Assembly: GCA_007135755.1 (NCBI GenBank)
Contig: SLIG01000158.1
Span: 1 to 43,898 of the forward strand
Origin: Cyanobium sp.
GTDB taxonomy: Bacteria > Cyanobacteriota > Cyanobacteriia > PCC-6307 > Cyanobiaceae
Reading direction: 5' to 3'
DNA: 43,898 nt
Positions 1 to 43,898 of the stretch are shown in pieces. How positions within the stretch are numbered: the stretch's first letter is position 1; each line of letters begins with the position of its first letter. A program made the position numbers and the translations under genes. Below the pieces are notes generated by a model. It was not told the origin of the DNA. It saw nothing but the letters and a program-made list of their open reading frames with translations, and made no database searches.

Positions 1-84
1 ACTGGCGGCTCGGGCCGCCGGCCATTGAGCGCTGTTGGCAACGACGGTGGGTGCATGGCTGCGGCGGACCTGGCGGGGCCTCCA

Positions 85-1365
85 TCATTGCGGCCGGGCC
101 GGGGAGCCGGCTGGCGCACTGGCCCTGCTGAGGGTGGTGAGCCCCAGTCGCAGAGGGGTCTGCTGCTGGCGCCAGCGCCGGGCCACCAGCGGTCCCATCC
201 AGGGCGCCGCCAGGGCGAGCGCGCGCCGCAGCCCGCCCTGGTGGCGCAGCAGGGTGCCGCGCCGGGTCTCTTCGGCCTGCAGATGCTGGAGAGCTTCGCT
301 CTCCGGCCGCCGTCGCGCCTCAATCCGCTCCAGCGCCCCATCCAGGGCCTGCTCCAGGCTCTCGGCGCTTTCAGCCCCCGGCGACAGGGTTTCCAGCAGT
401 TCGTTGGCGGCGGTGCAGGCATCACGCAGCGCCAGGTTGATGCCCTGGGCCCGCACCGGACTCATCGGGTGGGCGGCATCCCCCAGCAGCAGCAGGCCGG
501 GACGCCACCAGCGCTCGGCCTGGCCCACCTCCACCCGCAGCGGCACCGGCTCCTGGAGGTCGCCAGCCGCCGCGCGCAACCAGGCCGCCAGCGGCTCGGG
601 GCTGAGGGCGGCGAAACGATCGGCCCAGGGGGTGGCGTGGTCCAGCGGGGTGCTGCGGCCATGGTTCCGCTCAGCGGCCTGGTCGCCGGTCCGCCGGTCC
701 AGCACCCAGCCCAGCTGCACGCCGCCGCCGGCGCTGTCGAAGGCGCTGAACAGACCTGTGGCCCCCACCACCGTGGTGAAGCAACCCTCCAGAGGGCTGG
801 GGTCGTGGCCATCCAGGCGGAACCAGAGCAGATCGATGGGGCTGCCGGCACGCCGCAGGGTCAGGCCCGCCTGCTGCCGCAGCCGTGACCCCCGGCCGTC
901 GGCCGCCACCACCAACGGCGCCTCCAGGGTTTGCCCATCGGCCAGCCGCACGCCCCGCACCCGGCCGCCGCTCCACAGCAGCCCCGAGGCCCGCACCCCG
1001 AGCAGCACCCGCGCTTCCGGCAGGCTCTGGAGTTCATGGAGCCAGTGGCGCAGCAGGGCCGGCTGGCTGATCAGCGTGCAGGGAAGCGCTGAGGGGGAGG
1101 CTTCCAGCGGCTCCGCCAGCCGGAACAACTCGCGCCGCTCGAGCACGAAGCGCCAGCCGGCCAGGGGCCGCTGGGGCACAGCCGCCGGCAGGGGCAGCAG
1201 CCCCATGGCCTCCAGGGCCGCCAGGCCGTGGGGCATCAGCGCTTCGCCCCGGAACTGGCGGTCCAGGCGCTCAGGCGCACTGGCCTCCACCAGGGTGACC
1301 GGCTGGCCGGCGCGGGCCAGCCGCAAGGCCAGGCTTGCGCCCGCCGGGCCTGCCCCCACGATCAC
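85..1365 (-). CDS. FAD-dependent monooxygenase of the UbiH/PHBH fold
   Basis: This 426-residue protein resembles flavin-dependent aromatic-ring hydroxylases such as UbiH and p-hydroxybenzoate hydroxylase. It opens with a Rossmann dinucleotide-binding motif (IVGAGPAGASLALRLARAG). It has a central DGRGSRLRQQAG segment and a C-terminal FAD-ribityl motif (GDAAHPMSPVRAQGINLALRDA, slightly shortened here to its core GDAAHPMSP...GINLALRDA). These three elements in this order define the family. The substrate cannot be read from the sequence; in cyanobacteria relatives act on quinones or tocopherol-type rings, or are unassigned. The start used here is a GTG immediately before the glycine-rich loop, so a few more N-terminal residues may be encoded upstream, overlapping the end of the next gene on the same strand. 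Confidence 0.85.
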   Translation of the reverse strand: MIVGAGPAGASLALRLARAGQPVTLVEASAPERLDRQFRGEALMPHGLAALEAMGLLPLPAAVPQRPLAGWRFVLERRELFRLAEPLEASPSALPCTLISQPALLRHWLHELQSLPEARVLLGVRASGLLWSGGRVRGVRLADGQTLEAPLVVAADGRGSRLRQQAGLTLRRAGSPIDLLWFRLDGHDPSPLEGCFTTVVGATGLFSAFDSAGGGVQLGWVLDRRTGDQAAERNHGRSTPLDHATPWADRFAALSPEPLAAWLRAAAGDLQEPVPLRVEVGQAERWWRPGLLLLGDAAHPMSPVRAQGINLALRDACTAANELLETLSPGAESAESLEQALDGALERIEARRRPESEALQHLQAEETRRGTLLRHQGGLRRALALAAPWMGPLVARRWRQQQTPLRLGLTTLSRASAPAGSPARPQ

Positions 1366-1396
1366 GATGGCCGACGGGGGGTCCGGGGGATCGGGC

Positions 1397-1639
1397 TTAG
1401 AGATAGGCGGTGTAGCTGGGCTGGGACTGGCCTTCGGGGCAGCTCTGGCCCATCAGTTCGCTCTTCTTGGCCAGCAGGTAATCAACCAGCTCCTGCTGCA
1501 CGTCCAGCAGCTCGCGGGTGCAGCCCCGGAACGCCGCACGGTGGCGGATGTCGTCGTGGCGGGTGTGCAGATCGCGCAGCATCAGCTGGATCGCGTCCAG
1601 GGTTGCGCGCTGCTGGCGGGTTCCGGAAGGGGCGGGCAT
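1397..1639 (-). CDS. Small conserved-type hypothetical protein (80 aa)
   Basis: I do not recognise a named family. The 80-residue product is mostly charged and predicted helical (for example LDAIQLMLRDLHTRHDD and LLDVQQELVDYLLAKKSEL), with no membrane segment or signal peptide, and ends in a short polar tail. It starts with ATG and lies 25 bp after the phospholipase-like gene and just before the monooxygenase gene, all on the minus strand, so co-transcription is likely. The coding case rests on its clean start, its helical composition and its fit between two real genes. It could be a small scaffold or regulatory protein, but no function is claimed. Confidence 0.65.
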   Translation of the reverse strand: MPAPSGTRQQRATLDAIQLMLRDLHTRHDDIRHRAAFRGCTRELLDVQQELVDYLLAKKSELMGQSCPEGQSQPSYTAYL

Positions 1640-1664
1640 CAGCGCTCACTTGCCTGGGAAAATC

Positions 1665-3029
1665 CTAGGCGGCGGCACGCTGGCCGCTGCCGCAGCGTTG
1701 CCGCATGCGCTCCTGCTTGCGCTGCAGGCGCTCGCTCACGCCCAGCTCGGCTCCGCTCCAGAGCCGGTCCACCTCGGCGCTGAAGTGGGCCGCGAGCTTG
1801 GGCGAATCGATCACCAGCAGGGTTTCATCGTTGCGGTGGGCCGCTGCCACGCTCCAGTTCAGGGAGCCCGTGATCACGCGCCGGCGGTCTATCACCGCCA
1901 GCTTGTGGTGGAGCTTGTCTCCGCTGGCGATCCGGGGCATGCCCACCCCCGGCAACGGGTCCCTGCGGGGGCGGTTCTCCGCCTGCACGATGCAGCGGTG
2001 ATCGGGCAGTTCGAGGCCGAGCAGATCCAGCACCTCGCTGAAGAAGCGGTTGGCGAAGACCGGATCCACCAGCAGCCGCACGCTGACGCCGCGCTCGTGC
2101 AGATCCCCCACCACGTTGCCCAGGCGCTGGGCGGAGAACACGAACAGCGCCAGGTCCAGCTGCTCGCCGGCTGTCTCCAGCAGTTGCTCCAGCAGGGCCA
2201 GGGCATGGCGCCCGTCGCTGGGGCTGTGGGGCGTGAACAGTACCCCCACCGGCGTGCTGCCAACCCGCACCCAGCGCAGTCCCTCGCTGTTCTTGGCAAG
2301 GCCGAAGCGGCTGTCCTGGGCGCCGCCCGGCCCATTGCCCCACAGGCGCTCGAATTCTTCTTGGAACAGTGCTGCCAGCTCCCGGCTCTGCAGCCGCAGC
2401 AGGTGGTTCACGTTCCCCCGCGTGCTGGGGGCATCGGGGTCGCCGTGGACGCAGGAGGCGGTGAAGTTGGTGGACCCGGTGATCACCTCCTGTCCATCCA
2501 CCACCACGAACTTGTGGTGCATCAGGCCACTGCCGGCGCTGCCATCGGCGGTGTCGTCGATCACCGGCACACCGCCGCGCTGCAGGATGGCCACCGCATC
2601 ACCCCAGCCCAGCGCCTGCAGCTGGGCCTGCCGCTGGCGCTGGCGGGGGCTGAGGCTGGCGGGGTGCTGGCTGCTCCAGGGGGCGCTGTAGGTGTTCTCC
2701 AGCACCACCCGCACCCGCAGCCCCTGGCGGTGGCGCTCCACCAGGGCCTCGGCGATGCGTGGCAGGGTGAGTTCCTGCACTGCCACCAGGATCTCGCGCT
2801 CGGCCCTGGTGATCGAAGCGAGCACGAAGGCCTCAAGGTCATCGCCCTGGCGCCAGCGGCCCGTGATCGGGCTTCGGTAGCGGGTGCGAACGTTGTGGTT
2901 GAAGGCCACCTCAATGCCCTCTGGCAACGGCAGCGGCGGCGGCGGTGAGCCCACCAACCTGGCTTCGGCGCTGCAGCCGGCCAGCAGGAGGGCCAGGGCA
3001 GCGGTCCAGGGGAAGCGAGCCAGTCCCAC
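1665..3029 (-). CDS. Phospholipase D-like lipoprotein with two HKD motifs
   Basis: The 454-residue protein has an N-terminal lipoprotein signal (hydrophobic ALALLLAGC, lipobox cysteine near residue 19), so it is probably anchored to a membrane facing the periplasm. Two phospholipase D catalytic motifs HxKx4D are present: HHKFVVVDGQ and HHKLAVIDRR. Each is followed by a variant of the GS-x-N segment (ITGSTNFT, ITGSLNWS). Two HKD motifs in one chain form one active site in this superfamily, which includes phospholipases, cardiolipin synthases and nucleases. The start is a GTG placed just before the signal peptide; longer in-frame extensions are Arg/Pro-rich and overlap the next gene, so I reject them. 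Substrate is unknown. Confidence 0.85.
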   Translation of the reverse strand: MGLARFPWTAALALLLAGCSAEARLVGSPPPPLPLPEGIEVAFNHNVRTRYRSPITGRWRQGDDLEAFVLASITRAEREILVAVQELTLPRIAEALVERHRQGLRVRVVLENTYSAPWSSQHPASLSPRQRQRQAQLQALGWGDAVAILQRGGVPVIDDTADGSAGSGLMHHKFVVVDGQEVITGSTNFTASCVHGDPDAPSTRGNVNHLLRLQSRELAALFQEEFERLWGNGPGGAQDSRFGLAKNSEGLRWVRVGSTPVGVLFTPHSPSDGRHALALLEQLLETAGEQLDLALFVFSAQRLGNVVGDLHERGVSVRLLVDPVFANRFFSEVLDLLGLELPDHRCIVQAENRPRRDPLPGVGMPRIASGDKLHHKLAVIDRRRVITGSLNWSVAAAHRNDETLLVIDSPKLAAHFSAEVDRLWSGAELGVSERLQRKQERMRQRCGSGQRAAA

Positions 3030-3144
3030 GGAGGTGTCGAGCGAAGGGAACCCGTTCAGGGTTGCCCCATCGTTTGGCCCAGGGGGGGTGCTCCGCCTGG
3101 GGGAGCTGAGCCGTGGCTGGAGGCTGGGGTGCCTCAGCGGTGCC

Positions 3145-4233
3145 TCAGAACCACTCGCTGGCGGCCTTGTCCGCCGGGTTGCTGTTGTCCTCGGGGGTGG
3201 TGCGGCTGAACTCCAGGGTGATGTTGCGCTTCTGTTCGCCGTCGGCCGCCACAGCCTCGATCGGATACAGCTGTTTGCCATCCCGGAAGGGAACCTGCAC
3301 GTGGAAGGTGCCGTCGGCCGAGAGGGGCACCTCCTCGCCGCCGATGCTCAGCCGCGCTGAGGGGTCGGTGGCCCCGTAGACGATCAGTTCGGCGTCGGCC
3401 ACCAGCCAGAAGGAGCGCTGCCGCGGTGCCACCCCACCGATGCCGGAGTCGCGGCCGCTGGCCCACAGGCCAGCACCGGACTGGTTGAGCGCGCTGGAGT
3501 CGTACCCGGAGGTGTCGAGCTCATGGAAAGCCTCCGAGCCGCGGCTGATGCGCCGCCACTGGGCCGTGGCGCTCTGATACAGACGCTCGTGCAGGCCGGT
3601 GTCGGCCGGTTCTTCGGCCAGAGGTGATGCCGCTGCCGGCAGCACGGGTCCTGGGGCGCTCTCGAGGGAGAAGGGCACGAACTGATCGAGGATCTGCTCG
3701 CTGGGGTGCAGGGCCGGAACCCGGGCCACCGAGGAGTAGGCCAGGGAGATCCAGCCGCCACCGCTGCCCTGGCGGTAGCCCAGCTCCACCCGGTAGTCAC
3801 GGTCGCTCAGGGGCACGGGGAGGTACCACTCGGTGGCATGGCTGTCGACGATCACCTCCTGGAGGGTGTGGGGGTGAACCGAGCCACCGGGCAGGCCGGT
3901 GACATCGGCCACCCGCAGGCAGAGCTGGGTGGCGCCGGCGGCCTGGGCGGAGGCGCGGTCGTCGTCGGAGATCTCCCAGAACACGTAGGCCCACTGGGGA
4001 TCACGGGGCAGAAACACCACGCTGGTTTCCGCCTGGGGCCTGGGGGCGGGCTCCATCTGGGCTTCCAGGGCCTGAAGGCTGGGCTCGTTGCTGCCCGCGT
4101 CCTGGCGCTCCTCAATGGCGGCCACCAGCTGGTCCTTGGATTTGCGGCTGTAGAGGGCCACGCCCAGGTCACTGGCAACCTGACGCAGTTGCCGCAGGGT
4201 CATGCGTGCCAGTGATCCGAGAGACTTAACCAC
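3145..4233 (-). CDS. DUF4912 domain protein with Rho-N-like N-terminus
   Basis: The protein (362 aa from this GTG) begins with a Rho-N-like helical segment (MTLRQLRQVASDLGVALYSR). A DUF4912 region follows (residues about 80-200), recognisable by the FLPRDPQWAYVFWEISDDDR segment. The C-terminal third carries a beta-rich sequence with LIVYGATDPSARLSIGG-type repeats. Families with DUF4912 have no defined biochemical role; the FWEIS segment is typical of carbohydrate-binding-like beta folds. I chose GTG at 4233 because a purine-rich AGAGA stretch precedes it; the ATG at 4203 is an equally reasonable start and would give 352 residues. It lies upstream of, and on the same strand as, the phospholipase-like gene. 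Confidence 0.8.
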   Translation of the reverse strand: MVKSLGSLARMTLRQLRQVASDLGVALYSRKSKDQLVAAIEERQDAGSNEPSLQALEAQMEPAPRPQAETSVVFLPRDPQWAYVFWEISDDDRASAQAAGATQLCLRVADVTGLPGGSVHPHTLQEVIVDSHATEWYLPVPLSDRDYRVELGYRQGSGGGWISLAYSSVARVPALHPSEQILDQFVPFSLESAPGPVLPAAASPLAEEPADTGLHERLYQSATAQWRRISRGSEAFHELDTSGYDSSALNQSGAGLWASGRDSGIGGVAPRQRSFWLVADAELIVYGATDPSARLSIGGEEVPLSADGTFHVQVPFRDGKQLYPIEAVAADGEQKRNITLEFSRTTPEDNSNPADKAASEWF

Positions 4234-4343
4234 AGCGAAATGTTCTCTTTGGGATTGGTGGCGCAACTCTGTCACCCCCGGCCGGAGCTGGACTGAGGCG
4301 GTCAGCAAGCACTGACGCCCCCTCCGGATCGGAAGCAGCCATG

Positions 4344-4367
4344 AAAAAGGCGACCTTGCGGTCGCCT
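4344..4367 (-). terminator. Rho-independent terminator downstream of cpcG
   Basis: On the minus strand a perfect 7-bp GC-rich stem (GGCGACC / GGTCGCC) with a 4-nt loop is followed by five T residues. It sits about 30 bp after the cpcG stop codon, in the right orientation to end cpcG transcription. Confidence 0.85.
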
Positions 4368-4394
4368 GTGCAGTGCTGAGCGCTCAGGACAGGA

Positions 4395-5159
4395 TCAGCG
4401 GCCGATGCTGCGGTAGGGCACCCGGGCCAGATAGTCCATGTCAGCACTGGCGGAAGCGCTGCTGGCGCGCATGGCCGGCAGGCTGCGCACCCAGTCGAGG
4501 TAGTCGGCCGGGGAGCCACCGCGGCGCTGGCGTGCCCGCTCCGGGAAGGCCCGGGCGGTGCCGGTGTACACCACCTGGGGGAAGCCCAGGATGTTGCGGT
4601 AGTAGGCGTCGTAGCGGGGGCTGGTGATGTTGAACGGCGTCTCGCCGAGATCACGGCTGCCAACCACCCGGTTGCGGTGGTAGGGAACGGTGTCGTAGCC
4701 GAAGGCTTCGAGGTATTCCTCGCTGTCGAGGATGTCGTCCACCATCCCCTTGACCCCGCGGGTCATGAGCACGGCCGACCAGGCGATCTCCTCGGCTTTG
4801 CCGTGGGTCTTGCGGCCCAGCAGCTTCTCCACCAGGTGGCGGGCCACCTTGTAGTTGCTGTTGAGGTTGTAGAAGCTGCGGTTGAACGTGTCCGAGAGAC
4901 ACAGGGAGCGGATGAAGTCGCGGACGGTGATCTGCCCGTCGCGCAGCTGGGATTCGAGCGTGCGGTCGCGGTCGACCTTGAAGGCGTGGAAGAAGATCTG
5001 GCGGTAGGCCGCTTCGATCACGAAGTTCTGATCCTCCCGGTCCATGGCCTTGTCCATGGAAGCGGCCTTGGGATCCTCGTCCGACCCGACCCGCAGGGGT
5101 TCAACCCTGGCGTTCTGGGTGATCGGCGCGTACTTCAGGAGAGGCAGGGCCACACGCAT
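4395..5159 (-). CDS. cpcG: Phycobilisome rod-core linker polypeptide CpcG
   Basis: CpcG attaches phycocyanin rods to the allophycocyanin core of the phycobilisome on the thylakoid surface. The 254-residue protein has the characteristic start (LPLLKYAPITQNARVE). A linker domain follows at about residues 45-180, with the family signatures IEAAYRQIFFHAFKVDRD, LESQLRDGQITVRDFIRS and FGYDTVPYHRNR. The C-terminal tail (from about residue 185) is the part expected to contact the core. Length matches the usual 230-270 residues. It lies 96 bp downstream of a bilin lyase gene on the same strand and is followed by a strong terminator. A single cpcG is visible here; other copies may exist elsewhere. Confidence 0.95.
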   Translation of the reverse strand: MRVALPLLKYAPITQNARVEPLRVGSDEDPKAASMDKAMDREDQNFVIEAAYRQIFFHAFKVDRDRTLESQLRDGQITVRDFIRSLCLSDTFNRSFYNLNSNYKVARHLVEKLLGRKTHGKAEEIAWSAVLMTRGVKGMVDDILDSEEYLEAFGYDTVPYHRNRVVGSRDLGETPFNITSPRYDAYYRNILGFPQVVYTGTARAFPERARQRRGGSPADYLDWVRSLPAMRASSASASADMDYLARVPYRSIGR

Positions 5160-5255
5160 TCAGCATCCATCGCTGGGATCGTAGAAGTGCGGCCCCGGTG
5201 GCACCGGACGCGGCCGGGCAGGGCTCACAGTCCGTAACGTTCAACACCGTTGCCG

Positions 5256-5882
5256 CTACCAGCCCAGGGGCGAGAGAGCCGTTGCGCCGTCGCTGTCTGG
5301 CCGACCGGCGGCGATCTCAGTGGCTGCTTCGCACTGGACCACTGTTGCCTCGTCCTTCACCCGGGTCTCCACGCAGAAGGAGGCGGTGTTTGAGAGGCCC
5401 TCCACCGTGCTGGTGCGCAGGCGCACGTCGGGGCCGGCGAAGCTGAAGCGCTCCAGGCTGTTCATGGTCTCGTAGCCGGTGGTGAGCAGCAGTCCGCCTC
5501 GCTCGTCCATGGCGAAGTGGCCGGCCACCGGGGCGGTTTCGGCGTAGCCCCGGTCGCGCAGCAGCAGGCCCTCACGCCCGAGCGTGTCGGTGGGGATCAG
5601 GCCGAACACGCTCTCCCCCTGGTGCGCCTCGCCGGCCTTGTCCCAGGCCATCGAGGCGCTCCAGGTGACCCGGCAGCCGCCCACCAGTCCACCCGGATCC
5701 TGGCCATGCAGCTCGGCAATGGCGATCAGCCGTGGATCGCCGGCGGCCAGTTCCACCACCTCGATCCAGGAGCCGCCGGCTTCGGCGCGGCGATGCAGGA
5801 GGTGGTGGCTGCTGCGCTGGGAGCGCCAGCGGCCGCAGCTCAGCCGGAAAAAGCTGATGGCGTCGGCGATCGGCTCGGACAC
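5256..5882 (-). CDS. Phycobiliprotein lyase, CpcS/CpeS family
   Basis: Lyases of this family attach phycobilin chromophores to conserved cysteines (usually Cys82 or Cys84) of phycobiliprotein subunits. The 208-residue product starts with the family hallmark FFRLSCGRWRSQRSSHHLLH and continues as a beta-rich, lipocalin-like chain (SVFGLIPTDTLGREGLLLRD, FCVETRVKD). The sequence does not show whether it acts on phycocyanin/allophycocyanin (CpcS) or phycoerythrin (CpeS) subunits, so no gene symbol is given. Its position directly upstream of cpcG on the same strand supports a role in phycobilisome assembly. Confidence 0.9.
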   Translation of the reverse strand: MSEPIADAISFFRLSCGRWRSQRSSHHLLHRRAEAGGSWIEVVELAAGDPRLIAIAELHGQDPGGLVGGCRVTWSASMAWDKAGEAHQGESVFGLIPTDTLGREGLLLRDRGYAETAPVAGHFAMDERGGLLLTTGYETMNSLERFSFAGPDVRLRTSTVEGLSNTASFCVETRVKDEATVVQCEAATEIAAGRPDSDGATALSPLGW

Positions 5883-5932
5883 GGCAGGGGGGCGTCTGTG
5901 GCGATGATCGCAGGGCGCTGGGGGTCTTCGCG

Positions 5933-6832
5933 GTGGCGACGGGGGTGGCGGCGGCTCTGCTGGCCGCCCTGGGCTGGACCCTGGCCAGCGGTCTCTGGCG
6001 GCGTCTGCCCACCTCCCTGGGGCCGGTTCAGCTGAACCTGCTCAAGAATCTGCTCGCCCTGGTGCTGCAGCTGCCCCTGCTGCTGCTGGCCCTGCCGGCG
6101 GTCGCGCCGGTTCCCCTGGCCCTGCTGCTGGTGAGCGGGGTGATGGGCATTGCCGCCGGCGACAGCTTCTACTTCGCGGCCCTGCGCCGCCTGGGCACCC
6201 GCCGCACCCTCACCGTGGAGGCCGGTGGGCCGGCCGTGACCAGTGCCGCCGGCGTGCTGCTGCTGGCGGAGGTGCCGGCAGCACAGCAATGGGCCGGGAC
6301 GGCCCTGGTGAGCCTGGCGCTGGTGCTGGTGGCGCTGCAGCGTCCGCCCCAGCTGCCAGCGGCTGCCGTGATCGCCAGGCCGCCATCGGCGGCGGCCCAG
6401 CGGCTGGGGCTGCTGCTGGCGCTGGTGGCCCTGCTCTGCGGCAGCGCTGGCGCCGTGTTGGCCCGGGCGGCGCTGCGCCTGCAACCGATGTCGCCGCTGC
6501 AGGCCTCCAGCCTGCGGTTGCTGGGAGCCTGCCTGGTGCTGCTGCCGCTGCTGCCGGCCCTGCTGGGCCCGGTCCTGTCCCGCCCCCAGCCGCGGCCGGC
6601 CGGTCGCCGCTGGCCCCTGGTGCTGGCGGCCACCCTGCTGGGCACCACGGCCGGGATCGGCCTGCAGCAGCTGGCGCTGTTGCGGCTGCCGGCGGGGCTG
6701 GCGGTGGCTCTGCTGGCCACCGCCCCCCTGATGGCCGTGCTGCTGGCACCGCTGGAGGGGGATCAGCCTGGGCCCGGAGGCTGGCTGGCGGCCGGGCTGG
6801 GGCTGGTGGGGGTGGTGCTGCTGGTGCGTTGA
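5933..6832 (+). CDS. DMT-superfamily (EamA-type) permease
   Basis: The 299-residue protein is almost entirely hydrophobic, with about ten predicted membrane helices arranged as two repeats of five. Each repeat resembles EamA domains; the first contains GDSFYFAALRRLGTRRT and the second GLQQLALLRLPAGLAVALLAT, both typical of the second to fourth helices of the repeat. Such proteins export or import small metabolites; the substrate cannot be inferred. The start is a GTG right before the first helix. Its 3' end overlaps the convergent 139-residue gene by 70 bp. Confidence 0.85.
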   Translation: MATGVAAALLAALGWTLASGLWRRLPTSLGPVQLNLLKNLLALVLQLPLLLLALPAVAPVPLALLLVSGVMGIAAGDSFYFAALRRLGTRRTLTVEAGGPAVTSAAGVLLLAEVPAAQQWAGTALVSLALVLVALQRPPQLPAAAVIARPPSAAAQRLGLLLALVALLCGSAGAVLARAALRLQPMSPLQASSLRLLGACLVLLPLLPALLGPVLSRPQPRPAGRRWPLVLAATLLGTTAGIGLQQLALLRLPAGLAVALLATAPLMAVLLAPLEGDQPGPGGWLAAGLGLVGVVLLVR

Positions 6833-7182
6833 TCCGCCTGGCGTCGGGCCCAGAGCACCAGCTGATCCAGGCTCAGTTCGAGGGGGCTGCAGCCCTGCTC
6901 AGCGGCGATTGTCTCCAGCTGCACGGCCAGGTGCTGCAGCTGCTGCAGCAACACCTCGGCGAACTCCTCGGCGCCGGCCACCGGCGGCTGAGCGAGCAGC
7001 CAGCGCCTGAGGGAGACCGGATCGGGGCAGGATCCCTGGCGCCGTCCGGCCGCCTCCTGCAGGCTGCGCAGGCCGTGGGCGAGCAGGCGCAGATGGTGGC
7101 GCTCCAGGGCCGGCAGCAGGGTGGAATCGAGCTGCTGCACCTCCGCGCTGGTGAGGGGACCGCTGGGCGGGCCAGCATCCAT
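6763..7182 (-). CDS. Hypothetical protein in operon with sufR (139 aa)
   Basis: No family is recognised. The product is helical and rich in Leu, Gln and Arg (for example VQQLDSTLLPALERHHLRLL and FAEVLLQQLQHLAVQLETIA), with a Ser/Pro/Thr-rich disordered tail. It starts 5 bp after the sufR stop codon on the same strand, which points to co-transcription with sufR. Its C-terminal tail is encoded antisense to the end of the DMT permease gene, a 70-bp overlap. The tail may be extended only because no stop codon occurs in that region. A link with Fe-S regulation is possible from position but unproven. Confidence 0.7.
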   Translation of the reverse strand: MDAGPPSGPLTSAEVQQLDSTLLPALERHHLRLLAHGLRSLQEAAGRRQGSCPDPVSLRRWLLAQPPVAGAEEFAEVLLQQLQHLAVQLETIAAEQGCSPLELSLDQLVLWARRQADQRTSSTTPTSPSPAASQPPGPG

Positions 7183-7187
7183 GGCGT

Positions 7188-7988
7188 TCAGGGCTGGGGC
7201 GACTGGGCTTCGCCAGCGTCGGGGCGGGGCAGCAGGCGGAAGCCGCAGGAATGGCCCTTCTCCAGCCGCCAGTGCACCCTGTCCACCTGGCAGTCGGGGA
7301 AGGTTTCGCGGATCAGCCGCAGTTCCTGGTCGCAGACGCAGGGGAACTGCTCGGCGATGCGCATCACTGAGCAGTGGAATTCACGCATCAGCCAGCCCTG
7401 GCCGTCAGGATCTGGGCTGCACTCGGCCACAAAACCCTCCAGGCGGCGCAGGTCCACCAGCTGCTGCAGTCGCTGGGGAAGAGAACCAGGCCCGATATGG
7501 GCCCGGTAGGTCGCCGCTTTCACATCGGCCTGCTGGCTGAGCAGCCGTTCGATGGCGTGGGGCGGCAGGGCCTGGGCCAGCGACTCCATCAGGCCGAGGG
7601 CGAAGGTCTCGCTGCCGTCGGGGAAATGGTCCTGGGCTTTGGCGGTGAGCTGCCAGCGGTAGCTGGGGCGGCCCGGCCCGCCTGTGGTTGCGCTCGCCTG
7701 CACCAGACCCTCCATCTCCAGTGTGCGGAGGTGGCGGCGCATGGCCTGCACGGAGATTCCCAGAAACTTGGCCAGTTGCGCGGCTGTGAGCTCCCCATGC
7801 CGGAGCAGTGAGGAGAGCACGGCTTCGCGGGTTGAGGCATCAGCTGTGGCTGCCGGAGCGGTGGGAGCCGCCGGCGGGTTTGCCGCTGGAGTGTGGGCTG
7901 CTGGCAGGTTGGCCGCTGGAGTGTGGGCTGCTGGCAGGTTGGCCGCTGGCAAATTGGCCGCTGGCAAATTGGCAGTGACGGTGCTCAT
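7188..7988 (-). CDS. sufR: SufR, Fe-S-sensing repressor of the suf operon
   Basis: SufR is a DeoR-type winged-helix repressor that uses a [4Fe-4S] cluster to control sufBCDS. The HTH lies at about residues 60-105 (LTAAQLAKFLGISVQAMRRH). Four C-terminal cysteines, Cys206, Cys219, Cys233 and Cys248, have the exact spacing C-x12-C-x13-C-x14-C typical of SufR cluster binding. It is divergent from ftrC-sufBCDS, the classic cyanobacterial layout. The oddity is the N-terminus: residues 7-41 are a tandem pentapeptide array (NLPAA / HTPAA) encoded by 15-bp DNA repeats, which normal SufR proteins lack. The ATG at 7988 precedes this array; a start after the array would need a non-ATG codon or lose little of the HTH. 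Confidence 0.93.
   Translation of the reverse strand: MSTVTANLPAANLPAANLPAAHTPAANLPAAHTPAANPPAAPTAPAATADASTREAVLSSLLRHGELTAAQLAKFLGISVQAMRRHLRTLEMEGLVQASATTGGPGRPSYRWQLTAKAQDHFPDGSETFALGLMESLAQALPPHAIERLLSQQADVKAATYRAHIGPGSLPQRLQQLVDLRRLEGFVAECSPDPDGQGWLMREFHCSVMRIAEQFPCVCDQELRLIRETFPDCQVDRVHWRLEKGHSCGFRLLPRPDAGEAQSPQP
7866..7970. repeat. 15-bp tandem repeat array inside sufR
   Basis: Seven 15-bp units, in two alternating types, fill this stretch. On the plus strand they read GGCAAATTGGCCGCT or GGCAGGTTGGCCGCT, alternating with GGAGTGTGGGCTGCT. On the sufR strand they encode Ala-Asn-Leu-Pro-Ala or Ala-His-Thr-Pro-Ala. The last unit is degenerate. The array stays in frame and lies in the N-terminal extension ahead of the HTH. 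It belongs with the other 15-bp arrays in the window. Confidence 0.9.
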
Positions 7989-8174
7989 GCCCTCAAGCCG
8001 GGATCCAGCTGGTTCACCATGCCACGTGCCGGCAGCGGTTGGGGATTTGCCGGGGCAGGCTGCGCCGGGACCGGGACGGCACAATGCCAGTGGACCCATC
8101 GCCGGACCCGTCGCCCGAGCGCACCCAACACGCGTGCACCCAACAGCTGAATCGCTGCCCTAGGGTTGCGAGTA

Positions 8175-8194
8175 ACGAAACGCTTTTGTTTCGT
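8175..8194. promoter_or_regulatory. Probable SufR operator (inverted repeat)
   Basis: A perfect 7-bp inverted repeat ACGAAAC-gctttt-GTTTCGT with a 6-bp spacer lies in the sufR-ftrC spacer. SufR sites described in Synechocystis follow CAAC-N6-GTTG; here the inner core AAC-N6-GTT is kept with the same spacer length. The site sits in the most AT-rich part of the spacer, where a promoter is expected. Assignment to SufR is inference from position and architecture. Confidence 0.65.
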
Positions 8195-8208
8195 AATTGT
8201 CTGTTCCG

Positions 8209-8304
8209 ATGTCTGCTCCGATGCCTGGCGTTATTCCGGCACCGGTTTCAGCCCCACACGTCGCCCCACGCCCTCGCGTTTCTGCCCCGGCCGCCTGCGC
8301 TTGA
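8209..8304 (+). other. Possible small Ala/Pro-rich ORF (31 codons) upstream of ftrC
   Basis: An ATG opens a 31-codon frame rich in Ala, Pro and Val (starts MSAPMPGVIPAPVSAPHVAP) ending in TGA at 8302-8304. No ribosome binding site is obvious, and the composition resembles random translation of GC-rich DNA. It may be a leader ORF or simply non-coding. Confidence 0.15.
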
Positions 8305-8361
8305 CGCTCAACCGGAGCTCCGACCTGGGTCCGTCCTCTGCTGTGCAGCCTTTCCGCCGCG

Positions 8362-8748
8362 ATGCCTGACACCCCCAACGCCACCACCAACGCCTCTGAC
8401 GCCGCTCAAGGTGCCAGTGCCGAAAGCCTGGAGGTGATTCGCAAGTTTGCGGAAACCTATGCCCAGCGCACGGGCACCTACTTCTGCAGTGATTCCGGCG
8501 TCACCGCCGTGGTGCTCGAGGGTCTGGCCAAGCACAAGGAGGAGCTCGGCGGAGCCCTCTGTCCCTGCCGTCACTACGAAGACAAACAGGCCGAGGTGGC
8601 CCAGGCGTTCTGGAACTGTCCCTGCGTGCCCATGCGCGAGCGCAAGGAGTGTCACTGCATGCTGTTCCTCACCGAGGACAACCCCTTCCGCGGCGAGAAG
8701 CAGACCATCACCACCGAGGAGATCCACGCGGCCATCGCCGGCGGCTGA
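8362..8748 (+). CDS. ftrC: Ferredoxin-thioredoxin reductase, catalytic subunit
   Basis: FtrC is the catalytic chain of the enzyme that passes electrons from photosystem I-reduced ferredoxin to thioredoxins, via a [4Fe-4S] cluster and an adjacent disulfide. The 128-residue protein shows the diagnostic cysteine pattern CPC-x16-CPC-x8-CHC ([25 protein letters not shown]) plus an earlier YFCSDSG. The first 25 residues are Ala/Thr/Asn-rich and probably disordered. It precedes sufB by 64 bp on the same strand, so this Fe-S enzyme is likely co-expressed with the Fe-S assembly machinery and under SufR control. Confidence 0.95.
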
Positions 8749-8812
8749 GCGACAGCCCCGCCGTACACCCCGGCCTCTCTCCCGCCTCCCACCAGCCCCG
8801 CTTTCCCTCGCC

Positions 8813-10255
<1,443 letters not shown>

Positions 10256-10333
10256 TCGCCTCACCCCGCTCGACAGAGCCTCAGTTCGTCATTGCCTTTT
10301 CGTTCTTCTCCCGTTCCCATTTCCTTGTCTGCC

Positions 10334-11163
<830 letters not shown>

Positions 11164-11164
<1 letters not shown>

Positions 11165-12321
11165 TGCTGGCCGCTCCCGCCGTCACCGCCGCCGCTGCCG
11201 GATCGGGCGCCCCCGCCCTGGCCTGGCTGGCCGAGCTGGCCGGTGCGCCGTTGCCCACGCGCCGTGAGGAGGACTGGCGCTTCACCGATCTCGCCGCTCT
11301 GGCGGCCATTCCCGCCGGTTTCGCGTCCCCGGCTGCAGGACAGCCTGTGGACCCCTGGTCCGGGCTCAACCTGCCCGCCGGCGTGACCCGTCTCACCGGC
11401 CCCGCCGCCGAGGCCCAGCTGGGCACCGCTCTGGCGGCCAGTGGCTGTGATCAGCACTGGCCGGTGCGCCTCAATGGCGGGGCCTGCCCCGCCCTGCTGG
11501 TGCTCAAGGTCGAGGGTGACGCCGGCAGCCTGGAGCTGCCCCTGCCCGTGTCCGCCGCCGAGGGAGTGGTGGCCTGGCGGTTGCTGCTGGTGCTGGAGCC
11601 CGGGGCCCGGCTGGAGCTGCTGCAGGTCCCGGCTCCCGCCCCCGGCCAACGCCAGCTGCTCAGCCTGGTGAGCGAAGTGGTGCTCGGCGCCGGGGCCCGG
11701 CTGCAGCTGGGTTGTCTGGCCCAGGGCCACACCCACGCCGCCCTGCTCCACCACCTGGCCGTACGCCAGGCCAGCGGCAGTGAGCTGCAGGCCACGCTGG
11801 TGTCCAGTGGCTGGGGGCTTGCCCGCCATGAACCCCGTGTTGTGCAGGAGCAGGGTGCAGCCCGCACCCGCCTCCTGGGTCTGCAGCGCGTGGATGGCCG
11901 CCAGCTGGCCGACACCCACAGCTTCGTGCGCTTCGATGGCCCGGACGGGGAACTCGATCAGCTGCACAAGGCTGTGGCCGATGGCAGCGGGCGCAGCGTG
12001 TTCAACGGGGCCGTGCAGGTGCCCCGTCTGGCCCAGCGCACCAATGCCGCCCAGCTCAGCCGCACGCTGCTGCTTTCCGACCGGGCCCGCATCGACACCA
12101 AACCGCAACTGGAGATCGTGGCTGACGACGTGAAATGCGCCCACGGCGCCACCGTGAGCCAGCTGCAGAGCGAGGAACTCTTCTACCTTCGAAGCCGTGG
12201 CATTGATGCGGCCACGGCCGCCGGCCTGCTGCAGCGCGCCTTCTGCCACGAGGTGCTGCGGGAGCTTCCGGCTGCAGCCCATCGCCACGACCCCTTGACT
12301 GCCCTGCTGGGAGCCGCCTGA
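11164..12321 (+). CDS. sufD: Fe-S cluster assembly protein SufD
   Basis: SufD pairs with SufB in the scaffold complex and is needed for iron acquisition during cluster assembly. The 385-residue protein has a poorly conserved N-terminal half that includes PTRREEDWRFTDLAAL, followed by a SufB-like beta-helix core. The C-terminal block KCAHGATVSQLQSEELFYLR and SRGIDAATAAGLLQRAFCHE is typical of SufD. It overlaps sufC by one base and lies 5 bp before sufS. GC content and Ala/Leu richness are high relative to sufB. Confidence 0.95.
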
Positions 12322-12326
12322 ACGCC

Positions 12327-13640
12327 ATGACCGCATCCCCCGCCATCCGTTCTCCATCGGGGCCGCGCCCGCTGGATCCGGGTGCCGGTGTTGCGGCGGA
12401 GAATCTGGCGGTTCTCACCCGGCCCGACTTTCCACTGCTGGCCCAGACCGCCTGCCTCGGCCAGCCGCTGATCTACCTGGACCACGCGGCCACCAGCCAG
12501 AAGCCCAGCCGGGTGCTGGAGGCCCTGCAGCGCTACTACGGCCACGACAACGCCAACGTGCACCGCGGTGCCCACCAGCTCAGCGCCCGCGCCACCGAAG
12601 GATTCGAGGGCGCCCGCGAGAAGGTGGCCCAGTTCGTGGGTGCGGCCAGCTCCCGCGAGATCGTGTTCACCCGCAATGCCAGCGAGGCCATCAATCTGGT
12701 GGCCCGCACCTGGGGTGAGGTCAACCTCGCCGAGGGGGATGAGGTGCTGCTGTCGGTGATGGAGCACCACAGCAACCTCGTGCCCTGGCAGCTGCTGGCG
12801 GCCCGCACCGGCTGTCTGCTGCGCCATGTGGGCCTCACCGCCAGCGGTGAGCTGGATCTCGACGACCTCCGGGCCCAGCTCAGTGAGCGCACCAAGCTGG
12901 TGAGCCTGGTGCATGTGAGCAACACCCTCGGCTGCCTGAATCCGATCGCCGAGATCGCCCCCCTGGCCCATGCCGTGGGTGCTCTGGTGCTGGTGGATGC
13001 CTGTCAGAGCCTGCCGCACATGCCGGTGGATGTTCGTGAGCTGGGCTGTGATTTCCTCGCCGGCAGCTCCCACAAGCTCTGTGGCCCCACCGGCATGGGG
13101 TTTCTCTGGGCCCGGGAAGCGCTGCTGGAGGCCATGCCCCCGTTCCTCGGTGGCGGCGAGATGATCCAGGACGTGTTTCTCGATCACAGCACCTGGTCGG
13201 AGCTGCCTCACAAGTTCGAAGCCGGCACCCCCGCCATCGGCGAGGCGATCGGCATGGGGGCGGCCCTGGATTACCTCCAGGACATCGGGCTTGAGCGCAT
13301 CCACGCCTGGGAACAGGTGCTCACCAGCCGCCTGTTCGAGCGCCTACAGGCCATCGACGGGGTGACGGTGCTTGGTCCCACCCCCGATCAGCAACCCCAC
13401 CGCGGCGCCCTGGCGGCCTTCACGGTGGACGGCCTGCATGCCAACGACATCGCCGCCCTGCTCGATTCGGCGGGCATCTGCATCCGCAGCGGCCACCACT
13501 GCACCCAGCCCCTGCACCGCCACTACGGCATCCCCGGTTCGGCGCGGGCCAGTCTCAGCTTCACCACCACCCCCGAGGAGATCGACCGCTTCGCCGAGGA
13601 GCTCGAGGGCACGATCGGCTTCCTGCGCGAGCACAGCTGA
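12327..13640 (+). CDS. sufS: Cysteine desulfurase SufS
   Basis: SufS is the PLP-dependent group II cysteine desulfurase that supplies persulfide sulfur to SufBCD. The 437-residue protein has the PLP-binding lysine in GSSHKLCGPTGMGFLW (Lys250), the cofactor-binding VLLSVMEHHSNLVPW block, and the catalytic cysteine in RSGHHCTQPL (Cys392). An N-terminal extension of about 30 residues (Pro/Ser/Ala-rich) precedes the conserved FPLLAQ region, so translation may begin later than the ATG used here. It is the last gene of the suf cluster. I see no sufE next to it. Confidence 0.96.
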   Translation: MTASPAIRSPSGPRPLDPGAGVAAENLAVLTRPDFPLLAQTACLGQPLIYLDHAATSQKPSRVLEALQRYYGHDNANVHRGAHQLSARATEGFEGAREKVAQFVGAASSREIVFTRNASEAINLVARTWGEVNLAEGDEVLLSVMEHHSNLVPWQLLAARTGCLLRHVGLTASGELDLDDLRAQLSERTKLVSLVHVSNTLGCLNPIAEIAPLAHAVGALVLVDACQSLPHMPVDVRELGCDFLAGSSHKLCGPTGMGFLWAREALLEAMPPFLGGGEMIQDVFLDHSTWSELPHKFEAGTPAIGEAIGMGAALDYLQDIGLERIHAWEQVLTSRLFERLQAIDGVTVLGPTPDQQPHRGALAAFTVDGLHANDIAALLDSAGICIRSGHHCTQPLHRHYGIPGSARASLSFTTTPEEIDRFAEELEGTIGFLREHS

Positions 13641-13689
13641 GTCCCCTGTCCGCCTCCGCCATGCTGGGGCCGTCTTGCGGCGGCCTGCC

Positions 13690-14085
13690 GTGCTGGAGCT
13701 GATCACCCTGCTGCTGATCGATCTCTCCAGCCAGCGGCTGCACGCCTATGCCGGGGGAGCGCAGCCCATCTACAGCGCACCGGTGTCCAGCGGGGTGGCC
13801 GCCTCACCCACGCCGGTGGGGGACTTCCACATCGCCAGCAAGTACGCCCGCACTCCTCTGTCCGGCAGCGACTACGTCACCCCGCCGGTGGCCGATGTGA
13901 TGTGCCTCGGCGGTGGCGGTCTGGGCCCCGACCTCTACTGCCTGCATCCGGCCCCCTGGCAGGAGGATGCCGGGCAATGCTTCGGGGTGCCCCGCAGCCG
14001 GGGCTGCATCCGCCTCAGCCGCGCCACCGCCCGCTGGCTGTTTGAGCGCACGGCTGTGGGCACGCCCGTGCGGATTCGGCCCTGA
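13690..14085 (+). CDS. L,D-transpeptidase (YkuD domain)
   Basis: This 131-residue protein is a compact YkuD domain. It opens with the family pattern IDLSSQRLHAYAGG, continues with TPVGDFHIASKYARTPL, and ends with the active site: His in CLHPAPW and the catalytic Cys in SRGCIRLSRATARWLF. Such enzymes make 3-3 cross-links in peptidoglycan or attach proteins to it. No clear signal peptide is seen; the short hydrophobic stretch ELITLLLIDL at the start overlaps the first beta strand. The start is a GTG; no ATG suits better. It follows sufS by 49 bp and may be read through from it. Confidence 0.85.
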   Translation: MLELITLLLIDLSSQRLHAYAGGAQPIYSAPVSSGVAASPTPVGDFHIASKYARTPLSGSDYVTPPVADVMCLGGGGLGPDLYCLHPAPWQEDAGQCFGVPRSRGCIRLSRATARWLFERTAVGTPVRIRP

Positions 14086-14104
14086 GCGCTGCAGCCAGCG
14101 GCAC

Positions 14105-15055
14105 TCAGGGCCTGCTGTGCCCAGGGCCTGGGCTCTCATCCCAGAGGGCAGCGCGGCTGTAGGGCCCGCCGGGGAGCTCCCAGAAGCTGCCGTCCACGAA
14201 GCGATGGTGCCGGTCCAGGCCGGCGATCCGCTCCATCTCGTCGGGGCTGAGTTGCAGCGCGCTCGCCCGCAGATTGGCCGCCTGCCGCTCGGCCCGCACC
14301 GACTTGGGAATCACGCTGGTGCCACAGGCGATGCCCCAGGCCAGCAGCACCTGGGCCGGGCTGACGCCATGGGCCGCGGCGATGGCGGTGATCACTGGAT
14401 CGCTGAACAGCGGCGCATGGCCGCCGCTGCTGGGGGATCCCAGGGGGGAGTAGGCGGTGACGGCGATGTTCTGCTCGCGGCAGTAGGCCAGCAGATCGTT
14501 CTGCTGCAGCCAGGGGTGCCGTTCCACCTGGTTCACTGCCGGGCGGTGGCGGCAGTGGGGCAGCAGGGCGGCGAGCTTGGCCGCGCTGCAGTTGGCCAGC
14601 CCGATCTGCCGCACCAGGCCCGCATCCACCAGCTCCTCCATCGCCGACCAGGTGACCTGCAGCGGCAGCTGCTCAAGGGGGATCTGGTCGGCGGCGACGG
14701 CTGGCATCAGCACGCCCTGGCGGTGCACCACCGGCCAGTGGATCAGGTAGAGGTCGAGATGGTTGAGCTGCAGATCGGCCAGGGTGCGCTCCAGGGCCGG
14801 GCGCACCTGGTCAGGGGCGTGGCAGTCGTTCCAGAGCTTGGAGGTGATCCAGAGCTGCTCGCGCGCCAGCTCCCCCTGCTCCAGGGCGGCGTGCAGGGCG
14901 GCGCCGATCTCGGCTTCGTTGCCGTAGATGGACGCGCAGTCGATGTGCCGGTAACCCAGCGCCAGGGCCGAGCGCACCGCCTCGCCCACCTCTCCGGGGG
15001 CGGCTTTCCAGGTGCCAAGCCCAAGGGCGGGCATCGACGCGAGCGCTGCAGCCAT
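14105..15055 (-). CDS. Aldo/keto reductase
   Basis: The 316-residue protein is a full-length aldo/keto reductase, an NAD(P)H-dependent (beta/alpha)8 barrel that reduces aldehydes or ketones. The catalytic tetrad is visible: Asp and Tyr in HIDCASIYGNE, Lys in WITSKLWND, and His in LYLIHWPV. The family signatures GLANCSAAKL and the cofactor-binding VIPKSVRAER (IPKS) are also present. I start at ATG 15055; an in-frame alternative at 15034 directly precedes PALGLGTWK. Longer extensions run antisense to the neighbouring DUF1543 gene and are rejected. Substrate unknown. Confidence 0.92.
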   Translation of the reverse strand: MAAALASMPALGLGTWKAAPGEVGEAVRSALALGYRHIDCASIYGNEAEIGAALHAALEQGELAREQLWITSKLWNDCHAPDQVRPALERTLADLQLNHLDLYLIHWPVVHRQGVLMPAVAADQIPLEQLPLQVTWSAMEELVDAGLVRQIGLANCSAAKLAALLPHCRHRPAVNQVERHPWLQQNDLLAYCREQNIAVTAYSPLGSPSSGGHAPLFSDPVITAIAAAHGVSPAQVLLAWGIACGTSVIPKSVRAERQAANLRASALQLSPDEMERIAGLDRHHRFVDGSFWELPGGPYSRAALWDESPGPGHSRP

Positions 15056-15105
15056 GGAGGACGGGGCCGGGAGTGCGCTGCCAGCCTGGCGCTGTTCGGT
15101 TCCGA

Positions 15106-15165
15106 CTGGCGGCAGACCACCTGGCGGCAGACCACCTGGCGACAGAACACCTGTCGACAAAACAC
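15106..15165. repeat. 15-bp tandem repeat between the aldo/keto reductase and DUF1543 genes
   Basis: Four head-to-tail 15-bp units: CTGGCGGCAGACCAC twice exactly, then CTGGCGACAGAACAC and CTGTCGACAAAACAC, with divergence increasing toward the right end. The array lies in the 135-bp spacer of two divergent genes, where their promoters should be. Read on the plus strand in one frame it gives Asp-His-Leu-Ala-Ala units. Confidence 0.92.
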
Positions 15166-15190
15166 GGTGGGCCTGTTGTGGTGTGGAGCG

Positions 15191-15235
15191 ATGCCTGAGT
15201 CGGCGATGCCTGACCCCGTGATGCCCGGCCTGCCC
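15191..15235 (+). repeat. 15-bp repeat spanning the DUF1543 start codons
   Basis: Three 15-bp units (ATGCCTGAGTCGGCG, ATGCCTGACCCCGTG, ATGCCCGGCCTGCCC) each begin with an ATG in the same frame as the gene. They encode MPESA, MPDPV and MPGLP. Shifted by two codons the first two read Glu-Ser-Ala-Met-Pro and Asp-Pro-Val-Met-Pro, resembling the [D/E]-x-x-A-P units found elsewhere in the window. Confidence 0.8.
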
Positions 15236-15766
15236 CCACCGCTGCCCCAGCTGTTCCTGGCGGTGCTGGGGGGCCGCGCGCCCGGCTGCCGCATCGAGCT
15301 GCATGACGTGCGCTTCGTGGCGGCGGCCACGATCGAGGCGGCGATCCCGGAGCTGCGGCGGCAGTGGTTCGGGCGGCGTGAGGGCCTGCACCTGGATGCC
15401 TGGATGGTGGTGCGGGCGGTGGATGGCTGGACGGTGAGCCTGGGGCGCGAGCCTGGCGCGCCCAGGGCTGAGCGGCTGTGGTTTGTGAACCTGGGCGCCT
15501 ACCGCCCCGATTCGCTGGCGGAGCTGCACCACTTCGGCCTGGTGGTGGCCCGCTCGTCCCGCGCTGCCAAGGCGGCGGCCAGGCGCCAGTGGCTTCGGGG
15601 CGAGCTGCAGCAGCACAAGGACGACCTGGCCGCCGTGGACGACTGCCTGGCCCTTGAGCAGCTGGAGCTGCTGGGCGGCGATCGCTGGCACGTGCACCTG
15701 GAGCCCCACCCCCAGGGGCTCAGCCAGCCCCAGGTGCCCGACTGGTGCGGCTACCGGCCGATTTGA
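15191..15766 (+). CDS. DUF1543 domain protein
   Basis: The 191-residue product contains a DUF1543 region, recognised by the block LFLAVLGGRAPGCRIELHDV followed by AIPELRRQWFG and later LWFVNLGAYRP. No biochemical function is established for this family. The first 20 residues (MPESA MPDPV MPGLP...) are an imperfect pentapeptide repeat and contain three ATG codons 15 bp apart (15191, 15206, 15221), so the true start is uncertain; the domain itself begins near residue 19. It is divergent from the aldo/keto reductase, with another 15-bp array in the spacer between them. Confidence 0.85.
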   Translation: MPESAMPDPVMPGLPPPLPQLFLAVLGGRAPGCRIELHDVRFVAAATIEAAIPELRRQWFGRREGLHLDAWMVVRAVDGWTVSLGREPGAPRAERLWFVNLGAYRPDSLAELHHFGLVVARSSRAAKAAARRQWLRGELQQHKDDLAAVDDCLALEQLELLGGDRWHVHLEPHPQGLSQPQVPDWCGYRPI

Positions 15767-15822
15767 GGGCAGACCTCGCCAGGGATGATCAAGCCATCAC
15801 CCGCTCCCCCCTCCCGGCAGCC

Positions 15823-16980
15823 ATGAACATCGACGGCAAGCCCTGGCGCACGATCTGGTTGGAGCCGGACGGGCACGCGGGCCTCGACGCGATCGGCGTG
15901 ATCGACCAGACGCTGCTGCCCCACCAGTTCACAACGCGCACGCTGCGCAGCTGCGACGAGGCCGCCGAGGCGATCCGCTCGATGGTGGTGCGTGGGGCGC
16001 CGCTGATCGGCGTCACCGGGGCCTACGGGCTGATGCTGGCGCTTCAGGCCGACCCCAGCGACGCGGCGCTGGCGGTGGCGTTTGAACAGCTCAACGCCAC
16101 CCGCCCCACGGCGATCAACCTCCGCTGGGCGCTGGAGCGGGTGCGCGCGCGGGTGCAGCCGCTGCCGCCGGAGCAGCGGGCGGAGGCCGCGAAGGCGGAG
16201 GCGGCGGCGATCGCCGAGGAAGACGTGGCCATGGGCGAGGCGATCGGCGGGCACGGGCTGCAGCTGTTCCAGGAGCTGGCGGCCGCACGGCCGCCCGAGC
16301 GCCGGGGCGAGCCACTGAACGTGCTCACCCACTGCAACGCCGGCTGGCTGGCCACGGTGGACTGGGGCACGGCCCTGGCACCGATCTACAAGGCCCACCG
16401 CGCCGGGCTGAAGGTGCACGTGTGGGTGGATGAGACGCGGCCGCGCAACCAGGGCGCCAGCCTCACCGCCTGGGAGCTGGGCCGGGAGGGGGTGCCCCAC
16501 ACGGTGATCGTGGACAACGCCGGTGGCCATCTGATGCAGCACGGCGAGGTGGACGCGGTGATCGTGGGCAGCGACCGCACCACCCGCAGCGGCGATGTGT
16601 GCAACAAGATCGGCACCTATCTCAAGGCGCTGGCGGCCCGCGACAACGGCGTGCCGTTCTACGTGGCGCTGCCTGGCTCCACGATCGACTGGGCTATCAG
16701 CGACGGTTTGGCCGAGATCCCGATCGAGGCCCGCAGCGCCGAGGAGGTGACCTACATCCAGGGCCAGTTGGTGGGCGCCGCATCTGCCGGGGCGATCGCC
16801 CGGGTGCGGCTCACCCCCGAAGCCAGCGACGCGTTCAACCCGGCGTTTGATGTGACGCCGGCCCGCCTGGTGACTGCGTTGATCACGGAGCGTGGTGTCA
16901 CCCCGGCGAGCGAGGAGGGGCTCAGCAGGCTGTACGGCGTGGCTGCCGATCCAGCCAGCGCCGCAGCCGTGCCGGGGTGA
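15823..16980 (+). CDS. mtnA: S-methyl-5-thioribose-1-phosphate isomerase MtnA
   Basis: MtnA converts 5-methylthioribose-1-phosphate to the ribulose-1-phosphate form in methylthioadenosine salvage; related enzymes also act on 5-deoxyribose-1-phosphate. The 385-residue protein has all family blocks: VVRGAPLIGVTGAYGLMLAL, the catalytic Cys in LTHCNAGWLATVDWGTAL, and the catalytic Asp within GSDRTTRSGDVCNKIGTYLK. It also has the C-terminal EARSAEEV region. ATG 15823 gives the standard N-terminus. The 3' end overlaps the convergent PAP2 gene by 59 bp. A class II aldolase gene lies 845 bp further on the same strand, which suggests a shared pathway. Confidence 0.95.
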   Translation: MNIDGKPWRTIWLEPDGHAGLDAIGVIDQTLLPHQFTTRTLRSCDEAAEAIRSMVVRGAPLIGVTGAYGLMLALQADPSDAALAVAFEQLNATRPTAINLRWALERVRARVQPLPPEQRAEAAKAEAAAIAEEDVAMGEAIGGHGLQLFQELAAARPPERRGEPLNVLTHCNAGWLATVDWGTALAPIYKAHRAGLKVHVWVDETRPRNQGASLTAWELGREGVPHTVIVDNAGGHLMQHGEVDAVIVGSDRTTRSGDVCNKIGTYLKALAARDNGVPFYVALPGSTIDWAISDGLAEIPIEARSAEEVTYIQGQLVGAASAGAIARVRLTPEASDAFNPAFDVTPARLVTALITERGVTPASEEGLSRLYGVAADPASAAAVPG

Positions 16981-17710
16981 GCGCCCGGATCCAGTGTTCC
17001 AGCAGGGGCACGATGCGGCGCTCGATCGGACCGTCGAGGCCGAGCCCTTGGTACAGCCCCACGGTGATCAGTCCCATCGGGATCGAGCCGCAGAGGATGT
17101 CGGTGAGCCAGTGGGCGCCGCTCATCAGCCGCGGCAGGGTGAACAGCACGGCAGCAGCGGCGGCGCTCCATCGGGCCCAGGGTTCCAGCACGCGCCAGCC
17201 GTAGAGGGTGAGCGTGAACAGGATCAGGCCGTGGTCAGCGGGGAAGCTGCCGCGGGACGCGTCCTTGGTGCGGATCCAGGGTGTCAGTTCGCTGAGCCGC
17301 CGGCTGTCGGGCAGCTCCAGGGTGGGGCTGAGGCGGCTGACATCGAGCCATTCATGAATCAGACCCTGGGCCAGCAGGCCGAGCAGGGCTCCGATCAGGG
17401 CGTGCACCAGCAGCGTCGCCCAGCGGGGTGGGCTGCTGCTGCGGCCCGAGAACAGGAACAGGGCCGCCATGGTCAGGGCTGCCGGCAGGTCGAACAGCCG
17501 GTGGTTGGTGATGGCCCAGAGCCCGTCCCAGAGCCGGTTGAGCCCCAGGCTGGGGTTGGTCAACGAGAAGAACCAGCCATCCAGCCCGTCCCACAGCGGC
17601 CGGATGGCCCCCCCGGGCAGCCAGGAGGTGAGCAGCAGGGCCCCCGCCAGCACCATCAGCCAGCCCTGCCGTCGGCGGCTGGGGTGGTGCAGGGCAGCGG
17701 GCGCTGGCAT
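16922..17710 (-). CDS. PAP2-family membrane phosphatase
   Basis: The 262-residue protein has about five or six membrane helices and the three PAP2 phosphatase motifs in variant form. Motif 1 is KDASRG, motif 2 is SFPADH (in place of PSGH), and motif 3 is RLMSGAHWLTDIL, with the catalytic His before WLTD. Such enzymes dephosphorylate lipid phosphates, undecaprenyl pyrophosphate or sugar-phosphate lipids at the membrane. The FPADH form is seen in relatives that act on lipid A or sugar phosphates, but the substrate is not provable here. It lies between mtnA and the aldolase on the opposite strand. Confidence 0.85.
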   Translation of the reverse strand: MPAPAALHHPSRRRQGWLMVLAGALLLTSWLPGGAIRPLWDGLDGWFFSLTNPSLGLNRLWDGLWAITNHRLFDLPAALTMAALFLFSGRSSSPPRWATLLVHALIGALLGLLAQGLIHEWLDVSRLSPTLELPDSRRLSELTPWIRTKDASRGSFPADHGLILFTLTLYGWRVLEPWARWSAAAAAVLFTLPRLMSGAHWLTDILCGSIPMGLITVGLYQGLGLDGPIERRIVPLLEHWIRALTPARLRRWLDRQPRRTAC

Positions 17711-17824
17711 CGGCGGAGGGGTTAAGCCGTCGTTAAGACGCTGGCCCCATTGAACCAAAGGGGCCGCGTTTGGCGTTGGGGACCACCGCCAGGTCCGTAG
17801 GGTTGGCCCAGGTGGGGATCCGCT

Positions 17825-18496
17825 GTGCTGCAGGCGAGGGAACAGAGCCGCCACCAGCTTCTGGCTGCTGCCCGGCGGCTGTCAGCCCTGGGCCTCAACC
17901 AGGGCACAGCAGGCAACCTCTCGCTGCGCCTGAACGATGGGCTGTTGATCACGCCCAGCTCCCTGTCCAGTGAGCGGATGGGCCTCGACGACCTGGTGGA
18001 ACTCGATGCTCACGGGCGGGTGCTGCGGGCGGCCCCGGGGCGACGGCCCTCCTCCGAGTGGCGCCTGCATGCCGACATCCTGCGCAGCCGCCCCGAGGTG
18101 CAGGCCGTGGTGCACTGCCACTCGATCCGGGCCACCGCCCTGGCCTGTCACGGCAGTGGCATCCCGCCGTTCCATTACATGGTGGTGCAGGCCGGTGGCG
18201 CCGACATCCGCTGCGCCCCCTACGCCACCTTCGGCGGCCAGGAGCTCTCCGATGGGGCGCTAGCGGCCCTGGGCGGCCGCCGGGCCTGCCTGCTGGCCCA
18301 CCACGGCCAGGTGACCCTGGGGCGGGATCTCGACCAGGCCCTGCAGCTGGCCGTGGAGGTGGAGACCCTCGCCCACATGTATCTCGAGGCCAGGCGCCTG
18401 GGGGAACCGCCACTGCTCGACGCCGCCGAGATGGCCCGGGTGGCGGAACGCATGGCCGAGCTCCACTACGGCGCCGCCGATCCCGCCGGCAGCTGA
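17825..18496 (+). CDS. Class II aldolase family protein (FucA/MtnB/Ald2-like)
   Basis: The 223-residue protein belongs to the zinc-dependent class II aldolase/adducin family. It shows the phosphate-binding GTAGNLSLRL and TPSSL segments, the Ser-Ser-Glu motif in PSSEWRLHADIL, the zinc ligands in VVHCHSIRATALA and the third ligand in LLAHHGQVTLG. Members include fuculose-1-phosphate aldolase, MtnB dehydratase and the Ald2 aldolase of the DHAP shunt. With mtnA close by and no other mtn genes in view, an aldolase that splits methylthioribulose- or deoxyribulose-1-phosphate into DHAP and an aldehyde fits well. Start is a GTG. It overlaps the following convergent gltS-like gene by 31 bp. Confidence 0.88.
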   Translation: MLQAREQSRHQLLAAARRLSALGLNQGTAGNLSLRLNDGLLITPSSLSSERMGLDDLVELDAHGRVLRAAPGRRPSSEWRLHADILRSRPEVQAVVHCHSIRATALACHGSGIPPFHYMVVQAGGADIRCAPYATFGGQELSDGALAALGGRRACLLAHHGQVTLGRDLDQALQLAVEVETLAHMYLEARRLGEPPLLDAAEMARVAERMAELHYGAADPAGS

Positions 18497-19848
18497 CGGG
18501 CCATGCGGGCTCCGAAGGCCAGGCAGGCGGCCGTCAGCGCCAGGGCCAGCAGGGTCCACAGCGGCAGCCCCAGGGCCACCAGGGCAATCGGGGCGAAGGC
18601 GGTGACCAGTCCGCCGCCCAGAAACGGCTCGAACACCAGCTGCTTGAAGGAGAAGGCCTCCAGGGCCGGGCTGCGGCCGTAGGGGTCGGCCATGCGCAGC
18701 AGCAGCAGGCCGGTGGCGGTGACGCCGGTGCTCTGGCCGAAATCGGCGACCGCCCGCTCGAACCAGGCGTCGCGGAACAGCCGTGGCCCCAGCCACCGGA
18801 ACACGGCCACATTCCAGCCCAGCCCCGCCAGAGCCAGCACCAGCAAGGGCAGCCAGGCCTGCTCCACCAGGGGCAGGTTGAGGCTGGCCATGGCCGCGGC
18901 GATCAGCACATCCATGGCCAGCGAGCCGATGCTGCGCTGGGCGCTCACCGACGCCAGGCGGGGATGGCCCTGCCACTGCAGCAGCTGCTGCACCAGCAGT
19001 CCCCCCACCATGGCCAGGGGGAACAGGGGCAGGGCGCTGAACAGCTGGCCAGCCTCCGCCCCGCCCAGGCGGCCGGCCAGGCCCACCAGGGCCTGGCGCA
19101 GCAGCACCCCCAGGCCGATGGCGCCGCCGATCAGGGCCAGGTTGAGGGTGAGGCCGTCGATCGTGGGCGAGTGGTGCTCTGTGGCCCCAGCTCCAGCTCC
19201 AGCCTCTACGGCCCCTGTCGCCGCGGACCTTGCCGGCTGGCTCACGGCCTCGGCCGGAGCCGGCAGCAGCCAGTGACGCCGGCGGCCGATCACCACCAGG
19301 GCGCTGCCCACCAGCACCCCCGCCAGCACCCCGACGGTGGCCATGGCCAGGCCGAGGGCTTCGCCCGACTCCAGGCCCAGGCGGGCGAAGACGGATCCCA
19401 TGCCGGCCGCGGTGCCATGGCCGCCTTCGAAGCCCACCTCGATCAGGCAGGCCAGCAGGGGATCGGTGCCCAGCAGTGGCCGCAGCAGTACCAGCACCAC
19501 CAGCCCGCCCACCAGGTACTGGCCGAAGCCCAGCACCATGCCGAAGGCGGTCTGGCTGGCGGCCCGTTGCCACAGCACGCGGCGGCTGGGCAGGCTCTGG
19601 CCGATGAACAGGCTGGCGAACACCACGTTGATCAGCACCCCCGGGGTCTGACTCCACACCGTGTAGACGCTCTCGGGAAACAGGCGCAGGGGGCTGAAGG
19701 GGCCGATCGCCAGCCCCAGCAGGCCCGCCACCAGCGCTTCCGGCAGACCCAGCCGCCGCAGCAGACCCCAGCGCTGGCGCAGGACCGTGGCCAGCAGCAG
19801 CAGCAGGCTGAGCGCCACGAAGGCGATCAGCACATCGAACAGCTTCAT
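18466..19848 (-). CDS. Sodium/glutamate symporter GltS-like, copy 2
   Basis: The 460-residue membrane protein has the two-repeat GltS architecture, with about ten helices and two re-entrant hairpins. The most diagnostic blocks are LIEVGFEGGHGTAAGMGSVF in the first half and FGQSTGVTATGLLLLRMADP in the second. GltS proteins import glutamate with sodium at the inner membrane. A long Ala/Pro/Thr-rich cytoplasmic loop (about residues 205-245) separates the halves. It starts 11 bp after the stop codon of the other gltS-like gene, so the two are an operon. The paralogs share the motif blocks but differ widely elsewhere, pointing to an old duplication and perhaps a two-subunit or two-substrate system. 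Confidence 0.85.
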   Translation of the reverse strand: MKLFDVLIAFVALSLLLLLATVLRQRWGLLRRLGLPEALVAGLLGLAIGPFSPLRLFPESVYTVWSQTPGVLINVVFASLFIGQSLPSRRVLWQRAASQTAFGMVLGFGQYLVGGLVVLVLLRPLLGTDPLLACLIEVGFEGGHGTAAGMGSVFARLGLESGEALGLAMATVGVLAGVLVGSALVVIGRRRHWLLPAPAEAVSQPARSAATGAVEAGAGAGATEHHSPTIDGLTLNLALIGGAIGLGVLLRQALVGLAGRLGGAEAGQLFSALPLFPLAMVGGLLVQQLLQWQGHPRLASVSAQRSIGSLAMDVLIAAAMASLNLPLVEQAWLPLLVLALAGLGWNVAVFRWLGPRLFRDAWFERAVADFGQSTGVTATGLLLLRMADPYGRSPALEAFSFKQLVFEPFLGGGLVTAFAPIALVALGLPLWTLLALALTAACLAFGARMARQLPAGSAAP

Positions 19849-19859
19849 GGGAACCCAGC

Positions 19860-21278
19860 TCAGGCCGGCCGGCGGGCCAGCAGCAGGGCCAGTGTGATCC
19901 AGAGAACCGTGAGCGCGAAGCAGAGCTCGCACCACAGCGTCAGTCCCCAGCTGTGCACCGCCAGTGGTGCCGCCACCGTCACCACCCCGCCGGCCAGCAC
20001 CGGCTGCAGCAGCAGCTGCTTGATCGAGAAGGCGGGCAGGGCGCCGCTGCGGTTGCCGGGGTCGGCCATGCCCAGCAGCAGCAGGCCGCTGGCGGCCACC
20101 CCCGTGGCCTGGCCGAACTCGGTGACGGCCCGCTCGAACCAGTCGACGGGCAGAACCCGGCGGGCCAGTACCAGCACCACCAGCAGATTCCAGCCCAGGC
20201 CGGCCACGGCCAGCACCGTGAGTGGGAGCCAGTTCTGGACCAGCTGGGCCAGGTTCAGGCCCGCCATCGCCGCTGTGATCAGCAGGTCGGTGGCCAGTCC
20301 CCCCAGGCGGGTCTGCAGCTGGGGTGAGGCCAGATCACCACGGCCGCTGCGCTCCAGGGCCAGGCGCACCAGCAGCGATCCAGCCAGCGCCAGGGGATAC
20401 ACGGGCAGCGCCTCCACCACCGTGTGCCAGGCCCCCTGCAGGGGTGTGGCCGCCCAGTCCAGCCCCGCCTGCATCAGCACCCCCACCCCCACCGCCACTC
20501 CGGCCAGGCCGAGGTTGATCAGCAGCGCCGGTGCCGGCCCGCGTTCCTGAGCCCTGGCCGGAGCGGGCAGGGGGCAGCTGGGCTCGTGGGGGCTGGCGGG
20601 CTGGGGCAGGGAGGCCTCCAACGCTGCTCCCGCCAGTGCCAAAGGCTCGGGGACCAGCGGCTCGGGGGCGAGCGGCTCGAGGGCCATCAGCCAGCCGTAG
20701 CGCTGGGCGATCACCACCAGCACACCCCCCAGCACCGTGGAGCTCAGCAGACCCACGGTGGCCATGGCCAGCCCCAGGTCGCTGCCTTCGCCGAAGCCCA
20801 GGTCGGCATAGATGGGCCCCATCACCGCCGCGCTGCCATGGCCGCCCTCAAAGCCCACCTCGATCAGGCAGGCCATCAGCGGATCCACCCCCAGCAACGG
20901 GCCCAGCACCAGCAGCACCGCCAGGGCCCCCATCAGGTACTGGCCGAAGCCCAGGGTCAGGCCCAGCAGGGTCTGGGCGGCGGCGGGACGCCAGAAGCGC
21001 TGCAGGGCCGGCAGGGGGCGCCCCAGCATCAGGGTGGCGAACACCAGGGTGAGCAGGATCGTGGGCAGGCGGGCCCAGAGCTCCTCCACTGCTGGTGGCA
21101 GCAGCGGCCAGGGACCCTGGGGGCCGATCGCCAACCCCAGCAGCCCGGCCACCACCGCCGCCGGCAGCCCCAGCCGCTGCAGCCCAAGGGCCGGGCCGAT
21201 CGCCCGTCCCAGCGCCAGCAGCAGCCCCAGGGCGGCGAAGGCCAGCGCCACCAGTGACAGGGTGGACAGGATGGTCAC
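19860..21278 (-). CDS. Sodium/glutamate symporter GltS-like, copy 1
   Basis: The 472-residue protein has the same GltS blocks as its neighbour: LIEVGFEGGHGSAAVMGPIY in the first half and FGQATGVAASGLLLLGMADP in the second, with the inter-repeat cytoplasmic loop in between. That loop contains a 15-bp-period repeat encoding EPLAP, EPLVP and EPLAL. The GTG start overlaps the stop codon of the upstream S9 peptidase gene (GTGA), so translation is probably coupled. Amino-acid import paired with peptide hydrolysis is plausible, but the substrate is not known. Confidence 0.87.
   Translation of the reverse strand: MTILSTLSLVALAFAALGLLLALGRAIGPALGLQRLGLPAAVVAGLLGLAIGPQGPWPLLPPAVEELWARLPTILLTLVFATLMLGRPLPALQRFWRPAAAQTLLGLTLGFGQYLMGALAVLLVLGPLLGVDPLMACLIEVGFEGGHGSAAVMGPIYADLGFGEGSDLGLAMATVGLLSSTVLGGVLVVIAQRYGWLMALEPLAPEPLVPEPLALAGAALEASLPQPASPHEPSCPLPAPARAQERGPAPALLINLGLAGVAVGVGVLMQAGLDWAATPLQGAWHTVVEALPVYPLALAGSLLVRLALERSGRGDLASPQLQTRLGGLATDLLITAAMAGLNLAQLVQNWLPLTVLAVAGLGWNLLVVLVLARRVLPVDWFERAVTEFGQATGVAASGLLLLGMADPGNRSGALPAFSIKQLLLQPVLAGGVVTVAAPLAVHSWGLTLWCELCFALTVLWITLALLLARRPA
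20634..20678 (-). repeat. 15-bp tandem repeat in the gltS-like loop
   Basis: Three in-frame 15-bp units on the coding strand: GAGCCGCTCGCCCCC, GAGCCGCTGGTCCCC and GAGCCTTTGGCACTG, encoding EPLAP, EPLVP and EPLAL. They fall in the cytoplasmic loop between the two transporter halves. The first unit matches the array before the LpxB-like gene (GAGCCGTACGCCCCA) at 12 of 15 positions. Confidence 0.88.
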
Positions 21279-23203
21279 GGGTTGGCCAGACCGAACTGGC
21301 GGTTGAAGAAGGTCACGGTGGCCTCCAGCACCTGCCGCTGCACCGCCCCGTCGCGGAAGCCATGGCCCTCGCCGGGGAAGAGGTGCACCTGCACGGGGAC
21401 GCGGTTGGCGGTCAGGGCCAGCGCCATGCGCTCGGTCTGCTCCGGGGGCACCACGGTGTCCTCCAGCCCCTGAAAGAGGATCACCGGGCAGCGGATGCGC
21501 TCGGCATGGGCCAGCGGTGAGCGGGCCGCGTAGGTGGCCGCGGCCTCGGGCCAGGGTCCGATCAGGCCATCGAGGTAGCGCGCCTCGAAGCGGTGATCGT
21601 GCACCGCCAGCGCTGCCGGATCGCAGACGGGATAACGGCAGGCGGCGGCCCGGAAGACGTCGCTGAAGCACAGGGCCGCCAGGGCGGTGAAGCCGCCGGC
21701 ACTGCCCCCCTCGATCGCGATGCGTTCGGAGCTGGCCAGGCCCGCCGCCACCAGGGAGCGGGCGGCGGCGGCGCAGTCGGCCACATCGGCCACCCCCCAC
21801 TGGCCGTCGAGCCGCTCCCGGTAGGCGCGGCCGAAGCCGGTGGAGCCGCCGTAGTTCACATCCACCACCCCCCAGCCGCGGCTGGTCCAGAACTGGATGG
21901 CCAGGTTCAGCCCCGGGCGGGCCATGCCGGTGGGTCCGCTGTGGCCCTTCACCAGCAGGGGGGAGTGGGCCGTGGCGCCGCCGATCGGCGGGTAGTACCA
22001 GGCGTGGGTGCGGGCACCGCCGTGGCCGTCGAACCACCAGGCCTGGGGCCGACTGATCGCTGCCGCCGCCAGCGGGCAGGGGCCCACGGGACTGTGCTGC
22101 CAGCGGCCGCTGGCCAGGTCCAGCTCCAGCAGGCCCTCGAGCGTGGTGGCGGAGCTGGCCACGGCCACCAGCCGGCCATCCCGGGCGCTGAGGCCGGCCA
22201 GATCGGCGAAGGGCAGGCCCAGCGGCTGCCAGGCTTCGGCCCTGCCCACCAGTTCCTCCTCCAGGGCCACCCGGCCCAGCTCCCAGACGCCCTCCCGACA
22301 GGCCGCGGCGATCAGCTGGCGCCCATCCCAGGCCGTGGTGCGCATGCCGTAGACCCACTGGGGCATGGCGAACTCGGCTGCCATCGGCAGCAGGTTCTGC
22401 CAGCGCCCGGAGCGGGTGCGCAGCCGCTGCAGGTTCCACCAGCCGCTGGCATCGCTGGCCACCACCAGCTCATCGGCGTTCAGCCAGAGGGGCTGAAACA
22501 CCGAGATCGCCCGGGGGTCCCCGGCGCCGGAGCCGGCCACCGGCCGGGGGTGGCGCACCGTGCCGTCGGCGCCCAGGTCGGCCAGCCACAGCTGGCTGCG
22601 CTCCCAGGGCATGTGCGGCTGCTGCCACTCCACCCAGGCCAGCTGGCCGCCGTCGGGGCTGAGGCAGGCGTAGCCGCAGAAATCGGCGGGCCGGTGCAGC
22701 ACAACGGGCTCGCCGCCCTGCAGGGGCACCGCCACCAGCCAGTCGCGTTCCCCGGCTTCCATCACGCCGATCCAGCGCTGCCGGGTGGCGTCGATCAGCC
22801 CGTCGGCGAAGGCCCGCTCGGCGGGGATGGTGAGGGCCTCGGGCTGCCCCTGCGGCCCGCCGCTGCCCGGATCCAGCTGGCAGCGCCAGAGGCAGCGGTC
22901 GCCGTCGTGCACGAACACCAGCGTGTCGCCGCCGACGCAGTAGCTGCCGCCCCCATAGGCATGCACCCGGCTGCGCAGGTTCCAGGGCGGTGGTGTGACC
23001 TCCAGCGCTGCGCCGGGCCCGGCCCCAGCGGCGCGCACCATCAAGGTGGTGCGGCCCCCCTCCTGGGGGCGCTGCTCCAGCCAGAACAGCCGCCTGTCGC
23101 TCAGCAACGGCTCACGCAGACCGGGCCTGCGTCCCACCACCTGCGCTGCAGGCAGGGGCGGGGGCTGGCCCTCGGGGTCCGACTGCCGCATCGACTGCCG
23201 CAT
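21275..23203 (-). CDS. S9-family peptidase (acylaminoacyl/prolyl oligopeptidase type)
   Basis: The 642-residue protein has an N-terminal beta-propeller (to about residue 390) and a C-terminal alpha/beta hydrolase. The catalytic triad is visible: Ser in IEGGSAGGFTALAAL, Asp in FQGLEDTVVPPEQ and His in LFPGEGHGFRDG. The DVNYGGSTGFGRAYR segment is also typical. Enzymes of this group cleave short peptides or acylated peptides. No signal peptide is seen, so a cytoplasmic site is likely. The start region carries a perfect 12-bp duplication, giving two ATGs (23203 and 23191) and the sequence MRQSMRQS. The gene is first in an operon with the two gltS-like genes. Confidence 0.92.
   Translation of the reverse strand: MRQSMRQSDPEGQPPPLPAAQVVGRRPGLREPLLSDRRLFWLEQRPQEGGRTTLMVRAAGAGPGAALEVTPPPWNLRSRVHAYGGGSYCVGGDTLVFVHDGDRCLWRCQLDPGSGGPQGQPEALTIPAERAFADGLIDATRQRWIGVMEAGERDWLVAVPLQGGEPVVLHRPADFCGYACLSPDGGQLAWVEWQQPHMPWERSQLWLADLGADGTVRHPRPVAGSGAGDPRAISVFQPLWLNADELVVASDASGWWNLQRLRTRSGRWQNLLPMAAEFAMPQWVYGMRTTAWDGRQLIAAACREGVWELGRVALEEELVGRAEAWQPLGLPFADLAGLSARDGRLVAVASSATTLEGLLELDLASGRWQHSPVGPCPLAAAAISRPQAWWFDGHGGARTHAWYYPPIGGATAHSPLLVKGHSGPTGMARPGLNLAIQFWTSRGWGVVDVNYGGSTGFGRAYRERLDGQWGVADVADCAAAARSLVAAGLASSERIAIEGGSAGGFTALAALCFSDVFRAAACRYPVCDPAALAVHDHRFEARYLDGLIGPWPEAAATYAARSPLAHAERIRCPVILFQGLEDTVVPPEQTERMALALTANRVPVQVHLFPGEGHGFRDGAVQRQVLEATVTFFNRQFGLANP
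23180..23203 (-). repeat. 12-bp perfect duplication over the peptidase start codon
   Basis: ATGCGGCAGTCG occurs twice head to tail at the beginning of the S9 peptidase gene, creating two in-frame start codons 12 bp apart. Confidence 0.9.
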
Positions 23204-23260
23204 GGGGGATGCCGCGTCCGGTTCCCGGTGAATCCGCCTTAAACTGGCACAACCCCGTGA

Positions 23261-23875
23261 GTGAGAGCGTTGGCACGCAGCTTCGCCCAGATGGCCCGAA
23301 CGGCGGAGCAACCCGGCCGCACGGTGCAGGTGCCCAAGCAGCCCCTGGCCGAGCCCCCTCTGCCGATTCACACCCTGGGGGATCGGGTGCTGCGCACGCC
23401 CGCCAAACGCATCGGCAAGGTGGACGATGCGGTGCGTGAGCTGGCCCGCGACATGCTGCGCAGCATGTATGCCGCCAAGGGCATCGGCCTGGCCGCCCCC
23501 CAGGTGGGGGTGCACAAACAGCTGCTGGTGATCGATCTCGATCCCGAGAACTCCGCCAGCCCGCCGCTTGTGCTGATCAACCCGGAGATCCGCTCCTTCG
23601 GCTCTGGCCTGGACAGCTACGAGGAGGGATGCCTGAGCATTCCCGGGGTCTACCTCGATGTGGTTCGCCCGTCCACGGTGGAGGTCAATTACCGCGACGA
23701 GATGGGCCGTCCCCGCCGCCTCAAGGCCGATGGCCTGCTCGGCCGCTGCATCCAGCATGAGATGGATCATCTCAACGGCGTCCTCTTCGTCGACCGGGTC
23801 ACCGATGAGCTCAGCCTCAACAGTGAGCTCCAGGAGCACGGTTTCCAGCGCGGCGACGTGCAGTCCATCCGCTGA
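23261..23875 (+). CDS. def: Peptide deformylase
   Basis: Peptide deformylase removes the formyl group from the initiator methionine of new proteins. The 204-residue protein has all three motifs: GIGLAAPQVG, EEGCLSIPG (metal-ligand Cys) and QHEMDHLNGVLF (two metal-ligand His and catalytic Glu). The N-terminal extension of about 30 residues before IHTLGDRVLR is usual in cyanobacterial enzymes. The GTG at 23261 is used; TTG at 23270 (giving MARSFAQMAR) and ATG at 23291 are alternatives. It is divergent from the S9 peptidase gene, with a 57-bp spacer. Confidence 0.95.
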   Translation: MRALARSFAQMARTAEQPGRTVQVPKQPLAEPPLPIHTLGDRVLRTPAKRIGKVDDAVRELARDMLRSMYAAKGIGLAAPQVGVHKQLLVIDLDPENSASPPLVLINPEIRSFGSGLDSYEEGCLSIPGVYLDVVRPSTVEVNYRDEMGRPRRLKADGLLGRCIQHEMDHLNGVLFVDRVTDELSLNSELQEHGFQRGDVQSIR

Positions 23876-23882
23876 GCGCGCC

Positions 23883-24080
23883 ATGCCGATGAAACCTCTG
23901 GCCGGCCTGTTCCTGGCCCTGGCCTGCGTGCTGGGGATCGCCGCCACCGGCTGTGTGTTCGAGCTCGCCTACGGCGATCCCAACCTGGGGCTCGGGCCCA
24001 CCCGTTGGATCCTGGCTCTGAGCCTCCCCGGCACGGTGGCCACCCTGCTGGTGGCCATTCGCATCAACAAGCCCGCCTGA
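23883..24080 (+). CDS. Small two-helix membrane protein (65 aa)
   Basis: No family name is recognised. The 65-residue product has two clear hydrophobic helices (AGLFLALACVLGIAATGCVF and WILALSLPGTVATLLVAIRI) joined by a Gly/Pro/Asn-containing loop, and a short positive tail. It could sit in the thylakoid or plasma membrane. It starts 7 bp after the def stop codon, so the two are probably co-transcribed. Confidence 0.7.
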   Translation: MPMKPLAGLFLALACVLGIAATGCVFELAYGDPNLGLGPTRWILALSLPGTVATLLVAIRINKPA

Positions 24081-24149
24081 GGCCACGGGCGGCCCCTGGT
24101 GCGCGCGGGCGGACTTGCATACCATGGCCCCCTGCCCGGTCTCCCTGCC

Positions 24150-24860
24150 ATGCCCCAGCCCGCGCTGCTTCCCGCCCCGATGGCCGCAGTCCTGGCCACG
24201 CTGGGTCTTTCGGCTCTGGCCGCTGTACCGGCGCCGCAGGCCGTCCGCGCTGTGTCGTTGTTCCAGACCGCCGAGCTCAATCCCGCGAACTTCGCCGTGG
24301 TGGCGGCACCGATCGGCAATGGGGAGCGCGCCCAGCTCAACGTGTATGAGCAGCTCAACGACCGCCGTGCCTGTTTCGCCGTCAACGGCGGCCAGCCTGC
24401 GGTGGTGGAGCCGTTGCTGGCCACCTTCGATTTCACCGGCATCTGCAGCCGCTACCTCGATGCCAACGGCTACTCAGTGCGCATCGGCGACACCGATCTG
24501 GCCCCCGGCTACCGGCTGAGCGTCGTGCGCTTCAACGACGACAACCTCCTGCTGGCGGTGCCCACCCGCTCCGGCATCGGCCCCGAGATGGTGGTGGCCC
24601 GCACCAACGGCCCCGGTACGGACTACCTGAAGCTCGTGCTGGAGCCGGGCTGGCAGCTCAAGCGGCGGGCCTACAACGGCCGCAACCTTGGTCACGTGTA
24701 CTTCTTCCGCGCCAACTGGCCGGGCGACGATCCCGCCGTCATGGAGCTGGAGCTGGAGGCCGAAGCGCCGCCGCCCGGCGCCGCCGAGGGGCCGGTGCCC
24801 CTGGACGTGCAGCTCGGCAGTGACGAGTTGATCAACGATCCTGGCTTCCGCGGCCTCTGA
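24150..24860 (+). CDS. DUF3747 domain protein, probably exported
   Basis: The 236-residue protein has a signal peptide-like start (hydrophobic MAAVLATLGLSALAAVPAP, probable cleavage after AVRA). The DUF3747 region begins at the FQTAELNPANFAVVAAPIG block and continues with QLNVYEQLNDRRACFAVN and FDFTGICSRYLDANGYSVRI. This family is largely cyanobacterial and its role is not established; the signal suggests a periplasmic or cell-surface location. The C-terminal part is acidic and Pro-rich before a final short block (LIDDP-like: LINDPGFRGL). ATG 24150 gives the cleanest signal peptide. Confidence 0.85.
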   Translation: MPQPALLPAPMAAVLATLGLSALAAVPAPQAVRAVSLFQTAELNPANFAVVAAPIGNGERAQLNVYEQLNDRRACFAVNGGQPAVVEPLLATFDFTGICSRYLDANGYSVRIGDTDLAPGYRLSVVRFNDDNLLLAVPTRSGIGPEMVVARTNGPGTDYLKLVLEPGWQLKRRAYNGRNLGHVYFFRANWPGDDPAVMELELEAEAPPPGAAEGPVPLDVQLGSDELINDPGFRGL

Positions 24861-24873
24861 AGCCGACGCCGGC

Positions 24874-24892
24874 CAGGGGCCTGATGGCCCTG
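24874..24892 (+). terminator. Weak possible terminator after the DUF3747 gene
   Basis: A hairpin CAGGGGCC-tgat-GGCCCTG with one bulged base lies 13 bp after the stop codon. The following bases are only moderately T-rich (TTGCTAGTTT), so it may attenuate transcription rather than end it before rpsU. Confidence 0.3.
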
Positions 24893-24931
24893 TTGCTAGT
24901 TTGATCCACTCTGCGAGACGCACCCAGCTTC

Positions 24932-25102
24932 ATGACCCAGGTCACCGTCGGCGAAAACGAAGGCATCGAGTCGGCCCTGCGCCGCTTCAAGCGCCAGGTG
25001 TCCAGAGCTGGCATCTTTGCCGACCTCAAGCGGCTGCGCCACCACGAAACGCCCACCGAGAAATACAAGCGCAAGGCTCAGCAGCGCCGCCGCCGCCGCT
25101 GA
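24932..25102 (+). CDS. rpsU: 30S ribosomal protein S21
   Basis: The 56-residue protein starts [20 protein letters not shown] and continues [19 protein letters not shown], then ends in a basic tail of Gln/Arg ([13 protein letters not shown]). This is bS21, a small-subunit protein near the anti-Shine-Dalgarno region of 16S rRNA. Length and the Arg-rich end are normal. No strong Shine-Dalgarno sequence is seen before the ATG, as is common for cyanobacterial genes. It is convergent with the comM-like gene. Confidence 0.95.
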
Positions 25103-25114
25103 GGCCCATCGCCA

Positions 25115-27123
<2,009 letters not shown>

Positions 27124-27189
27124 GTGGCCGGAGCCTGAGCGCGCCGGCCCGACCGCAGTGGTGAGAATGGGCGTCACCTGACACCCCGC

Positions 27190-29178
27190 ATGAACCCCCT
27201 CAAGGCCCTCCGCAGCCAGCTGACCAAGCTGCAGCGTCTGGCCCAGCCTTACTTCCTGCCGGTGGAGGACACCCGGGCCTGGCAGTTCCCCCTGCTGGTG
27301 CTGGCCCTGGTGACGGTGGTGGTGGGTCTCACCCTGCTGCTGCTCACCGGCGTGGTGGCCCTCACCGGGGCGGTGATTCCCGAGCTTCGTGGCCGCTTCC
27401 TGCCCGGTGTGCCGGAGCAGGTGGCCTCCCTCTGGCGCAGCCCCTGGGGGGCGGTGGTGATGGCGCTGATGGCCGCTGGGCTGGCCACGTTCGCCGCCAT
27501 GCGCACCAAGCTGCGCCAGGGCCGCTGGGTGCCCTGGACCCTGCTGGGGGTGATCCTGCTGCTGATCCTGGTGATCAACGGCATCAATGTGGGCATCAGT
27601 TTCATCGCCCGCAACGTCGACAACGCCCTGGTGGCGTTCGATCAGGACAACTTCTGGAAGATCGTCGGCATCTACGCCTTCTGCCTGATGCTGGCCCTGC
27701 CGATCCGGGCCCTGCAGAGTTACCTGATCCCAAAGCTGGGTCTGCTCTGGCGTGAATGGCTCAGCGGCCGGTTGCTGGGCCGCTACCTCAGCAACCGGGC
27801 CTACTACGAGCTCAACCCGAACGATGAATCGGCCGAGGAGATCGACAATCCCGACCAACGCATCGCCCAGGACACCGACAGCTTCACCCGCACCAGCCTG
27901 AGTGTGACGGTGGAGGTGCTCTCGGCCCTGCTCACCTTCATCAGCTTCATCATCGTGCTGTGGAGCATCAGCGACCGGCTGGCGCTGCTGTTGCTGGTGT
28001 ATTCCGTTGGTGGCACGGCGGTGATCGTGTTTGCCAGCCGCAAGCTGGTGCAGCTCAACTACCAGCAGCTCAAGCTCGAGGCCAACTTCCGCTACGGCCT
28101 CGTTCACATCCGCGACAACGCCGAATCCATCGCCTTCTACCGGGGTGAGAAGCAGGAGTCGCGCGAAGCGGTGCGGCGCCTGGATGGTGCCATCCAGAAC
28201 TACAACCGTCTGATCATCTGGGAGGCTCTGATCAGTGTGATCCAGCGTTCCTACGACTACTTCTCCCGCTTCCTGCCCTGGCTGGTGATTGCCCCCATCT
28301 ACTTCGCCAGGGAGGTTGATTTCGGCGTTTTCGGGCAGGCCAGCATCGCTTTCTCCCAGGTGCTGTTCTCGGTTAGTTACATCGTCAACAACATCGACCG
28401 GCTGGCGGCCTTCTCCGCCTCCATCAGCCGCCTGGAGGGCTTCCAGAGCAAAGTGGATGAGATCAGCGGTGAGTACGCCCTGGCGGGGGGGGGCAACGGC
28501 GTCAGGTCGGGGCTGCGATCCGATTCGATCCTGGTGAGGCACGTGGATCTGGTGCCGCCCCACAGCACCCGCACCCTCGTGCACGACCTCAGCCTGGAGG
28601 TGGACCGCAACCAGCGCCTGCTGGTGGTGGGCCCATCGGGCTGCGGCAAAACCTCCTTCCTGCGCCTGGTGAGCGGGCTGTGGCCACCGGCGGCCGGTGA
28701 GGTGGAGCGGCCCAAGGAAGGGGAGCTGCTGTTCATCCCCCAGAAGCCCTACATGCTGCTGGGCAGCCTGCGGGAGCAGCTCTGCTACCCGATGCCGCCG
28801 GAGCGCTTCAGCGACGAGCAGCTGCGCCATGTGCTCTCGGAGGTGCGTCTGCCGGAGCTGGTGCATCGCTATCCCGACCTGGACATCAAGCAGGACTGGC
28901 CCCGCCTGCTCTCCCTTGGCGAGCAGCAGCGCCTGGCCTTCGCCCGCCTCCTCCTCAATGCCCCCCGCATCGTGGTGCTGGATGAGGCCACCAGCGCCCT
29001 CGATGTGGCCACCGAGCGCCACCTCTACCACCTGCTGCAGGAGCGCGACATCGCCTTTGTGAGCGTGGGCCACCGCCCCACCCTCACCGAGTTCCACGAC
29101 ACGGTGCTGGAGCTGGACGGTACGGGACACTGGCGGCTGCTGCCCGCCAAGGGCTACGTCTTCGGTGCCAATGTCTGA
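27190..29178 (+). CDS. ABC exporter/importer of the SbmA/BacA-like (YddA) type, fused permease-ATPase
   Basis: The 662-residue chain has an N-terminal SbmA/BacA-type membrane domain of about six helices (to about residue 420). It contains the conserved segment NRAYYELN and the block NPDQRIAQDTDSFTRTSLSV, both typical of this transporter group. The ATPase follows with Walker A GPSGCGKTSFL, signature LSLGEQQRLAFARL, Walker B IVVLDEATSALD and the H-loop SVGHRP. Homologs handle peptides, vitamin B12-type compounds or very-long-chain lipids; the substrate here is not known. The ORF ends 8 bp inside the next (hli) gene, so the two are tightly coupled. Confidence 0.92.
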   Translation: MNPLKALRSQLTKLQRLAQPYFLPVEDTRAWQFPLLVLALVTVVVGLTLLLLTGVVALTGAVIPELRGRFLPGVPEQVASLWRSPWGAVVMALMAAGLATFAAMRTKLRQGRWVPWTLLGVILLLILVINGINVGISFIARNVDNALVAFDQDNFWKIVGIYAFCLMLALPIRALQSYLIPKLGLLWREWLSGRLLGRYLSNRAYYELNPNDESAEEIDNPDQRIAQDTDSFTRTSLSVTVEVLSALLTFISFIIVLWSISDRLALLLLVYSVGGTAVIVFASRKLVQLNYQQLKLEANFRYGLVHIRDNAESIAFYRGEKQESREAVRRLDGAIQNYNRLIIWEALISVIQRSYDYFSRFLPWLVIAPIYFAREVDFGVFGQASIAFSQVLFSVSYIVNNIDRLAAFSASISRLEGFQSKVDEISGEYALAGGGNGVRSGLRSDSILVRHVDLVPPHSTRTLVHDLSLEVDRNQRLLVVGPSGCGKTSFLRLVSGLWPPAAGEVERPKEGELLFIPQKPYMLLGSLREQLCYPMPPERFSDEQLRHVLSEVRLPELVHRYPDLDIKQDWPRLLSLGEQQRLAFARLLLNAPRIVVLDEATSALDVATERHLYHLLQERDIAFVSVGHRPTLTEFHDTVLELDGTGHWRLLPAKGYVFGANV

Positions 29179-29452
29179 AGCATCCGCTGGCCCTGCTGCC
29201 GGCGCCCCTGCTGACACCTCCGCCCCCATGTCCTCCGACGCTTCAGCCGATCCCCAGACCGCCCAGTCCCCGTCGGTCGACTCCCAGGTGCCGGCCACCA
29301 GTGCCACCACCTCCGAGGTGCCTGCCTTCGGTTGGAGTGCCTATGCCGAGCGGGTGAACGGTCGCTTCGCCATGGTGGGCTTCAGCGCCGTGCTGCTGAT
29401 CGAGGCCCTGAGCGGTGAGACGTTTCTGCGTTGGGCCGGCCTGGTGCCCTGA
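29171..29452 (+). CDS. hli: High-light-inducible protein (Hlip/SCP)
   Basis: The 93-residue product ends in a single chlorophyll-binding-type helix with the diagnostic motif ERVNGRFAMVGFSAVLLIEAL. Hlips bind chlorophyll and carotenoid and protect photosystem assembly under stress, in the thylakoid membrane. The first 55 residues are Ala/Ser/Thr/Pro-rich and disordered, longer than in most Hlips; a start at the internal ATG (29228) would give a more usual size of 74. The ATG at 29171 lies inside the ABC transporter stop region (8-bp overlap), suggesting coupled expression. I cannot tell which Hlip class it belongs to. Confidence 0.93.
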   Translation: MSEASAGPAAGAPADTSAPMSSDASADPQTAQSPSVDSQVPATSATTSEVPAFGWSAYAERVNGRFAMVGFSAVLLIEALSGETFLRWAGLVP

Positions 29453-29455
29453 CGC

Positions 29456-29965
29456 TCAGGGCAGGCTGAGCAGGTCGATCTGCCAGAGCCCATTCCGGCT
29501 CACCTCCACGGCCAGCTGGCGGCCATCGGCGCGCAGCTGCACCCGCCGGGGCACCCCGGCCGGGCTGATCGGCAGCTGTCGCAGGCTTCCCTGGGAGCGC
29601 TGATAGAGCACCAGTTCGGTGCGTCCCTCCAGCTGGCGCACCAGGGCCAGCCGCTCACCGGCCAGGTCCACCGACACGCTCAGCAGCTGGGCATCGGGAC
29701 GGTTCAGGCCCGGCAGCGGCAGCTGCGCGTTGCGCTCCACATCCACCAGCTGCACCCGGTCGCGGCCCTCCCGGGTGCTGATCAGGGCCAGCCAGCGCCC
29801 CGCCAGCGCCGGTTCCCGGCTGCTGTCCTCCCCCGCCAGCTGCCGGTTGAGCCCCACCAGGGGCCGAGGACGCTCGCCGCCACAGCCCGCGATCGCCGCC
29901 AGCAGGGCCGCAGCGGCCAGGGCGACCAGCGGCGGGCATGACGCCTGGGCCCGTGGCGGGCTCAT
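29456..29965 (-). CDS. Putative lipoprotein with beta-propeller-like repeats (second of a pair)
   Basis: The 169-residue protein has a lipoprotein signal (ALAAAALLAAIAGCGG). The rest is beta-rich with WD40/PD40-like blades (SVDLAGERLALVRQLEG and LRADGRQLAVEVSRNGLWQI). It overlaps the upstream partner gene by ATGA, so translation is coupled. The partner has the same design, so this is likely an old tandem duplication. No enzymatic motif is visible; a role in envelope assembly or binding is only a guess. Confidence 0.75.
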   Translation of the reverse strand: MSPPRAQASCPPLVALAAAALLAAIAGCGGERPRPLVGLNRQLAGEDSSREPALAGRWLALISTREGRDRVQLVDVERNAQLPLPGLNRPDAQLLSVSVDLAGERLALVRQLEGRTELVLYQRSQGSLRQLPISPAGVPRRVQLRADGRQLAVEVSRNGLWQIDLLSLP

Positions 29966-30525
29966 GGCTGCCCTGCTCCGCCGCCCAGCACCGCCTGACC
30001 TGGGGGCAGATCCCGCTCCAGCAGGCCGCGGAGGTCGAACACCTCCACCTGGCGGCGGCCGTTGCGCAGCAGCTGCACCGCCAGCCGCGTGCCATCGCTG
30101 GCCAGGCTCAGGCGCTCGGGCTGGCTGCCGGGCGGCAGCGGCAGCCGCAGCAGACGGCCGCGCAGCCGATCCTCAATCACCGCCCGGCGCTGAGCGCCCT
30201 CCTGCACCAGCACCGCCAGGTAGCGGCCATTCCAGCTCAGGCTCGGGGAGCCGTGGGGCTGGCGTCGTCGCAGCCGCAAGGGGCGCAGCCCCCGGCCTGG
30301 CTGCTGCTGCACGATCACCTGGCCCTGGCCGTCGCGCTCCAGCACGGAGGCCAGCAGGCGGCCGTCGCCGCTGAGGGCGGGATCGATGCGGTTGCCGCCC
30401 CCGGGCCCCACGTCCGGAGCCCGTCGGCTCGCTCCCAGATCGCAGCCGCTGAGCACAAGGGCCGCCAGCAGCACGCTGAGGCCTCTCAGGCTGGCCAGCC
30501 CGGCCGCCATCAGTTGGGCGCGCAC
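29962..30525 (-). CDS. Putative lipoprotein with beta-propeller-like repeats (first of a pair)
   Basis: The 187-residue protein has a lipoprotein signal (LSVLLAALVLSGCDLG). It contains blades of the TolB/PD40 kind, e.g. DPALSGDGRLLASVLERDGQ, SPSLSWNGRYLAVLVQEGAQ and LSLASDGTRLAVQLLRNGRR. It lies just downstream of ycf66 and its stop codon overlaps the start of the second lipoprotein. Both short proteins would carry only three or so blades, so a full propeller may form only from two chains. Confidence 0.78.
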   Translation of the reverse strand: MRAQLMAAGLASLRGLSVLLAALVLSGCDLGASRRAPDVGPGGGNRIDPALSGDGRLLASVLERDGQGQVIVQQQPGRGLRPLRLRRRQPHGSPSLSWNGRYLAVLVQEGAQRRAVIEDRLRGRLLRLPLPPGSQPERLSLASDGTRLAVQLLRNGRRQVEVFDLRGLLERDLPPGQAVLGGGAGQP

Positions 30526-30540
30526 GCTTGAGCCTGCAGC

Positions 30541-31479
30541 TCAGTCGTCGAATCGGGAGGAGTTGTCGCGGCTGCGGCCCTCGGCGCCACTGGCAGCAGG
30601 GGCCTGGGGGCGGGCGCTCCGGCCCACCGGGCTGTAGTCGGCGTCGCTGATGGCGGAGGCGTCGGCGCCGCGGGAGCGGATCGGTGAGCCCTGGGGAATC
30701 CCGGCCCGGCCTGGATCCGGTGCGCTGCCTGCGGTTGCGGCCCCGGCGCCGGTGGCGGGGCCGGCAGCGCCGCGTCGGCTGGAGCGGGGCATGGTGTCGC
30801 TGGCCGCCGCCGGGCGGCTGCCGCGGCGCGTCTCACCCTGGCTGTCACGATCGCGGCGGCGGCTGCCGAACTCCGGGGCCCCACTGGGACGGCCGGCGCT
30901 GTAGCGGCGCGGCGCCTGGGCGCCGCCTCGATCGTCGTCATCCCAGCCGCCTGCGGCTGGGCGACTGGGCTGATCCCGGCGGCTGGCGGCACGCTCGGGA
31001 ATGGCGGCCCGGCTGGTCCGGCGGGGGCGGTAGAAGTCTTCGTCGGCCTCGTCGGGGCCACGGGCCGGGATGCGCCTGCGCAGGGGCTGAGGTTCATCGA
31101 GACGCTCGGTTGGCTCCTCTTCCCAGTCCCTGCCCCCCATGCGCGGGCGGTACGGAGGCGGGCCAGCCATGGGCTCATCGTCGTCGAAGTAGGCGGAGCG
31201 GCGGGCCTGCTCGGTGGTCACCCCGCGCAGGCGCACGCTCTCGTAGGCGAAGAACACCGTGGTGCCGGCCAGCAGGAACTGACCGAACTGGAGGATCGGA
31301 TCGAGGCGCCAGCCCTGGAAGAAGAGGATGCCGCCGCAGAGGAGGCCTACTGCCGCGAAAAAAACGTCGTAGTCACGCGCCAGTGCAGGCTTGAAGTTGC
31401 GCATGAAGTAGAGCAGCGCACCGCCCACCGCCAGCACGATGCCAACGATGCTGGCCCAATTCAGACTGGCATTGACCAC
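30541..31479 (-). CDS. ycf66: Ycf66 family protein
   Basis: Ycf66 proteins are found in cyanobacteria and some plastids; their function is not established. The 312-residue protein has three N-terminal hydrophobic segments (SIVGIVLAVGGALLYFMRNF, DVFFAAVGLLCGGILFFQGW, LAGTTVFFAYESVRLRG), which match the family. From about residue 100 the chain is an Arg/Asp/Pro/Ser-rich disordered tail of about 210 residues, much longer than the conserved domain. The first lipoprotein gene follows 15 bp after its stop codon. Confidence 0.88.
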   Translation of the reverse strand: MVNASLNWASIVGIVLAVGGALLYFMRNFKPALARDYDVFFAAVGLLCGGILFFQGWRLDPILQFGQFLLAGTTVFFAYESVRLRGVTTEQARRSAYFDDDEPMAGPPPYRPRMGGRDWEEEPTERLDEPQPLRRRIPARGPDEADEDFYRPRRTSRAAIPERAASRRDQPSRPAAGGWDDDDRGGAQAPRRYSAGRPSGAPEFGSRRRDRDSQGETRRGSRPAAASDTMPRSSRRGAAGPATGAGAATAGSAPDPGRAGIPQGSPIRSRGADASAISDADYSPVGRSARPQAPAASGAEGRSRDNSSRFDD

Positions 31480-31559
31480 AACCGGCCTCCGGCGGAGCGT
31501 GCGCCCAGTCTAGGGAGGGCGCGGCCCGTTGCCCCTCCCGGGCCCCATGCGCTCTTGCT

Positions 31560-31619
31560 TTCAGGGGCCAATTTCAGGGCCCAAGTTTCAGGGGCCAAGT
31601 CTGAGGAGGCCAAGCTCCG
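31560..31619 (-). repeat. Tandem repeat (period 15 bp, one 12-bp unit) just after psbX
   Basis: On the minus strand, four imperfect units read CGGAGCTTGGCCTCC, TCAGACTTGGCCCCT, GAAACTTGGGCCCTG and AAATTGGCCCCT. In one frame they encode RSLAS, SDLAP, ETWAL and KLAP. The array starts 17 bp after the psbX stop codon and lies between psbX and ycf66, where a terminator or 3' UTR is expected. Confidence 0.8.
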
Positions 31620-31636
31620 AAGCCCGAACTCAGACC

Positions 31637-31759
31637 TCAGAGGCGCCGGTCCACCTGGTCGGTCTGGCTGATCAGCACCAGAGCCACGGAGATGGGCACC
31701 ACCACGATCACAGCGCCCCACACGAGGCTGCTGAGGAAGTTGGCCAGGGATGGGGTCAT
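31637..31759 (-). CDS. psbX: Photosystem II protein PsbX
   Basis: PsbX is a one-helix subunit at the edge of photosystem II, near the secondary quinone site. The 40-residue product [40 protein letters not shown] (shown in two parts) has the usual N-terminal TPSL-NFL start, one membrane helix and a C-terminal polar ending with SQ-D-V/I-R. An earlier ATG at 31783 would add eight residues (MSILGALP) and is also possible. It is divergent from the YggT gene. Confidence 0.9.
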
Positions 31760-31849
31760 GGGGAGCGCGCCGAGGATGCTCATGATTCTCGGCGATCCTA
31801 GGCAGTGGCTCCGGATCCCTACGCTGAGCCCGCCGATGCTTAGAGGTTT

Positions 31850-32170
31850 GTGACGGCTCTGCCCACCTCCCCCCTGGCCTGGGGCCACCTGCTGCTGGGC
31901 CTGCTTCTGGCGTTGTGGACCCTGCTGTTCCTGTTCCGCATCGTGCTCACCTGGTATCCCCAGCTGGATCTTCAGAAGGGTGCCCTGCGGGTGATCGCCT
32001 GGCCCACCGAGCCGCTGCTGGGGCCCACGCGGCGGCTGATCCAGCCCATCGGCGGCGTCGATGTGACGCCGGTGGTGTGGGTGGGCCTGATCAGCCTCCT
32101 GCGGGAGCTGCTGGTGGGTCAGCAGGGGCTGCTGACCCAGCTGATGCAGCGCGCACTCACGGTGGCCTGA
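31850..32170 (+). CDS. YggT family membrane protein
   Basis: The 106-residue protein has two hydrophobic segments ([20 protein letters not shown] and [16 protein letters not shown]), with the conserved YggT block between them: [12 protein letters not shown] and [20 protein letters not shown]. In plants the family (Ycf19/YlmG/CCB3) acts in thylakoid membrane and cell division or cytochrome b6f biogenesis. The start used is a GTG; no ATG precedes. It is divergent from psbX and convergent with accC. Confidence 0.88.
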
Positions 32171-32194
32171 GCCGGCTGGGGGGCTGCCGGCCCC

Positions 32195-33547
32195 TCAGGT
32201 CATCGGCAGCATGTCTTCTTCCACGAATTTGGTGTGCACATCGCCGGCCTGGAACTCGGGCCGCTCGATCAGCTGCAGGTGGAAGTCGATGGTGGTGGGA
32301 ATGCCGGTGACGGCGCATTCGGAGAGGGCCCGGCGCAGTCGGCGCAGGGCATGGTCGCGGTCCACCCCCCACACGATCAGCTTGCCGATCAGGGAGTCGT
32401 AGAAGGGCGGGATTTCGTAGCCCGTGTACACGTGGCTGTCGAAGCGCACCCCGGGGCCGCCGGGGGGCAGCCAGCCGGTGATGCGGCCGGGGGCGGGGCG
32501 GAAGTTCTGGCGCGGATCCTCGGCGTTGATGCGCACCTCGATGGCGTGGCCGCAGAGCTTGATGTCCTCCTGCCTCACCGACAGGGGCTCACCGCCTGCG
32601 ATGCGCAGCTGCTCGGCGATCAGATCCACGCCGGTGACCATCTCGGTGACCGGATGCTCCACCTGGATGCGGGTGTTCATCTCCATGAAATAGAACGCCC
32701 CGCTGCGGTCCACCAGGAACTCCACGGTGCCTGCGCCCTCGTAGCTGATGGCTCGGGCCACGGCCACCGCCGCATCGCCCATCTGGCGGCGGAGATCGGC
32801 GTTGATGGCCACGCTCGGCGCCTCCTCCAGCAGCTTCTGGTGGCGGCGCTGGATCGAGCAGTCGCGCTCCCCCAGGTGGATCACGTTGCCGTGGCGGTCG
32901 GCCAGCACCTGCACCTCCACGTGCCGGGGCCGGTCGATGAACTTCTCCATGTACAGGCCCGGGTTGCCGAAGGCCGCCTCCGCCTCCCCCTGGGCCGCCT
33001 TGAACAGGCTCTCGAGCTGGTCGGGGCCGTTCACCAGCCGCATGCCCCGGCCGCCGCCGCCGGCGGTGGCCTTGATCATCACCGGGTAGCCCATCTCGCC
33101 GGCCAGGTCGCGGGCCTCCTGCACCGAGGCCAGCAGTCCCTCGCTGCCGGGGATGGTGGGCACCCCAACCCGCTGCATGGTGGCCTTGGCGGTCGACTTG
33201 TCGCCCATCGAGCGGATCGCCTCGGGCGACGGCCCCACGAAGGTGATGCCGTGGTCGGCGCAGATCTCGGCGAAGCGGTCGTTCTCCGCCAGGAAACCGT
33301 AGCCGGGATGGATGGCATCGGCTCCCCGGGAGGTGGCCGCCGCCAGGATGTTGGGGATGTTGAGGTAGCTCTTGGCGCTGGGCGCCTCGCCCACGCACAC
33401 CGTTTCATCGGCGAGCTGCACGTGCAGGGCGTTGCGATCCACCGTGCTGTACACGGCCACGGTGGGGATGCCCAGTTCGCGGCAGCTGCGCAGGATCCGC
33501 AGGGCGATTTCGCCACGGTTGGCGATCAGCAACTTGCCGATGGGCAT
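32195..33547 (-). CDS. accC: Acetyl-CoA carboxylase, biotin carboxylase subunit
   Basis: AccC carboxylates biotin on the carrier protein AccB using ATP and bicarbonate, the first step of fatty acid synthesis. The 450-residue protein has the N-terminal [20 protein letters not shown], the ATP-grasp loop [14 protein letters not shown], the active-site region [20 protein letters not shown] and the C-terminal domain with [16 protein letters not shown] and [20 protein letters not shown]. All are standard. Length is normal (about 450). It stands alone here without accB, as in many cyanobacteria. Confidence 0.97.
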
Positions 33548-33644
33548 GCGCCGCGTCTCTGCTCAACCAGGCCGCAGCGGACTGTATCAGCGCTCACAGA
33601 GCCCCCCCCTTCCCTTCCCCAAGGAGGGCGGGCAGGGCGATGGG

Positions 33645-33650
33645 TATATT
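33645..33650 (+). promoter_or_regulatory. Possible -10 element for the tRNA-Leu gene
   Basis: The hexamer TATATT stands 40 bp before the tRNA in a GC-rich spacer. No clear -35 hexamer is present at the right distance, so this is only a candidate. Confidence 0.3.
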
Positions 33651-33690
33651 GCGTGACGGCACTGGATGTCCGTCCGGAGCCGGCCCATCG

Positions 33691-33772
33691 GCGGATGTGG
33701 TGGAATTGGTAGACACGCACGTTTGAGGGGCGTGTGGCTTCGGCCTTGCGAGTTCAAGTCTCGCCATCCGCA
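33691..33772 (+). tRNA. tRNA-Leu (anticodon GAG)
   Basis: The 82-nt sequence folds as a class II tRNA. The acceptor stem pairs GCGGATG with CATCCGC, with discriminator A. The D-arm contains GGAATTGGTAGAC, the anticodon stem is CACGT/GCGTG with loop TTGAGGG, the variable arm is long (TGGCTTCGGCC), and the T arm contains AGTTCAAGTCT. The anticodon GAG reads CUC and CUU leucine codons. CCA is not encoded. It is followed at once by TTTTTCTTT, which may help end transcription, and then by a 15-bp tandem repeat. Confidence 0.97.
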
Positions 33773-33777
33773 TTTTT
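33773..33777 (+). terminator. T-run after tRNA-Leu
   Basis: Five T residues directly follow the tRNA acceptor stem and are followed by CTTT. With the stable tRNA fold this can act as a terminator, but there is no separate hairpin. Confidence 0.35.
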
Positions 33778-33789
33778 CTTTCCAGCCCT

Positions 33790-33860
33790 GAGCCGTCACG
33801 CCTGAGCCGTACGCCCCAGAGCGGTGGGCACCAGAGCCGTGCGCACCTGAGCCGTTCGCC
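33790..33860 (+). repeat. 15-bp tandem repeat between tRNA-Leu and the LpxB-like gene
   Basis: About five units starting with GAGC: a 14-bp first unit GAGCCGTCACGCCT, then GAGCCGTACGCCCCA, GAGCGGTGGGCACCA, GAGCCGTGCGCACCT and a 12-bp last unit GAGCCGTTCGCC. Read in the frame of the downstream gene they give PEPYA, PERWA, PEPCA and PEPFA-like steps directly joined to the first beta strand ([11 protein letters not shown]). A stop codon (TGA 33789-33791) lies at the first unit, which is one base shorter than the others. Confidence 0.88.
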
Positions 33861-33869
33861 ATCATCCTG

Positions 33870-35120
33870 GTGAGCAACGGTCCCGGCGAGCTCACCACCT
33901 GGGTGCGCCCCCTGGCCCTGGGACTGCACCGCCAGTTGCCACTGCGGCCCCGCGCCGCCGCCAGTGTCGGCGCCCTGCACCTGGTGCTGGTGCCCTGCCC
34001 CAACGGCACCGGCCGCGAGCACGGAGTGGCGGCGGACTGGGGCCTGTTTGAGCGCATCACGCCGGCGCGGCGCTTCTGGGCCCTGCTGCTGCGCCCGGGC
34101 CGCAGGGGACCCTGGCCCCGGCGGGGGGTGGTGGTGTTCCTGGGCGGCGACCAGTTCTGGACGGTGCTGCTTTCGGCGCGCCTGGGCTACCGCCACCTCA
34201 CCTACGCGGAATGGCTGGCCCGCTGGCCGCGCTGGAACGACCGCATCGCCGCCATGGGGCCCCGGGCCGCGGCGCGCCTGGCACCCCGGTGGCGGTCGCG
34301 CTGCACGGTGGTGGGTGATCTGATGGCGGATCTGGGTGAGCAGGCCCGCCGGGAGGCCCCCCTGCCCGCCGGCGAGTGGGTGGCCCTGCTGCCGGGGTCC
34401 AAGCGGGCCAAGTTGCTGGTGGGCGTGCCCTTTCTGCTGGAGACGGCCGACCGGCTGGCGGCGCTGCGGCCCGGCTGCCGGTTCCTGCTGCCCCTGGCGC
34501 CCACCACCAGCCTGGCGGAGCTGCTGCAGTGCGCCGGTGCCGCCAACCCGATCGCCCGCCGCTACGCCTCCGGAGTGCCCCGGCCGCTGCTCTCCACGCT
34601 GCTGGAGAACGATGGGGTGGCGCTGGTCACCCCCGCCGGCACCCGCATCGAGCTGGTGCGTGCGGCTCCGGCCCACGGACCCCTGAGCCAGTGCGCCCTG
34701 GCCCTCACCACCGTGGGCGCCAACACCGCCGAGCTGGCGGGCCTGGGGGTGCCGATGCTGGTGCTGGTGCCCACCCAGCATCCGGAGGTGATGCGGGCCT
34801 GGGATGGCCTGGCGGGCTGGCTGGCGCGGCTGCCTGGGCTGGGCGCGCTGCTGGGCCGCGCGCTCAGCGCCTGGCGGCTGCGGCGGCGGACCCCGATGGC
34901 CCTGCCCAACATCCACGCCGGCCGGCTGCTGGTGCCGGAGCGGGTGGGGGCGATTTCACCGGCCCAGATCGCCGCCGAAAGTGCCGACTGGCTCTCCCGG
35001 CCCGAGCGCCTGGAAGACCTGCGCCAGGACTTGCGCGGCCTGCGCGGCGAGACAGGCGCGGTGGCGGCCCTGGCGGCGCTGGTGCAGGAGCTGCTGCCGC
35101 CGGAGGGCGCCGATTCCTAG
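33870..35120 (+). CDS. LpxB-related glycosyltransferase-like protein
   Basis: The protein (416 residues from GTG 33870) resembles the cyanobacterial branch of lipid-A-disaccharide synthase-like proteins. Recognisable segments are [18 protein letters not shown] at the start, [20 protein letters not shown] and [12 protein letters not shown] in the middle. [20 protein letters not shown] and [20 protein letters not shown] follow in the GT-B C-terminal domain. The acceptor and donor are unknown; cyanobacterial lipid A chemistry differs from that of E. coli. The start is odd: the reading frame is open upstream through a 15-bp repeat array to a stop at 33789. It includes the likely first beta strand (IIL) before the GTG, but contains no ATG, GTG or TTG. 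See findings. Confidence 0.82.
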
Positions 35121-35148
35121 GGTCTGCCCATCACTCCTTGCATGCTCC

Positions 35149-35604
35149 ATGCCGGCCTCCACCCCCCCTGAATCCACCCCCAGCGCCGCCTCGGCCTGTG
35201 GCCTCGACAGCGGCCTCAGCCGCGACGCCGGCGAGGAGGTGTGGCGCCAGAAGCTCACCCCCGAGCAGTTCCGCATCACCCGCCAGGGCGGCACCGAGCG
35301 GGCCTTCAGCGGCCAGTACTGGAACCACAAGGGCACCGGCACCTACCACTGCGTGTGCTGCGGCACCCCCCTGTTCAGCAGTTCCACCAAGTTCGACTCC
35401 GGCACGGGCTGGCCCAGCTTCTGGGCCGGCATCCAACCGGAGGCCATCCGCACCCTCGTCGACCGCAGCCACGGCATGGTGCGCTCGGAGATCCGCTGCG
35501 CCAACTGCGACGCCCACCTGGGGCATGTGTTCGGCGACGGGCCCGCTCCCACCGGCGACCGCCACTGCGTGAATTCCGCGTCCCTGGAGTTCAGGCCCGC
35601 CTGA
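35149..35604 (+). CDS. msrB: Peptide-methionine (R)-S-oxide reductase MsrB
   Basis: MsrB repairs oxidised methionine (R-sulfoxide form). The 151-residue protein has the core blocks [46 protein letters not shown] and the catalytic [13 protein letters not shown]. The two CxxC pairs (CVCC and CANC) bind zinc. An N-terminal Ser/Pro/Ala-rich stretch of about 25 residues precedes the domain. It starts 28 bp after the LpxB-like gene, so they may be co-transcribed. Confidence 0.96.
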
Positions 35605-35621
35605 GCGGCGCCCGCTGGCGA

Positions 35622-36647
35622 TCACCAGGGGTCGCCGAGGTCATCGACCTCCACATCCAGCGGCTCCCGGTTGACCGGCGCCGGTGGCCGTCTCCGTGGT
35701 GGGGCCGCCGGCCGCTCAGCTCTGGGCCGCGGCTGGATCGGGTCCTCGTCGAGGGGGGCCGCCCGCTCCCCCATGGGCTCGGCCAGCTCACGCCGGTAGC
35801 CCCGTTCACGGGGTGCGTCGTCGTCATCGAGGTAGCGGCGCTGGCGCAGGGGTTCCCGTTCGCGGCGCTGCTCCACCTCCACGTAGTCGTAGTCGTCCTC
35901 GGGCTCGAAGGCGTTGGCGCTGGCGGGCTGGATGCGGCGCTGCTCCGGCTGGGCAGCCGGCAGGCCCGCGGCCAGCTGGTTCTCCACCGGCACCATCGAG
36001 CCTCGGTAGCGCTCCCGCTCCTCCTGCTCCCAGCTGGGGCCGCCGATGCCCAGCTTCTCCAGCAGGCCGCTGCCGAGCTGCTTGAGCTTGTCCTCGGCCC
36101 CCTCGTACACGATGATCCGGTCGCTGCCACTGCTCACGATCTCCTCCACCGGCAGCTCCCAGGTGCTCAGCACCCCCTCCCCCAGCAGGGGCACCCCGAG
36201 GGCGGCGAGCACCAGGGTGGTGAGCTCTCCGGTTTCGATGTCGAAGCTGAAGCCCAGCACCTTGCCCAGCTGCTCGCCGGCCTCCGTGACCACCTGGCAG
36301 TTGATCACCTTGCTGTAGCGCTCCGGGTTGAAGCTTTCGGCCAGGGAATCGGCGGAGTCCACCAGGATCACATCGCCCACCTGGCGGATGCGGTCGAGGG
36401 GCATCCAGCGGGGCAGGCCGGGCAGGAAGCGGGTGAGCGGGTTGTCGCGCAGGCCCAGGGCCACCACCTCGCGCCGGTCGATGTCCACCACCACCTCGCC
36501 CACCACGCCGAGGCGCCGGCCGCTGTCGCGGGTGATCACCTGGGTGCCCATCAGCTCCGAGCGCAGCCAGAGCCGGTCGCTGGGGGGATCGGCCAGGGGA
36601 TCACTGGACGGGACGAGGCGGTCGCCCCCGGGCGGAGTGCTGGTCAT
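35622..36647 (-). CDS. PRC-barrel domain protein
   Basis: The 341-residue protein has two PRC-barrel domains. The first (about residues 28-95) includes ELMGTQVITRDSGRRLGVVG. The second (about residues 110-180) includes VINCQVVTEAGEQLGKVLGF. PRC barrels occur in the photosynthetic reaction-centre H subunit and in RNA-processing proteins such as RimM. From about residue 210 the chain becomes an Arg/Glu/Asp/Pro-rich disordered tail ending DVEVDDLGDPW. It follows smc on the same strand with a 27-bp gap, so it is probably co-transcribed with smc. The ATG at 36647 is preferred over a TTG six codons earlier. Confidence 0.85.
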   Translation of the reverse strand: MTSTPPGGDRLVPSSDPLADPPSDRLWLRSELMGTQVITRDSGRRLGVVGEVVVDIDRREVVALGLRDNPLTRFLPGLPRWMPLDRIRQVGDVILVDSADSLAESFNPERYSKVINCQVVTEAGEQLGKVLGFSFDIETGELTTLVLAALGVPLLGEGVLSTWELPVEEIVSSGSDRIIVYEGAEDKLKQLGSGLLEKLGIGGPSWEQEERERYRGSMVPVENQLAAGLPAAQPEQRRIQPASANAFEPEDDYDYVEVEQRREREPLRQRRYLDDDDAPRERGYRRELAEPMGERAAPLDEDPIQPRPRAERPAAPPRRRPPAPVNREPLDVEVDDLGDPW

Positions 36648-36674
36648 TGGCGCATTCTCCCCCAAGGCAAACGG

Positions 36675-39600
36675 TTACGCGGCTGGCGGTAAACCCACCA
36701 CCTGCGTGTGGGCGCCGCGGGCCTGGGTCACGCCGATGGTGCGGGTGGCCGCGGCGATCATGGGCCGCCGGTGGCTCACCACCATGAACTGGGCCTGGTG
36801 GGCCTGTCGGGCGATCAGGCCGGCCAGCCGCTCCACGTTCACGCCGTCGAGAAAGCTGTCCACCTCGTCGAAGGCGTAGAAGGGCGAGGGACGGAAGCGC
36901 TGCAGGGCAAACAGGAAGCTCAGGGCGGTGAGTGACTTCTCGCCCCCGCTCATGGCATTGAGGCGGCGCACCGCCTTGCCCTTGGGGTGGGCCACCAGGG
37001 TGAGGCCGCCCTCGAGGGGGGCCTCCGGGTTCTCCAGCTGCAGGTGGCCCTCGCCATCGGAGAGTTCGGCGAAGATCGTGCGGAAGTGGCCATCCACCGC
37101 GGTGAAGGCCTCCATGAAGGCCTCCTGACGCAGGGTGGCCACGGTTTCGATGCGCAGCAGCAGCTCCTCGCGCTCCTGGCTGAGCACCGCCAGGCGCTGC
37201 TCCAGCTCGGCCAGGCGTCCCTCCAGCTCGGCGAGTTCCTCGAGCGCCAGCATGTTCACCGGCTCGAGGGCCTCCATGCGGGCCTGCAGGCTGCGCAGTT
37301 CGGCCTGCAGGGCCTCCAGCCCCGCGGCGCGCACCTCCTCGGGGATCTCGGGTGGTGGATCGGGCAGCTCGCGCTGCAGCTGCTCCAGGCGCAGGGCCTC
37401 GCTGCGCAGCTGTTCCGCCAGTGACTGGAGGTCCTCCCCCAGGCGCTGCAGCTCCCACTGCCGCTGCTGCAACTGCTGGCGCTGGGCGGCCACGGCGGCC
37501 TCGGCCGCATCCCGCTGCCGGCGCCGCTCGCCGAAGCGGGTCTGCAGGTCGCTCTGACGTGCCTCCAGGGCCCGGCGCTGCCCCAGGTCGGCCTGCTGGC
37601 GCTCCTTCCACTGTCGGCGCTCCTCCACCAGGGCCTGCACGGCGGCCACCAGCCGTTGCTCCTCGGCGCTCAGCGCCTCACCCTGCTGACGCAGGCGCTC
37701 GGCCGCCAGGGCCCGCTCGCGGCGGGCGGCCAGCAGTTGATCGCGCCGCTGACGGGCCGCTGCCAGGTCCTGATCGGCAGTCTCCAGGTCGTGCTGCAGC
37801 CCCTGCCAGCGGGCGGCATCGCTGGAGTCCTGGCTGCTGGCCTCGGCCTGCTGCAGATCCAGCAGCTGGCGCTGCAACGGTTCCAGCTCGGCCGCCAGCT
37901 CCTGGAGGCGTTGCCGGTCGGCCGTCAGGGCCTCCCGCAGCTGCTGCAGCCGCTGCTGGCGCTGCTCCTGCTGCTGCAACCGGGGTGCCACGGCGCGGCG
38001 GGCTGAGGCGCATTCGGCCTCCAGGGCCGCGCGGCGCTGCTGCAGGCCGCTGAGTTCGGGCCGCAGGGTGTCCAGCTGCTGGGCCAGCTCCGCTTCCCGG
38101 CGGCGGCAGGCCACCAGGCTCTCGCCCAGCTCCAGCAGCCGGCGGCGCAGGGGGGCGGCCTCATCCCCCTCCGGATTGCTGCCGAAGCTCAGCTGGCCGC
38201 TGCGCTGCTGCAGGCTGCCGCCGGTCATGGCCCCACTGCGCTCCAGCAGGTCGCCATTGAGGGTCACGGCCCGGCAGCGGCCGAGCTCGCGGCGGGCGCT
38301 GCTCAGGTCGCTGAACACAAGCGTGTCGCCGAACACATAGCGGAACACCTCCCCGTAGACCGGCTCGTGCCGCACCAGGTCGATGGCGCGGCCCAGCATC
38401 CCGGCGCCACCGCCGGCCTGGGCGCCCCGCTGCAGGGCGGCGCCGCCGCCGCTGGAGCCGGCGCCGCCGCGGATCTTGTTGAGCGGCAGGAAGGTGAGCC
38501 GGCCGGCGCGGCGCTGGCGCAGCAGCTCGATCGCCCGGGCGGCGATGGCGTCGTCGTCCACCACCACCTGGGCCAGGCGGGCGCCGGCGGCCACCTCCAG
38601 GGCCAGCCGGAAGCGCTCCTCCACCTCCGCCAGCTGGGCCACCGGGCCGTGGATGCCCTCCAGACCCGCCTCCAGCAGCACCCGCAGGGCGCCGGTGCCC
38701 CGGCTTTCGTGGAGGGTTTCGCGGCGGCTGTCGAGGCGGGCGATCTCCTTCTCCAGCTGCGCCTGCTCCTGCTCCAGCCGGCTGCGGGTGCGCTGCTGCA
38801 GGGCGAGGGCCTCGGCCAGCTCCTGCACCTGACCCTGGCCGCTGCTGCTGCGCTGGCCCAGCTGCTCCAGCTCCCGCTCGCGGGCCTCCAGCTGCTGCTG
38901 CGCCTGGCCCAGGGCTTCGCTCTCCTGGCGTTGCTCGGCATCGAGTTCGGCCCAGCGGCTGTCGTTCTGGCGGCAGCGCTCCTGCCGTTGCTCCCGCTCC
39001 GCCTCCAGGGGGCTGATCCGCTCGCCGAGCTGTTGCCGCAACTGGCCGCGGCGCTGCTGTTCCTCCATCCAGCTGCCGGAGCGGCCGGCCACCTCCCCGA
39101 GCCGCCGCCGGGAGAGCTCCACGGCGGCCTCGGCACTGCGGCAGGCCGCCTCGGCTGCGGCCAGCTCGCCCGCATCGTCGCTGGCTTCGAGGGTCTGCTG
39201 CTGCTGGCGCAGCTCCCCCTGGCGGTCGCCCAGCTGCTGGCGCTGCTGCTGCAGGGATTCGGCCTGCTGCTGGTGGCGTTCGGCCTGGCGGGCCAGCTCC
39301 CGGGCGCCGGCCTCCAGTCCGGCCAACTCCGCCTGCACGGCCAGCAGCTGGTCTTCCCCCAGGGCCTTCACCTCGGCCTGGAGCTCCTCCAGGGCGACGG
39401 CGGCGGCGCCAAGGGCCTCCTCGGCGGTGGCGATCGCCTCGCGCTCGCTCTGCTGGCGGCCGCGCAGGCTCTGCTGGCGGTTCTCAAGCTGGCGCACACC
39501 CTCACGGGCCGCCTCGAAACCGAGCACCTGTTCCCGCCGGCGGCCCTCCAGCAGGCGTTCCCGCAGCTGCTGGTAGGTGCGGGCCTTGGCGCAGTCGCGC

Positions 39601-40280
39601 TCCAGCTTCTGGCGGGTGGCCAGCAGCTCCTGCTGCACGATGGCGCAGCGCTCCTGGCGCTCCTGCACCTCCTCGAGCTTGCCCCGGCTCTGCTCGATGC
39701 GAGTGTCGAACAGGGCCACACCGGCCAGCTCATCGATGATGGTGCGCCGGTCGCGGGCACCCATCGACACGATCCGGGTGACGTCGCCCTGCATCACCAC
39801 GTTGCTGCCCTCCGGATCCACCCGCAGGCGGCGCAGCTGGGTCTGCAGCTGCTGCAGGTTGCAGGGCACGCCATCGGCGCTGAAGCTGCTGGCGTAGGTG
39901 CCGCCGGGTGCCACCCGCAGCCGCCGGCTCACGGTCCATTCGCTCTGGCCGGTGTGGATCCAGGGCCCCTCCTGAGGCGCCTCCAGGCCCGCTTCGGCGT
40001 CGTCGGGTTGCCAGTCGCCCAGATCGAAGCGCACGCTCACCACGGTTTCCGCCGCCCGCCCGGCCCGCTGCATGGCGCTGTTGATCAGGTCGGGCAGCCG
40101 CTCGGCGCGCATGCCCCGGCTGCTGGCCAGCCCCAGGCAGAACAGCACGGCGTCGAGGATGTTGCTCTTGCCGGAGCCGTTGGGGCCGGTGACCACGGTG
40201 AAGCCGGTGTCGAGCGGGATCGTCATCGATCCGCCGAACGACTTGAACTGATGCAGCGAAACCTGATTGATGTGTACCAA
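36675..40280 (-). CDS. smc: Chromosome segregation ATPase SMC
   Basis: SMC organises and helps segregate the chromosome. The 1201-residue protein has an ATP-binding N-terminal head (VVTGPNGSGKSNILDAVLF), a long coiled coil and a hinge at about residues 520-680 (ALRVLLEAGLEGIHGPVAQL, and YVFGDTLVFSDLSSARRELG near its end). A second coiled coil follows, and a C-terminal head with signature MSGGEKSLTALSFLFALQRF and Walker B FYAFDEVDSFLDGVNVERL. Length is typical. The coiled coils are very Gln/Leu/Arg/Glu-rich because of the genome's GC content. scpA and scpB are not visible here. Confidence 0.96.
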   Translation of the reverse strand: MVHINQVSLHQFKSFGGSMTIPLDTGFTVVTGPNGSGKSNILDAVLFCLGLASSRGMRAERLPDLINSAMQRAGRAAETVVSVRFDLGDWQPDDAEAGLEAPQEGPWIHTGQSEWTVSRRLRVAPGGTYASSFSADGVPCNLQQLQTQLRRLRVDPEGSNVVMQGDVTRIVSMGARDRRTIIDELAGVALFDTRIEQSRGKLEEVQERQERCAIVQQELLATRQKLERDCAKARTYQQLRERLLEGRRREQVLGFEAAREGVRQLENRQQSLRGRQQSEREAIATAEEALGAAAVALEELQAEVKALGEDQLLAVQAELAGLEAGARELARQAERHQQQAESLQQQRQQLGDRQGELRQQQQTLEASDDAGELAAAEAACRSAEAAVELSRRRLGEVAGRSGSWMEEQQRRGQLRQQLGERISPLEAEREQRQERCRQNDSRWAELDAEQRQESEALGQAQQQLEARERELEQLGQRSSSGQGQVQELAEALALQQRTRSRLEQEQAQLEKEIARLDSRRETLHESRGTGALRVLLEAGLEGIHGPVAQLAEVEERFRLALEVAAGARLAQVVVDDDAIAARAIELLRQRRAGRLTFLPLNKIRGGAGSSGGGAALQRGAQAGGGAGMLGRAIDLVRHEPVYGEVFRYVFGDTLVFSDLSSARRELGRCRAVTLNGDLLERSGAMTGGSLQQRSGQLSFGSNPEGDEAAPLRRRLLELGESLVACRRREAELAQQLDTLRPELSGLQQRRAALEAECASARRAVAPRLQQQEQRQQRLQQLREALTADRQRLQELAAELEPLQRQLLDLQQAEASSQDSSDAARWQGLQHDLETADQDLAAARQRRDQLLAARRERALAAERLRQQGEALSAEEQRLVAAVQALVEERRQWKERQQADLGQRRALEARQSDLQTRFGERRRQRDAAEAAVAAQRQQLQQRQWELQRLGEDLQSLAEQLRSEALRLEQLQRELPDPPPEIPEEVRAAGLEALQAELRSLQARMEALEPVNMLALEELAELEGRLAELEQRLAVLSQEREELLLRIETVATLRQEAFMEAFTAVDGHFRTIFAELSDGEGHLQLENPEAPLEGGLTLVAHPKGKAVRRLNAMSGGEKSLTALSFLFALQRFRPSPFYAFDEVDSFLDGVNVERLAGLIARQAHQAQFMVVSHRRPMIAAATRTIGVTQARGAHTQVVGLPPAA

Positions 40281-40406
40281 CAGGCCCGTGCGCCGAGCAG
40301 CCGAAATGTAGCGGAGGGTTTCGCAAGCTCAAGGCCCTGCCTAGGTTGAAACCAGGCCGGTGCCCCCACCGGGTGGGCCGACCACCAGCCGACCAGCCCA
40401 TGAGCC

Positions 40407-40961
40407 ATGACTGACGACGCATACACCCGAGACAACGCCGCCCCGGACAACACAGCCCCGGACAACCGCAGCGCTGACGGCGAGCGCCTGGAGCCCGGCA
40501 CGGGGGAGGTCAGCACCGCCGAGACCGGTGGCGGCTCCCCGCGGGCCGATGGCTGGGTGGCCCAGGCCCTGGCCGATGGTTTCCGCGAGCGTTTCGACAG
40601 CCTCCTGCCCCGCATCCAGCGCCAGTGGCCGGAGGTGGCCCGCCACACCCTGGAGGCCACGCGCGGCAGTTTCGATGATGTGACCCACGTGATCGCCGAG
40701 CAGAGTGGCCGCACCGCCACGGTGGTGCGCCGGCAGCTGCTGGAGCTGGCCGATGTGGCAGGGGAGCAGACCCACCGCCTGGCCGAGACCCTCGAGCCCC
40801 TGGAGCAGCAGCTTGAGGGGCTGCTCGATGAGCTCAACGCCACCCTGCGCCCCCGCATCGAGAAGCCGGTGCGGGAGCGACCGCTGATGGCCATCGGCAT
40901 TGCCGCTGGTGTGGGCGTGCTGCTGGGCATGCTGCTCACCTCCGGGAGACGGTCGGCATGA
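40407..40961 (+). CDS. Membrane-anchored protein with DUF883/YqjD-like C-terminus
   Basis: The 184-residue protein has a polar N-terminal region with a [D-N-x-A-P] repeat (residues 9-23), a central amphipathic helical stretch (residues 55-145, e.g. VVRRQLLELADVAGEQTHRL) and one C-terminal membrane helix (PLMAIGIAAGVGVLLGMLLT). The layout resembles ElaB/YqjD/DUF883 proteins, which anchor at the inner membrane and bind ribosomes in some bacteria, but sequence similarity outside the helix is weak. It overlaps the next gene by ATGA, a sign of translational coupling, and is divergent from smc. Confidence 0.72.
   Translation: MTDDAYTRDNAAPDNTAPDNRSADGERLEPGTGEVSTAETGGGSPRADGWVAQALADGFRERFDSLLPRIQRQWPEVARHTLEATRGSFDDVTHVIAEQSGRTATVVRRQLLELADVAGEQTHRLAETLEPLEQQLEGLLDELNATLRPRIEKPVRERPLMAIGIAAGVGVLLGMLLTSGRRSA
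40431..40475 (+). repeat. 15-bp tandem repeat in the N-terminus of the DUF883-like gene
   Basis: Three in-frame units: GACAACGCCGCCCCG, GACAACACAGCCCCG and GACAACCGCAGCGCT, encoding DNAAP, DNTAP and DNRSA. They begin eight codons after the start. Confidence 0.85.
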
Positions 40962-41347
40962 GCGGGGCGGCGGACAACGGCGAAGGGCGCCGGGGAACCA
41001 TGGGCCGGATGGGCGCCCTGGTCACCTCGGTGATGGACCTGCACGTGCGCATCGCCCTGCAGGAGGCCGACCGGGAGAAGCGCCGGCTGATCAGCGGCGC
41101 CCTGCTGCTCAGCGGCGGCCTGGTGCTGCTGCTGCTGGCCCTGATCGCCGCCGAGGTGGCGTTGCTGCTCTGGCTTCCCGGCGCCTTCGGCTGGACCTGG
41201 ATCCAGAGCGCCCTGGCCCTGGCGGCCCTCAACCTGGCGTTGGCGGGTCTGTTCCTGCGCATCGGCGGCCAGCTCACCAAGGGCCCCTACCTGCCCCAGA
41301 CCACCGCCGGCCTCACCAAGACCACCCGGGCCCTGCTGGGGCGCTGA
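40958..41347 (+). CDS. Holin-X-like (phage holin family, DUF1469) membrane protein
   Basis: The 129-residue protein has two strong membrane helices (residues about 48-72 and 80-100) within the pattern of the Actinobacterial Holin-X family: VTSVMDLHVRIALQEADREK before the first helix and IGGQLTKGPYLPQT after the second. Despite the name these are often chromosomal membrane proteins, not lysis proteins. The coupled upstream gene has a DUF883-like design; such pairs occur in many bacteria and may form a membrane complex linked to stress or envelope function. No phage genes are near. Confidence 0.8.
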   Translation: MSGAADNGEGRRGTMGRMGALVTSVMDLHVRIALQEADREKRRLISGALLLSGGLVLLLLALIAAEVALLLWLPGAFGWTWIQSALALAALNLALAGLFLRIGGQLTKGPYLPQTTAGLTKTTRALLGR

Positions 41348-41350
41348 GGG

Positions 41351-41761
41351 TCAGGGAAGGGCATCGGCCCAGCTGCTGATCCGCCGCAGGCCATCCACCT
41401 GTTCAAAATGGCCATCCAATGTGAACAGGATCGACCCGTGTTCCATGCAGCTCGCCGCGATCCATAGGTCGTTGGTGGGAATGGGGCGACCCTGCCTTCT
41501 CAGATTTCTGTAGATCAGTGCATAGGCGTCGGCTGTGGCTGCGCCCAACGTTGGGCTGTCAACACGAGGGGAATCGAGAAACTGGCGCAGTTCCTGCCTG
41601 TTGCGCGCCTCCCGCTGACCGCAGGCAAACCCCGCCAGCAGTTCTCCGATCACCGTTGTCCCGAGGAGCAGCCGGTCTGCGTTCTGGATCACCTCCAGGC
41701 AGCGTTCATCGCCTCGCTTGAAACCCACGTAGGTGTTCGTATCGAGGGCGATCGGGCGCAT
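41351..41761 (-). CDS. VapC-type PIN-domain toxin
   Basis: The 136-residue protein is a PIN-domain ribonuclease of the VapC type. The acidic active-site residues are Asp7 (ALDTNTYVGF), Glu40 (TTVIGELLAGF), Asp98 (IPTNDLWIAASC) and Asp116 (LFTLDGHFEQVDGL). VapC toxins cleave tRNA or rRNA until neutralised by a partner antitoxin. It starts 3 bp after the antitoxin gene stop codon, the standard operon order. Codon use looks less GC-extreme than in its neighbours, which fits horizontal gain. Confidence 0.92.
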   Translation of the reverse strand: MRPIALDTNTYVGFKRGDERCLEVIQNADRLLLGTTVIGELLAGFACGQREARNRQELRQFLDSPRVDSPTLGAATADAYALIYRNLRRQGRPIPTNDLWIAASCMEHGSILFTLDGHFEQVDGLRRISSWADALP

Positions 41762-41764
41762 CGC

Positions 41765-42013
41765 TCAGGCCCAGAGCTCTGGATCAACCTGCTCCAGCGG
41801 GGCGATGGCTGTGCTGAAGGCTGCCGCTTCCTCCTCCGACCATGTGCCCCCCAGGGCATCCAGCTCCGTTGCCTTGGGTGGATTCGACCCCCCTTCGGGA
41901 TGGGTCAGGCGACGCAGGGCCAGTCGGTTCATGCTGATGCCCTGCCTGAGGGCCTCCTCCTTCAGAGACGCGAGCTGTTGGTCACTCAGGCCCCGCACGC
42001 TGATGGTGCTCAT
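41765..42013 (-). CDS. Antitoxin, ribbon-helix-helix (FitA/VapB-like)
   Basis: The 82-residue protein begins with a ribbon-helix-helix DNA-binding motif (MSTISVRGLSDQQLASLKEE, then ALRQGISMNRLALRRL). It ends in an acidic tail (TWSEEEAAAFSTAIAPLEQV) that should bind and block the toxin. It lies directly upstream of the VapC-type toxin. Such antitoxins also repress their own operon. The ATG at 42013 precedes the RHH strand; an earlier start would add only four residues. Confidence 0.88.
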   Translation of the reverse strand: MSTISVRGLSDQQLASLKEEALRQGISMNRLALRRLTHPEGGSNPPKATELDALGGTWSEEEAAAFSTAIAPLEQVDPELWA

Positions 42014-42071
42014 CGGTGCCAGCAAGATCTGCTGGCAAGCTAGCGGTCTATGCCAGCGCCTGGGGTTGGGG

Positions 42072-43232
42072 TCAGCGGATCTCGTAGCGCAGCCAGCGGC
42101 AGTCGATGCCGCCGTTGCTGACGGGGATGCGGCGGCTGGCCTTCATCCGCAGGGCGCCGGTGAGCTGTGGATTACCGCTCAGCAGCCACAGCGTCCAGCC
42201 GGAGCAGCGCTGCTTCACCATCGCCCCCAGATCGGCGTAGAGCGCTTCCAGCTCGCCCGGTTCGCCGAGGCGCTCGCCGTAAGGCGGGTTGCACACCAGC
42301 ACGCCGGGCCCCGGGGGCGGCTGGAAGTCGCGGCAGTCGCCGTGCTGCAGCTCGATCCAGGGGGCCACACCGGCGGCGGCGGCGTTGTGGCGGGCCTGGG
42401 CCAGCACTTCGGGCTCCCGCTCCAGGCCCACCAGTGGTGCCAGGGGCCGACCATCGGCCAGCCGGTCGCGGGCCAGGCCCCGGGCCGCCTCCAGCTCCTG
42501 CTGCCAGAGGGCGGCATCGAAATCGGGCCAGCGCTCGAGGGCGAAGTGGCGACCCAGCCCCGGCGCCCGACCCAGGGCCAGACGGGCTGCCTCGATCAGC
42601 AGGGTGCCGGAGCCGCAGAGGGGATCGGCCAGGGGCACCGAGCCATCCCAGCCGGTGAGGGCGATCAGGCCGGCGGCCAGGTTTTCCTTCAGGGGCGCCA
42701 GACCCATGGCCGCCCGGTAGCCGCGGCGGTGCAGGCTGGCGCCGCTGCCGTCGAGGCTGAGCACCGCCTCGCCGCCGCCCAGGTGCAGGTGGAAGGAGCG
42801 GTCGGGGTCGTCCAGATCCACCGAGGAGCGGCTGCCGAAGAGCTGGCGCTGCAGGTCCACCAGGGCGTTCTTCACTTCCAGGGCGCTGTAGTGGCTGTGG
42901 CTCAGGCCCGGGGCCGAGCCGCTGGCATCCACCCGCAGGCTGGCCTCCGGCGCCAGCCACTGCTCCCAGAGCGGGAGGGTCTGGATGGCGCTCTGCACCC
43001 CGGCATACAGCTCCTGGCGGTTGCGGCAGGGGAAGCGGGCCAGCTGGCGCAGCAGCCGGAAGGGCAGGCGGGCCTGCAGGTGCAGCCGGCAGTAGCCCGC
43101 CAGATCGGTGCGGAAGGCCACGGCGCGCCGGCGCTGCTCCACCTCTTGGCAGCCGAGGGCCTCCAGCTCGGCTGACGCCGGCTGCTCCAGGCCGGGGGGC
43201 ACCACCGCCACGCCGTGGATCGGTTCGGTCAT
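42072..43232 (-). CDS. THUMP-domain RNA methyltransferase, RlmL-like
   Basis: The 386-residue protein combines an N-terminal THUMP domain (about residues 40-160) with a Rossmann SAM-dependent methyltransferase. Recognisable parts are HRRGYRAAMGLAPLKENLAA, the SAM region PLADPLCGSGTLLIEAARLA and the catalytic VLVCNPPYGERLGE. The NPPYG motif marks N-methyltransferases acting on guanine or adenine. The E. coli relative RlmL modifies G2445 of 23S rRNA; cyanobacterial orthologs are usually assigned the same way but the exact site is inferred. It is followed downstream by the toxin-antitoxin pair on the same strand. Confidence 0.92.
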   Translation of the reverse strand: MTEPIHGVAVVPPGLEQPASAELEALGCQEVEQRRRAVAFRTDLAGYCRLHLQARLPFRLLRQLARFPCRNRQELYAGVQSAIQTLPLWEQWLAPEASLRVDASGSAPGLSHSHYSALEVKNALVDLQRQLFGSRSSVDLDDPDRSFHLHLGGGEAVLSLDGSGASLHRRGYRAAMGLAPLKENLAAGLIALTGWDGSVPLADPLCGSGTLLIEAARLALGRAPGLGRHFALERWPDFDAALWQQELEAARGLARDRLADGRPLAPLVGLEREPEVLAQARHNAAAAGVAPWIELQHGDCRDFQPPPGPGVLVCNPPYGERLGEPGELEALYADLGAMVKQRCSGWTLWLLSGNPQLTGALRMKASRRIPVSNGGIDCRWLRYEIR

Positions 43233-43293
43233 GGCAGCTGCTGCGGTGGTAACCAGCCTGCACTGGGGCTGACTGCTCAAGGCAGCAAACCCC

Positions 43294-43898
43294 TCAGATC
43301 ACGGTGATGGAGTTGCCGGACTGGTTGATGTTGAAGCCCTCCAGGAAGATCAAACCGTCGCGTTTGGCCTGGAAGCCGGTGCGGTCGTTGTTTAGGGCCA
43401 CGAAGGTGCCATCCATGCCGCGAACCTTGAAGGCGGCGGCTTCACCGGCGCCAAAGCTGTCGTCAGCGAACAGATTGTTGATCTGTTTGCCATTGAGCCG
43501 CCGGATGCGCCCTGCGGAGCTGTTGAGGGTGGTGTTGAAGCGAGTGCCGCGGATGCGAAGACGGTCATCAGGCTCGAAATTGACGATGGTGTCGTAGCTC
43601 TTGAGTTGGGTATCTGAAAGATCATCCCAGCGGAAGCTGTCTCGCTGGCCTATCTGGCCGATGAGGGTGTCGGACTCCAGAGCGTCTTTCGTGCGGGTTC
43701 GGCCATCAATCTTGTCGAGAACTCTTTGGGGAATTCGCGATCGAGCTTGAGGGGGGATTCTTCCTCGTCCTGGATTCACCGGATCCACGGGGTCAACCGG
43801 ATCCACGGGGTCAACCGGATCCACGGGGTCAACCGGATCCACGGGGTCAACCGGATCCACGGGGTCAACCGGATCCACGGGGTCAACCGGATCCACGG
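43294..43898 (-). CDS. C-terminal part of a bluetail-domain surface protein (cut by window edge)
   Basis: The frame runs off the right edge, so only the last 201 residues or so are seen. They comprise a (Asp-Pro-Val)n repeat of at least 36 residues, a basic linker (NPGRGRIPPQARSRIPQRVL) and a C-terminal beta-rich domain. That domain reads DTIVNFEPDDRLRIRG, SFGAGEAAAFKVRGMDGTFV and ALNNDRTGFQAKRDGLIFLE. The last block matches the bluetail module at the C-terminus of many cyanobacterial surface proteins. The DNA is clearly less GC-rich than the rest of the window. No catalytic domain is visible; the rest of the protein lies outside the window. Confidence 0.75.
   Translation of the reverse strand, partial: VDPVDPVDPVDPVDPVDPVDPVDPVDPVDPVDPVDPVDPVNPGRGRIPPQARSRIPQRVLDKIDGRTRTKDALESDTLIGQIGQRDSFRWDDLSDTQLKSYDTIVNFEPDDRLRIRGTRFNTTLNSSAGRIRRLNGKQINNLFADDSFGAGEAAAFKVRGMDGTFVALNNDRTGFQAKRDGLIFLEGFNINQSGNSITVI
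43779..43898 (-). repeat. 18-bp perfect tandem repeat encoding (DPV)n at the window edge
   Basis: From 43781 to the end, GGATCCACGGGGTCAACC is repeated exactly about 6.5 times. On the coding strand it gives Val-Asp-Pro-Val-Asp-Pro. The array continues beyond the window. Confidence 0.95.

Follow-up and report, generated by a model that had tools for sequence, protein, structure and literature searches.

The tRNA-Leu(GAG) and glycosyltransferase locus

The window, the whole stretch of 43,898 nt analysed here, comes from a Cyanobium sp., a picocyanobacterium closest, among named genomes, to Cyanobium strains and metagenome-assembled genomes, and carries on its forward strand a gene for an LpxB-like glycosyltransferase of GT-B type, which extends from the codons of its first beta strand (beta1) to the stop codon (33861..35120, stop at 35118–35120). 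It is preceded on the same strand by a tRNA-Leu(GAG) identified with ARAGORN (33691..33772), whose 3' end lies 15 nt before what appears to be a decayed ancestral start, and it is followed on that strand by msrB (35149..35604), which begins 28 nt past the glycosyltransferase stop and adjoins the gene in the related genomes L112, L113, L114 and L003 as well. Upstream of the locus lies accC, in the opposite direction. The glycosyltransferase gene contains no internal stops, and the amino acid identity between the window and L112 is 96.6 per cent.

The stretch between the tRNA and beta1, all of it on the forward strand, is unusual in its layout. A pyrimidine-rich leader (33773..33787), similar to that of most relatives, reaches from the tRNA to the place where relatives usually have their start codon. 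At that place the window has CTG (33788..33790) where the usual start would be TTG, and this CTG is out of the gene's frame; the overlapping TGA (33789–33791) is in frame and sets the upstream limit of the open frame. A tandem repeat array runs across this point and on to beta1. Its unit 1 (33787..33800; CCTGAGCCGTCACG) is 14 bp long, is shared by every member of the five-species clade described below and ends in an in-frame ACG (33798..33800) that is a near-cognate candidate start, whereas units 2–5 (33801..33860) are 15 bp each and encode PEPYA, PERWA, PEPCA and PEPFA. The first codons of beta1 follow directly as ATC ATC CTG (33861..33869), each a near-cognate candidate, and only then comes GTG (33870..33872), the first canonical in-frame start, which falls within the strand. 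In an AlphaFold model of the protein (mean pLDDT 78.9; 31-member alignment) beta1 comprises residues 2–7 (IILVSN).

The initial annotation had described a frame open from the TGA through the repeat units and into the gene, and translation bears this out; the sequence likewise has no in-frame ATG, GTG or TTG between TGA 33789–33791 and GTG 33870. Its further point, that unit 1 has 14 bp rather than 15 and so places the TGA in the gene's frame, also holds. Two other tandem arrays were seen in the window, namely a 15/30-bp array at 7867–7966 (6.7 copies of the 15-bp unit) and a perfect 18-bp array at 43778–43898 (ACCGGATCCACGGGGTCA, 6.7 copies) that runs off the window end.

Start codons of relatives and loss of the start in one clade

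The usual arrangement in the family was established from 166 distinct Cyanobiaceae leaders, several of them from metagenome-assembled genomes (MAGs). The end of a tRNA-Leu was found upstream of the gene in 160 of the 166 loci, and the common plan is a tRNA-Leu(GAG), a weak start, a short and poorly conserved N-terminal tail and then strand beta1; leaders across the family vary in length between 18 nt and more than 200 nt. Of the 166 loci, 148 have an in-frame ATG, GTG or TTG upstream of beta1, the first such codon lying a median of 18 nt past the tRNA; the usual start is mostly TTG and lies 8–35 nt past the tRNA. The first in-frame start in these 148 loci is TTG in 91, GTG in 47 and ATG in just 10, so that weak starts appear to be usual for this gene. 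The remaining 18 loci were scored as having no start wholly after the tRNA, and four of these belong to the sister genus g9, where the ATG overlaps the last tRNA base. The leader of L116 also has no upstream start; GTG GTG form its first two beta1 codons, and this genome may start exactly at the strand.

As a control on frame, upstream ATG, GTG or TTG codons were found in the gene's own frame in 129 of 147 leaders, compared with 5 and 34 in the other two frames. This bias marks upstream starts as the family rule and argues that the missing upstream start in the window, as read from these leaders, is a real exception and not chance. The outgroup agrees, with a start upstream of beta1 in all 19 readable leaders, the shortest of which gives M-D-I-L-I-L-S-NGPGE. 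Had orthologs begun naturally at SNGPGEL, nothing would have been displaced, as the initial annotation recognised; among the Cyanobiaceae and outgroup orthologs read, none was found to start there.

The window shares its exception with four close relatives. Together with L112/L032, L113/L033, L114/L034 and L003/L035 it forms a five-member Cyanobium clade (tree support 0.999) in which two members, Cyanobium sp. ATX 6A2 and CH-040, are named strains rather than MAGs, and in all five species an upstream start is absent before beta1. The agreement of five separate genomes rules out sequencing error as the cause. Their leaders differ in length (103, 72, 82, 58 and 57) and in repeat content: after the 14-bp unit 1 there is one 15-bp unit in L003 and L114, two in L112 and L113 and four in the window. 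The place of the usual start reads TTGAGCC in L113, CTGAGCC in the window, L112 and L003, and CCGAGCC in L114; the TTG of L113 is spaced from the tRNA as in most relatives, yet it does not share the reading frame of beta1.

These differences bear on how the start was lost. The initial annotation had proposed that the array inserted over the original start. Loss of an original start fits what is seen in all five species, but the role given to the array does not: L003 and L114 have a single 15-bp unit and are already start-less, and L113 retains an out-of-frame TTG at the former start site, so the start failed before the array grew. In the simplest order of events the array as it stands would not have displaced the start codon, and displacement by the array is in our judgement very improbable. 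What speaks for a part played by the repeat is its oldest portion, as unit 1 (14 bp) and the 15-bp unit next to it resemble a seed duplication common to the five species and a length of 14 bp breaks the frame; that seed duplication (14 + 15 bp) could be the event that did so. We infer that a frame slip in the clade ancestor, perhaps with the seed duplication, would have disabled the old TTG start, that in every species except L113 the TTG may then have decayed to CTG or CCG, and that the tandem array would have grown later, in a dead leader, in the window lineage. The array does not appear to be a dispersed or mobile repeat, an idea ruled out by the confinement of the exact unit to the glycosyltransferase locus in the clade genomes; matches to the unit elsewhere in the genus carry one mismatch and look like chance.

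Candidate starts at the first strand

There is reason to think that the first strand is still made in the window. At beta1 position 2 all 14 near relatives checked have GTG, while the window and L112 have ATC, and the replacement of two bases with the residue remaining aliphatic suggests that this codon is translated, although the argument is drawn from one change. With position 2 translated and no ATG, GTG or TTG at or before it, a near-cognate start would be needed. For the window we put at about 0.42 the probability of translation from a near-cognate codon at beta1, a value that, like the weights placed below on GTG 33870 and ACG 33798, is a judgement and not a computed figure. The favoured single candidate is AUC 33861, with AUC 33864 and CUG 33867 as alternatives. 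Under such a start the protein would still be made with its first strand, the ribosome beginning at the beta1 boundary, and L113, L114 and L003 could instead use the GTG that is their second beta1 codon. Expression from such a start would be low, and the frequent use of TTG suggests that the family tolerates this.

Conservation around the candidates is consistent with constraint. Of amino-acid-invariant codons, 56 per cent are identical in all five species, while near the candidates nine of nine codons are identical (GAG CCG TTC GCC ATC and CTG GTG AGC AAC), an outcome expected by chance at about 0.005 in a calculation that was made after the stretch had been seen and that ignores repeat homogenisation. 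This hints at constraint on the region round the candidate starts without naming the start. Inspection by eye showed no Shine–Dalgarno motif ahead of any of the candidates. Predicted RNA accessibility was slightly higher at the start codons of ordinary relatives (0.472) than at other codons (0.414), but it was rejected as a discriminator because the clade's candidates show no consistent winner. Against a near-cognate start stand the figures quoted in PMC11497404, by which such codons are rare and weak: CUG is given there as 0.024 per cent of bacterial starts, with a yield of 0.86 per cent of AUG compared with 58.4 per cent for GUG.

Translation might instead begin at GTG 33870, the start having retreated into the first strand to give a protein M-SNGPGEL without I-I-L, a serious rival that we rate somewhat lower. 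This is the sole canonical in-frame start before NGPGEL, and the codon is GTG in all five clade members as well as in L116 and L119, the two other start-less genomes of the genus, compared with a GTG at position 4 in only 38 of the 148 genomes whose start lies upstream. The same source quotes GUG as far more efficient than CUG (PMC11497404). However, the initial annotation had warned that this start would cut the strand, and the AlphaFold model agrees: the GTG encodes the V of IILVSN, and half of beta1 would be removed. The positions lost hold aliphatic residues in nearly every ortholog read, and L113, L114 and L003, which have a GTG two codons earlier, have no need of so short an N-terminus.

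Starts further upstream carry less weight. Initiation at ACG 33798 is quite improbable, even though the five clade species all retain ACG CCT GAG CCG and the related genus g45 has TTG CCT GAA CCG or TTG CCC GAA TCG at the matching place, before Pro-Glu-Pro/Ser. In the tree the clade is nearer to L116, L058, L119 and L115, all without the motif; the step from TTG to ACG takes two changes, and repeat homogenisation may by itself keep the block alike. The least probable account either has ribosomes start upstream of or within the tRNA and reach the gene by read-through or frameshifting, or treats the gene as decaying. An out-of-frame TTG near the tRNA in L113 and a frame that is open into the tRNA in L114 could be taken in its favour, but the old start of L114 is CCG, and a decaying gene fits poorly with the lack of internal stops and the conserved amino acids. 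A start inside the tRNA was rejected for the window clade as a whole, because, with leaders of differing length, the gene is not in a constant frame with the tRNA across the five species, and four of them have an intervening TGA.

The near-cognate reading at beta1 has a possible counterpart in other lineages. In RCC307-type genomes (L079, L085–L088, L099, L289 and L291) just 18 nt separate the tRNA-Leu(GAG) from beta1; no ATG, GTG or TTG lies between the tRNA end and NGPGE in L079, L085, L099 and L291, and in-frame TTG and GTG codons occur only inside the tRNA gene. A comparison of codons across the eight sequences found that the changes from beta1 onward are all synonymous, that four of four changed codons before beta1 alter the residue and that the ATC at beta1 position 1 never changes. 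Because changes from beta1 on are synonymous only, the strand is probably translated in these genomes, and the start is probably either the invariant ATC or a TTG or GTG inside the tRNA. In genus g9 (L292–L298 and L300) the tRNA-Leu(GAG) ends in ...CCATCCGCA, and the ortholog's ATG shares its A with the tRNA discriminator base in all eight species, so that cleavage 3' of the discriminator base would take away the first nucleotide of the AUG. A broader scheme, in which a natural, conserved AUC start is used in more than one lineage (the window clade and the RCC307 type) and the AUG of a third is lost by tRNA 3' maturation, leaving only uncut transcripts translatable, is unlikely.

If confirmed, the window clade would offer an example from nature, common to a whole clade, of a conserved gene functioning with no ATG, GTG or TTG at its beginning, and gene finders would place the glycosyltransferase start at the wrong codon. 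The five species with their differing leaders form a natural series on the loss and replacement of a bacterial start codon, and a family that nearly always lies beside tRNA-Leu(GAG) provides a test of how the processing of a tRNA and the translation of the gene behind it interfere. Among the papers searched, none was found on this glycosyltransferase gene or on its arrangement with tRNA-Leu(GAG).

Comparison with known glycosyltransferases and start codons

The description of the gene as LpxB-like is borne out by profile matches that are weak but consistent and by structure matches. Among 31 family members, PF02684 is matched by all 31 at E values up to 0.1, TIGR00215 by 28 and TIGR03492 ('lipid-A-disaccharide synthase-related protein') by 25. 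The AlphaFold model and Foldseek together assign the window protein a fold of GT-B type; the best matches among solved structures are LpxB (5w8n and 5w8s, E about 1e-6), followed by UDP-GlcNAc 2-epimerases of GT-B type, at TM-scores that are low (0.35–0.48). The window protein nevertheless differs from both LpxB and TIGR03492 in lying below every curated cut-off (14.9 bits against 22.6 for PF02684, 15.9 against 190.25 for TIGR00215 and 20.7 against 219.2 for TIGR03492), and it belongs to a separate, cyanobacteria-wide family with a relative in 97 of 97 genomes sampled over the class. Judged from the model, the protein would work like a GT-B glycosyltransferase, yet by these cut-off tests it is no member of LpxB, and the family apparently has no Pfam or NCBIfam model of its own.

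With respect to its start, GUG and UUG starts are common in bacteria and plastids (PMC9845219). The glycosyltransferase family resembles these in beginning mostly with TTG or GTG, whereas in the window clade none is left upstream of beta1 and the window has no ATG, GTG or TTG where its orthologs start. A natural near-cognate start is found in Escherichia coli infC, which begins at AUU; infC of the window genome has an ATG start and so provides no local precedent. The start of the glycosyltransferase is a candidate read from sequence. The likeness lies in the predicament of the gene itself, for a conserved gene that lacks ATG, GTG and TTG at the expected place would need a start of the infC type.
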